Shown here: positions 1 to 64,000 of the stretch, piece after piece
Layout of the letters: every line of letters starts with the position of its first letter
Numbering within the stretch: the stretch's first letter is position 1
Source of the DNA: Paracoccaceae bacterium
GTDB taxonomy: Bacteria; Pseudomonadota; Alphaproteobacteria; Rhodobacterales; Rhodobacteraceae
Assembly: GCA_030148225.1 (NCBI GenBank)
Contig: JASBTX010000042.1
Coordinates: 310,001-374,000, forward strand
Direction: 5' to 3'
Length of the DNA: 64,000 bases
Position numbers and translations under genes: made by a program
Notes under the pieces: generated by a model
Told to the model about the DNA's origin: nothing
What the model saw: only the letters and a program-made list of their open reading frames with translations
The model's database searches: none

Positions 1-1
1 G

Positions 2-136
2 GTGGTGAACGGCGCCTCGGATTTTCTGGTCGAGGCTTTGGGCGACATCGGCAGGCATGCGCGGTCAGCCGTGTCGGCTGGTGCGCTCCCCCTGAATGTC
101 GCGGTCGAGATCGAAGGGATTTTCCAGGTCGAATGA
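2..136 (+). CDS. RidA family protein, C-terminal part (gene cut by window edge)
   Basis: Only the last 44 residues are present. Reading from base 2 gives VVNGASDFLVEALGD, then a GRHARSAV segment and an ALPLNVAVEIEG ending. This matches the C-terminus of RidA/YjgF enamine deaminases, in which the Arg of the HARSA segment lies in the active site and the final strand carries the VEIEG-like motif. RidA proteins hydrolyse reactive 2-aminoacrylate-type enamines. The stop codon overlaps the start of the next gene (ATGA at 133-136), which suggests co-translation with the phosphodiesterase. The true start lies outside the window. Confidence 0.85.
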   Translation: MVNGASDFLVEALGDIGRHARSAVSAGALPLNVAVEIEGIFQVE

Positions 137-897
137 CGCGGCCGCTTTCCGATGTCTTTCTGAATGTACCTTTTGCCCATCGGGGTTATCACGATGTGCA
201 GGCGGGCCGCCCGGAAAATTCGTTTGCAGCATTTGACGCGGCGATTGCAGCGGGCTTTGGGATCGAGATGGATGTGCAGATGTCCGGCGACGGCGATGCC
301 ATGGTCTTTCACGACTATGACCTCGCGCGGCTGACGGGCAAGACGGGCCGCGTTGATCAGATGTCTTCGGCCGCGCTGTCGGGCATTCCGCTGATCGGCG
401 GGCAGGCCGGGATGATGACATTACCCGATGTTCTTGCCCGTGTCGGGGGCCGTGTGCCGCTGCTGATCGAGGTCAAGGATCAGGATGGCGGGCTGGGTTC
501 GGGTATCGGCCCGCTGGAGGCGGCGGTTGCGGCAGCGGTATCGGATTATGATGGCCCGGTCGCGCTGATGTCGTTCAACCCCCATTCGGTTCAGCGGCTG
601 GCAGCGCTGGTTCCCGGCCTGCCGCGGGGACTGGTCACCGATGCGTTTGATGCGGATGAGTGGCCGGATGTGCCCGAAGCCCGCCGCCGGGAGCTTGCCG
701 CGATCCCGGATTACGACCGGTCAGGCGCCAGCTTTGTCAGCCATGATGTCGATGATCTGGCCGCGCCCAGGCTGGCCGAACTTGCCGCGATGGGCGCGCG
801 GATATTCTGCTGGACCGTGCGCAGCCCGGCGCAAGAGCGCAGCGCCCGCGAAATCGTCGATAACATTACCTTCGAAGGATATGATCCCGGGTCTTGA
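133..897 (+). CDS. glycerophosphodiester phosphodiesterase
   Basis: A 254-residue single-domain GDPD protein with no signal peptide, so probably cytoplasmic. The family hydrolyses glycerophosphodiesters to glycerol-3-phosphate and an alcohol. Visible family residues are the HRG motif (H16-R17-G18), E28-N29, the metal-binding E45/D47 pair in GIEMDVQ, and the second catalytic histidine H60 in VFHDYDL. A later LLIEVK segment supplies another metal-site acid. The length is typical of the short bacterial form. It starts inside the stop of the upstream ridA-like gene (4-nt overlap). The next gene begins 46 bp after its stop, so they may form one operon. Confidence 0.9.
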   Translation: MTRPLSDVFLNVPFAHRGYHDVQAGRPENSFAAFDAAIAAGFGIEMDVQMSGDGDAMVFHDYDLARLTGKTGRVDQMSSAALSGIPLIGGQAGMMTLPDVLARVGGRVPLLIEVKDQDGGLGSGIGPLEAAVAAAVSDYDGPVALMSFNPHSVQRLAALVPGLPRGLVTDAFDADEWPDVPEARRRELAAIPDYDRSGASFVSHDVDDLAAPRLAELAAMGARIFCWTVRSPAQERSAREIVDNITFEGYDPGS

Positions 898-943
898 CCT
901 TGGCCGGTCGGGTCCCAATTCTGAGGCACAGCCCGGGCAGGAC

Positions 944-2128
944 ATGACAGAAACTCAGATCGAAATTTCGACGCTTGCATCGCTGTCGCAGATCGACGCG
1001 GCCACATGGGATGCTTGTGCCTGCCCCGAGGCCGCCGATGGCCACCCCGCCGATCCGTTCACGACGCACCGTTTTCTGCTGGCGCTGGAAAAATCGGGAT
1101 CGGTCGGGGCCGGAACGGGGTGGCAGCCGCACTATCTTGTGGCGCGGGCAGCGGGGCAGGTCATCGCGGTGGCACCCCTTTATGCCAAGGGGCATTCGCA
1201 GGGTGAGTATATCTTTGATCACAACTGGGCGCATGCCTATGAAAATGCGGGTGGGCAATATTATCCCAAGCTGCAACAAAGCGTGCCCTTTACCCCGGCA
1301 ACGGGACGGCGGTTCCTGACCCGGCCGGGATTCGAGGCCACCGGGCTATCGGCGCTGGTGCAGGGTGCGGTTCAGGTTGCCGCAAATAGCCGCATATCGT
1401 CGCTGCATGTGACGTTCTGCACCGAAGAAGAGGCCGCCGCCGGTGCCGAGATCGGGCTGCTCAGGCGGGCGAGCCAGCAGTTTCACTGGTTCAACGCCGG
1501 CTATGGAAATTTTGATGATTTCCTGACCGCGCTGTCATCACGCAAACGCAAGACCATTCGCAAGGAACGCCGCACCGCGCAGGCCTTTGGCGGCGAGATA
1601 CTTGCCCTGACGGGTGAGGAGATTCAGCCGGAGCACTGGGATGCGTTCTGGCATTTCTATCAGGATACCGGTGCGCGAAAATGGGGCTCTCCCTACCTGA
1701 CGCGGGCGTTTTTTGACGAGGCTCAGGCCACATTGCGCGATGACATTCTGCTGGTTCTGGCGCGGCGCAACGGATCATGGGTTGCCGGTGCGCTGAATTT
1801 CATCGGGCGTGATGCGCTTTTTGGCAGGTACTGGGGCTGTGTCGAGGATCACCCCTGCCTGCATTTCGAACTGTGCTACTATCAGGCGATTGACTATGCG
1901 ATCCGCCATGGGCTGTCGCGCGTCGAGGCGGGTGCGCAGGGCAGTCACAAGCTGGCGCGCGGTTATATGCCGGTGACCACGCATTCGCTGCACTGGATCG
2001 GTGACCCGTCATTCCGCGACGCGATTGAGCGTTTTCTGATCGCCGAGCGCGAGGCGGTGGAGGAGGATATAGAAATCATGACCAGCTATGGTCCGTTTCG
2101 CAAACTGCGGGAGAAAGACGTGGAATGA
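944..2128 (+). CDS. GNAT/FemAB-like acyltransferase of the DUF482 (peptidogalycan biosynthesis) family
   Basis: A 394-residue protein resembling the DUF482 family, long annotated as peptidogalycan biosynthesis protein and structurally related to GNAT/FemAB acyltransferases. The substrate is not established. The segment [14 protein letters not shown], the W-x-F-Y-x-D-T-G-x-R-K-W-G region and the C-terminal [16 protein letters not shown] are hallmarks I associate with the family. I chose the ATG at 944 because the reading frame continues upstream only over the end of the GDPD gene, where it is an unlikely second-frame reading. The stop overlaps the next start (ATGA at 2125). Confidence 0.8.
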
Positions 2129-2415
2129 GCACCGATGATATCGCTGACCCTGCGGAGCTTGAAAGTCTGCTGGCGGTGGGCTGGACAAGGGTTGACGGGC
2201 GCGAAGCCATCGCCAAGACCTATGTTTTCCGGAATTTCGTCGAGGCCTTTGGCTGGATGACCCGGGTCGCGATTGTCGCCGAAAAGATGAACCATCACCC
2301 GGAATGGTCGAATGTCTACAAAACTGTTCAGGTGACGCTGACCAGCCATGATACCGGCACGATTACCGCGCGCGATATCAGACTGGCCATGCGCATGGAT
2401 GCACTGGCGCAATAG
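2125..2415 (+). CDS. 4a-hydroxytetrahydrobiopterin dehydratase (pterin-4a-carbinolamine dehydratase)
   Basis: A 96-residue protein of usual family length. The [16 protein letters not shown] segment holds the diagnostic histidines of the PCD/DCoH fold, followed by the typical [10 protein letters not shown]-like strand. The enzyme dehydrates 4a-hydroxytetrahydropterin to regenerate the cofactor of aromatic amino acid hydroxylases. No phenylalanine hydroxylase gene lies nearby, so its partner must be elsewhere or its role differs here. It overlaps the upstream acyltransferase stop by 4 nt, and its stop is 20 bp from that of the convergent peroxiredoxin gene. Confidence 0.9.
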
Positions 2416-2435
2416 ACCGGGCATTGTCTGCGGGT

Positions 2436-2924
2436 TTACATCATGTCCAGCAGGGTCTCGCCCGCCGCGATAACGCAGCTGCCGCCGGGCGGTTCCTGAT
2501 TCAGGATGGTGACGACGCCATCATCCACCAGCATCGTATAACGCATCGAGCGGTTGATCAGGCCGACCACGGGGGCTGAAAAATCCATGCCGATTGCGCG
2601 GGTGAATTCGCATTCCGGATCGGCCAGCATCCGGATACCTGCATCTGTGGCGCCGGTTTGCTCGCCCCAGACCTGCATGGCAAAGATATCGTTGACCGAA
2701 ACGCAGATCACGTCATCCACGCCTTTGGCCTTCAGGTCGGGGAAAACGCGGATCATGCTGGGAACATGGGCCGTGGTGCAGGTGCCGGTAAAGGCGCCGG
2801 GCAGACCGAATATCACAACCTTGTGCCCCTTGGTCATCGCCGAGAGCTGCCCGGATTGCGGCGCGTCGCCCTCTCTCCATCTGAGCAGCGCGTCGGGCAG
2901 GTTCTCGCCCACAGAAATCGTCAT
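2436..2924 (-). CDS. peroxiredoxin, Prx5/AhpC-TSA type
   Basis: A 162-residue thioredoxin-fold peroxidase. The peroxidatic cysteine lies in PGAFTGTCTTAHVPSM, the Prx5-subfamily active-site loop (Thr and Cys as in PGAFTPTC-x-x-x-HLP). Further cysteines in DDVICVS, DPECEF and GGSCVI could serve as resolving residues. It reduces H2O2 and alkyl hydroperoxides, usually with glutathione or thioredoxin. I chose the ATG at 2924 because the residues upstream of it read like promoter DNA. The gene is divergent from the flavoprotein reductase at 3004, with a 79-bp shared promoter region. Confidence 0.9.
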   Translation of the reverse strand: MTISVGENLPDALLRWREGDAPQSGQLSAMTKGHKVVIFGLPGAFTGTCTTAHVPSMIRVFPDLKAKGVDDVICVSVNDIFAMQVWGEQTGATDAGIRMLADPECEFTRAIGMDFSAPVVGLINRSMRYTMLVDDGVVTILNQEPPGGSCVIAAGETLLDMM

Positions 2925-2938
2925 GAATCGTCCCTTCG

Positions 2939-2968
2939 TTGATTGTGTAATTTGAGCACTGATATAGG
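2939..2968 (+). promoter_or_regulatory. possible sigma-70-type promoter for the flavoprotein gene at 3004
   Basis: In the short divergent gap, TTGATT (2939-2944) and TATAGG (2963-2968) are separated by 18 bp, a plausible -35/-10 pair pointing toward the start at 3004. The match is loose and rests on spacing only. Confidence 0.25.
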
Positions 2969-3003
2969 TTTGCGCGAGACGATGACCACAAGGGATCCGT
3001 GCC

Positions 3004-4209
3004 ATGTCCAAAATTGTTGTAATTGGTGCCGGGCAGGCCGGCGCATCGCTGGTTGCGCGGCTGCGGTCCGGTGGTTTTGACGGCTCGATCACCCTGATCG
3101 GGGCCGAGGATGTGCCGCCCTATCAGCGCCCGCCCCTGTCCAAGGCCTATCTGCACGGCGAGATGGCCGAGGAGCGTTTGTTCCTGAGGCCCGAACAGTT
3201 TTATGCCGATCAGAATATCGTGCTGAGGCTGGGTGCCGCTGTCGGGGCTATTGATCGTGGTGCGCGGACGGTGTCGGTGGGGGATGAGGTGATCAGCTAT
3301 GACCAATTGGCGCTGACCACCGGATCGGATCCGCGCCGCCTGCCTGCGGCCATCGGGGGCGCGCTGGAGCGGGTTTTCGAGGTGCGCACGCTGGCAGATG
3401 TCGATCGGATGCGCCCGATGTTCGAGGCCGGTAATCGCTGTCTGATCATCGGAGGTGGCTATATCGGGCTGGAGGCGGCGGCGTCGGCGCGCAAGGCGGG
3501 CGTTGACGTGACGCTGGTCGAAATGGCCGACCGCATCCTGCAGCGGGTGGCGTGTCCGGAAACCTCGGCCTATTTCCGCGACCTGCACCGCAAGAGCGGG
3601 GTTGATCTGCGTGAAGGTGTGGGGCTGGAGCGGTTGACGGGGGATGATGCGGTGACCGGGGCTGTGCTGAGCGACGGCACAGAGATCGACATCGACTTTG
3701 CCATTGTCGGCGTGGGCATTACGCCCGCCACGGCCCTTGCCGAAGCGGCGGGGCTGGAGTGCGATAACGGCATCGCGGTCGATGCCCATGGGCGGACATC
3801 CGACCCGGCAATCTGGGCGGCGGGCGACTGCGCAAGCTTTCCGATGCGGGGGACGCGCCTGCGTCTGGAAAGTGTGCAAAACGCCATCGATCAGGCCGAA
3901 TGCGTGGCTGATAACATGATGGGCAAGGATATCGCCTATGATCCCAAGCCGTGGTTCTGGTCGGATCAGTATGACGTCAAGCTGCAGATTGCCGGGCTGA
4001 ATACCGGCTATGACCGGGTCGCCGTGCGCCCGGGTGACCGGCCGGGGGCTGTTTCACACTGGTATTATGCCGATCAGCAGTTGCTGGCCGTCGATGCGAT
4101 GAATGATCCCCGCGCCTACATGATCGGCAAGCGGCTGATCGAGGCCGGAAAGTCACCGGCGATGGAGGTGGTTGCAGATCCGGGAACCGAACTGAAATCA
4201 TTGTTGTGA
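3004..4209 (+). CDS. FAD-dependent oxidoreductase, ferredoxin/rubredoxin reductase type
   Basis: A 401-residue pyridine-nucleotide-disulfide-oxidoreductase-fold protein resembling putidaredoxin and rhodocoxin reductases. These enzymes pass electrons from NAD(P)H through FAD to a small ferredoxin. The N-terminal FAD motif is VVIGAGQAGASL (about residues 5-16). The NAD-binding motif is IIGGGYIGLEAA (about 148-159), and the second FAD motif is WAAGDCASF (about 270-278). The PPYQRPPLSKAYL segment near residue 40 is characteristic of this subgroup. No ferredoxin or P450 gene is adjacent, so its partner is unknown. Divergent from the peroxiredoxin; rsmD follows after 4 bp. Confidence 0.88.
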   Translation: MSKIVVIGAGQAGASLVARLRSGGFDGSITLIGAEDVPPYQRPPLSKAYLHGEMAEERLFLRPEQFYADQNIVLRLGAAVGAIDRGARTVSVGDEVISYDQLALTTGSDPRRLPAAIGGALERVFEVRTLADVDRMRPMFEAGNRCLIIGGGYIGLEAAASARKAGVDVTLVEMADRILQRVACPETSAYFRDLHRKSGVDLREGVGLERLTGDDAVTGAVLSDGTEIDIDFAIVGVGITPATALAEAAGLECDNGIAVDAHGRTSDPAIWAAGDCASFPMRGTRLRLESVQNAIDQAECVADNMMGKDIAYDPKPWFWSDQYDVKLQIAGLNTGYDRVAVRPGDRPGAVSHWYYADQQLLAVDAMNDPRAYMIGKRLIEAGKSPAMEVVADPGTELKSLL

Positions 4210-4213
4210 TCCG

Positions 4214-4771
4214 ATGCGCATCATCGCCGGAGCATTCAGGGGCCGACATCTGGCCGAGGTTGGCAAGGGCGACAGGGCCGCGCATCTGCGGCCCACGACC
4301 GACCGCGTCCGCGAGAGCCTGTTCAGCCATCTGACGGGCGGGCATTACGATGACCCGGTCAGCGGTGCGCGTGTGCTGGACCTGTTTGCCGGGACGGGCG
4401 CGCTGGGGCTGGAGGCATTGTCGCGCGGCGCGGATTTTGCCTGTTTCATCGATAGCGGGCGCATGGCGCTGACGCTGATCGACAAAAATATCGCGCTTTG
4501 CCGGGCCGGTGATCAGACCCGCGTTATGCGCGCCGATGCATCGCGCCTGCCCGAAAACCCGGATGCGCCCTATGATCTGATCTTTCTCGATCCGCCCTAT
4601 GGCATGTCACTGGGCGAGCGCGCCCTGGCCTCTGCCCGAAGGGCAGGTTGGATCAGAGACGGCGCGCTGATCGTCTGGGAGGAAAACGCGCCACCTGTCA
4701 TCCCGGAATTCCTGTCGCTGCTGGGCCAGCGCAGCTATGGCGGGACGGTGATTTCGGTGTGCCGGGCCTGA
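4214..4771 (+). CDS. rsmD: 16S rRNA (guanine(966)-N(2))-methyltransferase RsmD
   Basis: A 185-residue class I SAM-dependent methyltransferase of usual RsmD length. It begins MRIIAGAFRGRHL, followed by LRPTTDRVRESLFS, both diagnostic of RsmD. The SAM-binding strand is VLDLFAGTGALGLEALSRG, and the catalytic motif is LIFLDPPYG, the DPPY form of the N6/N2 methylase motif, near residue 122. RsmD methylates G966 of 16S rRNA in the assembling 30S subunit. It sits 4 bp behind the flavoprotein gene and is probably co-transcribed with it. Its stop codon directly abuts the stop of the convergent META-domain gene. Confidence 0.95.
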   Translation: MRIIAGAFRGRHLAEVGKGDRAAHLRPTTDRVRESLFSHLTGGHYDDPVSGARVLDLFAGTGALGLEALSRGADFACFIDSGRMALTLIDKNIALCRAGDQTRVMRADASRLPENPDAPYDLIFLDPPYGMSLGERALASARRAGWIRDGALIVWEENAPPVIPEFLSLLGQRSYGGTVISVCRA

Positions 4772-5161
4772 TCACTCGGCACGGAAGAGGGCCGAGACGC
4801 CATCCTCATTCGTCAGGATCATCACGGGGCCCGACACTTCGGATATCACGAAACCCTGCAGGAGCCTGACAAAGGGGTCGTCGCCCACCGGAGCGTCGCA
4901 GCGCGCCGTTTCAGAGGTAAAGCCCGTGATCTCGATCCAGGGATAGGGCGCGGTCTGGCGGGCGGAAAAGTCATGGCAGGGTCCCTGACCTGTAACCCGC
5001 CCCTCGGAGGGGAACATGACGTAGCCGGTGAATTCGGGCTGTTGGTCATCAATTGTAGCAAGCATCCATCGCGTGTCAGGCGGGCCGGCATAGCCCGAAA
5101 TGCTCTCATCCGCGAAATAACCGCTCAGCATGATGGGAAAGAACAGAAAGAATGCCAACAT
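4772..5161 (-). CDS. META domain (HslJ-like) protein, probably exported
   Basis: A 129-residue protein with an N-terminal hydrophobic stretch (FFLFFPIMLSG) that could be a signal peptide or anchor. The rest resembles the META/HslJ domain: W-x-L near residue 32, a GPCHDFSA segment standing where the family has GCNxFxG, and a conserved TSETARCDAP segment followed by a short helix. HslJ-like proteins are envelope proteins of poorly defined function, linked in E. coli to novobiocin tolerance. It lies downstream of mcd on the same strand with a 70-bp gap. Family assignment is by motif only. Confidence 0.65.
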   Translation of the reverse strand: MLAFFLFFPIMLSGYFADESISGYAGPPDTRWMLATIDDQQPEFTGYVMFPSEGRVTGQGPCHDFSARQTAPYPWIEITGFTSETARCDAPVGDDPFVRLLQGFVISEVSGPVMILTNEDGVSALFRAE

Positions 5162-5180
5162 GGGGCTGGCATCTCACCCT

Positions 5181-5196
5181 ATGCGGGGTTCCGCAT
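5181..5196 (-). terminator. small hairpin after mcd
   Basis: ATGCGG (5181-5186), a GGTT loop and CCGCAT (5191-5196) form a perfect 6-bp stem with a 4-nt loop between mcd and the META gene. No T-run follows on either strand. It may be a processing or attenuation hairpin rather than a full terminator. Confidence 0.3.
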
Positions 5197-5231
5197 GGTG
5201 GATTGCGACCATCCGGGGGATGTTTCAGCCC

Positions 5232-6887
5232 TTAGCCCAGCAATCGGCGGGCGATCACCTGGGCCTGAATTTCCGCAGCACCTTCGAATATGTTCAGAAT
5301 ACGCGCGTCGCACAGGATGCGGCTGACCTTGTATTCAAGCGCAAATCCGTTGCCGCCGTGAATCTGAAGGGCATTATCGGCAGCCGCCCAGGCGACACGG
5401 GCACCCAGCAGCTTGGCCATCCCGGCCTCGAGGTCACAGCGGCGACCCGCATCTTTTTCACGGGCGGAATAATAGGTCAGTTGCCGGGCGATCATGATCT
5501 CGACCGCCATCATCGCCAGCTTGCCTGCCACACGCGGGAACGCGATCAACGATTTGCCGAACTGCTTGCGATCAATGGCATATTGCATGCCGACATCCAG
5601 CGCCGATTGCGCGACACCGATGGCGCGCGCCGCCGTCTGGATGCGCGCGCTTTCGAAGGTTTCCATCAGCTGTTTGAAGCCTTTGCCCTCTTCCCCACCC
5701 AAGAGGTTCCCGGCACGGACACTGAACCCGTCAAAGCCAAGTTCGTATTCCTTCATGCCACGATACCCCAGCACTTCGATCTCGCCGCCGCTGATCCCCG
5801 GATCGGGAAAGGGATTGTCATCTGTTCCCGGTGTCTTTTCCGCAAGGAACATCGACAGGCCGCGATAATCGGTGCTGTCCGGATCGGTGCGCGCCAGAAG
5901 GGTCATCACATGGGTGCGCGCGGCATGGGTGATCCATGTCTTGTTGCCGGTAACGGCATATGTATCGCCGTCGCGGACCGCGCGCGTGCGCAGCGCCCCC
6001 AGATCCGAGCCGGTATTGGGTTCGGTAAAGACCGCTGTCGGCAAAATCTCGGCGCTGGCGATCTTGGGCAGCCAGTGCTGTTTCTGCGCTTCGGTCCCGC
6101 CACAAAGGATCAGCTCGGCCGCGATTTCCGAGCGTGTTCCCAGCGAGCCGACGCCGATATACCCGCGCGACAGTTCTTCTGACACGACGCACATCGAGGC
6201 TTTGGACAGGCCAAACCCGCCATATTCCTCGGGTATGGTCAGCCCGAAAACGCCAAGCTCGGCCATTTCCTCGATGATCGGAAGGGGGATCAACTCGTCC
6301 TTCAGGTGCCAGTCATGCGCGTCAGGCTCGACCTTGTCGGCGGCAAAGCGGCGGAACTGTTCGCGGATCATCTCCAGCTCTTCGTCCAGACCCGTGGCGC
6401 CATAGGTTGCGTTTGCCTGCCCGTCCTGCATCAGACCGACCAGGCGCATACGCGCGGCCTGGCTGTTTCCCTCGCGGGTCAGCCGGGTGAATTCCGATGT
6501 TTCGATCCGGCTCTGATCCTCAGGCGTGATCCCGATATCTTGCAGGCGCAGAATCTCGCCCTGACTCATGGGGATGCCACCCCGGATCTGCGCCAGATAC
6601 TCACCAAATGCGATCTGATGGATCAGTTGCTCGATCTCGCCAAACCGGCCTTCGGCCGTCAGTCCCTCGGCCCAGTGCTGCATCTGTTCAAGCGATTGAA
6701 CATAGGTCGCCAGCCATGCAAAACCATGCGCAGCCGTTTGATTTTCTTCGATTAAAGCAGAGCTGATGCGCCCTTCGTGCATGGTGATGCGGGTCAGGCA
6801 GTCACGCGCCCTATCCAGAAGCGCCCGCAAGGGCGCAAGCGTTCCGCCCGTCAGTTCCAGAAGGTTGGGCAATACCGTGTCAGACAT
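5232..6887 (-). CDS. mcd: (2S)-methylsuccinyl-CoA dehydrogenase (ethylmalonyl-CoA pathway)
   Basis: A 551-residue acyl-CoA dehydrogenase. Ordinary family members have about 380-400 residues. The extra 150 or so at the N-terminus (through MHEGRISSALIEENQ and FAWLATYVQSLEQM) are characteristic of Mcd, which oxidises (2S)-methylsuccinyl-CoA to mesaconyl-CoA during acetyl-CoA assimilation. The ACAD core shows the FTEPNTGSD FAD-site motif, GNKTWITHA, and the C-terminal RKQFGK and QIHGGNG motifs. I start at the ATG at 6887 because the codons upstream lie in an AT-rich divergent promoter region. Other genes of the pathway are not in this window. Confidence 0.85.
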   Translation of the reverse strand: MSDTVLPNLLELTGGTLAPLRALLDRARDCLTRITMHEGRISSALIEENQTAAHGFAWLATYVQSLEQMQHWAEGLTAEGRFGEIEQLIHQIAFGEYLAQIRGGIPMSQGEILRLQDIGITPEDQSRIETSEFTRLTREGNSQAARMRLVGLMQDGQANATYGATGLDEELEMIREQFRRFAADKVEPDAHDWHLKDELIPLPIIEEMAELGVFGLTIPEEYGGFGLSKASMCVVSEELSRGYIGVGSLGTRSEIAAELILCGGTEAQKQHWLPKIASAEILPTAVFTEPNTGSDLGALRTRAVRDGDTYAVTGNKTWITHAARTHVMTLLARTDPDSTDYRGLSMFLAEKTPGTDDNPFPDPGISGGEIEVLGYRGMKEYELGFDGFSVRAGNLLGGEEGKGFKQLMETFESARIQTAARAIGVAQSALDVGMQYAIDRKQFGKSLIAFPRVAGKLAMMAVEIMIARQLTYYSAREKDAGRRCDLEAGMAKLLGARVAWAAADNALQIHGGNGFALEYKVSRILCDARILNIFEGAAEIQAQVIARRLLG

Positions 6888-7060
6888 GGTGACCTCTTCT
6901 GTATCTCGCGGCATGATCGGCTCCGTTCTGTGATCGGGCAAGCGATATCCTTTTTGCAGGTGCAGCGCAAGATAAATACGAATGTACAATGATTTTTGAA
7001 CAATAATAACCGCAGCAAAATTCTCTTTTGCCGCCCCGCCCATGGGCGTAGGCAGACCAT
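6888..7060. promoter_or_regulatory. divergent mcd / TauE-family promoter region
   Basis: This 173-bp gap is clearly richer in A and T than its surroundings, especially 6970-7025. It must hold the promoters of both mcd (minus) and the permease (plus). I could not identify a specific operator. Confidence 0.4.
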
Positions 7061-7828
7061 ATGGACCTGACCCAGACCCTGACACCAGAGGCGCTTGTGC
7101 TATCGGGGCTCGTGGCCTTTGCGGCGGCCTTTGTCAAAGGTGCCGTCGGTTTCGCCCAGCCGCTGATCATGATCAGCCTGATGGGGATTTTTCTGCCGAT
7201 TGAAATTGCTCTGGCCGGGCTGATCCTGCCGAACATGGCCGCGAATGCCGTTCAGGCGTTCCGGCAGGGCCTTGCCAGTGCGGTGCAATCGGCCCGGAGT
7301 TTCGGCGTCTATCTTGCGGTGATGCTAAGCATGATTCTGGTCACGGCGCAGATCGTCGCGCTTTTGCCGGAAAGATTGCTGTTTTTACTGATCGGTTTTC
7401 CGGTTGTCCTGCTGACGGCCACGATGCTGCTGAGGCCGGTCGTGCATATCCGGCTGTCATGGCGGCGCCTGGGCGATCCGCTGATCGGGCTGATTGCCGG
7501 GGCGGTTGGCGGTATGTCGGGTGTCTGGGGGCCGCCCACGGTGCTGTATCTGACGGCGCTGGGCATCGCCAAGCAAGAGCAGATCAGGTTGCAGGGTATC
7601 ATCTATGGTGCCGGGTCGGTTTTCCTGTTCCTTGGCCATTTGCAATCAGGCATCCTGTACCCGGCCACGCTTGGCTTTTCGGCCATGCTGATCCTGCCGG
7701 CGCTGGCGGGGTTGTGGCTGGGGTTTCTGTTGCAGGACAGGCTGCCGCAGGCCGGGTTTCGCCGGGCGACGCTGATCATCCTGTTGCTGGCGGGGCTGAA
7801 CCTGCTGCGCCGCGCCCTGATAGGCTGA
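7061..7828 (+). CDS. TauE/SafE (TSUP) family membrane permease
   Basis: A 255-residue, very hydrophobic protein with about eight predicted membrane segments. The first half contains FVKGAVGFAQPL and the second GAVGGMSGVWGPPTVLYL, the paired glycine-rich repeats typical of the TSUP (TauE/SafE/DUF81) family. Members export sulfite, sulfoacetate or other small organosulfur anions, but the substrate cannot be read from sequence. It is divergent from mcd and followed by a convergent gene, so it is probably monocistronic. Confidence 0.85.
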   Translation: MDLTQTLTPEALVLSGLVAFAAAFVKGAVGFAQPLIMISLMGIFLPIEIALAGLILPNMAANAVQAFRQGLASAVQSARSFGVYLAVMLSMILVTAQIVALLPERLLFLLIGFPVVLLTATMLLRPVVHIRLSWRRLGDPLIGLIAGAVGGMSGVWGPPTVLYLTALGIAKQEQIRLQGIIYGAGSVFLFLGHLQSGILYPATLGFSAMLILPALAGLWLGFLLQDRLPQAGFRRATLIILLLAGLNLLRRALIG

Positions 7829-7847
7829 CCGTGCGGGGGCAAACGCC

Positions 7848-8594
7848 CTAAGGGGACACGAATTCGGGTTCGGACAACTGGTCATCCGGCAGACGAACGG
7901 CATCGAACAGGCTGTAGTCGCTCTCGATGATCTGATCGGCGGGCGTAAACTCGAAATCATCGGCGAACCGTGATGTGCCGTATTCCTGAAGCGTCAGATC
8001 CTTCCATTCCCCCATGATCTCGTCCTCGGTCGTGGTCAGCACCCGGCTGCGCGGCGACAGGTTGGAGACCAGCACCAACCCTGTAGGGGCGCAGCCCAGA
8101 ACATCGATTCTGAGATCCGGCCGGTATTTCCTGAGAACCGGGATCATCTTCCAGACATCGCCCGTCCAGCCGCCGCCGGGCAGGTTGTTCAGATCGCGCG
8201 TCGTCATCCCGACGGTGGACGGCACGCAATCATGCAGGGCGATGACACCATTCTTGTCGGCATTTTTTTCGGCGTTGCGGAAATCACGGTAGAGATATTC
8301 AAACAGGTGCATGCCGTCGAGAAAACTGAATGATATCTTGGCCTTCATCGCCGACAGGATACCGCTGTCGAAGAAATCATCGCTGGTTTGCTGAAACACC
8401 AGCATGGCGGGTTTGGTGCCGATGATATCGGTCGACACGCGAAAGAACGGATCAACGGCAATGGTTTTGCCGCGCACACCGGCAAATGATCGTCCGGTGC
8501 GGCAGCCGATCTCCATGTACCAGTCAAACGTGACGCGGCGGTGAAGCTTCCTGAGAAACTTCACATAGCGCATATCCGTGGCAACCTTGAGCAC
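7848..8594 (-). CDS. class I SAM-dependent methyltransferase-like protein
   Basis: A 248-residue protein resembling the Methyltransf_24 group. YMEIGCRTGRSF (about residues 26-37) is the glycine-rich SAM loop, GKTIAVDPFF supplies the acidic residue after strand 2, and ISFSFLDGMHLFEYLYRDF is the D-G-x-H segment typical of this family. GVIALHDCVPS follows. The substrate is unknown; relatives act on sugars or glycans. The frame opens at GTG 8594, with an ATG seven codons later (8573) as an equally plausible start. Gene product placement is cytoplasmic by default, as no signal or membrane segment is visible. Confidence 0.7.
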   Translation of the reverse strand: MLKVATDMRYVKFLRKLHRRVTFDWYMEIGCRTGRSFAGVRGKTIAVDPFFRVSTDIIGTKPAMLVFQQTSDDFFDSGILSAMKAKISFSFLDGMHLFEYLYRDFRNAEKNADKNGVIALHDCVPSTVGMTTRDLNNLPGGGWTGDVWKMIPVLRKYRPDLRIDVLGCAPTGLVLVSNLSPRSRVLTTTEDEIMGEWKDLTLQEYGTSRFADDFEFTPADQIIESDYSLFDAVRLPDDQLSEPEFVSP

Positions 8595-8665
8595 TGGGCC
8601 TGTCCTGAACTGAAAAAGATTTTCCTCTTTTTAGGCCAATTTCCGGCCCTTGAAAGGTTTTTGTT

Positions 8666-10264
8666 TCAGCCGATGGCGCAGGCTTTCACGTCATCGTCGA
8701 TATAGGGCACATATTGCTCGAAATTATCGGCGAACATCGACACCAGCTTGGCGGCCTGAGCGTCGTAGTCATCACCGTTTTCCCATGTCCGGCGGGGATC
8801 AAGCAGGATGTCGGCAACACCCTGCACGGATTCGGGAACGTCAAATCCGAAATTCGGATCCTTACGGAAACCGGCCTTGTTCAGCGAACCGTCCAACGCC
8901 GCCGTCAGCAGGGCGCGTGTGGCCTTGATCGGCATGCGCGAGCCGGTGCCATAGGCGCCACCCGTCCAGCCGGTATTGACCAGCCAGCAGGTTGCCCCGT
9001 GCTTGGCGATTTTTTCCTGCAGGAGCTTGCCGTAAACCTCGGGGCGGCGCGGCATGAAGGGTGCGCCAAAGCAGGTCGAGAATGTCGGCTCGGGCTCGGT
9101 CACGCCACGCTCGGTTCCGGCGACCTTGGAGGTGAAGCCGGACAGAAAATGATACATGGCCTGCGCTGGTGTCAGCCGCGCGATGGGCGGCAGGACACCA
9201 AAGGCATCGCAGGTCAGCATGATGATATTCTTGGGATGCCCGCCCAAAGCGGTTTCCGATGCGTTCGAAATATAATGCAGCGGGTAGGCACAGCGCATAT
9301 TGGCCGTCAGGCTGTCATCTTCGAAATCCAGTTCCTTGGTGTAGGGATCAAAGACCATGTTTTCGATCACGGTTCCGAATTTCTCGGTCGTGGCGTAAAT
9401 CTCCGGCTCGGCCTCGGGCGACAGGCTGATGGTTTTGGCATAGCAGCCGCCTTCGAAATTGAAGGTGCCGCGTTCGGACCAGCCATGCTCATCATCACCG
9501 ATCAGCACGCGGTCGGGATCGGCTGACAGTGTCGTCTTGCCTGTACCAGACAGCCCAAAGAACACAGCGGCGTCGACAGGGTTGCCCTGAGCGTGGTTGG
9601 CCGAGCAATGCATGGGCATCACGCCCTTTTCCGGCAACAGATAGTTCAGGAGCGTGAAGACGCATTTCTTGTTTTCACCCGCATAAGCCGTGCCGCAGAT
9701 CACGATCAGCTTGCGGTCGAAATTCAGCGCGATCACCGTTTCGCTGCGGCAGCCATGACGCTTGGGGTCCGCCTTGAAGCTGGGGCAGTTGATGATTGTG
9801 AATTCAGGTACGAAACGGGCGATCTCATGTGCCTCGGGGCGGCGCAGAAGATGGCGGATAAAAAGATTGTGCCAGGCCAGTTCGGTGACCAGTCGCACAT
9901 CCAGCCGATGCGCGTGATCGGCCCCGCCGTAAAGGTCCTGCACGTAATACTCACCGCCTTTCATGTGCTCTAGGACGTCATCATAGAGCACATCAAAAGC
10001 GTCGGGTTGCATGGGTGGGTTGTTTTCCCACCAGATGGTACTTTCGACCGAGGCCGTCTCGACCACGAATTTGTCCTTGGCAGAACGGCCGGTATGTTGC
10101 CCGGTGGTCACCAGAAAAGTGCCGCCGCGGCCCAGTGTACCCTCACCGCGTTTAAGCGCCGTTTCGATCAATGCCGGCTCGAGCAAGTTGTAGTGGACCG
10201 ATTTGAGACCCTTAATACCTTGATTTTCCAGCGTATGCGCCGGGTTGACCTGTCCGATCACCAT
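8666..10264 (-). CDS. pckA: phosphoenolpyruvate carboxykinase (ATP)
   Basis: A 532-residue enzyme of normal length that converts oxaloacetate and ATP to phosphoenolpyruvate, CO2 and ADP, the entry step of gluconeogenesis. The P-loop is GLSGTGKTT (residues 237-245). Other family segments are TGRSAKDKF (about 59-67), [10 protein letters not shown] and the C-terminal [16 protein letters not shown] chose the ATG at 10264 because an AGGAG Shine-Dalgarno lies 10-11 bases upstream and homologs begin near here. The gene is divergent from chvI, an order conserved in Alphaproteobacteria. Confidence 0.97.
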
Positions 10265-10410
10265 TTTCGTATGCTCCTGAATGGAAAGTCGCCCTGGACT
10301 TCCGATCTGCTTTCGCGGCGGGCGTTCATCCCGTGCGGCATCCATGGCTTGGGGATGCGCGCGCATGTTAACATGTCGTTTCAGATGGTGAACAGGACGC
10401 AAACGCACAG

Positions 10411-10434
10411 TTAGCGCAACCATTAGCGCAACCA
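10411..10434 (-). promoter_or_regulatory. tandem 12-bp repeat, LacI-family-like operators upstream of pckA
   Basis: TTAGCGCAACCA occurs twice head to tail (10411-10422 and 10423-10434). On the pckA coding strand each copy reads TGGTTGCGCTAA. The copy nearer pckA extends to TGGTTGCGCTAACT, matching 8 of the 10 fixed positions of the general LacI-family pattern TGNTANCGNTANCA. LacI-type regulators such as CceR control central carbon genes in Rhodobacterales; whether this site binds one is inference. Confidence 0.4.
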
Positions 10435-10480
10435 CCCCGCCAACCCATCGGCACCGGCGGAATATGGCGCAGCACGAACC

Positions 10481-10507
10481 GTCAAACACGGGTGGAATTA
10501 GTCAAAC
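10481..10507 (+). repeat. direct repeat GTCAAAC with 20-bp period upstream of chvI
   Basis: GTCAAAC occurs at 10481-10487 and again at 10501-10507, on the same DNA face two helical turns apart. This geometry would suit an OmpR-family dimer or pair of dimers such as ChvI itself, but no such site has been shown here. Confidence 0.35.
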
Positions 10508-10634
10508 GTTACAATTTTCCAACACTAATCAGCTTTGTAGGCAGGGGTGATTCGCGATTTTGGTTGATTTACCCCGACAAAAGGACGACAAGTTTGGAAA
10601 ACAAAAATAATTCGGGCAGCAAAAGGACTCAACA

Positions 10635-11090
10635 ATGTCGAAAATCGCCTTGGTGGACGACGACAGGAACATCCTGACGTCGGTTTCGATGACTCTTGAG
10701 GCAGAGGGTTTCGAAGTTAAAACGTATAATGATGGTCAGGCCGCGCTGGATGGTTTCAACAAGGAAATGCCAGAGCTTGCCGTGCTGGACATCAAGATGC
10801 CGCGCATGGACGGGATGGACCTGTTGCAGCGGCTTCGCCAGAAAAGCAAACTGCCGGTTATCTTTCTGACCTCGAAGGACGATGAAATCGACGAGGTTCT
10901 GGGCCTGCGCATGGGCGCGGACGACTATATGAAAAAGCCGTTTTCGCAGCGTCTGCTGGTCGAACGCATCCGGGCATTGCTGCGCCGGCAGGAGGCCATC
11001 GCCGGTGATGCCGAGCCCGGAGCAGCGACGCAGGAAAAGGACATCATGGAGCGCGGCGCGCTGACCATGACCCGCTGCGCCACGCGGTGA
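10635..11090 (+). CDS. chvI: response regulator ChvI, receiver-domain portion (upstream of an apparent frameshift)
   Basis: Encodes 151 residues. The first 120 or so form a receiver domain: acidic pocket LVDDD near the N-terminus, phosphoacceptor Asp in [13 protein letters not shown], Thr in FLTSKDD and Lys in MKKPFSQ. The last few residues (MTRCATR) are out of register. In ChvI relatives the sequence here runs [12 protein letters not shown], and adding one base after the ATG at 11067-11069 restores exactly that. ChvI is the OmpR-type partner of ChvG, controlling envelope and acid-stress genes in Alphaproteobacteria. As written, this product lacks the DNA-binding domain. Confidence 0.85.
11064..11090 (+). 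other. apparent one-base deletion (frameshift) in chvI
   Basis: The frame entering at 11064 reads ACC ATG ACC CGC TGC and stops at 11088-11090. One extra base after 11069 gives ACC ATG GAC CCG CTG CGC CAC GCG, that is TMDPLRHA, running straight into the DNA-binding domain. The repaired gene would be 708 nt (235 residues), the normal ChvI size. The lesion could be a sequencing error or a real mutation. Confidence 0.85.
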
Positions 11091-11341
11091 CGTGGAAAGG
11101 CCGCGAGGTGACGCTGACGGTGACGGAATTCCTGTTGCTGCAGGCGCTGGCGCAGCGCCCCGGCTTCGTCAAGAGCCGCGATCAGCTGATGGATGTCGCC
11201 TATGACGATCAGGTCTATGTCGACGACCGTACCATCGACAGCCATATCAAGCGCCTTCGCAAAAAGATGCGCACGGTCGATGATGATTTCTCGGCGATTG
11301 AGACACTCTACGGTATCGGGTACAGATATAACGAAGAGTAA
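11087..11341 (+). CDS. chvI: response regulator ChvI, winged-helix DNA-binding portion (downstream of the frameshift)
   Basis: 84 residues forming a complete OmpR/PhoB-type winged helix: [23 protein letters not shown], then [20 protein letters not shown] (the recognition helix region) and the terminal wing [10 protein letters not shown]. As sequenced it could start only at the GTG 11087, which overlaps the stop of the receiver portion (GTGA), so coupled translation of a separate DNA-binding fragment is conceivable. The much simpler reading is that it is the second half of a single chvI gene split by one missing base. ChvG follows after 21 bp. Confidence 0.8.
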
Positions 11342-11362
11342 ACTTCTGCTGCCGGAGTTGTT

Positions 11363-13060
11363 TTGACGGATCAGACGTCACAGGATGCCAATGTTGTACT
11401 GGGGGAAGATTGGGTCGGCCCCCGTGTCAAGATTGATCAAGAGGTTACGGACCGTCGTGCCCGACGGGGGATCGTAGCCCTTTACAGTTCGCCGATTGCG
11501 CGCAAGATCATCCTGTTCAACCTGATGGCGCTGGTGCTGTTGGTTGTGGGTGTGCTGTTTCTGAACCCGTTTCGTGACAGTCTGGTCCTGCAGCGCGAAA
11601 ACAGCCTGATCGCCGAAACGCAGCTGGTTGCCGATGTCTTCGAAGGGCAGCTTCCCAAGGTTGGTCCGGTCAATTTCCTGACCGGTGACGGTGTCGATCC
11701 CGACGGTGCGCTGGAGGTGCTGAGCCTGCCGCTTGGCGTCAATGTCTTTATCTTTGACGCCGGGGAAAACCTGATCGGCTCGACCGTGGGGATGGAGAAA
11801 TCCGGCCCCGATTTCGGGCTGCGGCCCGAAGGCCGGCAAACCCGCATCACCGATTTCCTGACCGGTATCTGGACATGGTCCAGCCGCGCGCTGGGTGCCG
11901 CACCGCCCGAACCTGCACCGGTGGACCCCCGTGTCGAAAGCCGCCTCTTGCTGCCGGATGCGCTGGCCGGTGAAACGGTATCGAAAACCGTGATCAGCGG
12001 TAGCGAAAACACCGTTTTCATCGTCGCCAGCCCGATCATGCAGGGTGACAAGGTGGTGGGTGCCGTGGCCCTGGCGACCGAGGATGGCGCCATCGATCAG
12101 CTCGTCCGCTCGGAACGCGAGCAGGTGCTGCAGATGTTCATTCTGGCAATGGCCGTATCGATCGGGCTGTCGCTGGTGCTGGCATCGACCATCGCCAACC
12201 CGCTGTCCGATCTGGCGGTCGCTGCCGAACTGGGGCGCGACCGCAATGCCCGCAAGATGAGTCCGACGCGCGTGCGTATACCCGACCTGACCGCGCGGCC
12301 GGATGAAATCGGGCGTCTCTCGGGTGCGCTGCGCGGCATGGTGCTGGCACTCTACAGCCGGATCGACGCCAACGAACAATTCGCCGCCGACGTGGCGCAT
12401 GAGATCAAGAACCCGCTTGCCTCGCTCAGATCGGCCATCGGCACACTCAGGCTGATGAAGGATGAGGCCAAGCGCGAGAAACTCTTTGACGTGATTGATC
12501 ATGACGTGCAGCGGCTGGATCGTCTTGTCTCGGATATCTCGAACGCTTCACGTCTGGACAGTGAACTCGTCAAGGACGAGGAAACCTCGTTCGACCTGAT
12601 CAAGATGCTTGGCCATATCCTGCAGTTTCAGGGGGCTGAAGCCGAAGAAAAAGGCGTGGATTTCATTGGCGACCTGCCTGATGAGCCGATCATGATCGAC
12701 GGGCTCGAGGGGCGCCTGGCGCAGGTCTTTGTCAACCTGATCAGCAATGCACTGTCGTTCTGTACCGATGGCGACGCGATCCGCGTATGGGTACGCAAAC
12801 GCGAAAACCGTGTTCTGATCGTGGTCGAGGATACCGGCCCCGGCATCCCCGAAGAGGCGCTCTCCAAGGTGTTCAACCGTTTCTATTCGGAGCGCCCGGA
12901 CCAGCAATTCGGCGAACATTCGGGCCTTGGACTTGCCATTTCGAAACAGATCATCGACGCGCATGGTGGCGTGATCTGGGCCGAGAATATCCGGCCCACC
13001 GATGCTGATCTCACCTCCGAGCCGCTGGGCGCCCGTTTCGTGGTTGGCCTGCCGGTCTGA
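11363..13060 (+). CDS. chvG: sensor histidine kinase ChvG
   Basis: A 565-residue membrane histidine kinase, the partner of ChvI. The order is a cytoplasmic start, TM1 (about residues 48-69, ending LFLNPF), a periplasmic sensor domain, TM2 (about 255-278), HAMP, the HisKA box ADVAHEIKNPLASL with H346 as phosphoacceptor, then HATPase with NLISNAL (N box), VVEDTGPGIP (G1) and SGLGLAIS (G2). All catalytic motifs look intact. The start is a TTG at 11363 preceded by GGAG five bases upstream; homologs have a similar short N-terminus before VVLGEDWV. In relatives the periplasmic inhibitor ExoR controls ChvG. Confidence 0.93.
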   Translation: MTDQTSQDANVVLGEDWVGPRVKIDQEVTDRRARRGIVALYSSPIARKIILFNLMALVLLVVGVLFLNPFRDSLVLQRENSLIAETQLVADVFEGQLPKVGPVNFLTGDGVDPDGALEVLSLPLGVNVFIFDAGENLIGSTVGMEKSGPDFGLRPEGRQTRITDFLTGIWTWSSRALGAAPPEPAPVDPRVESRLLLPDALAGETVSKTVISGSENTVFIVASPIMQGDKVVGAVALATEDGAIDQLVRSEREQVLQMFILAMAVSIGLSLVLASTIANPLSDLAVAAELGRDRNARKMSPTRVRIPDLTARPDEIGRLSGALRGMVLALYSRIDANEQFAADVAHEIKNPLASLRSAIGTLRLMKDEAKREKLFDVIDHDVQRLDRLVSDISNASRLDSELVKDEETSFDLIKMLGHILQFQGAEAEEKGVDFIGDLPDEPIMIDGLEGRLAQVFVNLISNALSFCTDGDAIRVWVRKRENRVLIVVEDTGPGIPEEALSKVFNRFYSERPDQQFGEHSGLGLAISKQIIDAHGGVIWAENIRPTDADLTSEPLGARFVVGLPV

Positions 13061-13069
13061 TCCATTCTG

Positions 13070-13504
13070 ATGGTCCCGGACCCCGCCAAATCCGGGCTGC
13101 ACCACGCCAGTGCGGTTGCCGTCGGTCGCCGTGGCGTTCTGATCACGGGCCGGTCGGGCAGCGGCAAATCGGCACTGGCGCTCAACCTCATGGCATTGGG
13201 TGCTACGCTTGTTTCCGATGATCAGGTTCTCCTCAGCGCATCGCCCGACGGTCTTGTTGCGCGGCCTCCCGACACGATCCGGGGCCGGATCGAGGCGCGC
13301 GGCGTCGGCTTGCTGAATGCCGAAACCTGCGACAGCGCCCGGATCGTCCTGGTGGTGCAAATGGATCGGAACGAAACCGAACGCCTGCCGACCGCCCGCA
13401 GCAAAACCATACTGGAACATCAAATCCCATTGCTTCACATGTCGGAGAGTGATCATTTTGCTGCAGCGATATTGCAGTATCTGAAGGTAGAGCAAACTGA
13501 CTGA
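13070..13504 (+). CDS. hprK: HPr kinase/phosphorylase, short alphaproteobacterial form
   Basis: 144 residues only, comprising the kinase domain without the N-terminal domain of Firmicute HprK. This truncation is normal for Alphaproteobacteria. The Walker A loop is GRSGSGKS (residues 27-34), then LVSDDQVLL holds the catalytic acids, and RGRIEARGVGLLN matches the HprK signature region. It phosphorylates or dephosphorylates Ser46 of HPr, linking metabolic state to the regulatory PTS. It lies between chvG (9-bp gap) and rapZ (16-bp gap), all on one strand. Confidence 0.9.
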   Translation: MVPDPAKSGLHHASAVAVGRRGVLITGRSGSGKSALALNLMALGATLVSDDQVLLSASPDGLVARPPDTIRGRIEARGVGLLNAETCDSARIVLVVQMDRNETERLPTARSKTILEHQIPLLHMSESDHFAAAILQYLKVEQTD

Positions 13505-13520
13505 CCCGCAAACCAGACCC

Positions 13521-14414
13521 ATGGATCATACCCATCACCTCGTTTTCGTCACCGGCCCATCGGGTGCCGGGCGTTCGACCGCGATCAACGCGCTCGAGGA
13601 TCTGGGATATGAGGCGATCGATAACATGCCGCTCAGGCTGCTGGGTCCGCTACTGGAAGGGGCGCTCTTTGACCGGCCCATCGCGCTTGGAATCGACACG
13701 CGCCGCCACGATTTTTCCAGCTCTGCCCTGATCGAGACGCTGGAGCATATTGCCCTGCGCGACGATATCACCGCCGAGGTGCTGTATCTCGACTGCGCCA
13801 GCAATGTCCTGATCAAACGGTTTTCCGAGACCCGCCGCCGCCATCCCCTTGCACCGGCCACGACCCCCGCAGATGGAATCGCCCGCGATCTGGACCTGCT
13901 GGCACCGATAAGGGCCCGCGCCGACGTGCTGATCGATACGTCGGATATGACCCCGCATGACCTCAGGTCGGAAATCGGCCAGTGGTACCAGCTTTCCGAG
14001 GCGCGCTCGCTGGCGATCTCGATCCATTCCTTCAGCTACAAGCGCGGGGTGCCGCGCGGCATCGATATGATTTTCGATGTGCGCTTTCTCAAGAACCCCT
14101 ACTGGGAATCCGAACTGCGAAACCTCGACGGGCGTTCGGCACCTGTGCAGTCCTACATCGCCACGGACAAGCGATTCGACCCTTTCTTCAGACAGGTGAG
14201 CGATCTGACGCTGCTTCTTCTGCCTGCCTATCTTGAAGAAGGGAAATCCCACCTGTCCATAGGTTTCGGGTGCACCGGCGGGCAACACAGGTCTGTTGCC
14301 CTGACCGAAACTTTGGCAAATACCCTTGCAGAGCAGGGATGGCAGGTGTCTAAAAGACATCGGGAGCTCGAACGACGCGGGGCCGTCGCCGGGCAGACAA
14401 AACTGGGGAAGTAA
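13521..14414 (+). CDS. rapZ: RapZ family nucleotide-binding protein (RNase adapter)
   Basis: A 297-residue protein. The N-terminal P-loop domain starts HLVFVTGPSGAGRS (Walker A residues 12-19), with arginine (R18) where most RapZ proteins have the Walker lysine. The C-terminal domain carries the highly conserved GFGCTGGQHRSVALTE. In E. coli RapZ binds small RNAs and RNase E to tune GlmS and amino-sugar synthesis. In Alphaproteobacteria its role beside HprK and PTS genes is less clear. EIIA begins 2 bp after its stop, indicating operon expression. Confidence 0.9.
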   Translation: MDHTHHLVFVTGPSGAGRSTAINALEDLGYEAIDNMPLRLLGPLLEGALFDRPIALGIDTRRHDFSSSALIETLEHIALRDDITAEVLYLDCASNVLIKRFSETRRRHPLAPATTPADGIARDLDLLAPIRARADVLIDTSDMTPHDLRSEIGQWYQLSEARSLAISIHSFSYKRGVPRGIDMIFDVRFLKNPYWESELRNLDGRSAPVQSYIATDKRFDPFFRQVSDLTLLLLPAYLEEGKSHLSIGFGCTGGQHRSVALTETLANTLAEQGWQVSKRHRELERRGAVAGQTKLGK

Positions 14415-14416
14415 GC

Positions 14417-14809
14417 GTGATCGGTATCGTGATCGTCGCGCATGGCGGGCTGGCAAAGGAATATCTGGCTGCGGTCGAACATGTCGTCGGGCGCCAGACC
14501 CAGATTATTGCCATTTCCATCGCCGCCGATCACGACCGCAGCCGGAAACAGAACGAGATATGTGCCGCGGCGGATGAGGTCGATACGGGCGATGGCGTTG
14601 TCGTCGTCACCGACATGTTCGGCGGATCGCCTTCGAACCTGTCGCTCATGGCCTGCAATCCCAGTAACCGCAAGATCCTCTACGGCGCAAATCTGCCCAT
14701 GCTGATCAAACTGGCCAAGACACGGAACAAGGATGTCGCCACCGCCGTCGCCGCGGCCAAAGAGGCCGGGCGCAAATACATCAACAGCTTTGACGGCGTC
14801 CCGGGCTGA
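14417..14809 (+). CDS. PTS EIIA component, mannose (EIIA-Man) type
   Basis: 130 residues matching the stand-alone EIIA-Man fold. It begins IGIVIVAHGGLAKEYL, with H9 as the phosphorylation site. VVVVTDMFGGSPSN is the second conserved segment. No EIIB or EIIC sugar transporter is encoded nearby, so this is a regulatory phosphate carrier receiving phosphate from HPr. The start is a GTG at 14417 with a GGGGAAG-like ribosome site about 9 bases before it. HPr follows 12 bp downstream. Confidence 0.92.
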   Translation: MIGIVIVAHGGLAKEYLAAVEHVVGRQTQIIAISIAADHDRSRKQNEICAAADEVDTGDGVVVVTDMFGGSPSNLSLMACNPSNRKILYGANLPMLIKLAKTRNKDVATAVAAAKEAGRKYINSFDGVPG

Positions 14810-14821
14810 CCGGCATTTGAC

Positions 14822-15091
14822 ATGACCAGACTTGTCCTCGACATTATCAACGAAAAGGGGCTTCATGCCCGCGCCTCTGCCCGGCTGGTCGAATGCGTCG
14901 AGAAATTCGACGCCGAGGCTGTGATTTCCAAGGACGGTCTGGACGTCGCGGGCGACTCGATCATGGGACTTTTGATGTTGGCAGCCTCACAGGGAACATC
15001 TATTGAAGTTGAAACCAGCGGCACCGAAGCCGATGCCCTTGCCAAAGCGCTGAGCGTGCTCGTGGCAGACCGGTTTGGTGAGGAGAAATGA
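14822..15091 (+). CDS. ptsH: HPr family phosphocarrier protein
   Basis: An 89-residue HPr. The active-site His15 lies in KGLHARASARLVE, and Ser46 in VAGDSIMGLLML is the target of HprK. HPr passes phosphate from enzyme I to EIIA proteins. With both His15 and Ser46 conserved, it can integrate the PTS chain and HprK control. Its stop overlaps the acyltransferase start by 4 nt (ATGA at 15088). No enzyme I gene is in this window. Confidence 0.94.
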   Translation: MTRLVLDIINEKGLHARASARLVECVEKFDAEAVISKDGLDVAGDSIMGLLMLAASQGTSIEVETSGTEADALAKALSVLVADRFGEEK

Positions 15092-15981
15092 ACGACGTGA
15101 CCACTTCCACGCAAAAAGGTTCCGGCACGACCACGCAGGAAGACAGGACGCCGCCTCAGAAATACAATCGCCGCCAGCTTTCCTACGCCAACACATTTTC
15201 CAACCCGTTCAAGGCCACCGCGATCCGGGCGGTCGAATGGATGACGGGCAAGTGGATCCTGCTGCGCCTGATCCGAAAATTCGAAAAACAGGGCCTTGTC
15301 GAAGGTCAGGCATTCTGGCGCCGTGCCCTGAATATCATGGGGATCGAACTCAAAACCCCGATCGAGCAGATCCGCAATATCCCCGCCACGGGCCCCGTCG
15401 TGATCGTCGCCAATCACCCGCATGGCATGGTCGATGGCATGATTCTGGCCGAGCTGATCGGTTATGTCCGCGAGGATTACAAGATCCTGACCCGGTCGCT
15501 TCTGACCCCGGTCAAGGAAATCCGCCAGTTCATGATCCCCGTTCCCTTCCCGCATGAGGAAGACAGCTTCAAGAAAAGCCTCGAAATGCGGCGCGAGGTG
15601 ATGAAGGTTCTGGCCGATGGCGGCCTGATTGTCCTGTTCCCATCTGGTGTCGTCGCCTCTTCCAAAACATTTTTCGGCCCCGTCGAAGAGGCCGAGTGGA
15701 ATCCCTTTACCGCGAAGATGATCCTGAAGTCAGGGGCGACCGTGGTGCCGGTCTTTTTCCCGGGCCGCAACACGCGTCTTTATCTGATCGCCAACCTGAT
15801 ATCGGCCACCATCCGGCAGGGTCTCCTTCTGCACGAGGTTGTCAAGGCGCTGAATAAACCGCAGGCACCTGTCGTCGGCGCGCCCTTCGACCCCGATGAC
15901 ATCAAGAGCTGGTCCTCGAATACCAGCGGCTTCATGGCATGGATGCGCGAACGCACACTGGCGCTCGGCAACAAGAACTAA
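15088..15981 (+). CDS. lysophospholipid acyltransferase family protein
   Basis: A 297-residue PlsC-like acyltransferase. The catalytic block is NHPHGMVDG, a variant of the usual NH-x4-D motif with one extra residue, as in NHPTGALDG-type relatives. Later segments FPSGVVASS and PVFFPGRN fit the substrate-binding blocks. It probably acylates a lysophospholipid or related lipid at the inner membrane; the exact acceptor is unknown. The overlap with the HPr gene puts a membrane-lipid enzyme under the same transcription as the PTS genes. A strong hairpin follows at 16039-16062. Confidence 0.8.
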   Translation: MNDVTTSTQKGSGTTTQEDRTPPQKYNRRQLSYANTFSNPFKATAIRAVEWMTGKWILLRLIRKFEKQGLVEGQAFWRRALNIMGIELKTPIEQIRNIPATGPVVIVANHPHGMVDGMILAELIGYVREDYKILTRSLLTPVKEIRQFMIPVPFPHEEDSFKKSLEMRREVMKVLADGGLIVLFPSGVVASSKTFFGPVEEAEWNPFTAKMILKSGATVVPVFFPGRNTRLYLIANLISATIRQGLLLHEVVKALNKPQAPVVGAPFDPDDIKSWSSNTSGFMAWMRERTLALGNKN

Positions 15982-15983
15982 CA

Positions 15984-16025
15984 CTTCATTGTTCTTCAAA
16001 TACCTGTCACGGCCCCACCGGGGCC
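15984..16025 (+). repeat. intergenic repeat, box plus hairpin (copy 1)
   Basis: The box TCATTGTTCTTCAAATACCT (15986-16005) recurs almost unchanged at 29151-29170 and, inverted, at 45570-45589. It is followed by a GC hairpin: GGCCCC (16011-16016), ACC, GGGGCC (16020-16025). It lies just after the acyltransferase gene. Confidence 0.7.
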
Positions 16026-16038
16026 GGACAAAAGGAAA

Positions 16039-16062
16039 TCCCGGCAGCCTGGGCTGCCGGGA
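16039..16062. terminator. bidirectional transcription terminator
   Basis: A perfect 10-bp inverted repeat, TCCCGGCAGC (16039-16048) and GCTGCCGGGA (16053-16062), has a 4-nt loop. CGATTTT follows on the plus strand and an A-rich stretch precedes it, giving T-rich DNA on the minus strand. It lies between the convergent acyltransferase and BMP-protein genes. Confidence 0.75.
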
Positions 16063-16104
16063 CGATTTTACAGCGCGCGCGCTGCCGGTATTTCTGTCTC
16101 TTGC

Positions 16105-17181
16105 CTAGTTCGGTATGTCGCCGACCAGACCCTCGACATAGAAACCAAGACCGGCCAGCGTACCGTCATCGGCAACTTCACCATCTGCCAGCCAGGGCGA
16201 ACCGTCCTGCTTGTTCAGCGGTCCGGTAAAGGCGTGATACTCACCCGATGCAAGGCTGTCGCGCAGCGCCAGTGCTTCGGCTTTGACATCGGCCGGAACC
16301 GCGTCCGAGATTTCGCCGATGCCGACCATGCCCGGCCCGATGCCATCCCATGTATCCATGCTTTCCCAGGTGCCATCCATCACGGCCGCGACGCGGTCGA
16401 TATAGTAGGGCGCCCAGTTATCGATGATCGAACTGACGCGCGGGAAGGGCGCATATTCGCTCATATCCGACGCCTGGCCAAAGGTGATCACATTGCCGGC
16501 CTTTTCTGCCGCTGCCTGTGGTGCGGTTGAATCTGTGTGCTGCAGGATGACATCGGCACCCTGTTCGATCAGCGCATTGGCCGCATCAGCCTCTTTTGCC
16601 GGATCAAACCAGGTAAAGGCCCAGATGATCGAGAACTCGACATCCGGATTTACTTTCTTGGCGTGAATATAGGCCGAGTTGATGCCCCGGATCACTTCGG
16701 GGATCGGGAAGGACGCGATATAGCCGATCTTGTTGGTCTTGGTCATCCGGCCCGCGATCAGCCCCTGAACGGCGCGGCCTTCGTAAAAGCGCGCCGAATA
16801 GGTCGATACGTTGTCGGCCCGCTTGTATCCCGTCGCATGCTCGAATTTCACATTCGGAAATTTCGAGGCCACATTGATCGTCGGGTCCATATAGCCGAAC
16901 GAGGTGGTAAAGATCAGGTCCGTACCGCTCAGCGCCATCTGCGTCATCACGCGTTCTGCATCCGCGCCTTCGGGCACGCTTTCGACGTACGAGGTCTCGA
17001 CCTTGTCACCAAACGCTTCTTCGACCGCCAGCCGGCCCTGTTCGTGCTCATAGGTCCAGCCACCGTCACCGACCGGCCCCACGTAAATAAACCCGACCTT
17101 CAGCGGATCGCTATCGGCAAGCGCGGGCCCGCCAACGCCAAGCGCGAGCGTCGCCGCCATAAGTGATTTGATAAGTTTCAT
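16105..17181 (-). CDS. BMP family ABC transporter substrate-binding protein
   Basis: A 358-residue periplasmic binding protein of the BmpA/PnrA (Med) family. It has a clear signal peptide (MKLIKSLMAATLALGVGG, ending ALA before DSDPLKVGF). Features are YVGPVGDGGWTYEHEQG near the N-terminus and FTTSFGYMDP in the middle, both typical of the family. Members bind nucleosides or purines. As the last gene of an operon that begins with xanthine dehydrogenase, purine or purine nucleoside uptake is the likely role. I start at the ATG at 17181, which has GGGAG about 8 bases upstream and opens directly into the signal peptide. Confidence 0.92.
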   Translation of the reverse strand: MKLIKSLMAATLALGVGGPALADSDPLKVGFIYVGPVGDGGWTYEHEQGRLAVEEAFGDKVETSYVESVPEGADAERVMTQMALSGTDLIFTTSFGYMDPTINVASKFPNVKFEHATGYKRADNVSTYSARFYEGRAVQGLIAGRMTKTNKIGYIASFPIPEVIRGINSAYIHAKKVNPDVEFSIIWAFTWFDPAKEADAANALIEQGADVILQHTDSTAPQAAAEKAGNVITFGQASDMSEYAPFPRVSSIIDNWAPYYIDRVAAVMDGTWESMDTWDGIGPGMVGIGEISDAVPADVKAEALALRDSLASGEYHAFTGPLNKQDGSPWLADGEVADDGTLAGLGFYVEGLVGDIPN

Positions 17182-17236
17182 ACAGGTTCTCCCCTTTGGT
17201 ATATCGGCCATGAGTGGCCAGTATCGATCTACCCCG

Positions 17237-18172
17237 TCAACTCGAGGCGTGAAATGTCTGTCCCAGTGATGCCGGTGCGCCCATGGCGCGTCTTCCCCCC
17301 CGGGCCGACATGATGACCAGCACCAGAATCGTTATCAGATATGGGCTCATTGACAAATACTCTACCGGCACGGCAAAGCCCGCTGCCTGCAGATTAAGCT
17401 GAAGTACCGTGACGCCGCCAAAGAGATAGGCCCCCAGCAATACGCGCCATGGTTTCCAGCTGGCAAACACCACGATGGCCAGCGCGATCCAGCCGGCACC
17501 GGCGGTCATGCCCTCGGTCCATTGGGGCACGCGGACAAGGCTGATATAGGCCCCGCCCAGCCCGGCACAGGCGCCGCCAAAGGCGATGGCCAGTATGCGG
17601 ATGCGCACCACTTTGTAGCCCAGCGCATGGGCCGCGCCGTGGTTTTCGCCAACCGCCCGAAGCACCAGCCCCGTCCGGGTATATTTAAGTACCCACCATG
17701 TTGCGGCGACCAGAGCCAGTGAAAAATAGACGATCACGTCGTGCTGGAACAGGATCGTTCCCGCAATCGGAATTTCCGACAAGAGCGGGATGTGCAGCTT
17801 CTCGGTCGCAGGGGGTTTGATCCCGACATAGCTTTGCCCCAGAAGCGATGAGAGCCCCAGCCCGAACAGCGTCAGCGCCAGGCCGGTCGCCACGTGATTG
17901 GACAGGAAATACTGCGTCAGCACAGCAAAAATCAGCGACAGTACCGCTCCGCCCACGATGGCGGACAGAAACCCGACCATGGGGCTTCCGGTCTCGACCG
18001 CGATGGCGAAACCGCAGATGGCACCGGTGATCATCATGCCTTCTACACCCAGGTTCAGTACCCCGGCGCGTTCGACCACCAGTTCCCCGATCCCGGCGAT
18101 CAGAATGGGCGTGGCCGCAACCATCAGGGATGCGATCAGGATCAGCGGGTTGATCGTTCCAAAATCCATCAC
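17237..18172 (-). CDS. ABC transporter permease, nucleoside/purine type (second permease)
   Basis: A 311-residue hydrophobic BPD_transp_2-type permease with eight or more membrane segments. The segment ERAGVLNLGVEGMMI is the signature of nucleoside-type importers such as YufQ/NupQ. It pairs with the permease encoded just upstream, whose stop it overlaps by 4 nt. The binding-protein gene follows after 55 bp. Together with the ATPase these form an importer for purine-type substrates at the inner membrane. Confidence 0.92.
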   Translation of the reverse strand: MMDFGTINPLILIASLMVAATPILIAGIGELVVERAGVLNLGVEGMMITGAICGFAIAVETGSPMVGFLSAIVGGAVLSLIFAVLTQYFLSNHVATGLALTLFGLGLSSLLGQSYVGIKPPATEKLHIPLLSEIPIAGTILFQHDVIVYFSLALVAATWWVLKYTRTGLVLRAVGENHGAAHALGYKVVRIRILAIAFGGACAGLGGAYISLVRVPQWTEGMTAGAGWIALAIVVFASWKPWRVLLGAYLFGGVTVLQLNLQAAGFAVPVEYLSMSPYLITILVLVIMSARGGRRAMGAPASLGQTFHASS

Positions 18173-19254
18173 GCAACCTCCTGCGACGAGAACCGGAAGC
18201 GGTAGTTGGACAACACATCCACCCCCAGCAGAAAAAACAGCAACATGCCCTGAAATGCCTGTATCGCCGATGCGGGCAGCCCCATCATGAACTGCGCCAG
18301 CTCACCCCCGATATAGGTCAGCGCCATCAAAAGCCCCGCCAGCAGGATACCGACCGGATGCAACCGGCCCAGAAAGGCCACGATGATCGCGGTAAAGCCG
18401 TAGCCGACGTTGAAATCGATGCTGATCTGCCCCGCCGGGCCGGCCACCTCGAAGAGCCCCGCCAGACCGGCCAGCGCACCCGATGCCCCCAAACAGAAGA
18501 GAATCAGCAGATTGGGCCGGACACCGGCGAATTTCGCCGCCCGCGGCGATTGGCCGGTCAGCCTGATCTGAAACCCCAGCATGTGACGGTTCAGCAGAAT
18601 ATAGGCCATGATCACCGCGATAAAGGCCGCAATCACCCCCCAATGCATGCCCGTTCCGGCGATGACTTCCTGGTTCGCGGCCGCGCTATATTGCTGCAGG
18701 TTGCGCGATCCCGGAAACCCGCCGCCGTCAGGGTTGCGCAACAGACCCAGCGACATCGACGCGAGTATCTGCTCGGCCACATAGACCAAGAGCAGCGATA
18801 CCAGGATCTCGTTGGTATTGAACCTTGTGCGCAAAATGCCCGGGATCATGGCCCAAGCCCAACCGCCCAGTGCCCCGGCGATCACCATCAGGGGGAAAAT
18901 GAAAACCGATTCCGCCGGATAAAAGGCCAGCCCCACCGCAGCGCCGCAGATCGCGCCCATGATATACTGGCCCTCGGCCCCGATATTCCAGATCCCGGCC
19001 CGAAATCCCAGCGACAGGCCGATGGCGATCAGGATCAGCGGCCCGGCCTTGACCAGAAGCTGCGGTCGCGAATAGGCGGCAAACTGCTCGTTAAACAGCG
19101 GGTCCAGAAAAATCGTGCGCAGCGCCTCGACCGGGTCCTTGCCCAGCATCATGAACATCAGCCCGCCGAAAAACAGCGTCAGAATGACGGCCAGCACCGG
19201 CGAAGCAGCGTTCCAGAAACGCGATGGCTGCGGCCGTTTCTCGAGCATGATCAT
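18169..19254 (-). CDS. ABC transporter permease, nucleoside/purine type (first permease)
   Basis: A 361-residue BPD_transp_2-type membrane protein (YufP/NupP-like). The N-terminal TM is preceded by a short cytoplasmic leader. SLGFRAGIWNIGAEGQYIMG is the nucleoside-importer equivalent of the permease signature. The start at 19254 follows a GGAGGG ribosome site, and a second in-frame ATG lies two codons later. A 51-bp gap separates it from the ATPase gene, and that gap contains a copy of the box-hairpin repeat. Confidence 0.92.
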   Translation of the reverse strand: MIMLEKRPQPSRFWNAASPVLAVILTLFFGGLMFMMLGKDPVEALRTIFLDPLFNEQFAAYSRPQLLVKAGPLILIAIGLSLGFRAGIWNIGAEGQYIMGAICGAAVGLAFYPAESVFIFPLMVIAGALGGWAWAMIPGILRTRFNTNEILVSLLLVYVAEQILASMSLGLLRNPDGGGFPGSRNLQQYSAAANQEVIAGTGMHWGVIAAFIAVIMAYILLNRHMLGFQIRLTGQSPRAAKFAGVRPNLLILFCLGASGALAGLAGLFEVAGPAGQISIDFNVGYGFTAIIVAFLGRLHPVGILLAGLLMALTYIGGELAQFMMGLPASAIQAFQGMLLFFLLGVDVLSNYRFRFSSQEVA

Positions 19255-19270
19255 GATCGACCCTCCAGAT

Positions 19271-19306
19271 TTCTTCTTTGCAAAAATACTCTTGCGCCAA
19301 AGGCGC
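19271..19306 (+). repeat. intergenic repeat, diverged box plus hairpin (copy 2), inside the purine operon
   Basis: TTCTTCTTTGCAAAAATACT (19271-19290) is a diverged copy of the repeat box, and the hairpin GCGCC-AAA-GGCGC (19294-19306) follows in the same relative position. It sits between the ATPase stop and the first permease start and may affect expression of the downstream half of the operon. Confidence 0.5.
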
Positions 19307-20829
19307 TACCGGGCTGCAACATGCGCGACCTCCATCCCGTGGGCGCCGCCCATCATCAGTCCGATCTCCTCGACACTCAGTGCCGCCGCCGGGCGTGTTT
19401 CGGTCAGACGGCCCTCGTTCAGCGCCGCGAAATTGGTCGATATCTCCATCAGCTCGTCCAGATCCTGACTGATCACGATCACCGCGGCACCCTTGCCGGC
19501 AAGATCAAGAATAGCCTGACGGATCGCGGCTGCGGCGGCGGCATCGACACCCCATGTCGGCTGGTTCACCACAAACACGTCCGGTGCCTGCAGCATCTCG
19601 CGGCCCACGACGAATTTCTGCAGGTTCCCGCCCGACAATGACCGTGCCGCGTTGGCCGGACCGGGGGTGCGCACATCGAATTCGGCGATGATCTTTTCGG
19701 CAAATCCGCGGGTCTCCCCCCATCTCAGAAATCCCCGCCGGGCAAGGTTCTGACGCGTCGCGCCGGTCAGAAGCGCATTTTCGATCAGGCTCATATCCGG
19801 CGCGGCGGCGTGGCCCAGACGCTCTTCGGGTGCGGCCAGAACGCCGAGTGCGCGCCGCTCGTTCGGCCCCAACGCGCCAATCGGCTCTCCGTTCAATAAA
19901 ATATCGTCTGGCGCGCTGCGGGTTTCGCCTGACAGCGCCAGCAGCAATTCGTCCTGGCCGTTGCCCGCAACACCACCGATGCCCAACACCTCGCCCCGAC
20001 GCACCGACATGTCGATATTCTTCAGACTGGTGCCAAAGGGGTTGTCGGATGTGATTGACAGATCATGAACCGAAATCAGAACCTCACCCAGTTCACCCGG
20101 CACGCGCTCGGGCTGATGCAGGCTGGAGCCGACCATCATTTCCGCCAGTTCCCGCGCCGACGTGCTCTTGGGGTCGGCATCCGCGACCACCTTGCCCAGC
20201 CTGAGGATAGTGGCACGGTCGCATAGTGTCCTGATCTCTTCGAGCTTGTGACTGATATAGAGGATCGCCGTGCCCTCTGCCCTGAGCTGGTTCAAGGTCT
20301 CGAACAAGATCTCGACCTCTTGCGGTGTCAGAACGCTCGTTGGCTCGTCCATGATCAGAAGCTTGGGGTCCTGCAACAGGCAGCGGATGATTTCCACGCG
20401 CTGGCGTTCGCCCGCCGACAGATCACCGACAAGGCGATGCGGATCAAGCGGCAGGCCATAGGTGTGGCTGACTTCGGTAATTCTGAGGGCAAGCTCGCGC
20501 TGCTTGGGCGGGTTCTCCATGCCAAGCGCGATATTTTCGGCCACGTTCAGCGCGTCGAACAGGCTGAAATGCTGAAACACCATCGCTACACCCGACGCCC
20601 GGGCCGCGCGCGGTTCAGCCGGCTCAAAGGGCCGGCCCTCCAGCGTCATGTGGCCGCTGTCAGGTCTGACCAGACCGTAGATCATCTTGACCAGCGTCGA
20701 TTTACCGGCCCCGTTTTCACCCAAGAGCGCGTGCACTTCACCTTCCTGGATGTCAAAGCTGACATGATCATTGGCGACCACACCGGGATAGGCCTTGGTG
20801 ACGCCTTCGACCTTCAAAAGTTCTTTCAC
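19306..20829 (-). CDS. ABC transporter ATP-binding protein, tandem-domain nucleoside/sugar type
   Basis: A 507-residue protein with two ABC domains, as in RbsA/NupO. The first has Walker A LLGENGAGKSTLVKM, signature DLSAGERQRVEI and Walker B LLIMDEPTSVL. The second has a degenerate Walker A (GGVAGNGQDELLLALSG) and signature SLSGGNLQKFVV, the usual asymmetry of this class. I start at GTG 20829, which overlaps the xdhC stop as GTGA. A longer frame back to 20862 would run through the end of xdhC. It energises the purine importer encoded downstream. Confidence 0.92.
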   Translation of the reverse strand: MKELLKVEGVTKAYPGVVANDHVSFDIQEGEVHALLGENGAGKSTLVKMIYGLVRPDSGHMTLEGRPFEPAEPRAARASGVAMVFQHFSLFDALNVAENIALGMENPPKQRELALRITEVSHTYGLPLDPHRLVGDLSAGERQRVEIIRCLLQDPKLLIMDEPTSVLTPQEVEILFETLNQLRAEGTAILYISHKLEEIRTLCDRATILRLGKVVADADPKSTSARELAEMMVGSSLHQPERVPGELGEVLISVHDLSITSDNPFGTSLKNIDMSVRRGEVLGIGGVAGNGQDELLLALSGETRSAPDDILLNGEPIGALGPNERRALGVLAAPEERLGHAAAPDMSLIENALLTGATRQNLARRGFLRWGETRGFAEKIIAEFDVRTPGPANAARSLSGGNLQKFVVGREMLQAPDVFVVNQPTWGVDAAAAAAIRQAILDLAGKGAAVIVISQDLDELMEISTNFAALNEGRLTETRPAAALSVEEIGLMMGGAHGMEVAHVAAR

Positions 20830-21782
20830 GGCATAGCCCCCGCTTTTCTTGATTTCTCCCACAGGATCAATGCATTGGTAATCCCCAGCGCAATCGCTTC
20901 GGGCCGTTTGCCCAGCGCCGGGTCACCGATCGGGCATTCGATCCGGCTGATGCTGCTTTTTTCATGCCCCAGCGCAAGCAGACGCTTCTGGAACCGGGCC
21001 CATTTGGTCTGGCTGCCGATCAGACCGCCATAGGCAAACGGTTGACGCAAAAGCGTATCGCAAAGCTCCAGATCAAATGAATGCTCCGGCGTCATGATGA
21101 AATGAGCGGCATCCGCCTCGGCGGATTTCATGACCTCGCCGGGATGGGTGTCGATGCTGATTCCGACATTGTCAGGCAGATCAGCAACCTGATCAGGCCG
21201 CACATCCACCAGCACGGCCCGGAATTCGGGAAAGATGCTCAGCGAGCGTGCCAGCGCCTTGCCGACATGGCCCGCGCCATAGATATATACCCAGCGTTTT
21301 TCGTGCCAGACCGGCTCGATCAGCCAGCCCTTTTCGAATATTGTCGGAAAGGACAGCTCGTCCTGTTCCAGTTTACGCACGCGCCGCCGCAGCGCGGGCG
21401 GCATCGGCGCGGTGCCCTCTATCTGACGGCTGTGAATGCCGAAATAGGTGAATTTCCGCTCTCTGACCTGACTGCGATAGCGCTCGGAATCCCAAATCTC
21501 GGTGATCAGAGTCACGGCACCGCCACAGCATTGACCCATGGCCGGGCCAAGCGCATGGCGGCGAACCTCGATCGCGGGTCCCTTTTCGAGCATTTCCAGC
21601 GCCCGGTTGACCGCATCGAATTCCAGCCTGCCGCCGCCAATCGTACCTGTCTGACCAAGGCTGTCGACCAGCATCGAAGTGCCGGTTTCGCGCGGGGTGG
21701 AACCCTTGTGCCCGGCGATCAGAATGCGCGCCACCCGGTCAGCCAGTTCGAGACGGTCGGTCAGAAGTTCCAGATCGATCAT
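20826..21782 (-). CDS. xdhC: xanthine dehydrogenase accessory protein XdhC
   Basis: A 318-residue XdhC/CoxI-family protein. Near the N-terminus are GHKGSTPRETGTSMLV and TIGGGRLEFDAV, and the cysteine pair in MGQCCGGAV matches the XdhC signature. A Rossmann-like domain follows (YIYGAGHVGKALARSL). XdhC binds molybdenum cofactor, promotes its sulfuration and inserts it into XdhB. It overlaps xdhB by 4 nt and the ABC ATPase by 4 nt, tying enzyme maturation to the importer. Confidence 0.95.
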   Translation of the reverse strand: MIDLELLTDRLELADRVARILIAGHKGSTPRETGTSMLVDSLGQTGTIGGGRLEFDAVNRALEMLEKGPAIEVRRHALGPAMGQCCGGAVTLITEIWDSERYRSQVRERKFTYFGIHSRQIEGTAPMPPALRRRVRKLEQDELSFPTIFEKGWLIEPVWHEKRWVYIYGAGHVGKALARSLSIFPEFRAVLVDVRPDQVADLPDNVGISIDTHPGEVMKSAEADAAHFIMTPEHSFDLELCDTLLRQPFAYGGLIGSQTKWARFQKRLLALGHEKSSISRIECPIGDPALGKRPEAIALGITNALILWEKSRKAGAMP

Positions 21783-24079
21783 GATGCGGCCCTCTGGCGT
21801 TCGATGGCCGTCAAAAGCTGCTCGGGCGTGGCCGGTGCGTCAAGATCGGGGTAAAGCCCGCCGCTACCGCATGCCGCCACAGCATCAGAAAGCGCCATCA
21901 GGACGGATATACCATGCATGAAGGGCGGCTCGCCCACGGCCTTGGAACGATAGATCGTATCCTCGCGGTTTTCCATCTCGTAGAGTGTTACGCGGAAATC
22001 GTCAGGCCGGTCGGAACAGGCCGGTATCTTGTATGTCGATGGCGCATGGGTGCGCAGCCGTCCCGCGTCATCCCAGACCAGTTCTTCCATCGTCAGCCAG
22101 CCCGCCCCCTGGACATAGGCCCCCTCGACCTGGCCGATATCCAGTGCCGGGTTCAGGGAGGCACCGGCATCGTGCAGGATATCGGTGCGCAGGATACGGT
22201 TTTCTCCGGTCAGCGTATCGATCACCACCTCGGATACCGAGGCGCCATAGGCGAAATAGAAAAACGGCCGCCCCCGGCCCCTGATCCGATCCCAGGTGAT
22301 TTTGGGCGTCTTGTAGTAACCGGTTGCCGACAGGCTGATCCGGGCCATGTAGGCCTCGTTGATCACAGTTGCGAAAGGATAGGATTCAGCGCCCACATGC
22401 ACCTGTCCGTCGCGAAATATCACATCCGCAGCCTCTGCCTGATGGCGTTCAGCCAGAAAGCTGGCCAGCCGGTCACGGATCGTATCGCAGGCGATACGTA
22501 CCGCCATGCCGTTCAGATCCGAGCCCGAAGAGGCCGCCGTGGCCGAGGTATTGGGCACCTTGGCCGTGTCGGTCGCCGTGATCTTGATCATCGACAGATC
22601 GACTCCGAACCGCGCGGCGGCAACCTGAGCCACCTTTTGAAACAGGCCCTGTCCCATTTCGGTTCCGCCGTGGTTCAGGTGTATCGATCCGTCCTGATAG
22701 ACATGCACCAGCGCCCCGGCCTGATTGAGATGCGTGAGTGTAAAGGATATCCCGAATTTGACCGGGGTCAGCGCAATCCCCTTTTTCAGGATCGGATTTG
22801 CGGCGTTCCAGTCGCGCACGGCCTGACGGCGGGCTGCATAGTCGGACGAGGCAGCCAGCCGGTCACAGATGTCATCCAGCACGAAATCCTCGACCGGCAT
22901 GCCGTAATGCGTTGTCGCCGGAACGGAGCCGGCAGAGGCAGAGGGATAGAAATTGCGGCGGCGCACATCCAGCGGATCGCGGCCCAGCGCGAAGGCCACG
23001 TCATCAAGCACCCGCTCGATCCCCAGCATCCCCTGAGGGCCACCAAAGCCACGATAGGCGGTTGCGGATTGCGTGTTCGTTTTCAGACGATGCGAGGTTA
23101 TGCGCATGTTTTCAATGTGATACGCATTGTCTGAATGCAGCATCGCCCGGTCGGCAACCGGCAAAGACAGATCCATCGCCCAGCCGCATCGCGCAAATTG
23201 TTCGAAAAACACGCCCCTGATCCGGCCATCCTCATCATAGCCGACGGTATAGTCGATCCGGAAATCGTGCCGTTTGCCTGTGATGACCATATCGTCATCA
23301 CGGTCATAGCGCATCTTGCAGGGCCGTCCTGTCGCCCGCGCGGCAACAGCGCAGGCCACGGCCAGCGCATTGCCCTGACTTTCCTTGCCGCCGAAACCGC
23401 CGCCCATCCGGCGGGTTTCCACCCGCACGGCATGCATGGGTACGCCCAGTGCCTCGGCGACCTTGTGCTGAATTTCGGTGGGGTGCTGGGTCGATGTGTT
23501 GACCAGCATATCCCCACCTTCCTGTGGCCATGCCAGTGCGGCCTGACCCTCCAGATAGAAATGCTCTTGTCCGCCCATCGTCAGCGACCGTGACAATTGG
23601 TGATCGGCGTCGCGTATTGCCTGATCCGCATCCCCTGTTGCCCACTCAACCGGCCCGTTTTCAAAGCGGCTGTCGGCGGCAAGCGCCTCGTCGATTGTCA
23701 GGATGGCGGGTTCTTCGGCGTAGTCGATAACCGCCATCCGGGCCGCGCGGCGGGCCTGTTGGTGGCTGGCCGCAACGACGAGAAAGATCGGTTGTCCGAC
23801 ATAATGCACTGATCCGGTGGACAACAAAGGTTCATCATGTGCCGACGGGGAAACATCATTGGCCGCAGGCAGATCGTCGGCCACCAAGACGCACTTTACC
23901 CCCGGTGCCTGCCGAACAGGATCAAGATCCAGATGCGTGATCCGGCCATGCGTGATTTCCGACAGGCCAAAGGCCAGATGCAGCGTGCCTGCGGGCGAGG
24001 GGATGTCGTCCACATAACGCGCCTGTCCGGTCACGTGCAGCCGGGCCGCATCATGCGGCAGAGGGCGCGAAACGCTCAT
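21779..24079 (-). CDS. xdhB: xanthine dehydrogenase molybdopterin-binding subunit XdhB
   Basis: A 766-residue molybdenum hydroxylase large subunit of normal length. It starts [20 protein letters not shown], the N-terminal domain of the family. [11 protein letters not shown], the RGFGGPQG Moco-binding region and the C-terminal [12 protein letters not shown], whose Glu is the catalytic base, are all present. With XdhA it oxidises hypoxanthine to xanthine and urate using NAD+. It overlaps xdhA and xdhC by 4 nt each. Confidence 0.96.
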
Positions 24080-25452
24080 GCGCTGACCCCCAGAACCGAG
24101 ATCGGCGCGCCGGCCATATCCTCTTCGAAATAGCGGATCAGCATGTTTTCGGCGCTGCGCAGCCGATATTCAGCGCTGGCACGCATGTCGGTAAGTGGCG
24201 TGAAATCGCGGGCGAACCCGGCCAGCGCCGCGTCAATTGTTTTGCGGTTCCACTCACGGCCCTGCAAGGCGGCCTCGACATGCGTTGCGCGCGCTGGAAT
24301 ACCCGCCATACCACCAAAGGCGATGCGGGCATCCGCAACCGTGCCACCGCTGATTGTGATGTTGAAACAACCACATACCGCCGAGATGTCCTGATCGAAG
24401 CGCTTGGACAGCTTGTAGCATTTCAGCCTGTCTGGCTGGCGTGGGAAACTGACAGCCTCAACAAATTCGCCGGGCTGGATATCCTGCTTGCCGTATTCAA
24501 TGAAAAAGCTTTCCAGACTGATCGAGCGGCGTGTGTCGCCGCGCCTGAGATGCAGCGTTGCGCCCAGCGCGATCAGCGCAGGCGGGCTGTCCCCGATGGG
24601 TGATCCGTTGGCGATATTGCCGCCGATGGTCGCGGCGTTGCGAATCTGGGTCGATGCGTATCGGCGGATCAGTTCACCAAAGCTGGGATGCAGCGCCGCA
24701 ATCTCGGGCCATGCGTCGGTCAGCGTCGCCGTGGCGCCGATCCTGACCTCATCGTCATCGACGGAGATCGTGGCAAGGTCACGAACGCCACCCAGAAAGG
24801 CCACAGGGCCCAGATCGCGCATGCCTTTGGTCACCCAGAGCCCGATATCGGTGGCTCCGGCAACCAGCGTGGCATCCGGATGATCGACATACCACGCTGC
24901 CAGCGCATCGGCACTGTCGGGGCTTGCCATCATGTCGCTGTTCAGCGGGGCCGCACCGGGCGGATCATCCTGCATCCATTCCGGCACGGGCTGATCGGCT
25001 GCGGCCTCTGCCGCGCGGATGATCGGGGCGTATCCGGTACAGCGACAAAGGTTCCCGGCAAGCTGATCATCGAAATCGGTCCGGCCATTGGCATGGGCGG
25101 TCGCCATCGACACCACAAAGCCGGGTGTACAGAACCCGCATTGTGATCCGTGATGCGCGATCATTTCCTGCTGAACCGGATGCAGATCACCATCAGGGCT
25201 TGCGATGCCTTCGACCGTACGCACGGATTTCCCGGCGATCTGTGGCATAAAGAGGATACAGCCGTTCAGCGCGCGCGATCCCCGCTCATCGCTCACCATA
25301 ACGGTGCAGGCCCCGCAATCACCCTCGTTGCAGCCTTCCTTGGTGCCGGTCAGACCGCGCGTTTCTCTCAGCCAGTCCAGAAACGTCACGGTGGGTCTGT
25401 CAATCGAAGCGGTCGTGAGGGTCCCGTTCAGACGAAACGCGATCTCGGCCAT
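24076..25452 (-). CDS. xdhA: xanthine dehydrogenase small subunit XdhA (2Fe-2S and FAD)
   Basis: A 458-residue iron-sulfur flavoprotein subunit. The ferredoxin-type cluster ligands are C41, C46, C49 and C65. The second cluster uses C105, C108, C136 and C138 (QCGFCTPG and NLCRCTGY). An FAD-binding domain follows with [20 protein letters not shown]. It carries electrons from the Moco site of XdhB to NAD+. It is the first gene of the seven-gene operon running to 16105. A purine-GGTGG-type ribosome site precedes the ATG. Confidence 0.96.
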
Positions 25453-25676
25453 GTAAACGATCCGCCACCTTCTTTGCGCCCTGACAATCCGCGGTCCGAT
25501 GTGGCGTAAAACCGGCGGGGTCAGCGTTGTTGACTAAAGCTCAGCATTGGCGGTTTCAGGGATTCTTTCAAGCAACTTGTGCAAACCACAGTCACCTACT
25601 TGGTATTTTTGAAAATGCGGAATTTGCCCGAACTATGGCCTTCAATCTCTGACGCCTGCGGGCTAACCTGATCACA
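25453..25676. promoter_or_regulatory. xdhA / dnaE divergent promoter region
   Basis: A 224-bp gap between two divergent genes. It contains TTGACT (25530-25535) without a good -10 partner, and an AT-rich patch near 25600. I could not identify an operator for a purine regulator. Confidence 0.35.
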
Positions 25677-28600
25677 ATGTCGAGCGGGCCGAAATTCATT
25701 CACCTCAGGGTGCATACAGAGTACTCGTTGCTCGAAGGGGCGGTGCCCGTCAAAAAGCTGGCGGGCCTGTGCGTCAAACATCGCATGCCTGCCGTCGCGC
25801 TGACCGACACCAACAACATGTTCGCCGCGCTCGAGGCGTCGGAAACGCTCGCTGCACAAGGCATTCAGCCCATCATCGGTTGCCAGCTGGATGTCGATTA
25901 CGATCCGGTCTTGCCCGGGGAACGCCCGCGCGCACCCGCGCCACTGGTACTGCTGGCACAGTCCGAGGCGGGCTATCAGAACCTGATGAAGCTGAATTCC
26001 TGCGCTTATCTGGATGCCGGCGGCCAGCTGCCGCAGGTCACACTGGAAGAGGTATCGGCGCATTCTCAGGGGCTGATCTGCCTCACGGGTGGGCCTGACG
26101 GCCCGCTGGGCCGGTTGATCACGGCCGGGCAAACCCCCAAGGCAGAGGCGTTCTTGCAGGCGCTGATAGCTGCCTTTCCGAGCCGTCTCTATATTGAGTT
26201 GCAGCGCCACCCTGACGAGGATGCCCAACCGCCCGAGGCCGAGCGGCTGAGTGAACCATGGTTCATCGATGCCGCCTACGCGCATGGCCTGCCGCTGGTG
26301 GCAACCAATAACGTTTTTTTCCCGCAATCGGTGATGTTCGAGGCCCATGACGCCCTGATCTGTATCGCCGAGGGTGCCTATGTCGATCAGCAGGAACCGC
26401 GCCGCCGCCTGACCCCGCAGCATTACTTCAAGTCCGAGGCCGAGATGGCGGCGCTGTTTGCCGATCTGCCCGAAGCGCTAGAAAACACGGTCGAAATCGC
26501 CAGGCGCTGCGCCTTCAAGGCCTATAAACGCGATCCGATTCTGCCAAAATTCGCCGATGACGAAGTGCAGGAACTGCGCCGTCAGGCGCGCGCGGGACTG
26601 GCAGCGCGGCTGCAGGTGATCCCGCATGCCGCCCCGGTTGAAGATTACGAGAAACGCCTCGAATTCGAGCTGGGCATCATCGAGGGCATGGGCTTTCCGG
26701 GGTATTTCCTGATCGTGGCCGATTTCATCAAGTGGGCCAAGGATCACGGGATTCCCGTTGGTCCCGGCCGGGGTTCCGGTGCCGGTTCGCTGGTAGCCTA
26801 TGCATTGACCATCACCGATCTTGATCCGCTGCGCTATTCGCTCCTCTTCGAACGGTTCCTCAATCCCGAACGCGTGTCGATGCCCGATTTCGATATCGAT
26901 TTCTGCATGGACCGGCGTGAAGAGGTCATCCGCTACGTTCAGGAGAAATACGGCCGCGACAAGGTTGGCCAGATCATCACGTTCGGCGCGCTCCTTTCCA
27001 AGGCAGCGGTGCGCGATGTCGGGCGGGTGCTTCAGATGCCCTATGGACAAGTTGACCGCCTGTCCAAGATGATCCCCGTCGAAGGGGTCAAGCCGGTTTC
27101 GATTGAAAAGGCGCTGGCGGATGAACCGCGCCTGCGTGAAGAGGCCCGCGCGGAAGAAGTTGTCGAGCGGCTTTTGAACTATGGTCAGCAGATCGAAGGT
27201 CTCTTGCGCAACGCCTCGACCCATGCCGCCGGCGTGGTGATCGGCGACCGTCCGCTTGATGCGCTTGTGCCGCTCTATCAGGATCCGCGTTCTGACATGC
27301 CGGCCACCCAGTTCAACATGAAATGGGTCGAACAGGCAGGGCTGGTCAAATACGACTTCCTTGGCCTCAAGACCCTGACCATCATCCAGAACGCGCTTGA
27401 CCTGCTGGGGCAGCGCGGCGTCGACATCGACATCAGTGCCATCCCGCTGGATGACGAAAAATCCTATCGGCTCTATTCCGATGCGCGCACGGTGGCGGTG
27501 TTCCAGGTGGAAAGCTCGGGCATGATGGACGCGCTCAAGCGCATGAAGCCGACCTGCATCGAGGATATCATCGCCCTTGTGGCGCTTTACCGTCCCGGCC
27601 CGATGGAGAACATTCCAAAGTTCTGCGAGGTCAAGAACGGCCTGCGCGAACGCGAGGGCATTCATCCGAGCATTGACCACATTCTGGACGAGACACAGGG
27701 CATCATCGTCTATCAGGAACAGGTCATGCAGATCGCCCAGGAGATGGCCGGTTATTCACTGGGCGGTGCCGATCTGCTGCGCCGCGCGATGGGCAAAAAG
27801 ATCCAGGCCGCCATGGATGCGGAAAAGCCCAAATTCCTGAAAGGCGCTGCCGAAAACGGCGTCGACGAGGCCAAGGCCAAAGAGGTCTGGGATCTTTTGG
27901 ACAAATTTGCCAATTACGGCTTCAACAAATCCCACGCGGCGGCCTATGCCGTGGTCAGCTATCAGACAGCATGGCTCAAGGCCAACTACCCGGTTGAATT
28001 CATGGCCGGGGTGATGAATTGCGATCTGCACCTGACCGATAAACTGGCTGTCTATGCCGAGGAAGTGCGCAAACCGGTTGATCGCGGCGGGCTGGGCATT
28101 CGCATCATCCCGCCCTGCGTCAACCGCTCGGATGCGCGTTTCAGCGTCGATGACGGGCAGATCGTCTATGCGCTTGGGGCGCTGAAAAATGTCGGGGTCG
28201 AAGCGATGCGCCTCGTGACGGATGGCCGGGGCGACAAACCCTTTGCCACGCTTTTTGATGTCGCGCGTCGTGTCGACCTCAAGCGGGTAGGCAAGCGCCC
28301 GATGGAAATGCTGGCACGCGCGGGTGCCTTCGACCAGCTCGATCCGAACCGGGCCCGTATTTTCCACAGTCTCGACGCGCTGGTCGCCTATTCTGCCGCC
28401 ATCCACGAACAACGCGCCTCCAACCAGACCTCGCTTTTCGGGGAGGCTGGTGAAGACCTGCCCGAGCCGCGGCTGAAGGATGTTCAGGACTGGCTGCCCG
28501 CTGAACGCCTGTCCGAAGAGTTCGCGGCAATCGGGTTCTACCTCTCGGGCCACCCGCTGGACGATTACATGACCGCCCTCAAACGCCGCGATGTGAAAAC

Positions 28601-29144
28601 GCTGCACGATGTCACCCGGATGACCGAACGCACCACCGCCGCGATCGTCAAGATGGCGGGCACCGTCTCGGGCCGGCAGGAGCGGAAATCGGCGCGCGGC
28701 AACCGCTTTGCCTTTGTGCAGCTCTCGGACACGACCGGCCAGTACGAGGTGACGATGTTTTCCGACACGCTCGAGGCCGGTCGCGCGCATCTCGACACCG
28801 GTGCGCGGGTTATCCTGACTGTCGAGGCCACGATGGAGGCCGATCAGCTGAAATTGCTGGCGCGCAGCGTCGCCCCCATCGACGCCGCCATCGCGGGCGA
28901 GGCCGCATCAGGCTACCGCGTCTTTGTCGAAACCCCCGATGCGATCCCCACCATCGCGTCCATCCTGAAACGCGCCAAAGGCGAAAGCGGTCTCAGCGGC
29001 AGGGGGCCGGTATCCTTCTGCCTGATGGATCCCGACCTGCCGGGCGAGGTCGAGGTTTCGCTGGGCGATGACTTTCCGGTCTCGCCCCAGATCAAGGGCG
29101 CAATCAAATCCATCGGCGGCGTCGTCACCGTTGAAGAGATCTGA
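25677..29144 (+). CDS. dnaE: DNA polymerase III subunit alpha
   Basis: A 1155-residue replicative polymerase of the DnaE1 type. The PHP domain opens with FIHLRVHTEYSLLEGAVPV. The catalytic palm contains VGPGRGSGAGSLVAYAL and the metal-binding MPDFDIDFCMDRR. FNKSHAAAYAVVSYQTAWLK is the conserved tail of the polymerase core, and an OB-fold domain lies near residues 985-1060. It is the chromosomal polymerase core subunit. The gene is separate, with no dnaQ or other replication gene beside it. A repeat box follows 4 bp after the stop. Confidence 0.97.
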   Translation: MSSGPKFIHLRVHTEYSLLEGAVPVKKLAGLCVKHRMPAVALTDTNNMFAALEASETLAAQGIQPIIGCQLDVDYDPVLPGERPRAPAPLVLLAQSEAGYQNLMKLNSCAYLDAGGQLPQVTLEEVSAHSQGLICLTGGPDGPLGRLITAGQTPKAEAFLQALIAAFPSRLYIELQRHPDEDAQPPEAERLSEPWFIDAAYAHGLPLVATNNVFFPQSVMFEAHDALICIAEGAYVDQQEPRRRLTPQHYFKSEAEMAALFADLPEALENTVEIARRCAFKAYKRDPILPKFADDEVQELRRQARAGLAARLQVIPHAAPVEDYEKRLEFELGIIEGMGFPGYFLIVADFIKWAKDHGIPVGPGRGSGAGSLVAYALTITDLDPLRYSLLFERFLNPERVSMPDFDIDFCMDRREEVIRYVQEKYGRDKVGQIITFGALLSKAAVRDVGRVLQMPYGQVDRLSKMIPVEGVKPVSIEKALADEPRLREEARAEEVVERLLNYGQQIEGLLRNASTHAAGVVIGDRPLDALVPLYQDPRSDMPATQFNMKWVEQAGLVKYDFLGLKTLTIIQNALDLLGQRGVDIDISAIPLDDEKSYRLYSDARTVAVFQVESSGMMDALKRMKPTCIEDIIALVALYRPGPMENIPKFCEVKNGLREREGIHPSIDHILDETQGIIVYQEQVMQIAQEMAGYSLGGADLLRRAMGKKIQAAMDAEKPKFLKGAAENGVDEAKAKEVWDLLDKFANYGFNKSHAAAYAVVSYQTAWLKANYPVEFMAGVMNCDLHLTDKLAVYAEEVRKPVDRGGLGIRIIPPCVNRSDARFSVDDGQIVYALGALKNVGVEAMRLVTDGRGDKPFATLFDVARRVDLKRVGKRPMEMLARAGAFDQLDPNRARIFHSLDALVAYSAAIHEQRASNQTSLFGEAGEDLPEPRLKDVQDWLPAERLSEEFAAIGFYLSGHPLDDYMTALKRRDVKTLHDVTRMTERTTAAIVKMAGTVSGRQERKSARGNRFAFVQLSDTTGQYEVTMFSDTLEAGRAHLDTGARVILTVEATMEADQLKLLARSVAPIDAAIAGEAASGYRVFVETPDAIPTIASILKRAKGESGLSGRGPVSFCLMDPDLPGEVEVSLGDDFPVSPQIKGAIKSIGGVVTVEEI

Positions 29145-29148
29145 TCCG

Positions 29149-29206
29149 CTTCATTGTTCTTCAAATACCTCTGCCCGACGCATGGGACAGGCGCGCCCTT
29201 GGGCAG
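29149..29206 (+). repeat. intergenic repeat, box plus inverted repeat (copy 3)
   Basis: The box CTTCATTGTTCTTCAAATAC begins at 29149 and is identical to copy 1 over 22 bases. It is followed by CTGCCC (29171-29176) and its complement GGGCAG (29201-29206). It lies directly after dnaE and may act as its 3' end. Confidence 0.7.
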
Positions 29207-29265
29207 GGGAAACGGCACGTATCGCTGCCATCAACCTGATCAACCTGATCGTATCGCCCTGAACC

Positions 29266-29472
29266 TCAGTAATGCGGCGGGCGTTCATCGCCCAGTATGA
29301 CACCGCCGCCGCCCTCGGCTTCGCGGCCCGCTTCGCGTTCCAGCAGAAAGGCCACGCGCGCCGTAAGCGTCTCGATCTCTTTATCCTGCCGGGCGATCAC
29401 GTCCGACAAATCGTCGATCATCCGTTCCAGCCCGGCAATCCGTTCCTCAAGACCCGTGACACGATCATCCAT
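29266..29472 (-). CDS. slyX: SlyX family protein
   Basis: A 68-residue coiled-coil protein: [14 protein letters not shown] followed by heptad-like [20 protein letters not shown], and a C-terminal DERPPHY that matches the PPHY ending of SlyX. Function is poorly known. I start at the ATG at 29472 (GGGAAAG ribosome-like site just before); a second ATG four codons upstream (29484) is also possible. The longer frame to 29640 would run into the hisS start region. It is divergent from hisS. Confidence 0.8.
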
Positions 29473-29609
29473 TCGCTTTCCCATCTCTACGCCGCCCACA
29501 CCCGTTTCTGCACCCGATTGCCGCGCGGCGAAAGCCCTGCCCATTGTGGCGCTTGCCCCGCCGCGCCCGCGCTTGTAAACGCGCCCCATATACCGCCAAA
29601 GGACGCCAC

Positions 29610-31094
29610 ATGGCCAAGACAAAGAAAGCGCCGCGCCCACGGGCCGACACGCCCAAAGGGTTTCGCGACTATTTCGGCACCGAGGTTGATGCCCGCAAAT
29701 CCATGCTGGATCAGATCGCGGCGGTCTATCATCGCTATGGGTTTGATGCGCTGGAAAGCTCGGCGGTCGAGACGGTCGAGGCGCTGGGAAAATTCCTGCC
29801 CGATATCGACCGCCCGAACGAAGGTGTCTTTGCCTGGCAGGAGGATGACGCGGGCGGCAAGGGCGACTGGCTGGCGCTGCGCTATGATCTGACCGCGCCG
29901 CTGGCCCGGGTCTATGCCCAGCACCGCAATGATCTGCCGACCCCCTATCGCCGCTATGCGATGGGGCCGGTCTGGCGGAACGAGAAACCGGGCCCGGGCC
30001 GTTTCCGGCAGTTTTATCAATGCGACGCCGATACGGTAGGAAGCGCGTCCATGGCCGCGGATGCCGAAATCTGCGCCATGCTGGCCGACACGCTCGAGGC
30101 CGTGGGCATTCCGCGCGGTGATTATGTGATCCGGATCAACAACCGCAAGGTGCTGAATGGTGTGCTGGAAACCATGGGGCTGACGGATGAAACCCGGCGC
30201 GATGCCGTCCTGCGCACCATCGACAAGTTCGACAAGGTGGGCGAGGCCGGCGTGCGCGAGTTGCTGGGCAAGGGGCGTCTGGACGCGTCGGGCGCCTATA
30301 TTGACGGCGTGGGGCTGAGCGATGCCGAGGCCGCGCCGGTTCTGAATTTCCTGACGGCCCGGCGCGCTGACAATGCGGCAACATTGCTCCAGCTCATGGT
30401 TGCCGTTGGCGACAGCGCCAAAGGCGCCGAAGGTATTGCCGAACTGCAGGAAATGAGCCGTTTGCTGGCGGCACAGGGTTACGACGAAGACCGCATCATC
30501 ATCGACCCCTCGGTCGTGCGCGGACTGGGCTATTACACCGGACCGGTATTCGAGGCCGAGCTGACCTTTGACATTCTCGATGAAAAAGGCCGCAAGCGAC
30601 AGTTCGGTTCGGTCGCGGGGGGTGGGCGTTATGACGATCTGGTCAAACGCTTTACCGGCCAGTCCGTACCGGCAACGGGTATTTCCATCGGGGTTGACCG
30701 TCTGCTGGCCGCGCTGATGGCCAAGGGCCGGATGCAGGGCGTCGCGCGTGGCCCGGTGATTGTGACGGTCATGGATCGTGACCGGATGGGTGACTATCAG
30801 GCGATGGTGGCCGAACTCCGATCCGCAGGCATCCGCGCCGAGGTCTATCTTGGCAATCCCAAGAATTTTGGCAATCAACTGAAATATGCCGACAAACGCC
30901 ACTCTCCGGTTGCCGTCATTCAGGGAACGGATGAGGCCGCGCGCGGCGTGGTTCAGATCAAGGATCTGGTGCTGGGGGCCAAAATAGCCGAAAGCGCCAG
31001 CCTCGAGGAATGGAAATCACAGCCCGCCCAGCGCGAGGTCGCGCGCGCCGATCTGGTGGACGAGGTGACGAGGCTCCTCTCGCAGGATGGCTGA
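29610..31094 (+). CDS. hisS: histidine--tRNA ligase
   Basis: A 494-residue class II synthetase. It starts near [12 protein letters not shown]. Motif 2 is [19 protein letters not shown], and the HisRS signature [11 protein letters not shown] lies near residue 305. The GGGRYDDL motif follows, and the C-terminal anticodon-binding domain ends the protein. It charges tRNA-His. The ATG at 29610 is preferred over a longer frame because homologs begin near here. Its last 8 nt overlap hisZ, so translation links the synthetase to histidine biosynthesis. Confidence 0.96.
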
Positions 31095-32190
31095 GACCGT
31101 GAACCAGACGCAGGAGACCCGCCAACTGGCCGAGCGCATCTTGTCGGTGTTTGAGCATGCCGGGGCCAGTCGGATCGAGACCGATATCCTGCAGCCTTCG
31201 GCCCGGCTGCTTGACCTTTATGGCGAAGATATCCGTGCGCGTGCGTTTACCACCACCGATCCGCTTCGTGGCGACTATATGCTGCGCCCCGATTTCACCG
31301 TACCGGTGGTGGAAATGCATATGTCAGGCGGCGCTGAACCGGCGCGCTATACTTATATGGGCAAGGTCTTTCGCGCCCAGGAAGAGGATGTGTCTCGCCC
31401 GTCCGAAACGCTGCAGGTCGGGTACGAGGTGTTTGACCGCAGCGCGCCCATAGAGGCCGACGCCGAGGTGTTCGCGCTAATCAGATCGGCGCTTGCCCCG
31501 CTGGAGCTGCGCGTGGCCACGGGTGACATGAGCCTGCTGCTGGCGGCGATCCGGGGGCTGGATACCACCGATGATCGCAAGGCGGCGCTTAGCCGTCATA
31601 TCTGGCGGCCCGGACGTTTCCGCGCCCTGCTGGACAGGTTTTCCGGGCGCGTGCAACCACCGCAAAGCCGTCTGAACCTGCTGGAGGGCGATATTGATGC
31701 GATCATCGGCGGCGCCGGACCCGAGATCGGGTTGCGCAGCGCCGGTGAGGTGGCTGAACGGATTGAGCGCCTGCGCGCCGATGCAAAGGCCGCGCCCATT
31801 GATGACGCCAGCGTTGCACTTCTGGACCGGCTCTTGTCGCTGAAGGGCGATTGCGATTGGGTATTGGACCAGCTCGAGGGGCTGGCCGACAAATCCCCGT
31901 CGGTCGCCGATGCGGTTGCGGCATTCCGGGCACGATGCGATGCGCTGGGTCGGGCCGGTGTCGATACATCGCAGCTGAAATTCGAGGGCAGCTATGGCCG
32001 GACCTCGATGGAATATTATGATGGGTTCGTTTTTGGGTTCTATTCCGATCAGAATCCGGGCCTGCCGCCGGTGGCGACCGGCGGGCGGTATGATGCACTG
32101 ACGCGGGTTCTGGGCAATGGCGCATCGATTCCGGCGGTTGGTGGGGTGATCCGCCCCGAACTGGTGCAGGTCGTCGGGGGAAAGATATGA
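31087..32190 (+). CDS. hisZ: ATP phosphoribosyltransferase regulatory subunit HisZ
   Basis: A 367-residue HisRS-like protein lacking the tRNA-ligase signatures and the anticodon domain. [18 protein letters not shown]-like and [14 protein letters not shown] segments match HisZ. It forms a complex with short-form HisG, conferring histidine feedback control on the first step of histidine synthesis. It starts inside hisS (8-nt overlap) and overlaps hisG by 4 nt. Short HisG is active only with HisZ, and both are adjacent here, as expected. Confidence 0.93.
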
Positions 32191-32882
32191 GCCTCAAGCT
32201 GGGCATACCGTCCAAGGGCCGTCTGATGGACAAGACAGCGGCATGGTTTCAGGACCGGGGCGTCACGCTAAGCCGCAGTGGATCGGATCGTGAATATGCC
32301 GGGATTATCGACGGTGCCGAGGGGGTCGAGCTTGTGCTGCTTTCGGCCGGGGAAATCCCGCGTGAACTGGCGGCGGGGCGGTTGCATCTGGGTGTGACGG
32401 GATCGGACCTCGTGCGCGAAAAGGTTCCGGCCTGGGACAGTCGGCTGACCGCATTGGCGGGCATGGGTTTCGGTCAGGCCGATCTGGTGATTGCCGTGCC
32501 CGGTTTCTGGGCGGATGTGCACACGCTTGACGACTTGGATGCCGCAGCCGCCGCTTTTCGCAGGCAGCATGGTTTTCGGCTGAGAATTGCCACGAAATAC
32601 CATCGCATGGTTCACCGGTTCCTGAAATCCGCCGGTGTATCGGACTATCAGCTGGTCGACAGCCAGGGCGCGACCGAAGGCACCGTCAAGAATGAGACCG
32701 CCGAGGCTATCGCCGATATTACCTCGACCGGTGAGACGTTGCGCGCCAATCACCTGCGCATGCTGGATGACGGGTTGATCCACGCGAGCCAGGCAACGTT
32801 GTTTCAAAGCAAAACGGCCGACTACTCCGGGGCTGACAATGCAGCGCTGGCGGCGCTATCGGCACAGATCGGCATCGGCTGA
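32187..32882 (+). CDS. hisG: ATP phosphoribosyltransferase catalytic subunit, short form
   Basis: A 231-residue HisG without the C-terminal regulatory domain of the long form. It starts LKLGIPSKGRLMDKT, and contains RIATKYHRMVHRFL and ATEGTVKNETAEAIADI, including the PRPP-binding region. It condenses ATP and PRPP in the first committed step of histidine synthesis. It depends on HisZ, encoded immediately upstream. The downstream 164-bp gap separates it from the convergent tlpA-like gene and contains only an imperfect CAGCGCG/CGCGCTG inverted repeat. Confidence 0.95.
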   Translation: MSLKLGIPSKGRLMDKTAAWFQDRGVTLSRSGSDREYAGIIDGAEGVELVLLSAGEIPRELAAGRLHLGVTGSDLVREKVPAWDSRLTALAGMGFGQADLVIAVPGFWADVHTLDDLDAAAAAFRRQHGFRLRIATKYHRMVHRFLKSAGVSDYQLVDSQGATEGTVKNETAEAIADITSTGETLRANHLRMLDDGLIHASQATLFQSKTADYSGADNAALAALSAQIGIG

Positions 32883-33046
32883 CAGCGCGTCACCGGTCAT
32901 CATACGAATGCACCGGCGGTCACAGCGCGCTGACCTCGAGTAGGGGCACAACTGCGCTTGCGGAGCCAGCAATCTGTCCGCCGATCCAGCAGGGACAAAG
33001 CTGCGGCTCCTGAGGCGGATTTGCCCGCCAATTGGCCAAGGTCAGA

Positions 33047-33607
33047 TCAGCCATCCCCGGCAATCAACGCCGAAATGATGGCTTTGGCACTGTCGGTATC
33101 CCATTCGGCATCCCCGCGCATGCGGGCAATTTCCTGACCCTCGGGATTGATGATGACGGTAATGGGCAGGCCCAGCACCGACATGTCATCGGCGATCCCG
33201 TTATCGATATCCATGAAACCGGGCAGTTTGGTGACCTTGGTTTCCGCGAAAAACCGTTCGATCCCGGCTGGCGTATTGCGTCCGGTTGCGATGGTGACCA
33301 CGCGGAAATCATCGCCACCCAACTCGGTCTGCAACCGCTCTAGCGATGGCATTTCCTTGCGGCAGGGCGCGCACCATGTCGCCCAGAAATTCAGCACAAC
33401 ATATTGCCCCTTGAATTCGTCCAGCAAACGCTCTTTGCCTGCCTCGTCGGCAAAGGGGCTGGTCGAAATATCCAGCGGTTCGGCATGGAACTGGAGTTTT
33501 TTCATCAGCCCTTCGCGCAGCGCTTCGAGCGATGCGATATCGGCAAGGACGGGGTTTGCACCAAGGGCAAGGGCCGTATAGAGAACGGCCAAACGCAACC
33601 AACTCAT
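33047..33607 (-). CDS. TlpA family thiol-disulfide oxidoreductase
   Basis: A 186-residue exported thioredoxin-fold protein. It has a signal peptide ([20 protein letters not shown]) and the active site WATWCAPC with C79 and C82. The cis-proline region [13 protein letters not shown] follows. TlpA-like proteins keep periplasmic thiols reduced, often for cytochrome c or copper-site maturation. I start at the ATG at 33607, directly before the signal peptide. It is divergent from argH with 28 bp between starts. In Rhodobacterales this argH neighbour is common. Confidence 0.9.
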
Positions 33608-33635
33608 GTTTTCCCCTCCTTCAGGGTATCCAGCA

Positions 33636-35027
33636 ATGACCAATTCATCCTCGAACGCCATGTGGGGCGGGCGGTTCGCCGACGGGCCGGACGCCATCAT
33701 GGAGGCGATCAACGCATCGATCAGCTTTGACCGGCGGCTCTATGCCCAGGACATTCAAGGCTCTCGTGCCCATGCCGCCATGCTGGCCGCAACGGGTATC
33801 ATCAGTCCTAAAGACGCCGAAGCGATCCGGGAAGGCCTGCTCACGGTGTTGTCAGAGATCGAGACCGGATCGTTTGAATTCTCGACGGCGCTGGAAGACA
33901 TTCACATGAATGTCGAGGCGCGCCTGAAAGAGCTGATCGGCGAACCGGCCGGGCGGCTGCACACAGCGCGGTCGCGCAATGATCAAGTTGCCACCGATTT
34001 CAGGATGTGGGTGCGTGATCAACTGGACGCGACCGAGGCGGCGCTGATCGCGCTGATCCGCGCACTCTTGTCCCAAGCTGAGGCGGGCGCGGGCTGGATC
34101 ATGCCGGGCTTTACCCATCTGCAAACCGCGCAACCGGTGACATGGGGCCATCACATGATGGCCTATGTCGAGATGTTTGGCCGTGATCTGGGCCGGGTTC
34201 GTGACGCGCGCGTGCGCATGAACGAAAGCCCGCTGGGTGCGGCGGCACTGGCCGGGACCTCCTTTCCCATCGACCGTGATCAGACGGCGGCGGCGCTTGG
34301 ATTTGACCGGCCAGCCGCCAACAGCCTTGATGCCGTGGCCGACCGGGATTTCGCGCTGGAATTTCTGTCGGTGGCCGCCATCACGGCGATGCACCTGTCG
34401 CGTTTTGCCGAAGAGCTGGTGATCTGGTCGTCGACCCAGTTTCGCTTTGTGGCCCTGTCGGACCGGTTCTCGACCGGATCGTCGATCATGCCGCAAAAGA
34501 AAAACCCAGACGCGGCAGAGCTGATCCGGGCCAAGATCGGGCGCATTCTGGGGGCGATGATCGGTCTTTTCACCGTGATGAAGGGTCTGCCGCTGACCTA
34601 TTCCAAGGACATGCAGGAAGACAAGGAACAGGTCTTTGACGCGGCTGACAGTCTGATGCTGGCGCTAGCGGCGATGACCGGTATGGTCAGCGATATGACT
34701 GCCAACCGCGACGCATTGCTGGACGCTGCCGCATCCGGTTTTTCGACGGCGACCGATCTGGCGGACTGGCTGGTGCGGGTGCTGGGCCTGCCGTTTCGCG
34801 AGGCCCATCACATCACCGGTGCGCTTGTTGCCATGGCCGAGGACCGGTGCTGTGATCTGCACGAACTGACGCTGGAGGACATGCAATCGGTTCATGGTGA
34901 TATCACGGCGGATGTTTTTGCGGTATTGGGGGTTGAGAATTCGGTTGCCAGCCGGACAAGCTATGGCGGGACAGCTCCCGAGGAGGTGACCCGGCAGATT
35001 ACCCGCTGGAAGGAGATGCTGACATGA
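33636..35027 (+). CDS. argH: argininosuccinate lyase
   Basis: A 463-residue fumarase/aspartase-superfamily enzyme of usual length. It starts [11 protein letters not shown] after a short leader. The signature [18 protein letters not shown] lies near residue 285, and [16 protein letters not shown] near residue 110. It splits argininosuccinate to arginine and fumarate. I start at the ATG at 33636; ten further codons upstream lead to the ATG at 33606, which overlaps the divergent tlpA-like start. Its stop overlaps the small lipoprotein start by 4 nt. Confidence 0.96.
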
Positions 35028-35140
35028 AAACCGTAGCCCTGTTTCTGGCCATTGCCCTCACGCTAGGGGCCTGTGGCGTCGATGGCGCGCCCACACCGCC
35101 CGCACGTGCCGCGAACACAGTCGATCTGACGCGCCTCTGA
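35024..35140 (+). CDS. small lipoprotein, LptM (YifL/LppL)-like
   Basis: A 38-residue gene: [17 protein letters not shown] is a complete lipoprotein signal peptide with the lipobox LGAC (Cys17), followed by [14 protein letters not shown] and a short tail. The C-G-x-x-G-x-P-x-x-P start of the mature part matches the LptM/YifL family (E. coli CGLKG-PLYFPP), and such lipoproteins often lie just upstream of lysA. LptM assists LptD disulfide maturation in LPS transport. Here it overlaps argH (ATGA) and DUF2834 (TGATG) and precedes lysA. It falls below common length cut-offs and is easily missed. Confidence 0.7.
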
Positions 35141-35454
35141 TGTCGCCTTTGCGCATTGTCTATTTCGCGCTCTTTGTCTGGGGCAGCGTGCACCCGATGT
35201 GGTATTTCATCAGCTGGATGTCCGAGAACGGTGTTTCCGTCAGCGGCATGATCACCGCATGGCACGCCAATCCAGCAACATCGGGCCTCGTCTGGGATCT
35301 GACAATCGCGGCCATCACGCTCACGCTTTGGATATTGGCGGAAACGATTGTCCGGCGGAACTGGATTGCCCTTCTGGCGATACCCGCCACGTATCTGATC
35401 GGCGTATCCGCCGGGCTGCCGCTGTTTCTGTTCCTGCGCTCGCGCCCGGTCTGA
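35140..35454 (+). CDS. DUF2834 domain-containing membrane protein
   Basis: A 104-residue protein with about three membrane segments (LRIVYFALFVWGSVHPMWYF, a middle segment near LTIAAITLTLWILA and a C-terminal one ending FLFLRSRPV). It resembles the DUF2834 family, whose function is unknown. Its ATG overlaps the lipoprotein stop by one base, so the two are likely co-translated. It lies 100 bp before lysA. Confidence 0.75.
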   Translation: MSPLRIVYFALFVWGSVHPMWYFISWMSENGVSVSGMITAWHANPATSGLVWDLTIAAITLTLWILAETIVRRNWIALLAIPATYLIGVSAGLPLFLFLRSRPV

Positions 35455-35554
35455 GCCCGGGTTGTACGCTGGCAGCCACGCAGGGCGCGGAAACTGATTG
35501 CCCCGTCGTCACGGTCTGCTAAGACAACGCCTCAGCATCTCAGCCGGGTCGGAC

Positions 35555-36820
35555 ATGGATCATTTTCTTTATCGTGACGGTGAACTTTTTGCCGAGGACG
35601 TTGCCGTCAGTGAAATCGCGGCGGCGGTCGGGACGCCGTTTTACGCCTATTCAACCGCAACGCTGACCCGCCACTTTCGCCTGTTTGATGAGGCGCTGGA
35701 GGGCATGGATCATCTGGTTTGCTATGCGATGAAGGCCAATTCGAACCTGGCGGTTGTCAAACTCTTGGGTGATCTGGGTGCTGGCATGGATGTGGTGTCG
35801 GGCGGCGAATACCGGCGCGCCCAGCTGGCCGGTATCCCGGGTGAGCGCATTGTGTTTTCAGGCGTGGGCAAGACGCGCGAAGAGATGGAGATGGCACTGG
35901 CGGGTGGCATCCGCCAGTTCAACATCGAATCCGAGCCCGAGATGATGATGCTGGATCAGGTGGCAAGGTCCATGGGGGTATGTGCGCCGGTGACGATCCG
36001 CGTCAATCCGGATGTCGATGCCAAAACGCATGAAAAAATCGCCACCGGCAAAAAAGAAAACAAGTTCGGCATTCCCATTAGCCGCGCGCGCGAAGTCTAT
36101 GCCCAGGCCGCGGCCTGCAAGGGGCTGGATGTGGTTGGCATCGACGTGCATATCGGCAGTCAGCTGACCGATCTGGCCCCGTTTGAAACCGCCTATGGGC
36201 TGGTTGCGGACCTGACCGAGACGCTGCGCGCCGACGGGCATGATATCCGGCGGCTGGATCTGGGCGGCGGTCTGGGCATTCCCTATGAGCAATCGAACAC
36301 ACCGCCGCCCCTGCCGTCGGATTTCGGCGCGCTGATCAAACGCACGGTGGGCCATCTGGGATGCGAAATCGAGATCGAGCCGGGCCGTCTTATCGCCGGG
36401 AACGCGGGTATTATGGTCAGCCGGGTGATTTATGTGAAATCCGGCGAGGACCGGGAGTTTCTGATCCTTGACAGCGCGATGAATGATCTGGTGCGCCCGA
36501 CCATGTATCAGGCCCATCATGATATCGTGCCGGTGCGCGCGCCCGAACCCGGTGCTGCCCGATCAGCCTATGACATTGTCGGCCCGGTGTGCGAGTCCGG
36601 CGACACCTTTGCCCGCGAACGGCAGATGCATCGACTGAATGCCGGTGACCTGGTGGCATTCCGCTCGGCCGGGGCCTATGGTGCGGTGATGGCGTCAGAG
36701 TATAATTCGCGCCCGCTGATCCCCGAAATACTGGTGCAGGACGATCAATTTGCCGTCATTCGGGCGCGCCCCACCTTTGACGAAATGATAAATCGGGATA
36801 CCATCCCTGTATGGCTGTGA
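35555..36820 (+). CDS. lysA: diaminopimelate decarboxylase
   Basis: A 421-residue PLP enzyme of normal LysA length. The PLP lysine lies in CYAMKANSNLAVV. Further features are the glycine-rich DLGGGLGIPYE and GPVCESGDTFARER, with the substrate-binding C-E-S-x-D segment. It makes lysine from meso-diaminopimelate in the last step of the pathway. I chose the ATG at 35555, since homologs begin MDHFLYRDGELFAE; the frame continues upstream to 35498 without support. TIGR02302 follows 36 bp later. Confidence 0.95.
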   Translation: MDHFLYRDGELFAEDVAVSEIAAAVGTPFYAYSTATLTRHFRLFDEALEGMDHLVCYAMKANSNLAVVKLLGDLGAGMDVVSGGEYRRAQLAGIPGERIVFSGVGKTREEMEMALAGGIRQFNIESEPEMMMLDQVARSMGVCAPVTIRVNPDVDAKTHEKIATGKKENKFGIPISRAREVYAQAAACKGLDVVGIDVHIGSQLTDLAPFETAYGLVADLTETLRADGHDIRRLDLGGGLGIPYEQSNTPPPLPSDFGALIKRTVGHLGCEIEIEPGRLIAGNAGIMVSRVIYVKSGEDREFLILDSAMNDLVRPTMYQAHHDIVPVRAPEPGAARSAYDIVGPVCESGDTFARERQMHRLNAGDLVAFRSAGAYGAVMASEYNSRPLIPEILVQDDQFAVIRARPTFDEMINRDTIPVWL

Positions 36821-36856
36821 CCGGAGCCCGGCCCGGCACGCCACACGGAGCACTGG

Positions 36857-39415
36857 ATGAAGGCAAGCAAATCCATTGAGGAGAGCGCCCTCTCCGGCGT
36901 CAGGCGATCGCTGTTCCTGACGCGCCTTGGCATGATTGCCGAGCGGCTGTTCCGTGCATTCTGGCCATTCTGGACGGTCTGCCTGTTTGCCATCGCCGCG
37001 CTGGCGCTGGGTCTTCAGGATATGCTGGTGCTGGAGTTGCTGTGGGGGCTCTTGGTCCTGACGGTCCTCTTGCTTGTGGGCACGCTCGTTGCCGGGATCC
37101 GAAGGTTCCGCTTTCCCAGACGGCACGAGGTGCTGGCCCGCCTTGATGAAACGCTGCCGGGCAGGCCAATCGCGGCCCTGACCGACAAACAGGCCATCGG
37201 TGCCGATGACGGTGCGTCGATCGCGGTCTGGCATGCCCATGTCAAACGCATGAAAGACCGTGTCAGATCGGCCCGCCCGGCGCGGCCTGATCTGCGTCTG
37301 TCGCATCGCGACAGGTTCGGGCTGCGCTATATCGCGGCGACCCTCGTGGTGACGGCGCTGCTGTTCGGATCGGTCTGGCGCGCGGCCTCGGTTGCTGATC
37401 TTGCGCCCGGTCTCGACGGGCAGACCATCGCACAGGGTCCAAGCTGGGAAGGCTGGATCGAGCCGCCTGCCTATACCGGGCAGCCCAGCCTTTATCTGAA
37501 CGATATCGACGATCCGGCGCTGCGCATACCTGCCGGCAGCCGGTTGTCACTCAGACTGTACGGCCAGGTCGGTGCGCATAGCGTGACCGAAGATATTTCC
37601 ACAACCGGCCGACTGCCGCAGGATGATCAGGCCAGCTATGAAACCGTGATCACCCAAAGTGGTACACTGACGCTTGACGGGCCGCAGGGCCGTTCATGGA
37701 CCATTCTGACGGTCGAGGACAAATCGCCGAATGTTTCCCTTTCCGCCAAGATGGAGTTTCCGACAGGCGGCGAGATGCGCCAGCCGTTCTATGCTCAGGA
37801 TGACTATGGGGTGATCTCTGGTACGGCGGTGATCACACTTGATCTGAATGCCGTTTCGCGCCGCTATGGTCTTGCCCCTGCGCCCGAGGTGACTGAACCC
37901 CTGACCTTTGACCTGCCCATGCCGATCCGCGGTGACCGTAACGGCTTTGAAGAGACGCTGATCGAACGGTTCGAAGATCACGTCTGGTCCGGTCTGCCGG
38001 TCACCATGACACTGACGGTCGAGGATGCGCTTGGCCAAACCGGTCAGAGCGCGGAAACCGAGTTCGCCCTGCCAGGACGCCGGTTTTTCGACGCGCTTGC
38101 GGGCGCGGTGGTTGAACAGCGCCGCGATCTGCTCTGGTCGCTTGAAAACGGGGCCCGTGCCGCGCAGGTCATCCGTGCTGTCACATATCTGCCCGAGGGG
38201 TTTGTCAAGAATGAAGGCGCCTATCTGATCCTGCGGGTGGCGCTGCGTCGGCTTGAGGCTGCTAATGAAACGGGCCTGACGCCGGAAGCGCGCGATGAAG
38301 TCGCGGACATGCTGTGGGAGGCCGCGCTGCTCTTCGAAGAGGGGGACCTTTCGAGCGCGCTTGAACGTTTGCGCCGGGCGCAGGATCAGCTTGCCGAGGC
38401 GATGCGCAACGGTGCCAGCGACGAGGAAATAGCCGAGTTGATGCAGGAACTGCGCGAGGCGATGCAGGATTACATGCGCGAACTGGCCGAGCAAAACCAG
38501 CGTGACGGTCAGGAACAGCAGCAGGCCGAGAATACGCAACAGATCACGGGCGATCAGCTGGAACAGATGCTGCAGCGGTTGCAGGAACTGATGGAACAGG
38601 GCCGCATGGCCGAGGCGCAGCAGCTGATGGATCAGCTGCGCCAGATGATGGAAAACATGCAGGTCACGCAGAACCAGCAGGGCCAGCAGGGCCAGAATGC
38701 GGGTCAGGAGGCGATGGAGGGCCTTGCCGACACGCTGCGCGAGCAGCAGGGCCTGTCTGATCAGGCGTTCCGTGATCTTCAGGAACAGTTCAACCAGGGC
38801 GCACAGGCCGGGCAGAGCGGCCAGAACGAAGGGCGCGACGGTGGTCGGGGCCGGGGCGAGGCGCATGACGGCACCGGCCAGACGCCGGGCGGTGAACAGC
38901 AAGGTGAAGAGGGCAATGCCCAATCGCTCGCCGACCGACAGAATGCACTGCGTCAGGAACTGGACCGCCAGCGTCAGAACCTGCCCGGCGCATCGACCGA
39001 AGGCGGTCAGCGCGCGCGCGAGGCGCTTGGCCGTGCCGGCGATGCGATGGATCGAGCCGAGGATGCGCTACGTGATGGAAACAATGCCGATGCGCTGGAC
39101 AATCAGGCCGACGCCATGGAGGCGCTGCGCGAGGGCATGCGCGAGCTGGGCAACGCGATGGCCGAACAGCAACAGCAGAATCAGGGTCAGCAGCAGGGCA
39201 CGACGGATAACGCAAATTCGCGCAACTCGCGCGATCCCTTGGGGCGGCAGGCCGGAAACCGTGGCCGCGTGGGCACGGATGAAGAGTTGACGGGGAGTGA
39301 TGACGTCTATCGCCGCGCCCGTGAATTGCTGGACGAGATCCGTAAACGCTCGGGCGAGCAATCCCGCCCGGATCAGGAGCTTGAATATCTCAGGCGGCTT
39401 TTGGACCGATTCTGA
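36857..39415 (+). CDS. TIGR02302 family (DUF4175) membrane protein with Gln-rich coiled-coil tail
   Basis: An 852-residue protein of a family found in Alphaproteobacteria, of unknown function. It has two membrane segments near residues 34-53 and 56-80 and a third near 158-177, then a large presumably periplasmic region. From about residue 540 it turns into a Gln/Met/Glu-rich coiled-coil region (QLEQMLQRLQELMEQGRM and similar) that runs to a low-complexity Gly-Gln-Asn stretch. The rest of the C-terminus returns to charged helices ending LEYLRRLLDRF. The family has been suggested to be related to the cell envelope, but I know of no experiment establishing this. Confidence 0.85.
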   Translation: MKASKSIEESALSGVRRSLFLTRLGMIAERLFRAFWPFWTVCLFAIAALALGLQDMLVLELLWGLLVLTVLLLVGTLVAGIRRFRFPRRHEVLARLDETLPGRPIAALTDKQAIGADDGASIAVWHAHVKRMKDRVRSARPARPDLRLSHRDRFGLRYIAATLVVTALLFGSVWRAASVADLAPGLDGQTIAQGPSWEGWIEPPAYTGQPSLYLNDIDDPALRIPAGSRLSLRLYGQVGAHSVTEDISTTGRLPQDDQASYETVITQSGTLTLDGPQGRSWTILTVEDKSPNVSLSAKMEFPTGGEMRQPFYAQDDYGVISGTAVITLDLNAVSRRYGLAPAPEVTEPLTFDLPMPIRGDRNGFEETLIERFEDHVWSGLPVTMTLTVEDALGQTGQSAETEFALPGRRFFDALAGAVVEQRRDLLWSLENGARAAQVIRAVTYLPEGFVKNEGAYLILRVALRRLEAANETGLTPEARDEVADMLWEAALLFEEGDLSSALERLRRAQDQLAEAMRNGASDEEIAELMQELREAMQDYMRELAEQNQRDGQEQQQAENTQQITGDQLEQMLQRLQELMEQGRMAEAQQLMDQLRQMMENMQVTQNQQGQQGQNAGQEAMEGLADTLREQQGLSDQAFRDLQEQFNQGAQAGQSGQNEGRDGGRGRGEAHDGTGQTPGGEQQGEEGNAQSLADRQNALRQELDRQRQNLPGASTEGGQRAREALGRAGDAMDRAEDALRDGNNADALDNQADAMEALREGMRELGNAMAEQQQQNQGQQQGTTDNANSRNSRDPLGRQAGNRGRVGTDEELTGSDDVYRRARELLDEIRKRSGEQSRPDQELEYLRRLLDRF

Positions 39416-39462
39416 TCCGAAAACCGTAAAATCCCAACCACCCGGCAACGTCCCCAAAAGCA

Positions 39463-39480
39463 AATGCGCCAGAACGCATT
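39463..39480. promoter_or_regulatory. palindrome upstream of the degenerate phosphorelay operon
   Basis: AATGCG (39463-39468) and CGCATT (39475-39480) form a perfect 6-bp inverted repeat with a 6-bp centre, about 140 bp before the start at 39622. Such spacing fits a dimeric regulator, for example a Fis-type domain like that of the downstream protein. It is also compatible with a weak terminator for the gene ending at 39415. Confidence 0.3.
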
Positions 39481-39621
39481 CTGGGCCTTGACCTTGCCCA
39501 AAGAGTTCCGCTTTTTTGGTGGCATCTACCTTCTGTCACGAGTGTTTGCGGCCGCTGCGAGGCTTTGATTAGAGCGACGAGTCCAAGGTGGAGGCAAACC
39601 AACACGTCTGGCAGAGAACAC

Positions 39622-40665
39622 TTGACTACAAACGAAATCGATATTCCGGATTCCGACCGCGATACGCTGAACATTCTGGATCGGGATATCCGTCATACGA
39701 TGTCCGAACTGGTGGGCGGGCTGCGGCTGATCGATTTGTCACCGCTGGACAATGCGACCGCCAGCCATCTGACACATATTCGGGAGTCGAGCGAAAAGCT
39801 TGCCAAGCTGACCGAGCATTTTCTGTATCAGACCGATAATCGCACCATTCTGGACGCCTATGTCGCGGCTGCCAAGGTCTCGGTGCCGCCGCCTGATCTC
39901 AGCCATCTGAAAGTTCTGATTGCCGATGGAAACGACGTTGTGCTGCGCCAGCTTGCACCGATGCTGGCGGAAACCGGCGCCGATTTTGAAACGACATCGG
40001 ACGGGGCGGCTGTTCTTGAATATCTGGCGACGGGCAAATTCAACGCGATTGTCATGGATGCCGATATGAACAGTGTCGCCGGATTTGACGTGATGGGCGC
40101 TATCCGGGCCCTGCCGGCGCCGGTCAATACGGTTCCGATGATCGCGATATCGGCCTTTGTGACCAGCCCCAACCGCGAGGCCATTCTGGCCGCCGGGGCG
40201 GACGAGATTCTGGCCAAACCCATTTCGAATGCCGCGGAATTGGGTGGCGCGATCCTGAGTGCCGTGGTCACCGCGCGTTCGGTCGGTTCAATCGCCCTGT
40301 CGCGCAAGACAGCCAACCTGTTGGATCACAAACGGTTCAGTGAATTGTTCGACACCATTGGCGAACACACGCGCGCGGAATTAATGGGGCTGATCATCAA
40401 GGACCTTGTGGGTTGCCGGGATCGGCTGGGCATCGCACTAAGCACCGCCGAGCCGGCTCGCATCCGGGACGAATGTCAGAGCCTGATCGCCATTGCGGGC
40501 ACCATCGGGGCCGAGAAACTACAGGCCGCGGCAAATGAACTGGTGCGCATGATCGGACGCAATGACCGGGCCGGTCTGCTTGTGCTGGGTCGCGAAGTGA
40601 CTGGACAGACCAGCCACCTGATTGCGCTGCTGCGCGAACTTCAGTCAGACTGGCCCGACGCATGA
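39622..40665 (+). CDS. phosphorelay-type protein: HisKA-like DHp, receiver and degenerate HPt; no ATPase domain
   Basis: A 347-residue protein resembling an ArcB-type hybrid kinase from which the HATPase domain is missing. Residues 14-70 form a DHp-like pair of helices with H25 in DRDIRHTMSEL. A receiver follows directly (about 95-215): phosphoacceptor D146 (NAIVMDADMN), S177 and K199 (ILAKPIS). The C-terminus (about 235-345) resembles an HPt domain, but the histidine is replaced by glutamine (ECQSLIAIAGTIGAEKL, Q286). Start uncertain: TTG 39622 fits best; TTG 39565 would add 19 residues that look non-coding. Overlaps the regulator gene by 4 nt. Confidence 0.75.
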   Translation: MTTNEIDIPDSDRDTLNILDRDIRHTMSELVGGLRLIDLSPLDNATASHLTHIRESSEKLAKLTEHFLYQTDNRTILDAYVAAAKVSVPPPDLSHLKVLIADGNDVVLRQLAPMLAETGADFETTSDGAAVLEYLATGKFNAIVMDADMNSVAGFDVMGAIRALPAPVNTVPMIAISAFVTSPNREAILAAGADEILAKPISNAAELGGAILSAVVTARSVGSIALSRKTANLLDHKRFSELFDTIGEHTRAELMGLIIKDLVGCRDRLGIALSTAEPARIRDECQSLIAIAGTIGAEKLQAAANELVRMIGRNDRAGLLVLGREVTGQTSHLIALLRELQSDWPDA

Positions 40666-42047
40666 GCCAATCTGTCCTGCTGATCGAAGACACGCCGACA
40701 CTGCAGATGATCTATGCCACCACGCTTCGCCGTGCCGGTTACCAGGTCGAATGTGCCGTCAGCGGTGCCGAAGCCCGGGCCAAGTTTCGCGCCTACCAGC
40801 CGCATGTCGTCATTCTGGACATGGTGCTGCCCGACACATCGAGCATAGACATCATCAAGGATTGCCTGGACACCTATCCAAATGCCAATTTCATTGCCGT
40901 CACAGCCAGCGATGACATAAACCGGGCGGTTTCAGCCATGCGGGCGGGGGCATATAACTTCATCGTCAAACCCTTTTCAGATGAACAGATGCTCAGCGTT
41001 GTCGATTGTGCCCGCCGCGCCAGCCGATCAGATATCATCGCCGAGCAGAGCTTTGCCGATGACGGGCCACTTCGTGATTTCATCGGGTCATCCCCGGCGA
41101 TGCAGCGGGTCTATCGCCAGATTCTGAGTACCGGCCAGTCCATGGCGACGGCCTTTATCACCGGCGAGATTGGCACGGGCAAAAGGCTTTGTGCGCGCGC
41201 GATACATGATGCATCAGCCCGGTCGGACAAACCCTTTATCGCGTTGAACTGTGCCGAGATCGCGCCCGATCAGATGCGATCCGAGGTTTTCGGGCATCTC
41301 AAGAACAGTTTCCCGGGGGCGCTTGCGCAGAAAACCGGTGCGATCGCCGCCGCAGATAGTGGCACGCTTTTTCTGAACCAGATCGAAAGTCTTGACCTTC
41401 AGCTGCAATCACAGCTTTTGCGGTTTCTCAGGAATTCAACCATCGAGCCGCTTGGGGCCATCCGTCAGATGCGCGTCAATGTCAGGTTGATCTGTGCCTC
41501 CAACCGCGACCCGTTGGCCGAGGTACAGGCCGGGCGGCTTTTGCCCGATCTTTATGACATGCTGAACGTGGTGCCCATCCACATGCCCGCGCTCAGACAT
41601 CGCGAGGACGATGTTATCGAAATTGCACACTATCTGCTGGCGCGCATTTCAGCAGAAGAAGGCCGCCGGTTTGCGGGGATAGATGCGGAAGCCGAAGAGC
41701 TGCTGAGAACGCACCACTGGCCGGGCAATATTGACCAGCTCATCAGCATCCTGCGCGACGCTGTCGTGCTGAATGACGCGGTGTTGTTGTCGGTCGATAT
41801 GCTGCCATCAAACCTGCGCAATCTCGGGGGTGGCGATCTGCCGGTCGGGCAATCAGACCCGATGGGCCTGATCGGCAAGACTCTGGCGGAAATCGAACGC
41901 TGGGCCATCGAGGAGACCATCTCGCGCTCGGAAGGGTCCATTCCCAAGGCAGCGCGTATTCTGGGGGTTGCGCCCTCGACGCTTTATCGCAAAAGGGCGG
42001 CACGGCACGGGGGTGATACCGCGTCAGACGTTATGAAGGTGCGTTGA
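40662..42047 (+). CDS. NtrC/LuxO-type response regulator with degenerate AAA+ domain
   Basis: A 461-residue protein: receiver (D53, T81, K103 conserved), AAA+ domain and Fis-type HTH (KAARILGVAPSTLYRK). The AAA+ core is eroded at nearly every catalytic position. Walker A GEIGTGK (168-174) remains. Walker B reads GTLFLNQ instead of GTLFLDE, and GAFTGA is NSFPGA (215-220). The two arginine fingers of the G-x-F-R-x-D-L-Y-x-R-L-N block are L294 and M300, and the sensor II WPGNVR is WPGNID. It should therefore not hydrolyse ATP or remodel sigma-54 polymerase. More likely it is a phosphorylation-controlled DNA-binding protein acting without sigma-54. Translationally coupled to the preceding phosphorelay protein. 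Confidence 0.85.
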   Translation: MSQSVLLIEDTPTLQMIYATTLRRAGYQVECAVSGAEARAKFRAYQPHVVILDMVLPDTSSIDIIKDCLDTYPNANFIAVTASDDINRAVSAMRAGAYNFIVKPFSDEQMLSVVDCARRASRSDIIAEQSFADDGPLRDFIGSSPAMQRVYRQILSTGQSMATAFITGEIGTGKRLCARAIHDASARSDKPFIALNCAEIAPDQMRSEVFGHLKNSFPGALAQKTGAIAAADSGTLFLNQIESLDLQLQSQLLRFLRNSTIEPLGAIRQMRVNVRLICASNRDPLAEVQAGRLLPDLYDMLNVVPIHMPALRHREDDVIEIAHYLLARISAEEGRRFAGIDAEAEELLRTHHWPGNIDQLISILRDAVVLNDAVLLSVDMLPSNLRNLGGGDLPVGQSDPMGLIGKTLAEIERWAIEETISRSEGSIPKAARILGVAPSTLYRKRAARHGGDTASDVMKVR

Positions 42048-42049
42048 GT

Positions 42050-42811
42050 TCAGGCGAATTGTTCGCGGATTAGGCGCTCGTCCAGCCCGTGGCCGGGATC
42101 AAACAGGATACGATGCGCCACCGACTGATCGATTGTCGCCTCGACCCACAGCACATTGCCCACCGACCGGCTGTCGGCATCGGCCATGACCGGTCGCTTG
42201 TCAGGGTTCAGAACATCGAAGCGGACCCTGACCCGCTGGGGCAGGATCGCGCCGCGCCAGCGCCGTGGGCGAAAGGGGGCGATGGCCGTCAGTGCCAGCA
42301 CATCCGAACCGATCGGCAGAACCGGCCCGTGCGCTGAATAATTATAGGCTGTGCTGCCCGCGGGCGTGGCCAGCAACGCCCCGTCGCAAACAAGCTCGGA
42401 AAGACGTTCGCGTCCGTCCACGGTAATGCTGAGCTTGGCTGCCTGCGGCCCGGCGCGCAAGAGCGAAACCTCGTTGATCGCCAGCGCCTCCATCACCTTG
42501 CCCGACACGGTCTCGGCGCGCATGCGCAGGGGGTTGATCACCGCTTCTTCGGCGGCGTTCAGCCGCCCCTGCAGATCGTCCTCGGAAAACGCGTTCATCA
42601 GGAAACCGACCGTGCCCCGGTTCATGCCATAGGTCGGAATGTTCAGATGCTCGGTCCGGTGCAGGGTCTGCAACATGAAACCGTCACCCCCGAGCGCCAC
42701 GATCACATCAGCCTCGGATTCGTCAGCCGATCCGTATACATCGCCAAGCCTTGCCAGCGCCTCTTGGGCATCAGGCGTCTCACTCGCGACAAAGGCGATC
42801 CGCTTGGACAT
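42050..42811 (-). CDS. nadK: NAD kinase
   Basis: A 253-residue ATP-NAD kinase. The GGDG motif is in VIVALGGDGFMLQTLH, followed by YGMNRGTVGFLMN, and the second half has DGALLATPAGSTAYNYSAHGPVLP. It converts NAD+ to NADP+. I start at the ATG at 42811, as the upstream frame shows no conservation signal. A symmetrical sequence spans its Shine-Dalgarno (see 42819-42842). The stop is 2 bp from that of the convergent regulator gene. Confidence 0.95.
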   Translation of the reverse strand: MSKRIAFVASETPDAQEALARLGDVYGSADESEADVIVALGGDGFMLQTLHRTEHLNIPTYGMNRGTVGFLMNAFSEDDLQGRLNAAEEAVINPLRMRAETVSGKVMEALAINEVSLLRAGPQAAKLSITVDGRERLSELVCDGALLATPAGSTAYNYSAHGPVLPIGSDVLALTAIAPFRPRRWRGAILPQRVRVRFDVLNPDKRPVMADADSRSVGNVLWVEATIDQSVAHRILFDPGHGLDERLIREQFA

Positions 42812-42818
42812 TGCTCGG

Positions 42819-42842
42819 GTTTCCTTTCGGGTACGAGGAAAC
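42819..42842 (-). promoter_or_regulatory. possible Shine-Dalgarno-masking hairpin before nadK
   Basis: On the nadK strand the leader reads GTTTCCT, a 10-nt loop, then AGGAAAC, ending 7 bases before the start codon. The second arm contains the Shine-Dalgarno AGGAA, which the first arm can pair with over 7 bp. It could dampen nadK translation. Confidence 0.35.
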
Positions 42843-42984
42843 ACATGCGCAGCATGCGCGGTCAAGTCCACCATGATGTTCGGTTTTGCCGCCTCTCGTT
42901 GCCTGAAAGTCGCTTTGTCGCCTTTTGCAAAGGCAAGGAACTGTCTAGGAAGCACCCCAAGCCATTCAGTCAGGAGAGCGGGCC

Positions 42985-44280
42985 ATGAATATCACGCATC
43001 GGAGCACCGGATTTTTTACCGAGGACCTCGAAGAGCGCGACGCCGAGGTTTTTGCCGCCATTACATCCGAACTTGGCCGGCAACAGGATGAGATCGAGCT
43101 GATCGCCTCGGAAAACATCGTCAGCCGCGCGGTCATGCAGGCCCAGGGGTCGGTGATGACCAACAAATACGCAGAGGGATACCCGGGCAAACGCTATTAC
43201 GGTGGCTGCCAGTATGTCGATATTGCCGAGAACCTCGCGATCGAGCGGGCCTGCCAGCTTTTTGACTGTAAATTCGCGAATGTGCAGCCGAATTCGGGCA
43301 GCCAGATGAACCAGGCCGTTTTCCTGGCGCAGCTGAAACCGGGCGATACGTTCATGGGGCTGGATCTGAATTCGGGCGGGCATCTGACCCACGGCTCACC
43401 CGTGAACATGTCTGGCAAGTGGTTCAACGTGGTCAGCTATGGCGTGCGCCAGCAGGATGAGCAGTTGGATATGGAAGCCATTCGCGAAACCGCGCTGCGA
43501 GAGCGGCCCAAGCTGATCGTTGCGGGTGGCACCGCCTATTCCCGCGTCTGGGACTGGGCCGAATTTCGTGCCATTGCCGATGAAATCGGCGCGTGGCTGA
43601 TGGTGGATATGGCGCATATTGCCGGGCTGGTGGCCGGTGGGCAGCACCCGTCACCCCTTCCGCATGCGCATGTGGTTACGACAACGACGCATAAATCGCT
43701 GCGCGGACCGCGCGGCGGGCTGATCCTGACCAATCACGAGGATATCGCCAAGAAGGTCAACAGCGCCGTCTTTCCGGGGCTGCAGGGTGGGCCGCTGATG
43801 CACGTTATTGCCGCAAAGGCCGTCGCCTTTGGCGAGGCGCTGCGCCCCGAGTTCAGGGAATATGCTGCCCAGGTCGTACGTAACGCACAGGCGATGTCGG
43901 ATCAGTTGATGAAAGGCGGGCTGAACGTGGTCAGCGGCGGCACTGACAACCACCTGCTGCTGGCCGATCTGCGCCCCAAGGGCGTGACCGGCAAGGCGGC
44001 AGAGGCGGCGCTGGGCCGGGCCAATATCACCTGCAACAAGAACGGCGTCCCGTTCGACCCCGAAAAGCCCTTTGTCACCTCGGGCATCCGGCTGGGGGCA
44101 CCGGCGGGTACGACACGCGGGTTTGCCGAGGCCGAGTTCCGCCAGATCGCGGATTGGATCACAGCGGTGGTTGATGGTTTGTCGGCCAATGGAGAAGATG
44201 GAAACGCCGCGGTCGAGGCCGGTATCCGGGAAGAGGTAATCAGCCTGTGCAGGCAATTTCCGATCTATCCGTCGGTCTGA
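42985..44280 (+). CDS. glyA: serine hydroxymethyltransferase
   Basis: A 431-residue PLP enzyme. The PLP lysine (about K237) lies in [28 protein letters not shown] near the N-terminus and [15 protein letters not shown] are family signatures. It interconverts serine and glycine with tetrahydrofolate, supplying one-carbon units. The ribosome site is AGGAGAG. The 173-bp upstream gap to nadK shows no riboswitch I recognise. Confidence 0.97.
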
Positions 44281-44294
44281 TCCGGTGCGTCTGC

Positions 44295-44317
44295 GCGCGG
44301 CTTAGACAAAGCCGCGC
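44295..44317. terminator. hairpin between convergent glyA and the 44302 gene
   Basis: GCGCGGCTT (44295-44303) and AAGCCGCGC (44309-44317) form a perfect 9-bp stem with a 5-nt loop. It lies 14 bp after glyA and includes the stop codon of the opposing gene. There is no T-run, so termination efficiency is uncertain. Confidence 0.5.
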
Positions 44318-44673
44318 CAGACCAGCACGGTGATCAGGAGAATCAGAACAAAGAGGATGTTCAGGCCGATACTGCCCCAGAGATCGGCCAAGCGGTTGGC
44401 GCGCAGCCTTTCGCGGTCGATGCCCAGCAAATAGCTGCGGCAGATATGATGCGATTTTCTGAGTGCCGCCGCGTCGATCTGTTTCATGAGCTTGGGATTG
44501 GCCATGCGCGCCTGGGCATCGACCAGATCACGTCCGGCCCGCCGGACAAAGCGTGGCAGCAGTCGTCCGGCCCTGTCGAGGCGCCGGGCCAGTGTCGTGC
44601 CGCCGACACCCAGCCGGTCGCCCAGCAATTCCGATAGTTCGCTACATAGCGCGGTGACATCTTCGCGGGTCAT
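44302..44673 (-). CDS. hypothetical protein with C-terminal membrane anchor
   Basis: A 123-residue protein I do not recognise. The N-terminal two-thirds is basic and helical (GTTLARRLDRAGRLLPRFVR and LMKQIDAAALRKSHHICRSYL). The C-terminus is a single strong hydrophobic segment, IGLNILFVLILLITVLVW, near the end, suggesting a tail-anchored membrane protein. I start at ATG 44673 rather than 44712 because the intervening codons look non-coding. Convergent with glyA. Probably a Rhodobacterales-specific conserved gene. Confidence 0.6.
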   Translation of the reverse strand: MTREDVTALCSELSELLGDRLGVGGTTLARRLDRAGRLLPRFVRRAGRDLVDAQARMANPKLMKQIDAAALRKSHHICRSYLLGIDRERLRANRLADLWGSIGLNILFVLILLITVLVWRGFV

Positions 44674-44752
44674 GCGCGAAGCATAGCCAGTACCGCGCTG
44701 CGCCTCAATCACTGTGGCGTTTCGCCGGGGCGGGCGCTAAGGCTGGTCCACT

Positions 44753-45517
44753 ATGCTGAATGTCGTTTCATATGGTGATGAGCGTGCCGGACCGGCCCTT
44801 GTGATCGCCCATGGCCTGTTCGGATCGGCCCGAAACTGGGGCGTGATCGCGCGGCGGCTTGCCGATGAGCGCCGGGTGCTGGCGGTGGATATGCGCAATC
44901 ACGGGCAAAGCCCGTGGACCGAGCGCCATGGATACCCCGAAATGGCCGACGATCTGAGAGAGGTGATCGGGGAGAACGGTCCGGTGGACGTTCTTGGCCA
45001 CTCGATGGGCGGGAAAGCCGCGATGGTGCTGGCGCTGACCCACCCGTCACTGGTGCGGCGACTGGTGGTCGCGGATATCGCCCCGGTGGCCTATGCCCAT
45101 TCGCAGATCGGGCATGTCCGGGCGCTGCAATCGCTGGATATTTCCGATGTCCGCCGTCGCAGCGAAGCCGCGCCAAAACTGGCGGAGGTGGTGGAAGAAC
45201 CGGCGCTGCAGTCTTTTTTTCTGCAATCTCTGGATCTTTCGGGTGAGCGCGCGGCATGGCGGCTGAACCTTGATGTGCTGGCCCGAGACATGCCCCGGAT
45301 CATGGGATTTCCGGATATCAGCGGACGATTTGTTGGCCCGGCCCTGTTTCTGACCGGGACGGAGTCAGACTATGTCGGGCGCGAGCACCGCGAAAGAATA
45401 AGGGCGCTGTTTCCGCGCGCGCGGTTTGCGGGCATTCCCGGCGCGGGACATTGGCTGCACGCCGAAAAGCCGCGGGAATTCGAAGCGGCCATCCGTGTGT
45501 TTCTGACGGCGAGCTAG
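44753..45517 (+). CDS. alpha/beta fold hydrolase (YbfF-like esterase)
   Basis: A 254-residue alpha/beta hydrolase. The oxyanion region is IAHGLFGSARNWG, the nucleophile elbow is VLGHSMGGKAAM (Ser), the acid lies near GTESDYVG, and the catalytic His is in GAGHWLHAEKP. The DMRNHGQSPW segment is typical of the YbfF/EPHX-like esterase group that acts on short-chain or thio esters. Substrate unknown. The 93-bp region after it holds a repeat copy. Confidence 0.85.
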   Translation: MLNVVSYGDERAGPALVIAHGLFGSARNWGVIARRLADERRVLAVDMRNHGQSPWTERHGYPEMADDLREVIGENGPVDVLGHSMGGKAAMVLALTHPSLVRRLVVADIAPVAYAHSQIGHVRALQSLDISDVRRRSEAAPKLAEVVEEPALQSFFLQSLDLSGERAAWRLNLDVLARDMPRIMGFPDISGRFVGPALFLTGTESDYVGREHRERIRALFPRARFAGIPGAGHWLHAEKPREFEAAIRVFLTAS

Positions 45518-45521
45518 CGCG

Positions 45522-45590
45522 GGAAGGGGGCGTTGCCCCTCGCGCCGGGCGCGCCCGCCGCTCACCCCAAGGTATTGGGGGAACAATGAG
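45522..45590 (-). repeat. intergenic repeat, box plus hairpin (copy 4, inverted)
   Basis: On the minus strand the box reads TCATTGTTCCCCCAATACCT (45589-45570), matching copy 1 at 17 of 20 positions. It is followed in the same order by GC-rich inverted repeats, GGGCGCGCCC and then GGGGC-AAC-GCCCC (45539-45527). It lies between two convergent genes. Confidence 0.65.
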
Positions 45591-45610
45591 ACATACCGAC
45601 GGGTGTGGTT

Positions 45611-46981
45611 TCAGTAGCTGTAGGCGTCATAGATGCGGCTGATATCGCCTGCCCAGTCCGACTGGTAATGGCCAAGAAGCTCGTCTGCGGGGGTCTGGCC
45701 GCTGGCGAGGCTTTCGCGCAGGGCGTTCAGGAAATGGGTTTCATCTGGGATGAGCCCGCCAGCGCCGGGCACCGCCCGGGCGGCGAGGCCGGTCTCGGCG
45801 ATGTCGACAACCTCGCGGGCGAGGTCGTGCATGCGGATGCCGTCAACCTCGGCCTGAAGGGCGTCGCGGGCGGCGGCAACGCGCAATGCTTCGCGTGTTT
45901 CGGTGTTCCAGCCCTTTGCAAGATCCCATGCGGCATCGAGCGCATTCTGATCATAGGTCAGCCCGACCCAGAGCGCGGGCAGCGCGCAAAGACGCCGCCA
46001 GGGGCCGCCATCGGCGCCGCGCATTTCGATGAATTTCTTCAGCCGCGCCTCGGGGAAGATCGTTGTCAGGTGATCGGCCCAGTCCGACAGGGTGGGTGTT
46101 TCGCCGGGCAGTGCCGGTAGTTCACCGCGCAGGAAATCGCGGAAGGACTGGCCCAGCGCATCGTGATAGATGCCGTCGCGATAGACGAAATACATCGGCA
46201 CATCGAGCGCGTAGTCGACCCAGCGTTCGAAGCCGAAGCCATCCTCGAAAACAAAGGGGATCATGCCCGTGCGTGCGGCATCCAGATCACGCCAGACCCG
46301 GCTGCGATAGGATTTCTGCCCGTTGACCCGGCCTTCGAGAAAGGGGGAATTTGCAAAAAGCGCGGTGGCGACAGGCTGGAGCGCCACGGCGACGCGCATT
46401 TTCTGAACCATATCGGCCTCGGAGGCGAAATCGAGGTTCACCTGTACCGTGCAGGTCCGGTACATCATGATTTTGCCATGGGTGCCGACGCGGTCCATGT
46501 AATCGGTCATAAGCCGGTAGCGCCCCTTGGGCATCATCGGCATATCCTCGTGCCGCCATTCCGGCGCGGCGCCAAGGCCGATGAAACGTGCGCCGATCCT
46601 GTCGGCGACCGCGCGCACTTCGCTGAGGTGCTGGTTGACCTCATCGCAGGTCTCGTGGATCGAGGCCAGCGGTGCGCCGGATAGCTCGAGCTGGCCGCCC
46701 GGTTCAAGCGATACGTTCGCACCGTCTTTGGTCAGGCCGATGATGTTTCCCGCCTCTTCCAGCGGTGCCCAGCCAAATTCGTCGCGCAGCCCCTCGAGTA
46801 CGGCGCGGACCGAGCGTTCGCCATCATAGGGCAGGGGTTTGTGGGTATCCTTGCAATAGCCGAATTTCTCGTGCTCGGTGCCGATACGCCATTCCTCTTT
46901 GGGCTTGCAGCCCTCGGCCAGATATTCGGCCAGCTGATCGTGATGTTCGATCGGCCCGCCGCCGGATTGGGGAATGGACAT
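45611..46981 (-). CDS. glutamate--cysteine ligase, alphaproteobacterial/plant type
   Basis: A 456-residue GCS2-type ligase. The N-terminal WRIGTEHEKFGY carries active-site acids, LEPGGQLELSGAP is the glutamate-binding region, and MYRTCTVQVNLDF follows. These match the plant/alphaproteobacterial class (GshA-like). It makes gamma-glutamylcysteine, the first step of glutathione synthesis. I start at the ATG at 46981 (the frame runs four codons further). It is read opposite to the hydrolase at 44753. Confidence 0.93.
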   Translation of the reverse strand: MSIPQSGGGPIEHHDQLAEYLAEGCKPKEEWRIGTEHEKFGYCKDTHKPLPYDGERSVRAVLEGLRDEFGWAPLEEAGNIIGLTKDGANVSLEPGGQLELSGAPLASIHETCDEVNQHLSEVRAVADRIGARFIGLGAAPEWRHEDMPMMPKGRYRLMTDYMDRVGTHGKIMMYRTCTVQVNLDFASEADMVQKMRVAVALQPVATALFANSPFLEGRVNGQKSYRSRVWRDLDAARTGMIPFVFEDGFGFERWVDYALDVPMYFVYRDGIYHDALGQSFRDFLRGELPALPGETPTLSDWADHLTTIFPEARLKKFIEMRGADGGPWRRLCALPALWVGLTYDQNALDAAWDLAKGWNTETREALRVAAARDALQAEVDGIRMHDLAREVVDIAETGLAARAVPGAGGLIPDETHFLNALRESLASGQTPADELLGHYQSDWAGDISRIYDAYSY

Positions 46982-47114
46982 GGCTGGGTGCACCTTTCGC
47001 GAGGGATCATGCCGGGCACCAACGGGTGCAGAGAATTCGAATGGCTGTCAAGACCCTGTGTAGACAATTGCGGAAACAGACATATAGGCTCAAACCAATC
47101 AACCAGGGAGAGTA

Positions 47115-47672
47115 ATGATGAGGGAAATTGCCGGAAAATGGGCCACCCGATGGCTGATCGTTTTACTGACTGTGTTGGTCTGGACGGGTCAGCCTACAGC
47201 GTTGCGGGCAAATCCGAATAATGACGAAGAAACCCGTGTCGTCGTCAAATCAACCTATAGCCAGGAAGAATTCACACGGCTGTTTCCAAACGAGATCGCG
47301 GAGATCGAAAGAGCGTTTCAGCGCGGCAAAAACATCAAGATTGGCGGGTTTTCCGGGAACATGTCGACATGGCTGATCCAGATGGCCGATTTTGACCGGC
47401 GCAAGACATTCCGCCTGATCAAGGACATGGGCAAGCTGAAAACCAGGCAAAAGCGGGTGGCGCGGCTGAAGCAGGAAGATACGCGCGTCCGGAAACTGAT
47501 CGCGAATGTCAAGAAATCGATCAAGCGTTTCGAGGCCAAACTGGCCAAGCGCGACACGGTGCCGATCCGGCTGGCGTTGCGGGCCGAGCGTTCGCGCCTG
47601 AAGCGGACGCTGAAGTTCCAGGAGGGGCTGAAGGCATGGATGACGGCCCCGATGGAGGGCACACGGAAATAG
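47115..47672 (+). CDS. hypothetical exported basic coiled-coil protein
   Basis: 185 residues that I do not recognise. A probable signal peptide (RWLIVLLTVLVWTGQPTALRA) is followed by a short acidic stretch, then a strongly basic helical region (KTRQKRVARLKQEDTRVRKL and LKRTLKFQEGL) likely to form a coiled coil. The mature protein would be a periplasmic or secreted basic protein. Two start codons are adjacent (ATG 47115 and 47118), after an AGGGAGA ribosome site. It is divergent from the glutamate-cysteine ligase and convergent with the next gene. Confidence 0.6.
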   Translation: MMREIAGKWATRWLIVLLTVLVWTGQPTALRANPNNDEETRVVVKSTYSQEEFTRLFPNEIAEIERAFQRGKNIKIGGFSGNMSTWLIQMADFDRRKTFRLIKDMGKLKTRQKRVARLKQEDTRVRKLIANVKKSIKRFEAKLAKRDTVPIRLALRAERSRLKRTLKFQEGLKAWMTAPMEGTRK

Positions 47673-47684
47673 ATCGCGTCTCGC

Positions 47685-48197
47685 TCAGGTCAACCCGCCG
47701 GGGCGTTGCCAGACCACGATCTGCTCCATGCTGTCGTGATGCGTCGCCCGCACGAGGTGGTCGGGATCAAGGCCGGGCAGGGCGATGAAGGCGTCATAAA
47801 GCACATCGGCGCCCTTGGCGGCGGCGGGCACAACAAGGGCCGCGTCGGTGGTGTTGTGCAGATACCACATCTTTTTTCCGTCCGCAGTCTGGCCAAGTTC
47901 GAGCCGGGTCAGGCTGTCCAGCGAAACAGAGCCGCCATAAAACGGGCCGAAATAGGATATCCGCCCTTCGTCGAGCTGTACCACGCCCGGGCCACCCTTG
48001 CCGGTGCGGAACATGACCCGGCGCGCCGCGATCAAGGTCAGCCCGGTGGCCACCAACATGATTGCAAGGCCGACGCCCTGCAAAAACAGGCTCTGACGCA
48101 GAAAGAGCCAGGCCCCAAAGCCCAGCAGCAGCATCATGGCGATGACCTCGCGCCATTTCGTGATCTCTTCCTGTATTTCGGGGCGAATAAAGCTCAT
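47685..48197 (-). CDS. hypothetical membrane protein downstream of rsmE
   Basis: A 170-residue protein with two close membrane helices (about residues 19-34 and 39-57) and a cytoplasmic C-terminal beta-rich part (GKGGPGVVQLDEGRISYFGP). The two-helix hairpin plus a PH-like soluble domain is a common layout, but I do not recognise a family. Its start overlaps the stop of rsmE by 4 nt, so they are co-translated. Confidence 0.65.
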   Translation of the reverse strand: MSFIRPEIQEEITKWREVIAMMLLLGFGAWLFLRQSLFLQGVGLAIMLVATGLTLIAARRVMFRTGKGGPGVVQLDEGRISYFGPFYGGSVSLDSLTRLELGQTADGKKMWYLHNTTDAALVVPAAAKGADVLYDAFIALPGLDPDHLVRATHHDSMEQIVVWQRPGGLT

Positions 48198-48919
48198 CTC
48201 CAGTCCCCCAGCATGGATTGCCAGAGTGTCAGCGCGGCAACGGCGGCGGTATCGGCGCGCAGAATACGGGGGCCGAGGCTGATCGGGCAGGCGGCAGGGT
48301 GGGCCGCGATCCTGTCGCGCTCTTTTGCGCTGAAACCGCCTTCGGGGCCGATCAGGATGGCCCAGGGCTGGCCGGGTTCGGCCGTATCCAGCCCTGTCTT
48401 TTGTCCGGCGAGCGCCTCGTCACAGAACATCAGGCGGCGGTCGTCTGGCCATTGATCAAGCAGGCGTTCCAGCGGGATCATCGCGTCGACTGGCGGGACA
48501 TATGTGCCGCCGCATTGTTCCGCTGCTTCGATCGCGTGGGCCTGCAGCCGGTCCTGCCGCAGCCTTTCGGCATTGGTGAATTCGGTCTGTACCGGCTGAA
48601 TGCGCGCCGCGCCCATTTCGGTGGCCTTTTCGACGATGAAATCGGTGCGCGCCTTGCGGATCGGGGCAAAGATCAGCCAGAGATCGGGCGGCAGCAAGAG
48701 CGGGCGGGTCTGGTGCAATACACGCAATGTACCGGCGCGTTTGCCGCGTTCTGACACGTCGGACATGAACTCTCCGTCGCGGCCGTTAAAGAGTGTTACC
48801 GCGTCGCCGATTTCCCGCCGCATCACACCAAAGAGATAATGCGCCTGATCCCGCGACAGCGCGACCGGTTGCCCGGGTGACAGGGGCTGATCTACATAGA
48901 GGCGAATTCTGGGAGCCAT
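48194..48919 (-). CDS. rsmE: 16S rRNA (uracil(1498)-N(3))-methyltransferase RsmE
   Basis: A 241-residue SPOUT-class methyltransferase. The N-terminal PUA-like part contains DQAHYLFGVMRR, and the C-terminal knot has ILIGPEGGFSAKERD and LGPRILRADTAAVAAL, the SAM-binding loops of RsmE. It methylates U1498 of 16S rRNA. The start is 11 bp from the divergent ubiA start, so the two promoters must overlap the opposite genes or lie very close together. Confidence 0.95.
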   Translation of the reverse strand: MAPRIRLYVDQPLSPGQPVALSRDQAHYLFGVMRREIGDAVTLFNGRDGEFMSDVSERGKRAGTLRVLHQTRPLLLPPDLWLIFAPIRKARTDFIVEKATEMGAARIQPVQTEFTNAERLRQDRLQAHAIEAAEQCGGTYVPPVDAMIPLERLLDQWPDDRRLMFCDEALAGQKTGLDTAEPGQPWAILIGPEGGFSAKERDRIAAHPAACPISLGPRILRADTAAVAALTLWQSMLGDWR

Positions 48920-48930
48920 GCGGATGTTTT

Positions 48931-49896
48931 ATGGTCAGTAGAGACAAAGCACCAGAGGGCCGGGTTGCCGACGCGGTGGCCCGGAACTGGGTTGATCTGC
49001 GGGCGCCTGCATGGTCGCGGCCCTATCTGCGCCTGTCGCGGGCCGACCGGCCCATTGGCACGTGGTTGCTGCTTTTGCCCTGCTGGTGGGGTATTCTGCT
49101 GGCGGCATGGGCCGATCCCGCCGGGTTTGGCCTGCTTGATCTTTGGCTTGTCACTGGCACGGCGGCGGGGGCCTGGCTCATGCGGGGGGCGGGGTGTACC
49201 TGGAATGACATCACTGACCGCGATTTCGACGCGCAGGTGGCGCGCACACGTTCGCGCCCGATCCCGTCGGGGCAGGTGACGGTTGCCGGGGCGGCCGTCT
49301 GGCTGGTTTTACAGGCGCTCATCGCCTTTGTCATTCTGCTGAGCTTCAACAAGACGGCCATCATGCTGGGCATCGCCGCGCTTGTTCCGGTGGCGATTTA
49401 TCCCTTTGCCAAGCGGTTTACATGGTGGCCGCAGGTGTTTCTGGGCATCGCTTTCAACTGGGGTGCCCTTCTGGGATGGGCGGCGCATGGTGGATCGCTG
49501 GGGCTTGCACCGGTGCTGCTCTATCTGGCCGGGATCGCATGGACACTTTTCTACGATACGATCTATGCCCATCAGGATACCGAGGATGACGCGCTGATCG
49601 GTGTGAAATCCACCGCCCGTCTGTTTGGCAACTCCAGCCGCTACTGGCTGCGGGGTTTTCTGCTGCTCAGCGTCGTGCTGTTCGCGATGGCGGTGCTGGC
49701 CGCTGCCGGGCAGGCACGTGGGCCTTCTGTCGGCCTGGTCCTCGCAGGTGTGGCGGGTTTTGGTCTGCATCTTGTCTGGCAGCTTGGGCAGCTGGACATT
49801 GATGATCCCCGGAACTGCCTGCGTTTGTTCCGGTCGAACCGGGATGCGGGATTGATCCCTGTGCTATTTCTTGCCGCCGGAATTATCCTGAATTGA
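48931..49896 (+). CDS. ubiA: 4-hydroxybenzoate octaprenyltransferase
   Basis: A 321-residue polyprenyltransferase with about eight membrane segments. The first Asp-rich motif is NDITDRDFD within GCTWNDITDRDFDAQVART, and the second is DTIYAHQDTEDD. It prenylates 4-hydroxybenzoate in ubiquinone synthesis at the inner membrane. I start at the ATG at 48931, as the frame further upstream would overlap rsmE extensively. Confidence 0.93.
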   Translation: MVSRDKAPEGRVADAVARNWVDLRAPAWSRPYLRLSRADRPIGTWLLLLPCWWGILLAAWADPAGFGLLDLWLVTGTAAGAWLMRGAGCTWNDITDRDFDAQVARTRSRPIPSGQVTVAGAAVWLVLQALIAFVILLSFNKTAIMLGIAALVPVAIYPFAKRFTWWPQVFLGIAFNWGALLGWAAHGGSLGLAPVLLYLAGIAWTLFYDTIYAHQDTEDDALIGVKSTARLFGNSSRYWLRGFLLLSVVLFAMAVLAAAGQARGPSVGLVLAGVAGFGLHLVWQLGQLDIDDPRNCLRLFRSNRDAGLIPVLFLAAGIILN

Positions 49897-49960
49897 TCTG
49901 CCTGATGAGACGTCTTACACAGGCCCGTGGATTCCCGGACCAGCGCTGAAGCAGAGGCTG

Positions 49961-51913
49961 ATGAAACTCAAGAAAACGGTATTGACCCTTTTGGTTTTTG
50001 GCTTGGCGGCCGGGCTTGCCGTGCTGTCGGCGATGGGCGGCGCGGTGCTGATGGAGGAACGCTCGAAAAAGGCGGTGCGCACCGCGCTGACGCTTGATGG
50101 ATATGATTGGGTCACGGTGAAGTCAGACGGAACATTGGTACATCTGAGCGGTACGGCCGAGGATGAGGCATCGCGTTTCGGCGCGCTCAGGGTCGCGGGA
50201 CGGGTTGTCGATTCGGAAAATCTCGTCGACCAGATGGATGTGCTGGACCCGCTGTCGCTGGCGCCGCCGCATTTCTCGGTCGAGATACTGCGCAATGATG
50301 ACGAGGTGTCGCTGATCGGGCTGGTTCCGGCGTCGACGGACCGGGCGATGATCGTTGATGTGCTCTCGGACCTCGAGGGTTCGCCCACCGTGACTGATAT
50401 GTTGGAAACAGCGAATTTTGCTGAACCGGATGGCTGGGACGTTGCGCTTACATTCGGGCTGGATGCGCTGGAGCAATTGTCGCGATCAAAGATTTCAATT
50501 GATGCCAGCCGGGTCGCTGTAACGTCCATTGCCGATAGCGGGGCAGAGAAACAGGCGCTGGAGGCCGCGCTGGAGGCCGCCAAACCACCGGCGATCAGGC
50601 TGAACCTTGATATCTCGGCGCCACGACCCGCGATCACGCCCTTTACGCTGCGCTATATTCTGGATGCCGAAGGCGGAAGGTTTGACGCTTGTTCGGCCGA
50701 TACGGACGAGGATCGCAGGCGCATCATCGATGCGGCCAATGCGGCAGGGCTGACCGATACAGAGGCGCGCTGTACACTGGGGTTGGGCGTGCCCTCGCCC
50801 AAATGGGCCGAGGCGGTCGAAAAGGCGTTGAAAGCGCTGAGTGAGCTGGGCGGGGGCGCGGTGACGTTTTCCGATGCTGACGTATCCCTGGTGGCACTGG
50901 ACACAACGCCGCAGGTCGTTTTTGATCAGGTGATCGGAGAGCTGGAGGCCAGCCTGCCCGAGGTGTTTTCGCTGAATGCAGTGCTACCTGAAAAGGTCGT
51001 GGTTGACGGCACCGGCGAAAGCGAGGTGCCGGAGTTTGTGGCCACGCTCAGCCCCGAAGGCATGGTGCAGCTGCGCGGTCGCCTGACCACGGCGCGCGAC
51101 CGTGACCTTGTCGGCAGCTTTGCGCGGGCGAATTTCGGCAGTGACGAGGTTTATGCAGCCGCGCGGATCGACCCGGACCTGCCGGATGGTTGGACAGTGC
51201 GCGTATTGTCGGGCCTCGAGGCCTTGTCAGGATTGGATCGTGGTTCGCTGGTGGTTCAGGCCGATTATCTCGAGTTGCGCGGTGAAACCGGCAACCCCGC
51301 TGCAAATGGGGATATCGCGCGGCTGTTGTCTGACAAGCTGGGTGAAGGCCAGAATTTCGACCTGAACGTCACCTATATAGAGGCCGCAGTGCGAACACCT
51401 GCTGCCCTGACCGCCGAGGAATGCATCACCCGGATAAACGGCATTCTGGAGAATGACAAAATTGCATTTGCCCCCGGCAAGGCGACGCTGCAGACCGAGG
51501 CGTTTGACGTGATCGACCGACTGGCCGAGGCGTTCGAGGGTTGTGCTGATATCCGGATTGAGATTGGTGGCCATACTGACAGCCAGGGCCGGGAATCAAT
51601 GAACCTGAACCTCAGCCAGTTTCGGGCCGATACGGTGCTGAATGCGCTTTTGGCGCGGGATGTGCTGACCACGAACCTGACTGCCAAGGGTTATGGCGAA
51701 ACCCAGCCCATTGCCGATAACGGCACCGAAGAAGGCCGTGAGGCCAATCGCAGGATCGCGTTTCGGCTGATCACGGAAGAAGAAACCGAGGCGGCCGCCG
51801 CCAACACCGCCGAGCAGGCCGCTGCGGAATCGGAGGGGGCCGAAGAACCGCATGCAGCGGATGAGGAACATCCCGCAGAGGACAACGAAGGGACGAATAA
51901 TGAACAGAACTGA
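49961..51913 (+). CDS. OmpA family protein, large, with acidic tail
   Basis: A 650-residue envelope protein. The N-terminus has a membrane segment or uncleaved signal (TVLTLLVFGLAAGLAVLSAM). Residues up to about 480 contain repeats resembling BON-like modules (VHLSGTAEDEASRFGALRVAG, and MVQLRGRLTTARDRDLV). The OmpA C-like domain at about 480-600 includes IEIGGHTDSQGRESMNLNLSQ and a peptidoglycan-binding GYGETQPI segment. The last 45 residues are acidic and alanine-rich, unlike a typical OmpA end. The next gene starts inside its last codons. Confidence 0.85.
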   Translation: MKLKKTVLTLLVFGLAAGLAVLSAMGGAVLMEERSKKAVRTALTLDGYDWVTVKSDGTLVHLSGTAEDEASRFGALRVAGRVVDSENLVDQMDVLDPLSLAPPHFSVEILRNDDEVSLIGLVPASTDRAMIVDVLSDLEGSPTVTDMLETANFAEPDGWDVALTFGLDALEQLSRSKISIDASRVAVTSIADSGAEKQALEAALEAAKPPAIRLNLDISAPRPAITPFTLRYILDAEGGRFDACSADTDEDRRRIIDAANAAGLTDTEARCTLGLGVPSPKWAEAVEKALKALSELGGGAVTFSDADVSLVALDTTPQVVFDQVIGELEASLPEVFSLNAVLPEKVVVDGTGESEVPEFVATLSPEGMVQLRGRLTTARDRDLVGSFARANFGSDEVYAAARIDPDLPDGWTVRVLSGLEALSGLDRGSLVVQADYLELRGETGNPAANGDIARLLSDKLGEGQNFDLNVTYIEAAVRTPAALTAEECITRINGILENDKIAFAPGKATLQTEAFDVIDRLAEAFEGCADIRIEIGGHTDSQGRESMNLNLSQFRADTVLNALLARDVLTTNLTAKGYGETQPIADNGTEEGREANRRIAFRLITEEETEAAAANTAEQAAAESEGAEEPHAADEEHPAEDNEGTNNEQN

Positions 51914-52232
51914 GTTTATTATCACGATTGCCATCATCCTGTTCGTGGCCTTCGCGCTGGGATGGTTTGCCGCCTGGGCGGTTCAGCGGTTTTCGCGCAC
52001 AACGCAGGCCGACATGGGTGAGTTGGAGAATATGGCCCAGTCGCTGCACGAGGCCGAGGAAACGCGCGATCAGGCCATCCAGTATCTGCATCACCGCGAG
52101 GCCGAGTTGTCCAATCAGCTGGCGCAGACTGACGCTGAGCTATCTGCGGCGATGGAGGGGTTGCGCGCAGCGCGCCACGAGGCCGAAGAACTGCGATCCT
52201 ACATAGAAACCAACATGCAGGCGCAGGGATAA
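51900..52232 (+). CDS. small single-TM coiled-coil protein coupled to the OmpA-family gene
   Basis: A 110-residue protein with one N-terminal membrane helix (FIITIAIILFVAFALGWFAAW) and a long helical tail rich in Glu and Ala (NMAQSLHEAEETRDQ and EGLRAARHEAEELR) likely to form a coiled coil. I do not recognise a family. The ATG at 51900 overlaps the ompA-like gene by 14 nt, so the products are probably made together, perhaps as envelope partners. Confidence 0.7.
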   Translation: MNRTEFIITIAIILFVAFALGWFAAWAVQRFSRTTQADMGELENMAQSLHEAEETRDQAIQYLHHREAELSNQLAQTDAELSAAMEGLRAARHEAEELRSYIETNMQAQG

Positions 52233-52239
52233 AGGCGCG

Positions 52240-52818
52240 TCAGGCGCGCCCGCCCTCTGCCGAGAGCATCAGCGGGTTGATCCCGATGGAGCCAAGCGCC
52301 CGCGACCAGATGTCATCGCTTTGAGTGTCAAAGACGATATCGGTTGAAGATTGCGCCGTCAGCCAGCCATTCTGCTGAATTTCACCCTCGAGCTGGCCCG
52401 GCCCCCAGCCCGCATATCCCAGCGCGAGGATGCAGTTCTGAGGACCCTCGCCCCTGCCGATATCCTCGACCACATCCAGCGACGCAGTCATCCCGAAGGT
52501 ATCGTTTACCTTAAGGGTGCTGCCATCGGAATTGTAGTCGAAGGAATGCAGCACAAAGCCGCGCACACTCTCGACCGGGCCGCCAAAATGAATGCGGATC
52601 GGTTTCATGCCTTCGCTTGGCGTTATGTCGAGTTGCTGGAGCAGATCGTCCATTGTGACGTCATTGGTGGGTTTGTTGATGATCAGGCCCATTGCGCCGT
52701 CGTCGGAATGGGCGCAGATAAACACCACGCTCTTTTCGAACCTGGGATCACCCATGCTGGGCATTGCAATCAAGAGTTGACCACTCAGATCGAGCCTGTC
52801 TGAATCATTACCTGCCAT
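52240..52818 (-). CDS. YqgE/AlgH family protein
   Basis: A 192-residue DUF179 protein of usual length. DLSGQLLIAMPSMGDPRFEK near the start, CAHSDDGAMGLIINKP, HFGGPVESVRGFVLH and LGYAGWGPGQLEGEI are all family signatures. The function is not established; AlgH was first linked to alginate regulation in Pseudomonas. It is convergent with the coiled-coil gene at 51900. Confidence 0.95.
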   Translation of the reverse strand: MAGNDSDRLDLSGQLLIAMPSMGDPRFEKSVVFICAHSDDGAMGLIINKPTNDVTMDDLLQQLDITPSEGMKPIRIHFGGPVESVRGFVLHSFDYNSDGSTLKVNDTFGMTASLDVVEDIGRGEGPQNCILALGYAGWGPGQLEGEIQQNGWLTAQSSTDIVFDTQSDDIWSRALGSIGINPLMLSAEGGRA

Positions 52819-52931
52819 ATACTTAGTTTGGGTCTGATACCGGCCGTCTTCAAGGGTGTAAAAGACACGGTCACAGGCCGGTCGCCATTATGTGACTTTC
52901 CCTGCCCCGGGGATCGGTTAATTTCCATGCC

Positions 52932-53753
52932 ATGAACATCAGACCGCTGATAGTTGCTGCGGCGCTGGCCGCTGCGCTCCCGCCGCATGGCGCCGGGGCG
53001 CAGGGCATGATCGATCTGGACGATATTGTTCGGATGGAGGTTCTGCCCGGGTGGCGGACCGAGGAAGGGACCCACATGGCTGCCTTTCGGTTTTCGCTGG
53101 CGGAGGGCTGGAAAACCTATTGGCGGGTATCCGGGGCAGCAGGAATTCCGCCGCGCGTGAACTGGGCGGGATCGCTGAATGTGGGCAATGTGCGACATTT
53201 CTGGCCGCGCCCTGTGGTCTTTAGCCAATATGGTATGACGTCGATAGGATATGCGGGCGATCTGGTACTGCCCTTCGAGGTCGAGCCAGCGCGCGCGAGC
53301 GTCATCATCATTTCAGGACAGATCCAGATCGGCGTCTGCGAAGAAATATGCATTCCCGTCTCGATGGATTTCCGCGAGGTGCTGACCCCGTCGCGCACCC
53401 GGCCAAGCCCACGGATCCTAAGCGCGCTGCGCGATCAGCCGGTGGCGCCTGAGGCTGCCGAAGTTGCCCGCGTCGATTGCCGGATTACGCCTGAAGGTGA
53501 TGACATGGCCATATCGGCCGAAATCGACATGCCAGCGCTGGGTTCGACCGAGTTCGTGGTTTTTGAACTGGCCGCGCGCGACACATACGTTGCCGAGGCG
53601 CTGACCGAACGCGATGGCGCTACGCTAACGGCCCGAACGACGGTATCGGCCAATTCCGGAGGTGATCTGGACATCGGCCCGGAAGACATCCGCATCACGA
53701 TTATCGGCGGGGAGCAGGCGGTCGATATCAGGGGATGCAGCGCGACCGGCTGA
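52932..53753 (+). CDS. DsbD alpha-domain-like periplasmic protein
   Basis: A 273-residue exported protein. The signal peptide ends near HGAGA-Q. The body has FRFSLAEGWKTYWRVSGAAG followed by IQIGVCEEICIP, with two cysteines in the C-x-x-x-C pattern of the N-terminal (thiol-disulfide interchange) domain of DsbD. There is no membrane domain, so this is a stand-alone alpha-type module that may pass reducing equivalents in the periplasm. It is divergent from YqgE and convergent with the RND pump. Confidence 0.8.
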   Translation: MNIRPLIVAAALAAALPPHGAGAQGMIDLDDIVRMEVLPGWRTEEGTHMAAFRFSLAEGWKTYWRVSGAAGIPPRVNWAGSLNVGNVRHFWPRPVVFSQYGMTSIGYAGDLVLPFEVEPARASVIIISGQIQIGVCEEICIPVSMDFREVLTPSRTRPSPRILSALRDQPVAPEAAEVARVDCRITPEGDDMAISAEIDMPALGSTEFVVFELAARDTYVAEALTERDGATLTARTTVSANSGGDLDIGPEDIRITIIGGEQAVDIRGCSATG

Positions 53754-53767
53754 AGCTGTGCGTAGAA

Positions 53768-56700
53768 TCAGGCCCTGAACCTGAGTACACCGTAGATCAG
53801 ACCGCCGAGCACATAGAGCAGAAACGCCGCCGCAGCCGCCCCTCCGACAAAGATCAGAAGCGACGCCAGCAGCAGGCTCTCGCTCAGGGGCGCGGGCAAC
53901 AAACGGGCAACCTCGGCGGGCAGAGCCCCCGTCAGGATGACTGATCCGAAGGACAGTGCGAAGAGACCAGCCACGATCAGCACCGCCAGAACCACAAGGG
54001 CCGAGACCCAGCCCGCACCGCCACGAAACGTTAGCGCCCGTCTGAGCGAAACAGTCTGGCGTTTCACGTCCATCTGCACCGCCAAAAGCGCCGGTACGAC
54101 AAAAAGAACAAGGACAAGGCCAAAGCCGAGCCCGTAGACCAGCGTGATCACGGTCGGTTTCAGGAATTGTGCCTGCTGCGACCCCTCGTAAAGGAGAGGC
54201 GTCAGTCCCAATACCGTTGTCAGCGTCGTGAGCAGGACCGGTCGCAGCCTGTCTGCGGTGGCATCGATGATCGCGGGTACGAGGCCCCGGTCACGCGCGT
54301 AATCATCGACGGTCGTGATCAGCACGATGGAATCGTTGATGATGATCCCCGTCATGCCGATCAGGCCGACAACCGTGAACATCGATAGCGGCACGTCCCA
54401 TGCAAAATGGCCATAGATCGTGCCCACCAGCCCGAACGGGATGATCGCCATGACGATGATGGGCCGGGTCCAGCTGGAAAAGACCCATGCCAGCGTCAGG
54501 AAAATTCCCGCAATACAGATCAGGAACCCGAGCAGCGCATCCGACAGAAAGTCACGCTCTTGTTCGGCCAGCCCGGACATCCGGTAGCCGACACCGAAAT
54601 CGGATTCGATTTTGGGCAATATGGTGGTGGTCAGCTGATCGACAATTTCGTTGGCACGGCGCGGGTCGTCCTCGGATATGTCGCCGGTGACGGAAATCAG
54701 CCTTAGCCCGTTTTCACGCTGAACCGTGGAAAATCCGGTGCGCCGGTCGACGCGTACGATATCGGCAAGCGGGACGTAGTCGCCGGCGCTGGTGCGCATC
54801 TGCGTCCGGTCAAGGAAATCGGCGGTCAGTTCGCCCGCCGGCAGTTCAACGCGGATTGCCGCGGATCGGGGACCGTCGGGATAGGTTGCGGCCTCGATCC
54901 CGTTCAGGCGGTTGCGCAACACACGGCCCAGCCCGTCGATGGCGAAACCCAGCGCCTGCCCCTGCGGTGTCAGTTCGAGAATCAGCTCTTCCTTGTCGAA
55001 GGCCAGCGTATCCTCGACGGCCGTCACCTCGGGATATTGCGCAACCTCTTTCTTGAGGGCCTCGGCTGCGTCCTTGAGCGTCTGGGCATCGGCCCCGAAA
55101 AACTGAACATCGAGCGAATCGCCGCCCGGGCCGGAACGCCAGTGCCGGAAACTGATCGTCTCGACCAGCGGGTGACGGCGTACGCTGTCCTGCAGCGCAC
55201 CCACGAACTGGAACGAGGAATAGGGCCTCAGATCGGCATCGATCAGTTCGATGGCAATCGACCCCAGCAGGTCGGTATCCTTGGTGCCCGCACCAGAAAG
55301 ACCGCGCCCCGTCGACCCGCCAACCTCGGCCAGCACATAGACCAGCGGGTTGGTGCCGAATTCCTCTTCGTATTGTTTGCCTAACGCTTCGGTCGCGCGC
55401 TGCATCTCGCGCATCATCGCCATCGCGTCCGCCCGCGTGGCGCCATTGACCATGGCGAAATTGCCGCTGACCGAAGAGCGTTCGGGCGCGTTGAAGAACC
55501 GCCAAGTCACGTCACCGTTGATAAACAGGATCGACTGGCTGATCAGGATCACCACCGCACCGGCCAGAACCGGATAGCGGGCATGGATGACAAACGCGAT
55601 GAAACGGCGAAAGATGTTTTCGCGGAACCAGTCGAAGCCGATATTCACGATCCGGCTGGGCAAATCATACCAGTGGCGCTTGGCTGAATGGCTCAGGGCG
55701 TGGGCCATATGATTGGGCAGGATCAGAAAACATTCGACAAGCGATGCGGCCAGCACCGCGATGACCGTAAAGGGGATATCGCGGATCAGATCGCCGAAAC
55801 GACCGCTGATAAAGGTCAGGCTGAAAAAGGCGATGATGGTGGTGACGGTTGCGGAGAATACCGGCAGTGCCATGCGCCGCGCCGCGTTTTCGGCCGCCAC
55901 AACCGGGGATTCGCCCAGCCGTCGGGCGCGGAAATCGGCATGCTCGCCCACCACGATGGCGTCATCGACCACGATCCCCAACGTGATGATCAGTGCAAAT
56001 AGCGAGATCATGTTGATCGTCAGGCCGCTCAGATACATCAGGCCGATGGTGGCGAACATCGCGACAGGAATGCCCGCCGCCACCCAGAATGCCGTGCGGG
56101 CGTTCAGAAACAGAAACAAGAGCATCACAACAAGGCCAAGGCCGATCAGCCCGTTATCCATCAGGATATCAAGACGGGCGGTAATGGCCTCTGCCCGTGT
56201 GCGGATCAGGTCGATGGTCACACCCTGCGGCAGGCCCAGTTCCATGTCCCGCGCAACATCTTCGACCGTTTGCTGGATCGAAATCGCATCGCCCCGGTCC
56301 GAGCGGTCCACCCGGATCGAGATGGCGGGGTTGTCGCCAACGAAATAGGCGCGTGTGCGGTCGATCCCCTGGGCGGTGATCCGCGCGACATCACCGATGG
56401 TCAGGGCCGATCCGTCGGGGTTTGACCGCAAGACGATCCCGGCAATCTGATCCGGGCTGCGCTTGGCTATACCTGTACGCACCCGCGCGTTAGCCCCTGC
56501 GACGTCACCGGCAGGGTCGGCATCGGCCTCGGCGGCGATGGCATCGGCAATCTCGGCCATGGTGATGTCGTTGCGCACCAGATCGATCGTCGCGACCTCG
56601 ACAATTGTCTGGGGCGCGGCGACACCCCGGATGGTCGTGCGGGTGACCCCCTCGACGAAAAGGCGGGTCGTCAGTTCATCGGCGAACCGGCCCAGCTGTG

Positions 56701-57169
56701 CGACGCTGACATCGCCCGTGATCACCAGATCAGTTACCCGGTCGCGCCATGCGCCACGGCGCACATTCGGATCATCGGCGTCATCGGGCAGGGTCGAGAC
56801 CGCGTCGACCGCCGTCTGAACGTCATTTGCCGCGCGCGCCATGTCCCATCCGGGTTCGAAGTCCAGCGTGATGCGCGACGCGCCCTCGGAACTTGTCGAG
56901 GATGAGCTGGTGACACCTTCGACAGCCAGCAACGTGGTTTCAAGGATCTGCGTGATGGCCCGGTCGACATCCTCGGCCCCGGCACCGTCCCATGTGGTGC
57001 GCACCGACACATTGTCGATGATCACATCGGGAAAGAACTGGGCCCGCATTTTCGGAAAGGAATAAATCCCGCCCACCAGCATGATCACCAGCAACAGGTT
57101 GGCCGCAGTACGGTGTCGGGTAAAATAGGACAGGATACCGCCGCCGCGCTCTGTGATCAGGCCGCGCAT
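53768..57169 (-). CDS. efflux RND transporter permease subunit
   Basis: A 1133-residue AcrB/HAE-type transporter with about 12 membrane segments and two large periplasmic loops. GIVVDDAIVVGEHADFR in TM4 carries the adjacent aspartates of the proton relay. Two similar halves are visible. It exports hydrophobic compounds with the adjacent adaptor. I start at the ATG at 57169, 4 bp after the adaptor stop; a GTG four codons earlier (57181) is an alternative that overlaps the adaptor by 8 nt. No TolC-type gene is adjacent. Confidence 0.93.
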   Translation of the reverse strand: MRGLITERGGGILSYFTRHRTAANLLLVIMLVGGIYSFPKMRAQFFPDVIIDNVSVRTTWDGAGAEDVDRAITQILETTLLAVEGVTSSSSTSSEGASRITLDFEPGWDMARAANDVQTAVDAVSTLPDDADDPNVRRGAWRDRVTDLVITGDVSVAQLGRFADELTTRLFVEGVTRTTIRGVAAPQTIVEVATIDLVRNDITMAEIADAIAAEADADPAGDVAGANARVRTGIAKRSPDQIAGIVLRSNPDGSALTIGDVARITAQGIDRTRAYFVGDNPAISIRVDRSDRGDAISIQQTVEDVARDMELGLPQGVTIDLIRTRAEAITARLDILMDNGLIGLGLVVMLLFLFLNARTAFWVAAGIPVAMFATIGLMYLSGLTINMISLFALIITLGIVVDDAIVVGEHADFRARRLGESPVVAAENAARRMALPVFSATVTTIIAFFSLTFISGRFGDLIRDIPFTVIAVLAASLVECFLILPNHMAHALSHSAKRHWYDLPSRIVNIGFDWFRENIFRRFIAFVIHARYPVLAGAVVILISQSILFINGDVTWRFFNAPERSSVSGNFAMVNGATRADAMAMMREMQRATEALGKQYEEEFGTNPLVYVLAEVGGSTGRGLSGAGTKDTDLLGSIAIELIDADLRPYSSFQFVGALQDSVRRHPLVETISFRHWRSGPGGDSLDVQFFGADAQTLKDAAEALKKEVAQYPEVTAVEDTLAFDKEELILELTPQGQALGFAIDGLGRVLRNRLNGIEAATYPDGPRSAAIRVELPAGELTADFLDRTQMRTSAGDYVPLADIVRVDRRTGFSTVQRENGLRLISVTGDISEDDPRRANEIVDQLTTTILPKIESDFGVGYRMSGLAEQERDFLSDALLGFLICIAGIFLTLAWVFSSWTRPIIVMAIIPFGLVGTIYGHFAWDVPLSMFTVVGLIGMTGIIINDSIVLITTVDDYARDRGLVPAIIDATADRLRPVLLTTLTTVLGLTPLLYEGSQQAQFLKPTVITLVYGLGFGLVLVLFVVPALLAVQMDVKRQTVSLRRALTFRGGAGWVSALVVLAVLIVAGLFALSFGSVILTGALPAEVARLLPAPLSESLLLASLLIFVGGAAAAAFLLYVLGGLIYGVLRFRA

Positions 57170-57173
57170 GGCG

Positions 57174-58640
57174 CTAACCACCCATCCGGCTTTGAATGCG
57201 TTCGACGACCTGCGCCGGCACCTTGTCCTGGGCCAGTTGGTTCAGGATGCGTTCCTTGGCGTGTTCCGGCATGCGCTTGTTCCCCTGAACAAAGGCGATC
57301 ATCTGCGCACGAACCTCTGGTGTGAGGGCCACCATCTCGGGTTCCGCGGGTGCGGCTGTGCTACCATCGGGGTTCTGGCGGATGGGCCGGATGCGGATGC
57401 CTGCACCCAGTACAGGCGTGCGTTCGGCCACGATCTCGCGCCCGATCAATTCGCGGCTGCGGACGATAACGTCATCGCCCTGCTGGCGCATCAGTGTGAC
57501 GGTAACCTCCTCAAGCCGGTCTTCTTCACCTACGACAAGAACCGATTGCGATGCGCTGAGCGCCGCTGCGGGCAACGTCGCCACAAAGTTCAGTGCGGGC
57601 TCTTCGATCTCGAGCGTGACAAAGTCGCCGGGCCGGAAGCCGGGCGCGGCGCCGAGCCGGGCAAAGAGAAGCCGCCCGGTCTGGCCTTCGCCTGCTTCGA
57701 CGCTGACACGCGATATCCGGCCCGTCGCGGTCAGATCGTCGGCGCCCACATCCAGCGACACCCGCACCGGCGCATCGATCAGATCACCGCTTTCCGCGAT
57801 CAGGCGCGTAAATTGCGCTGTCGAGACGCGAAACGACACCTCCAGATCGCCGGTATCGACAAGTGTCGCCACCTGCTGGTTGGCCGAGACAATGCCGCCC
57901 TGCAGGATATCCGTGTTCGATAGCGTACCTGAAAATTCGGCGCGCACCTCGGTATCCTCCAGCCGGCGCCGCGCTTCGGACAGGGCGATGTTGCGCCGGG
58001 CGATCAGGGTAGTGATCTGATCGATCCGCGCTTCGTTCTGGGCCACGGACTGACGCCGGGCAATCACAGCCTGATCGGCAGAGGCCGCCGCGAGTGCTGC
58101 GGTTTCAACCGCCGCTTCGGTCCCGACGCCCCTCTTCAGCAAATCCTGTTGCCGTTCCAGCGCCTGACGCCGCAGGTTTGCCTGAACCTCGGACGCCGCG
58201 ACCTCGTCCCCGGCCAGCGCGAGTGCGCGGCGGGTGTCGCGCAGATCGGCCTCGGCCTCGTCCAGTTCGGCCTGAGCCACGTCAAGCGCCGATTGCGCCT
58301 CGCGCGGGTCGGTCCGAAAGAGAAGCTGGCCAGCCGTTACGGTCCCGCCATCCTCGAACCCCTCGGCCAGCGCGACGATGGTGCCGCCGACCGGTGCGCG
58401 CACGGCAAATGACCGGCGGCTGCGGATCTCGCCAAATGTCTCGAGAACGGGTGTGATCGTACCGGGTTCGAAGGTCACCACGTTGGCGGCAAAGACCCGC
58501 TCACGTGCCGGGCGCTGCTGTTGTTCGCTGGCCCAGCGTGCCTCGAGCGACTGGCGCAGCATCTGACCACCAAAGGTCAGAAGGCCGATGGTCACCGACA
58601 TCAGAAACAGGCCAACGAGGCTGCGACGCAGAAAACGCAT
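57174..58640 (-). CDS. efflux RND transporter periplasmic adaptor subunit
   Basis: A 488-residue membrane-fusion protein. A membrane anchor (RSLVGLFLMSVTIGLLTFGG) is followed by a lipoyl-like domain (VRAPVGGTIVALAEGFEDGG), a long coiled-coil hairpin (ALDVAQAELDEAEADLRDTR and following), and beta-barrel domains. It links the RND pump to an outer-membrane channel. The C-terminus has an unusual extension of about 60 residues (MIAFVQGNKRMPEHAKE onward). It is upstream of and co-transcribed with the pump. MoaB precedes it by 91 bp. Confidence 0.9.
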   Translation of the reverse strand: MRFLRRSLVGLFLMSVTIGLLTFGGQMLRQSLEARWASEQQQRPARERVFAANVVTFEPGTITPVLETFGEIRSRRSFAVRAPVGGTIVALAEGFEDGGTVTAGQLLFRTDPREAQSALDVAQAELDEAEADLRDTRRALALAGDEVAASEVQANLRRQALERQQDLLKRGVGTEAAVETAALAAASADQAVIARRQSVAQNEARIDQITTLIARRNIALSEARRRLEDTEVRAEFSGTLSNTDILQGGIVSANQQVATLVDTGDLEVSFRVSTAQFTRLIAESGDLIDAPVRVSLDVGADDLTATGRISRVSVEAGEGQTGRLLFARLGAAPGFRPGDFVTLEIEEPALNFVATLPAAALSASQSVLVVGEEDRLEEVTVTLMRQQGDDVIVRSRELIGREIVAERTPVLGAGIRIRPIRQNPDGSTAAPAEPEMVALTPEVRAQMIAFVQGNKRMPEHAKERILNQLAQDKVPAQVVERIQSRMGG

Positions 58641-58731
58641 GTTTATTGTTCCAGAGCTAGGGGATGCATCCCATGACTACCAACATAGCTGTCCGATGAA
58701 AAAGGTCCAAGCCACGTAGGTAAAACGTGCG

Positions 58732-59268
58732 TTAACCCTTGTTTCGTCGCAAATGTTCGTCAAGACGCGGAAAAATTTCGACAAAGTTGCAGGGCATGTG
58801 GCGATAATCGAGCTGAGGGGCGAGGATTTCGTCCCATGCATCCTTGCAGGCGCCGGGGCTGCCGGGCAGGGCAAAGAGGTAGGTGCCGCTGGCCACCCCG
58901 CCCGTGGCGCGGGATTGAACGGCAGATGTGCCGATTTTTTTCATCGAAACGATTGTAAAGACTGTGGAAAAGGCCTCGATTTCTTTCTCGTAGACATCGC
59001 GGTGCGCTTCGACCGTCACGTCGCGCCCTGTCAGGCCGGTGCCGCCGGTCGTCAGGATCACGTCGATTTCGGGGGCACGGGACCAGTCGCGCAGGATACC
59101 CGCGATCGTGTCGCGGTCGTCGGGGCAGATGCGCCGCTCGGCAAGGATGTGGCCCGCGGCCTCGATCCTGCCCGCCAGCGTATCGCCCGAGCGGTCGTCC
59201 TGCAGCGTCCTTGTGTCGCTGACCGTCAGGACAGCGATGCGGACTGGAAGAAAAGCGCGTTCAGTCAT
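58732..59268 (-). CDS. moaB: molybdenum cofactor biosynthesis protein B (MoaB/MogA type)
   Basis: A 178-residue MoCF_biosynth protein. IAVLTVSDTRTLQDDRSGD is the conserved start, and VILTTGGTGLTGRDVTVEAH is the molybdopterin-binding signature. MoaB/MogA adenylylates molybdopterin before metal insertion. Molybdenum cofactor is needed by the xanthine dehydrogenase encoded at 21.8-25.5 kb. It overlaps the uracil-DNA glycosylase gene by 8 nt. Confidence 0.9.
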   Translation of the reverse strand: MTERAFLPVRIAVLTVSDTRTLQDDRSGDTLAGRIEAAGHILAERRICPDDRDTIAGILRDWSRAPEIDVILTTGGTGLTGRDVTVEAHRDVYEKEIEAFSTVFTIVSMKKIGTSAVQSRATGGVASGTYLFALPGSPGACKDAWDEILAPQLDYRHMPCNFVEIFPRLDEHLRRNKG

Positions 59269-60034
59269 CCGGGTTTCCTCGCAGACGGGCTTGCACTGTC
59301 AGCAGGTCATGCCATGCTTCGCGCTTGGCCGCCGGGTTGCGCAAGAGATAGGCGGGATGGAACATCGGCATCACGGGACGGCCAAATGCCTGGGTCCAGT
59401 CGCCCCTGAGCCGGGTAATGCCGCGCCGTCCCAGCAGTGCCTGACACGAGATATTGCCCATCAGCACAAGAATTTCGGGATCAACCAGCGCGATGTGGCG
59501 TTCGACAAAAGGCATCATCATCGCGATTTCCTGCGCTTCGGGATCGCGGTTCTGAGGCGGGCGCCAGGGCAGGATATTGGTGATATATAGCGGGGCGTCC
59601 GGATTCGACCGTGCCAGACCGATGGCGGCGAACATACGGTCCAGCAACTGGCCCGCCCGCCCGACAAATGGCTTGCCCTGCCGGTCTTCGTCGCGGCCCG
59701 GTGCCTCGCCGATGATCATCACACGTGCCGAGGGCAGGCCATCGGCAAAGACAAAGTTCCGTGCGCCTCGCCGCAATTCGCAATGGGCAAAGGCGGACTG
59801 GACGGCAGCCAGATCATCCAGCGTTTCGGCCGTGTTGGCCTGATCCCTGGCGATGGCGACGGGATCGACCCCTTCGGCCGTGGGCGCGGCATCCGGGCGA
59901 ACAGGTGCGGCGGCCTCCTCTTTGGGCAGGTCGCGGCGGTTGATCGGCAGTTCCTCGATGGCATCGCGCGCACCCAGTTCGGCCTGCCATTCCAAAGCGG
60001 CCCTCGCCTGCCAGTGATCCTGTTCAGGTGTCAT
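59261..60034 (-). CDS. family 4-like uracil-DNA glycosylase lacking most Fe-S cysteines
   Basis: A 257-residue DNA repair protein that removes uracil. Motif A is [20 protein letters not shown] and motif B is [11 protein letters not shown], both nearly identical to thermophilic family 4 enzymes. Compared with the known Thermus sequence, three of four [4Fe-4S] cysteines are replaced: F82, W157 in [10 protein letters not shown] and M173; only C85 remains. The cluster is therefore probably absent. The N-terminal 75 residues are an acidic, low-similarity extension. The start at ATG 60034 is preferred; the frame extends further but without support. Confidence 0.85.
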
Positions 60035-60077
60035 CCGCACTACATATGTTCTGATGGGGCCGGGGTAAATGGCAGCG

Positions 60078-61088
60078 TCATTCGATGCAGGCCAGACCCA
60101 GCCGCGCGAATTCCGGAACGAATTCACCATATTGCCGCGCCTGATCGGGATTGGAGGCATTGCCGTCCAACCCGCGCTTCTTTACCCCCTGCAAAATCGC
60201 GGCCATGCGAAAGAAAGCAAAGGCAAGATAGAGATCGAAATCAGGTATCCCGTTCAGGCCAAGCCGGTCGCAATAGGCGGCGACAAAGGCGTCGTCCGAC
60301 GGAATGCCCAGTTCGTGGCGGACCACACCTGCCAGACCCCTGCCAATCCGCCCCGGCGGCAGGCGCCATTGCATGATCAGAGAGGCGAGATCGGCAATAG
60401 GGTGCCCGATTGTCGACAATTCCCAATCCAACAGTGCAAGGCACGTCATGTCATCGGAAAAGATCATGTTATCCAGCCGGTAGTCACCGTGAACCAGCCT
60501 GCGCTGGTCGTCGGCGAAATCCCGGCGTTCACCCAGTATGGCGATCAGGCGGTCCATATCGGCCAGCGGCCCGGTTTCGCTGGCGGTATACTGCCGGGTC
60601 CAGCGTTCGATCTGGCGGGCCACATAATTGCCGGGCGGGCCAAAATCTGACAGGCCGACGGCATTGATATCAACGCTGTGCAGCGCGGCCAGAACATGGT
60701 TCATCTGGTCATAAACTCGGGCGCGTTCCCCCGGCCTGAGGTCAGGCAGCGTGGGATCGAAATGGATCTGGCCCGCAACATGACCCATCAGGTAGAACTC
60801 CGCGCCGATCACGTCGGTTTCGGTGCAATGGGCCAGCATCGGCGCGGTCGGAACCGGCGTTTCAGCCAGCGCCGACTGGACCCTGAACTCCCGGTCAACC
60901 GCGTGCGCCGATTTCAGAAGCTGCCCGCCGGGGCGGCGGCGCAGCACGATTTTCCGAGGGCCGAAATCCAGCAAATAGGTCGGGTTGGACTGACCGCTAT
61001 CAAATTTGGACAACTCGAAAGGTCCGGCATATTCCGGCAGGTTATCCCTTAGCCAGCCCGACAGCCGCCCGGTATCGAGATCAGCCAT
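60078..61088 (-). CDS. phosphotransferase family protein (APH-like), ACAD10/11 partner type
   Basis: A 336-residue aminoglycoside-phosphotransferase-fold kinase. SGQSNPTYLLDF is the nucleotide loop, LVHGDYRLDNMIF is the catalytic HxD loop, and LLDWELSTIGHPIADLA is the following metal-binding DWE motif. The family pairs with acyl-CoA dehydrogenases; in animal ACAD11 the two domains are fused, and the kinase phosphorylates 4-hydroxyacyl-CoAs. Here it overlaps the acyl-CoA dehydrogenase gene by 8 nt, so the two act in one pathway. Confidence 0.88.
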   Translation of the reverse strand: MADLDTGRLSGWLRDNLPEYAGPFELSKFDSGQSNPTYLLDFGPRKIVLRRRPGGQLLKSAHAVDREFRVQSALAETPVPTAPMLAHCTETDVIGAEFYLMGHVAGQIHFDPTLPDLRPGERARVYDQMNHVLAALHSVDINAVGLSDFGPPGNYVARQIERWTRQYTASETGPLADMDRLIAILGERRDFADDQRRLVHGDYRLDNMIFSDDMTCLALLDWELSTIGHPIADLASLIMQWRLPPGRIGRGLAGVVRHELGIPSDDAFVAAYCDRLGLNGIPDFDLYLAFAFFRMAAILQGVKKRGLDGNASNPDQARQYGEFVPEFARLGLACIE

Positions 61089-62310
61089 TCGTATATTGCC
61101 GCAGTTCGGCACGCGCCACCTGACGGCGATGCACGGCGTCGGGCCCGTCGGCCAGCCTGAGCGTGCGCAACGCCGTCCACATGCCGGCCAGCGGTGTATC
61201 CTGTGAGAGGCCCATCGCGCCATGCATCTGCATCGCCTCGTCAACCACTCTGAGCGCCATCAACGGTGCCACGACCTTGATCTGGCTGATCCAGGGCTGG
61301 GCAGCGCGTACGCCTTGGGTGTCCATGATCCATGCGGTTTTGAGGCACAAAAGCCGGGCTTGCTCGATCTCCATCCGGGCGTTGGCGATGATGTCGTGAT
61401 TGGCACCCAGATCGCCAAGCGTTTTGCCGAATGCCTCTCGAGTCAGCGCCCGGCGGCACATCAGCTCCAGCGCCGTTTCGGCCTGGCCGATGGCGCGCAT
61501 GCAGTGGTGGATGCGTCCCGGCCCCAGCCGTCCCTGCGCCACCTCGAACCCGCGGCCCTGCCCCAGCACGAGGTCGGCATCAGGGACAAACACATCGGCA
61601 AAGCGGATATGCATGTGCCCGTGCGGCGCGTCATCGCCGTGAAAGACCTGCATCGGTCGCAGAACCTCGATGCCCGGGCTGTTGGCCGCGACCAGCATCA
61701 TCGAATGGCGCTGATGCTTATGCGCATCCGGGTCGGTCCGGACCATGACGATATAGAGGGCGCAGCGCGGATCACCCGCCCCCGTCGCCCACCATTTTTC
61801 GCCGTTCAGGAGCCAGCCGCCATCGGTTTTTTCTGCCGACAGGGCAATATTCGTCGCGTCTGAAGAGGCGACATCGGGTTCCGTCATCAGATAGGCGGAA
61901 CGAATCTCACCATCCAGAAGCGGGGTGAGCCAGCGATCCTGATGGGCGGGGCTGCCATATCTGACCAGCACTTCCATATTACCTGTATCCGGCGCGTTGC
62001 AGTTGAACACCTCTGCCGCGATCGGAACCTTGCCCATTTCTTCGGCGAGATAGGCATATTCGACCGTGCTCAGCCCATAGCCGCGCTTGGAATCGGTCAG
62101 CCAGAAGTTCCAGAGACCTCGTTCGCGCGCGCGGGCCTTGAGACTATCCAAAATTTCGCGCTGGCGGTCATTCATGACGAATCGGTCACCGGCGGGGTTG
62201 TTGCCGACCTCTTCGTGATATTCGCGATCCAGCGGCGCGATCTCGTCCTGCACCATGCGCCGCACCTGTTCGATCAGGGGTTTCACTCGGTCGCTGATGC
62301 CAAGATCCAT
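61081..62310 (-). CDS. acyl-CoA dehydrogenase, ACAD10/11-like
   Basis: A 409-residue flavoenzyme of normal length. MTEPDVASSDATNIALS is the FAD-binding region, NGEKWWATGAGDPRC follows, and the C-terminal RALTREAFGKTLGD and MHGAMGLSQDTPLA contain the FAD and substrate motifs. The MTEPDVASSD and WWATGAG variants are typical of the ACAD10/11 group. In that group the paired kinase phosphorylates a 4-hydroxyacyl-CoA and the dehydrogenase-like enzyme removes the phosphate. The substrate here is inferred from that partnership. Confidence 0.9.
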   Translation of the reverse strand: MDLGISDRVKPLIEQVRRMVQDEIAPLDREYHEEVGNNPAGDRFVMNDRQREILDSLKARARERGLWNFWLTDSKRGYGLSTVEYAYLAEEMGKVPIAAEVFNCNAPDTGNMEVLVRYGSPAHQDRWLTPLLDGEIRSAYLMTEPDVASSDATNIALSAEKTDGGWLLNGEKWWATGAGDPRCALYIVMVRTDPDAHKHQRHSMMLVAANSPGIEVLRPMQVFHGDDAPHGHMHIRFADVFVPDADLVLGQGRGFEVAQGRLGPGRIHHCMRAIGQAETALELMCRRALTREAFGKTLGDLGANHDIIANARMEIEQARLLCLKTAWIMDTQGVRAAQPWISQIKVVAPLMALRVVDEAMQMHGAMGLSQDTPLAGMWTALRTLRLADGPDAVHRRQVARAELRQYTNG

Positions 62311-62392
62311 AATTATTCCCCCGTCCGGCCGCGCCTCGCTTGACCTGGCAAAGCTTGAGGCAGGTTCAGAGGAACTTCAATACGGGATTTGG

Positions 62393-63754
62393 TCAGCCGT
62401 CATAGAGTTCCGCGACATCGCCCATATAGCCACTCCACGCGAACCAGTATGAAATCTGCCCGGCCATCCGGCGCAGCGAACGGCCATCGGGCGCGTCGAG
62501 CTGATCTTCGCTCAGCGTCCATGTCGTCCCGTCATCCGTGATCAAACCTTCAGCGAATTCCCATTCACCACGTTCATAGGCGCGAACGGTTCGGGTTTGG
62601 GCGTCTCCGACCAGAACCACGGGTGTCCGGCCAATCCGGTCATTGATGATCGTCCGATCGGCAAAGGCCTCGAGTGGCCATGCCTTGGCGGCACCCATCG
62701 TCCGCATGCCAAAGACATAGTCCTTGGCCTGGAATTCCGGCTGATCCAGATTGGTCGGAAACATCAGATCGGGTGAGTTGAAATACTGATTATAGACCAC
62801 GCCCGAGCCATAGTCGCGCGTATACCCCGTGTTCAGATCCAGCACGCGGGTGTCAGGGTTCCGCTCGGTCCAGTTCTGCCATGTGTCGATGGTGACGGGG
62901 CGCAGACCCAACTGAATCCCGGAATTGGCCAAGGGTCCGACAACCGGTTCGCCGGTGAACTGGTTCCAGAGCGAATTTGTTTCGCGGTCGAACATCAGTT
63001 TGTTCGAGCGATAGAGAAAGCCGGATGAACCGAAGATTAGCGGCTTGTCTCGGTCAGGCAGCTGGGTTTCATAGAGGATCCCCGAACCGCAAAGCGTGCA
63101 ATAGGCCAGTGCAAGCGGCACACCGCCGATCACCTCGTTGAACATCTCGTGCCAGCCCATGATCCTGAGCGGATAGGCGCGCGTATCGCCATTGATCGAC
63201 ACGCCGAAAACAAGGTCATCGGGTTTGAGATATTCAGCCTCGGCAGCACCGATCAGGGCCGGGTTGTCGAGTGACGGAATGCCATCCTTGATCACGCCGC
63301 CCCAGGTGATCTCTTCAAGCCTGATGCGCATCTGTGCGGGGTCGGTGTATTCCGGCAGCAGGAAGTCGACGAAATTCGGATCGATTCGCCGATAAAGATC
63401 GCGCGTGAAATCGATAAAGCTGGGATGAGGGATGATTTCGGGGTGATCTTCCTGCCAGAGCATCCAGTCGAACCACGTTTCGCGCCCGTATTCACCGCTG
63501 AGTTCCGAAAGCGCCGCCACAATCGGCCCGCGCGAATACTGGCTGAACCGAAGGCCCTTGATCAGCCCCGGGATCATATCGGGATTGCCCCGTTCGGTGA
63601 TTTCGCGGATCGCCCCGTAGAAATCATCGCCTACGCCAAAGATGAGGTCCATCTGGGCGCGGTATAAAGGGTCGTTTGACTGGGCCGCAGCCGCGCGCGG
63701 CATCAGAAGTCCGGCTGTGGCCATCACGGCAAGTTCACGTCGGGTCAGTAGCAT
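62393..63754 (-). CDS. DUF3179 domain-containing protein, exported
   Basis: A 453-residue DUF3179 protein. A Tat-like or Sec signal (LTRRELAVMATAGLLMPRAAAA) is followed by a helical segment, then the DUF3179 core with LALAYCTLCGSGILYE (paired cysteines) and GFLYRSNKLMFDRETNSLW. The family function is not known; the cysteines suggest metal binding. It lies 82 bp upstream of the acyl-CoA dehydrogenase on the same strand. Confidence 0.85.
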   Translation of the reverse strand: MLLTRRELAVMATAGLLMPRAAAAQSNDPLYRAQMDLIFGVGDDFYGAIREITERGNPDMIPGLIKGLRFSQYSRGPIVAALSELSGEYGRETWFDWMLWQEDHPEIIPHPSFIDFTRDLYRRIDPNFVDFLLPEYTDPAQMRIRLEEITWGGVIKDGIPSLDNPALIGAAEAEYLKPDDLVFGVSINGDTRAYPLRIMGWHEMFNEVIGGVPLALAYCTLCGSGILYETQLPDRDKPLIFGSSGFLYRSNKLMFDRETNSLWNQFTGEPVVGPLANSGIQLGLRPVTIDTWQNWTERNPDTRVLDLNTGYTRDYGSGVVYNQYFNSPDLMFPTNLDQPEFQAKDYVFGMRTMGAAKAWPLEAFADRTIINDRIGRTPVVLVGDAQTRTVRAYERGEWEFAEGLITDDGTTWTLSEDQLDAPDGRSLRRMAGQISYWFAWSGYMGDVAELYDG

Positions 63755-63901
63755 GGCATTCTCCCTTGGTTGCGGCAGAGCATGCCCGCATCGGCGATCA
63801 ACTGCACTTCAAACACCGGTGATCCCGTCGGAGAGTTGAGTTTTGTGTGCAAACACCGTATCTGCCGAGCCAACGCATCCTGTCAGACGAAAGCACGACA
63901 A

Positions 63902-64000
63902 TTGGCGATTTCCCTTTATGAAAACGACTTGCCCGACGGGCTGGAACTCGGCCCCATTGTGGCCATCGACTGTGAAACGATGGGGCTTAACCCGCATCGC
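63902..64000 (+). CDS. rnd: ribonuclease D, N-terminal part (gene cut by window edge)
   Basis: 33 residues are visible: AISLYENDLPDGLEL then GPIVAIDCETMGLNPHR. The IDCET motif is the ExoI (DxE) metal site of the DEDD 3'-5' exonucleases, and the ENDLPDGL leader is what I expect of alphaproteobacterial RNase D. The start is a TTG at 63902; no ATG lies upstream in frame before stops. RNase D matures tRNA 3' ends. Confidence 0.8.
   Translation, partial: MAISLYENDLPDGLELGPIVAIDCETMGLNPHR

Follow-up and report, generated by a model that had tools for sequence, protein, structure and literature searches.

Enhancer-binding proteins (EBPs) that act independently of sigma-54 have been described one by one, as in the case of NtrC, HupR, VpsR and TyrR. 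All four provide precedents for action at sigma-70 promoters (PMC10274813, PMC3162934), and among defective EBPs generally the replacement of Thr or Ser by Pro at position 4 of the GAFTGA loop is a preferred defect (PMC3162934). In Cereibacter sphaeroides, AprX together with the sigma factor RpoN3 activates xrpA, which encodes an XRE-type protein that represses ctrA and chpT; the gene is flanked by a divergent quinone oxidoreductase gene on one side and a hisN paralog on the other (PMC11999139). In the survey of AprX in that study an intact loop was required for a homolog to be counted (PMC11999139), and orthologs with a lesioned loop would thus be scored absent. For the related regulator LuxO, the operator consensus is TTGCAW3TGCAA (PMC11443567).

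The stretch analysed here (the window) comprises 64,000 nucleotides from Paracoccaceae bacterium, and its gene at 40662-42047 is, judged by sequence and neighbours, a syntenic ortholog of a LuxO-like EBP. The ortholog group is probably that of AprX (RSWS8N_13400) of C. sphaeroides, an identification for which architecture and co-occurrence, rather than the sequence of that protein, were used, and made mainly because the joint occurrence of intact AprX and a sigma-54 promoter at xrpA reproduces the one reported (PMC11999139). The window gene shares with the group the REC-AAA+-Fis HTH architecture and the place beside nadK/glyA and beside a gene for a kinase or an Hpt protein, and its genome holds xrpA with a LuxO-type operator upstream. 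The features of the locus are the following:

39565-40665, plus strand: remnant hybrid histidine kinase gene, sharing 4 bp with the start of aprX (domain search, synteny, relatives)
40662-42047, plus strand: aprX-type response regulator, REC-AAA+-lid-Fis HTH, with a degenerate AAA+ domain (ORF, Pfam, alignments, synteny)
40668-41009, plus strand: receiver, D10, D53, T81 and K103 retained (Pfam, ortholog alignment)
41163-41183, plus strand: Walker A, GEIGTGK (residues 168-174), retained (ortholog alignment)
41304-41321, plus strand: former GAFTGA loop, here NSFPGA (215-220) (LuxO/NtrC1 and ortholog alignments)
41376-41381, plus strand: Walker B, D-E changed to N239-Q240 (LuxO/NtrC1 and ortholog alignments)
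41541-41561, plus strand: arginine-finger positions, here L294 and M300 (LuxO/NtrC1 and ortholog alignments)
41733-41735, plus strand: sensor II position, here D358, Arg in every other aligned row (ortholog alignment)
41871-42002, plus strand: Fis-type HTH (404-447), conserved to the degree seen in intact orthologs (Pfam, consensus comparison)
42050-42955, minus strand: nadK (NAD kinase), syntenic neighbour of aprX (synteny)
42985-44280, plus strand: glyA (serine hydroxymethyltransferase), syntenic neighbour of aprX (synteny)

The reading frame is free of stops and encodes 461 residues, on which Pfam places Response_reg at 5-114, Sigma54_activat at 141-307, AAA_lid_14 at 312-387 and HTH_8 at 407-446. 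Through residue-level alignments to LuxO/NtrC1 and to 96 orthologs, it was found that NSFPGA replaces G[SA]FTGA in the loop, with T218P as the change at position 4, and that the Walker B, finger and sensor II residues replaced in the window copy are invariant among intact orthologs. The M300 position is altered in just one further row and the D358 change is unique to the window copy, which is among the most damaged orthologs seen. Sensor I is only partly altered (ATNR to ASNR, with Asn retained), and the residue following Walker A is changed as well (GKE to GKR); G168, G173 and K174 of Walker A are retained, as is the HTH. Every residue named in the original prediction proved correct in these alignments, including those of the receiver (D53, T81 and K103), Walker A and the Fis-type HTH that it had described as retained. 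Its statement that the AAA+ domain is dead at almost every catalytic position holds for hydrolysis and sigma-54 contact but not for nucleotide binding, Walker A being kept, and the protein may bind ATP without hydrolysing it. An AlphaFold2 model retains the AAA+ fold, with pLDDT mostly above 75 outside the loop, and matches the LuxO catalytic domain with a TM-score of 0.93 at 1.6 A. Against the NCBIfam LuxO equivalog NF041946 the protein scored 408.7 bits and did not reach the cut-off of 800.

The gene upstream of aprX bears on the phosphorylation input. In many relatives it encodes a hybrid kinase (DHp/HisKA, HATPase, REC, Hpt), with the Hpt His retained in the aligned relatives, and in the genome with four rpoN copies (G075) it encodes a stand-alone Hpt protein of about 200 residues. 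No kinase gene was seen near aprX in the AprX study (PMC11999139); this adjoining gene, hybrid kinase or stand-alone Hpt, is a candidate AprX phosphodonor. In the window the DHp His is replaced by Arg, the HATPase domain is missing, REC is retained and the Hpt His is replaced by Gln; because of these losses the adjacent phosphorelay should not work in this genome, and the receiver of the window copy may be driven by another donor, or by none. The kinases beside other lesioned copies (L186, L192, L196) look intact. The possibility that the neighbour represents Osp was rejected, Osp being a single-domain protein of 120 residues (PMC9430884).

The ortholog search covered 395 genomes of the family and returned a strong ortholog in 95; the alignment, which comprises the window protein and 96 orthologs, has 97 rows. 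The block formed by the kinase gene, aprX, nadK on the opposite strand and glyA recurs across many genera, including lesioned ones, and this synteny argues against paralogy in place of orthology, which was rejected. A contig scan with peptides from divergent parts of the window protein returned no close orthologs and mostly Pirellulaceae LuxO-like proteins. Loop, Walker B, fingers and sensor II are intact in 74 of the 97 rows. Some lesion is present in the other 23, ranging from a single Thr-to-Pro change (GAFPGA) to the joint loss of loop, Walker B and fingers. One row scored as lesioned, L187 (GSFSGA), is probably functional despite its loop change, because Ser is tolerated at loop position 4 (PMC3162934). 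A further, very degenerate ortholog is present in genome G016. Changes were counted on a nadK+glyA tree, as the AprX tree itself joins long branches; on it the loop lesion amounts to 13 changes among 18 lesioned rows and its strong form to 8 changes among 9 rows. Loop loss in the AprX group thus appears to consist mostly of parallel events in many lineages, with the reading frames left open. The nearest relative of the window's genome on that tree, G092, has an intact AprX. In the genus of G257, loop-lost AprX occurs in two of five species and none was found at E<=1e-70 in the other three, which suggests that degeneration can precede outright loss of aprX.

The lesions follow the partner sigma factor. 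A search with PF04552 in 80 ortholog genomes found rpoN missing from 16, and the loop is lesioned in 15 of these 16 compared with 8 of the 64 genomes with rpoN (Fisher p=1e-9, with L187 counted as lesioned; the association would become stronger if this row were moved). When only starred branches are counted, there are five independent pairs, concordant in most pairings but too few for p<0.05. The exception among the genomes lacking rpoN is G386, in which AprX is intact and neither rpoN nor an xrpA sigma-54 promoter is present, a state that would be expected of an early stage. In the RpoN tree, two clades (12 rows with support 100 and 11 rows with support 90) contain AprX-intact genomes exclusively, and one or other of these clades includes a copy from each AprX-intact genome sampled, the basal single-copy lineages excepted, whereas all 10 RpoNs from seven lesioned genomes (the window's included, that of L187 aside) fall outside both. 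The RpoN of the window's genome groups with one copy of G075 and sits in a flhA-flhF-fliA-fliD locus (gene names by reading of ORFs); RpoN2 of C. sphaeroides is likewise found in a flagellar locus (PMC7277832). Lesioned genomes that retain RpoN therefore seem to carry other paralogs, the flagellar one in the case of the window's genome. No AprX-type (RpoN3-like) rpoN was found in the assembly of that genome, which is 89% complete, so that the gene could be missing from it, although the lost promoter argues otherwise.

At the target, xrpA was found in the window's genome in the C. sphaeroides arrangement. A sigma-54 promoter lies close upstream of xrpA in 38 of 39 intact genomes and in none of 22 lesioned ones (p=1e-15), a contrast stable at thresholds 12-15, and none was scored upstream of xrpA in the window's genome. 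The operator, by contrast, persists: a TTGCAN3TGCAA site that fits the LuxO consensus is present upstream of xrpA, with at most one mismatch, in 37 of 39 intact genomes, 17 of 22 lesioned genomes and 1 of 21 genomes lacking AprX (lesioned versus AprX-less, p=1e-6; shuffled rate 1.1%). Because the site is absent from 20 of the 21 AprX-less genomes, the idea that it belongs to the xrpA region in general was rejected. Two operator-bearing genomes first scored as AprX-less turned out to have AprX, highly degenerate in one of them. Genome G007 (L318) has a perfect TTGCAAAATGCAA site upstream of xrpA though no AprX was detected there, possibly reflecting a recent loss of aprX. In the 3.5-Mb assembly of the window's genome there are two exact operator matches, and the one at xrpA is the only one with an A/T spacer. 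Binding of AprX to the xrpA operator is suggested by this co-occurrence together with the LuxO precedent.

The reading favoured here starts from what can be read directly in the letters: orthology, lesions, the absence of an AprX-type rpoN from the assembly, promoter loss and operator retention. It seems rather probable that the window gene encodes an AprX uncoupled from sigma-54 that continues to bind the operator of its ancestor and whose effect, if any, falls on a sigma-70 promoter. The ancestor would have been a LuxO-like sigma-54 activator with xrpA as its target. In the lineage of the window, the cognate RpoN3-like paralog and the sigma-54 promoter of xrpA would have been lost, a flagellar-type RpoN alone being found, and the AAA+ domain, then freed from sigma-54, would have let loop, Walker B, arginine fingers and sensor II drift away while the receiver Asp, Walker A and the HTH were retained. 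The protein most likely still sits on the operator TTGCATTTTGCAA, modulating a sigma-70 promoter there in the way known for R. capsulatus NtrC and VpsR at their targets; we infer this output, and whichever sign it has, as we do the order of events, for which loss of the RpoN3-type factor and promoter followed by drift of the AAA+ domain is the most economical account. The pseudo-EBP of the original prediction, which would bind DNA under phosphorylation control, accordingly stands in part: independence from sigma-54, a probably dead ATPase, a kept HTH and an operator persisting at xrpA agree with it, but phosphorylation control is doubtful given the dead adjacent kinase. More tentatively, and with odds that we would put below even, the group may represent a replicated natural experiment on the escape of sigma-54 activators from sigma-54, in which loss of the cognate RpoN paralog and of the -24/-12 promoter of the target repeatedly yields a regulator that binds ATP without hydrolysing it, stays on the operator and controls its old target through sigma-70, its own kinase input being gone in the lineage of the window.

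The chief rival is slow decay, which weighs most for the window copy, as its partner kinase is dead. According to this explanation, the module became dispensable after RpoN3 loss, aprX and the kinase are vanishing under relaxed selection, and the operator is a remnant or belongs to another regulator. Apart from the dead partner kinase, it draws on the long end branch of the window copy in the AprX tree (1.35 versus a median of 0.54), on the failure to detect aprX in three of five congeners of a loop-lost genome, and on its absence from about three quarters of the sampled genera at E<=1e-90. Other observations speak against it. In a set of 11 strongly lesioned orthologs, the positions that never vary among intact members were lost at 26 of 80 in AAA+, compared with 1 of 13 in REC, 0 of 20 in the lid and 0 of 10 in the HTH. 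In the window copy, identity to the intact consensus is 0.73 for the HTH (mean of intact members 0.74) and 0.58 versus 0.92 for the catalytic positions of AAA+. D53 is retained in 23 of 23 lesioned rows and the Walker A Lys in 22 of 23, and thus receiver Asp, Walker A and HTH persist in all or nearly all lesioned lineages. The window branch, still without a stop, carries more than 500 estimated replacements, on which a neutral ORF should carry tens of stops. Two congeners with GAFPGA, one of them also with D-Q at Walker B, gave dN/dS of 0.057 for AAA+ and 0.078 for the HTH at a dS of about 0.7; this pair comes from the genus of G257 and represents the mild form of the lesion, with rpoN status established for the first congener only. 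Since the operator is also missing from nearly all genomes without AprX and retained in most lesioned genomes, decay is considered unlikely, if still a serious contender. These data bear on two further points of the original prediction. A stable pseudo-ATPase shared across genera is not supported, as the same substitutions are not conserved and, with most orthologs intact, those of the window are not a family trait. An isolated decaying gene, named there as the refuting outcome, also fits poorly, in view of recurrent loop loss in many lineages, open frames and the low dN/dS of the two loop-lost congeners.

The regulated gene could also differ from the ancestral one. In the window's genome the putative operator TTGCATTTTGCAA lies between xrpA and the divergent quinone oxidoreductase gene (qor), and therefore either may be the present target. 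Its centre is nearer to the qor start (133 bp) than to xrpA (207 bp), which would favour control of the NADPH:quinone oxidoreductase gene instead of xrpA by the pseudo-AprX; the spacing is nevertheless much as in intact genomes, whose sigma-54 promoter faces xrpA, and such a switch is improbable.

Five of the six EBPs of the window's genome are without GAFTGA, including a loop-less NtrC and NtrX. A second two-component EBP (L205:7280-8524, G000:C5) has no GAFTGA and reads INS at Walker B; it adjoins genes that resemble an arsenite oxidase cluster (AioX, AioS, AioB and AioA by appearance), and no sigma-54 promoter was scored in the interval that precedes the aioB-like gene. A DctD-like regulator (L204:8606-9928, G000:C31) has a shortened loop and ED at Walker B. 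The only EBP with intact GAFTGA and Walker B (L203:8648-9793, G000:C38) consists of AAA+ and lid with no HTH and is FleT-like. It is very improbable that the window protein remains functional through the flagellar RpoN2 left in this genome, or by joining an intact EBP in mixed oligomers: one rpoN and one intact GAFTGA EBP do remain, and FleQ assembles with FleT into a heteromeric complex in R. sphaeroides (PMC7277832), but xrpA has no sigma-54 promoter in this genome, T218P and the loss of Walker B and both arginine fingers stand against it, and the RpoN paralogs of C. sphaeroides are specialised to their own activators (PMC11999139).

The value of the AprX group lies in the fact that intact, loop-only and fully degenerate members occur within one ortholog group, for which sigma factor, promoter and operator are all readable from sequence, and that a genetically tractable relative, C. 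sphaeroides, exists. The analysis also points to a candidate phosphodonor gene adjoining aprX, and it calls for caution, as such proteins should not be annotated as sigma-54 activators. Two aspects are new as far as the literature searched shows. One is how many losses have occurred in parallel within a single ortholog group, and the other is that sigma factor and promoter are lost in step while the operator stays.

In comparison with known systems, AprX (RSWS8N_13400) shares the REC-AAA+-HTH architecture and the co-occurrence with xrpA (PMC11999139), and intact members of the ortholog group resemble it in carrying G[SA]FTGA and in the sigma-54 promoter that their genomes have at xrpA; AprX of C. 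sphaeroides differs in its working GSFTGA/ATPase set and its need for RpoN3. The window copy has lost that set, and its genome shows neither a cognate RpoN nor a promoter of this kind. LuxO (5ep0) is the closest solved relative, alike in the operator consensus TTGCAW3TGCAA and the Hpt partner, but it is an active sigma-54 activator. The defective EBP of Jannaschia sp. CCS1 also has an altered GAFTGA Thr in a sigma-54-less genome and was proposed to be sigma-70 dependent; it is a single case, with Glu at that position, and its orthology to AprX is not stated (PMC3162934). VpsR of Vibrio cholerae (7v2b) is a GAFTGA-less EBP that acts on sigma-70 promoters and does not need ATP (PMC3162934, PMC10274813), while being another ortholog with another signal. 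The NtrCs of R. capsulatus and Caulobacter are likewise GAFTGA-less NtrC-type regulators of sigma-70 promoters, in which the loop is deleted, ATP binding is needed and phosphorylation matters, with hydrolysis apparently needed in Caulobacter (PMC10274813 and references in it); the window copy, unlike these, has in addition lost Walker B and both arginine fingers, and the adjacent kinase is dead.
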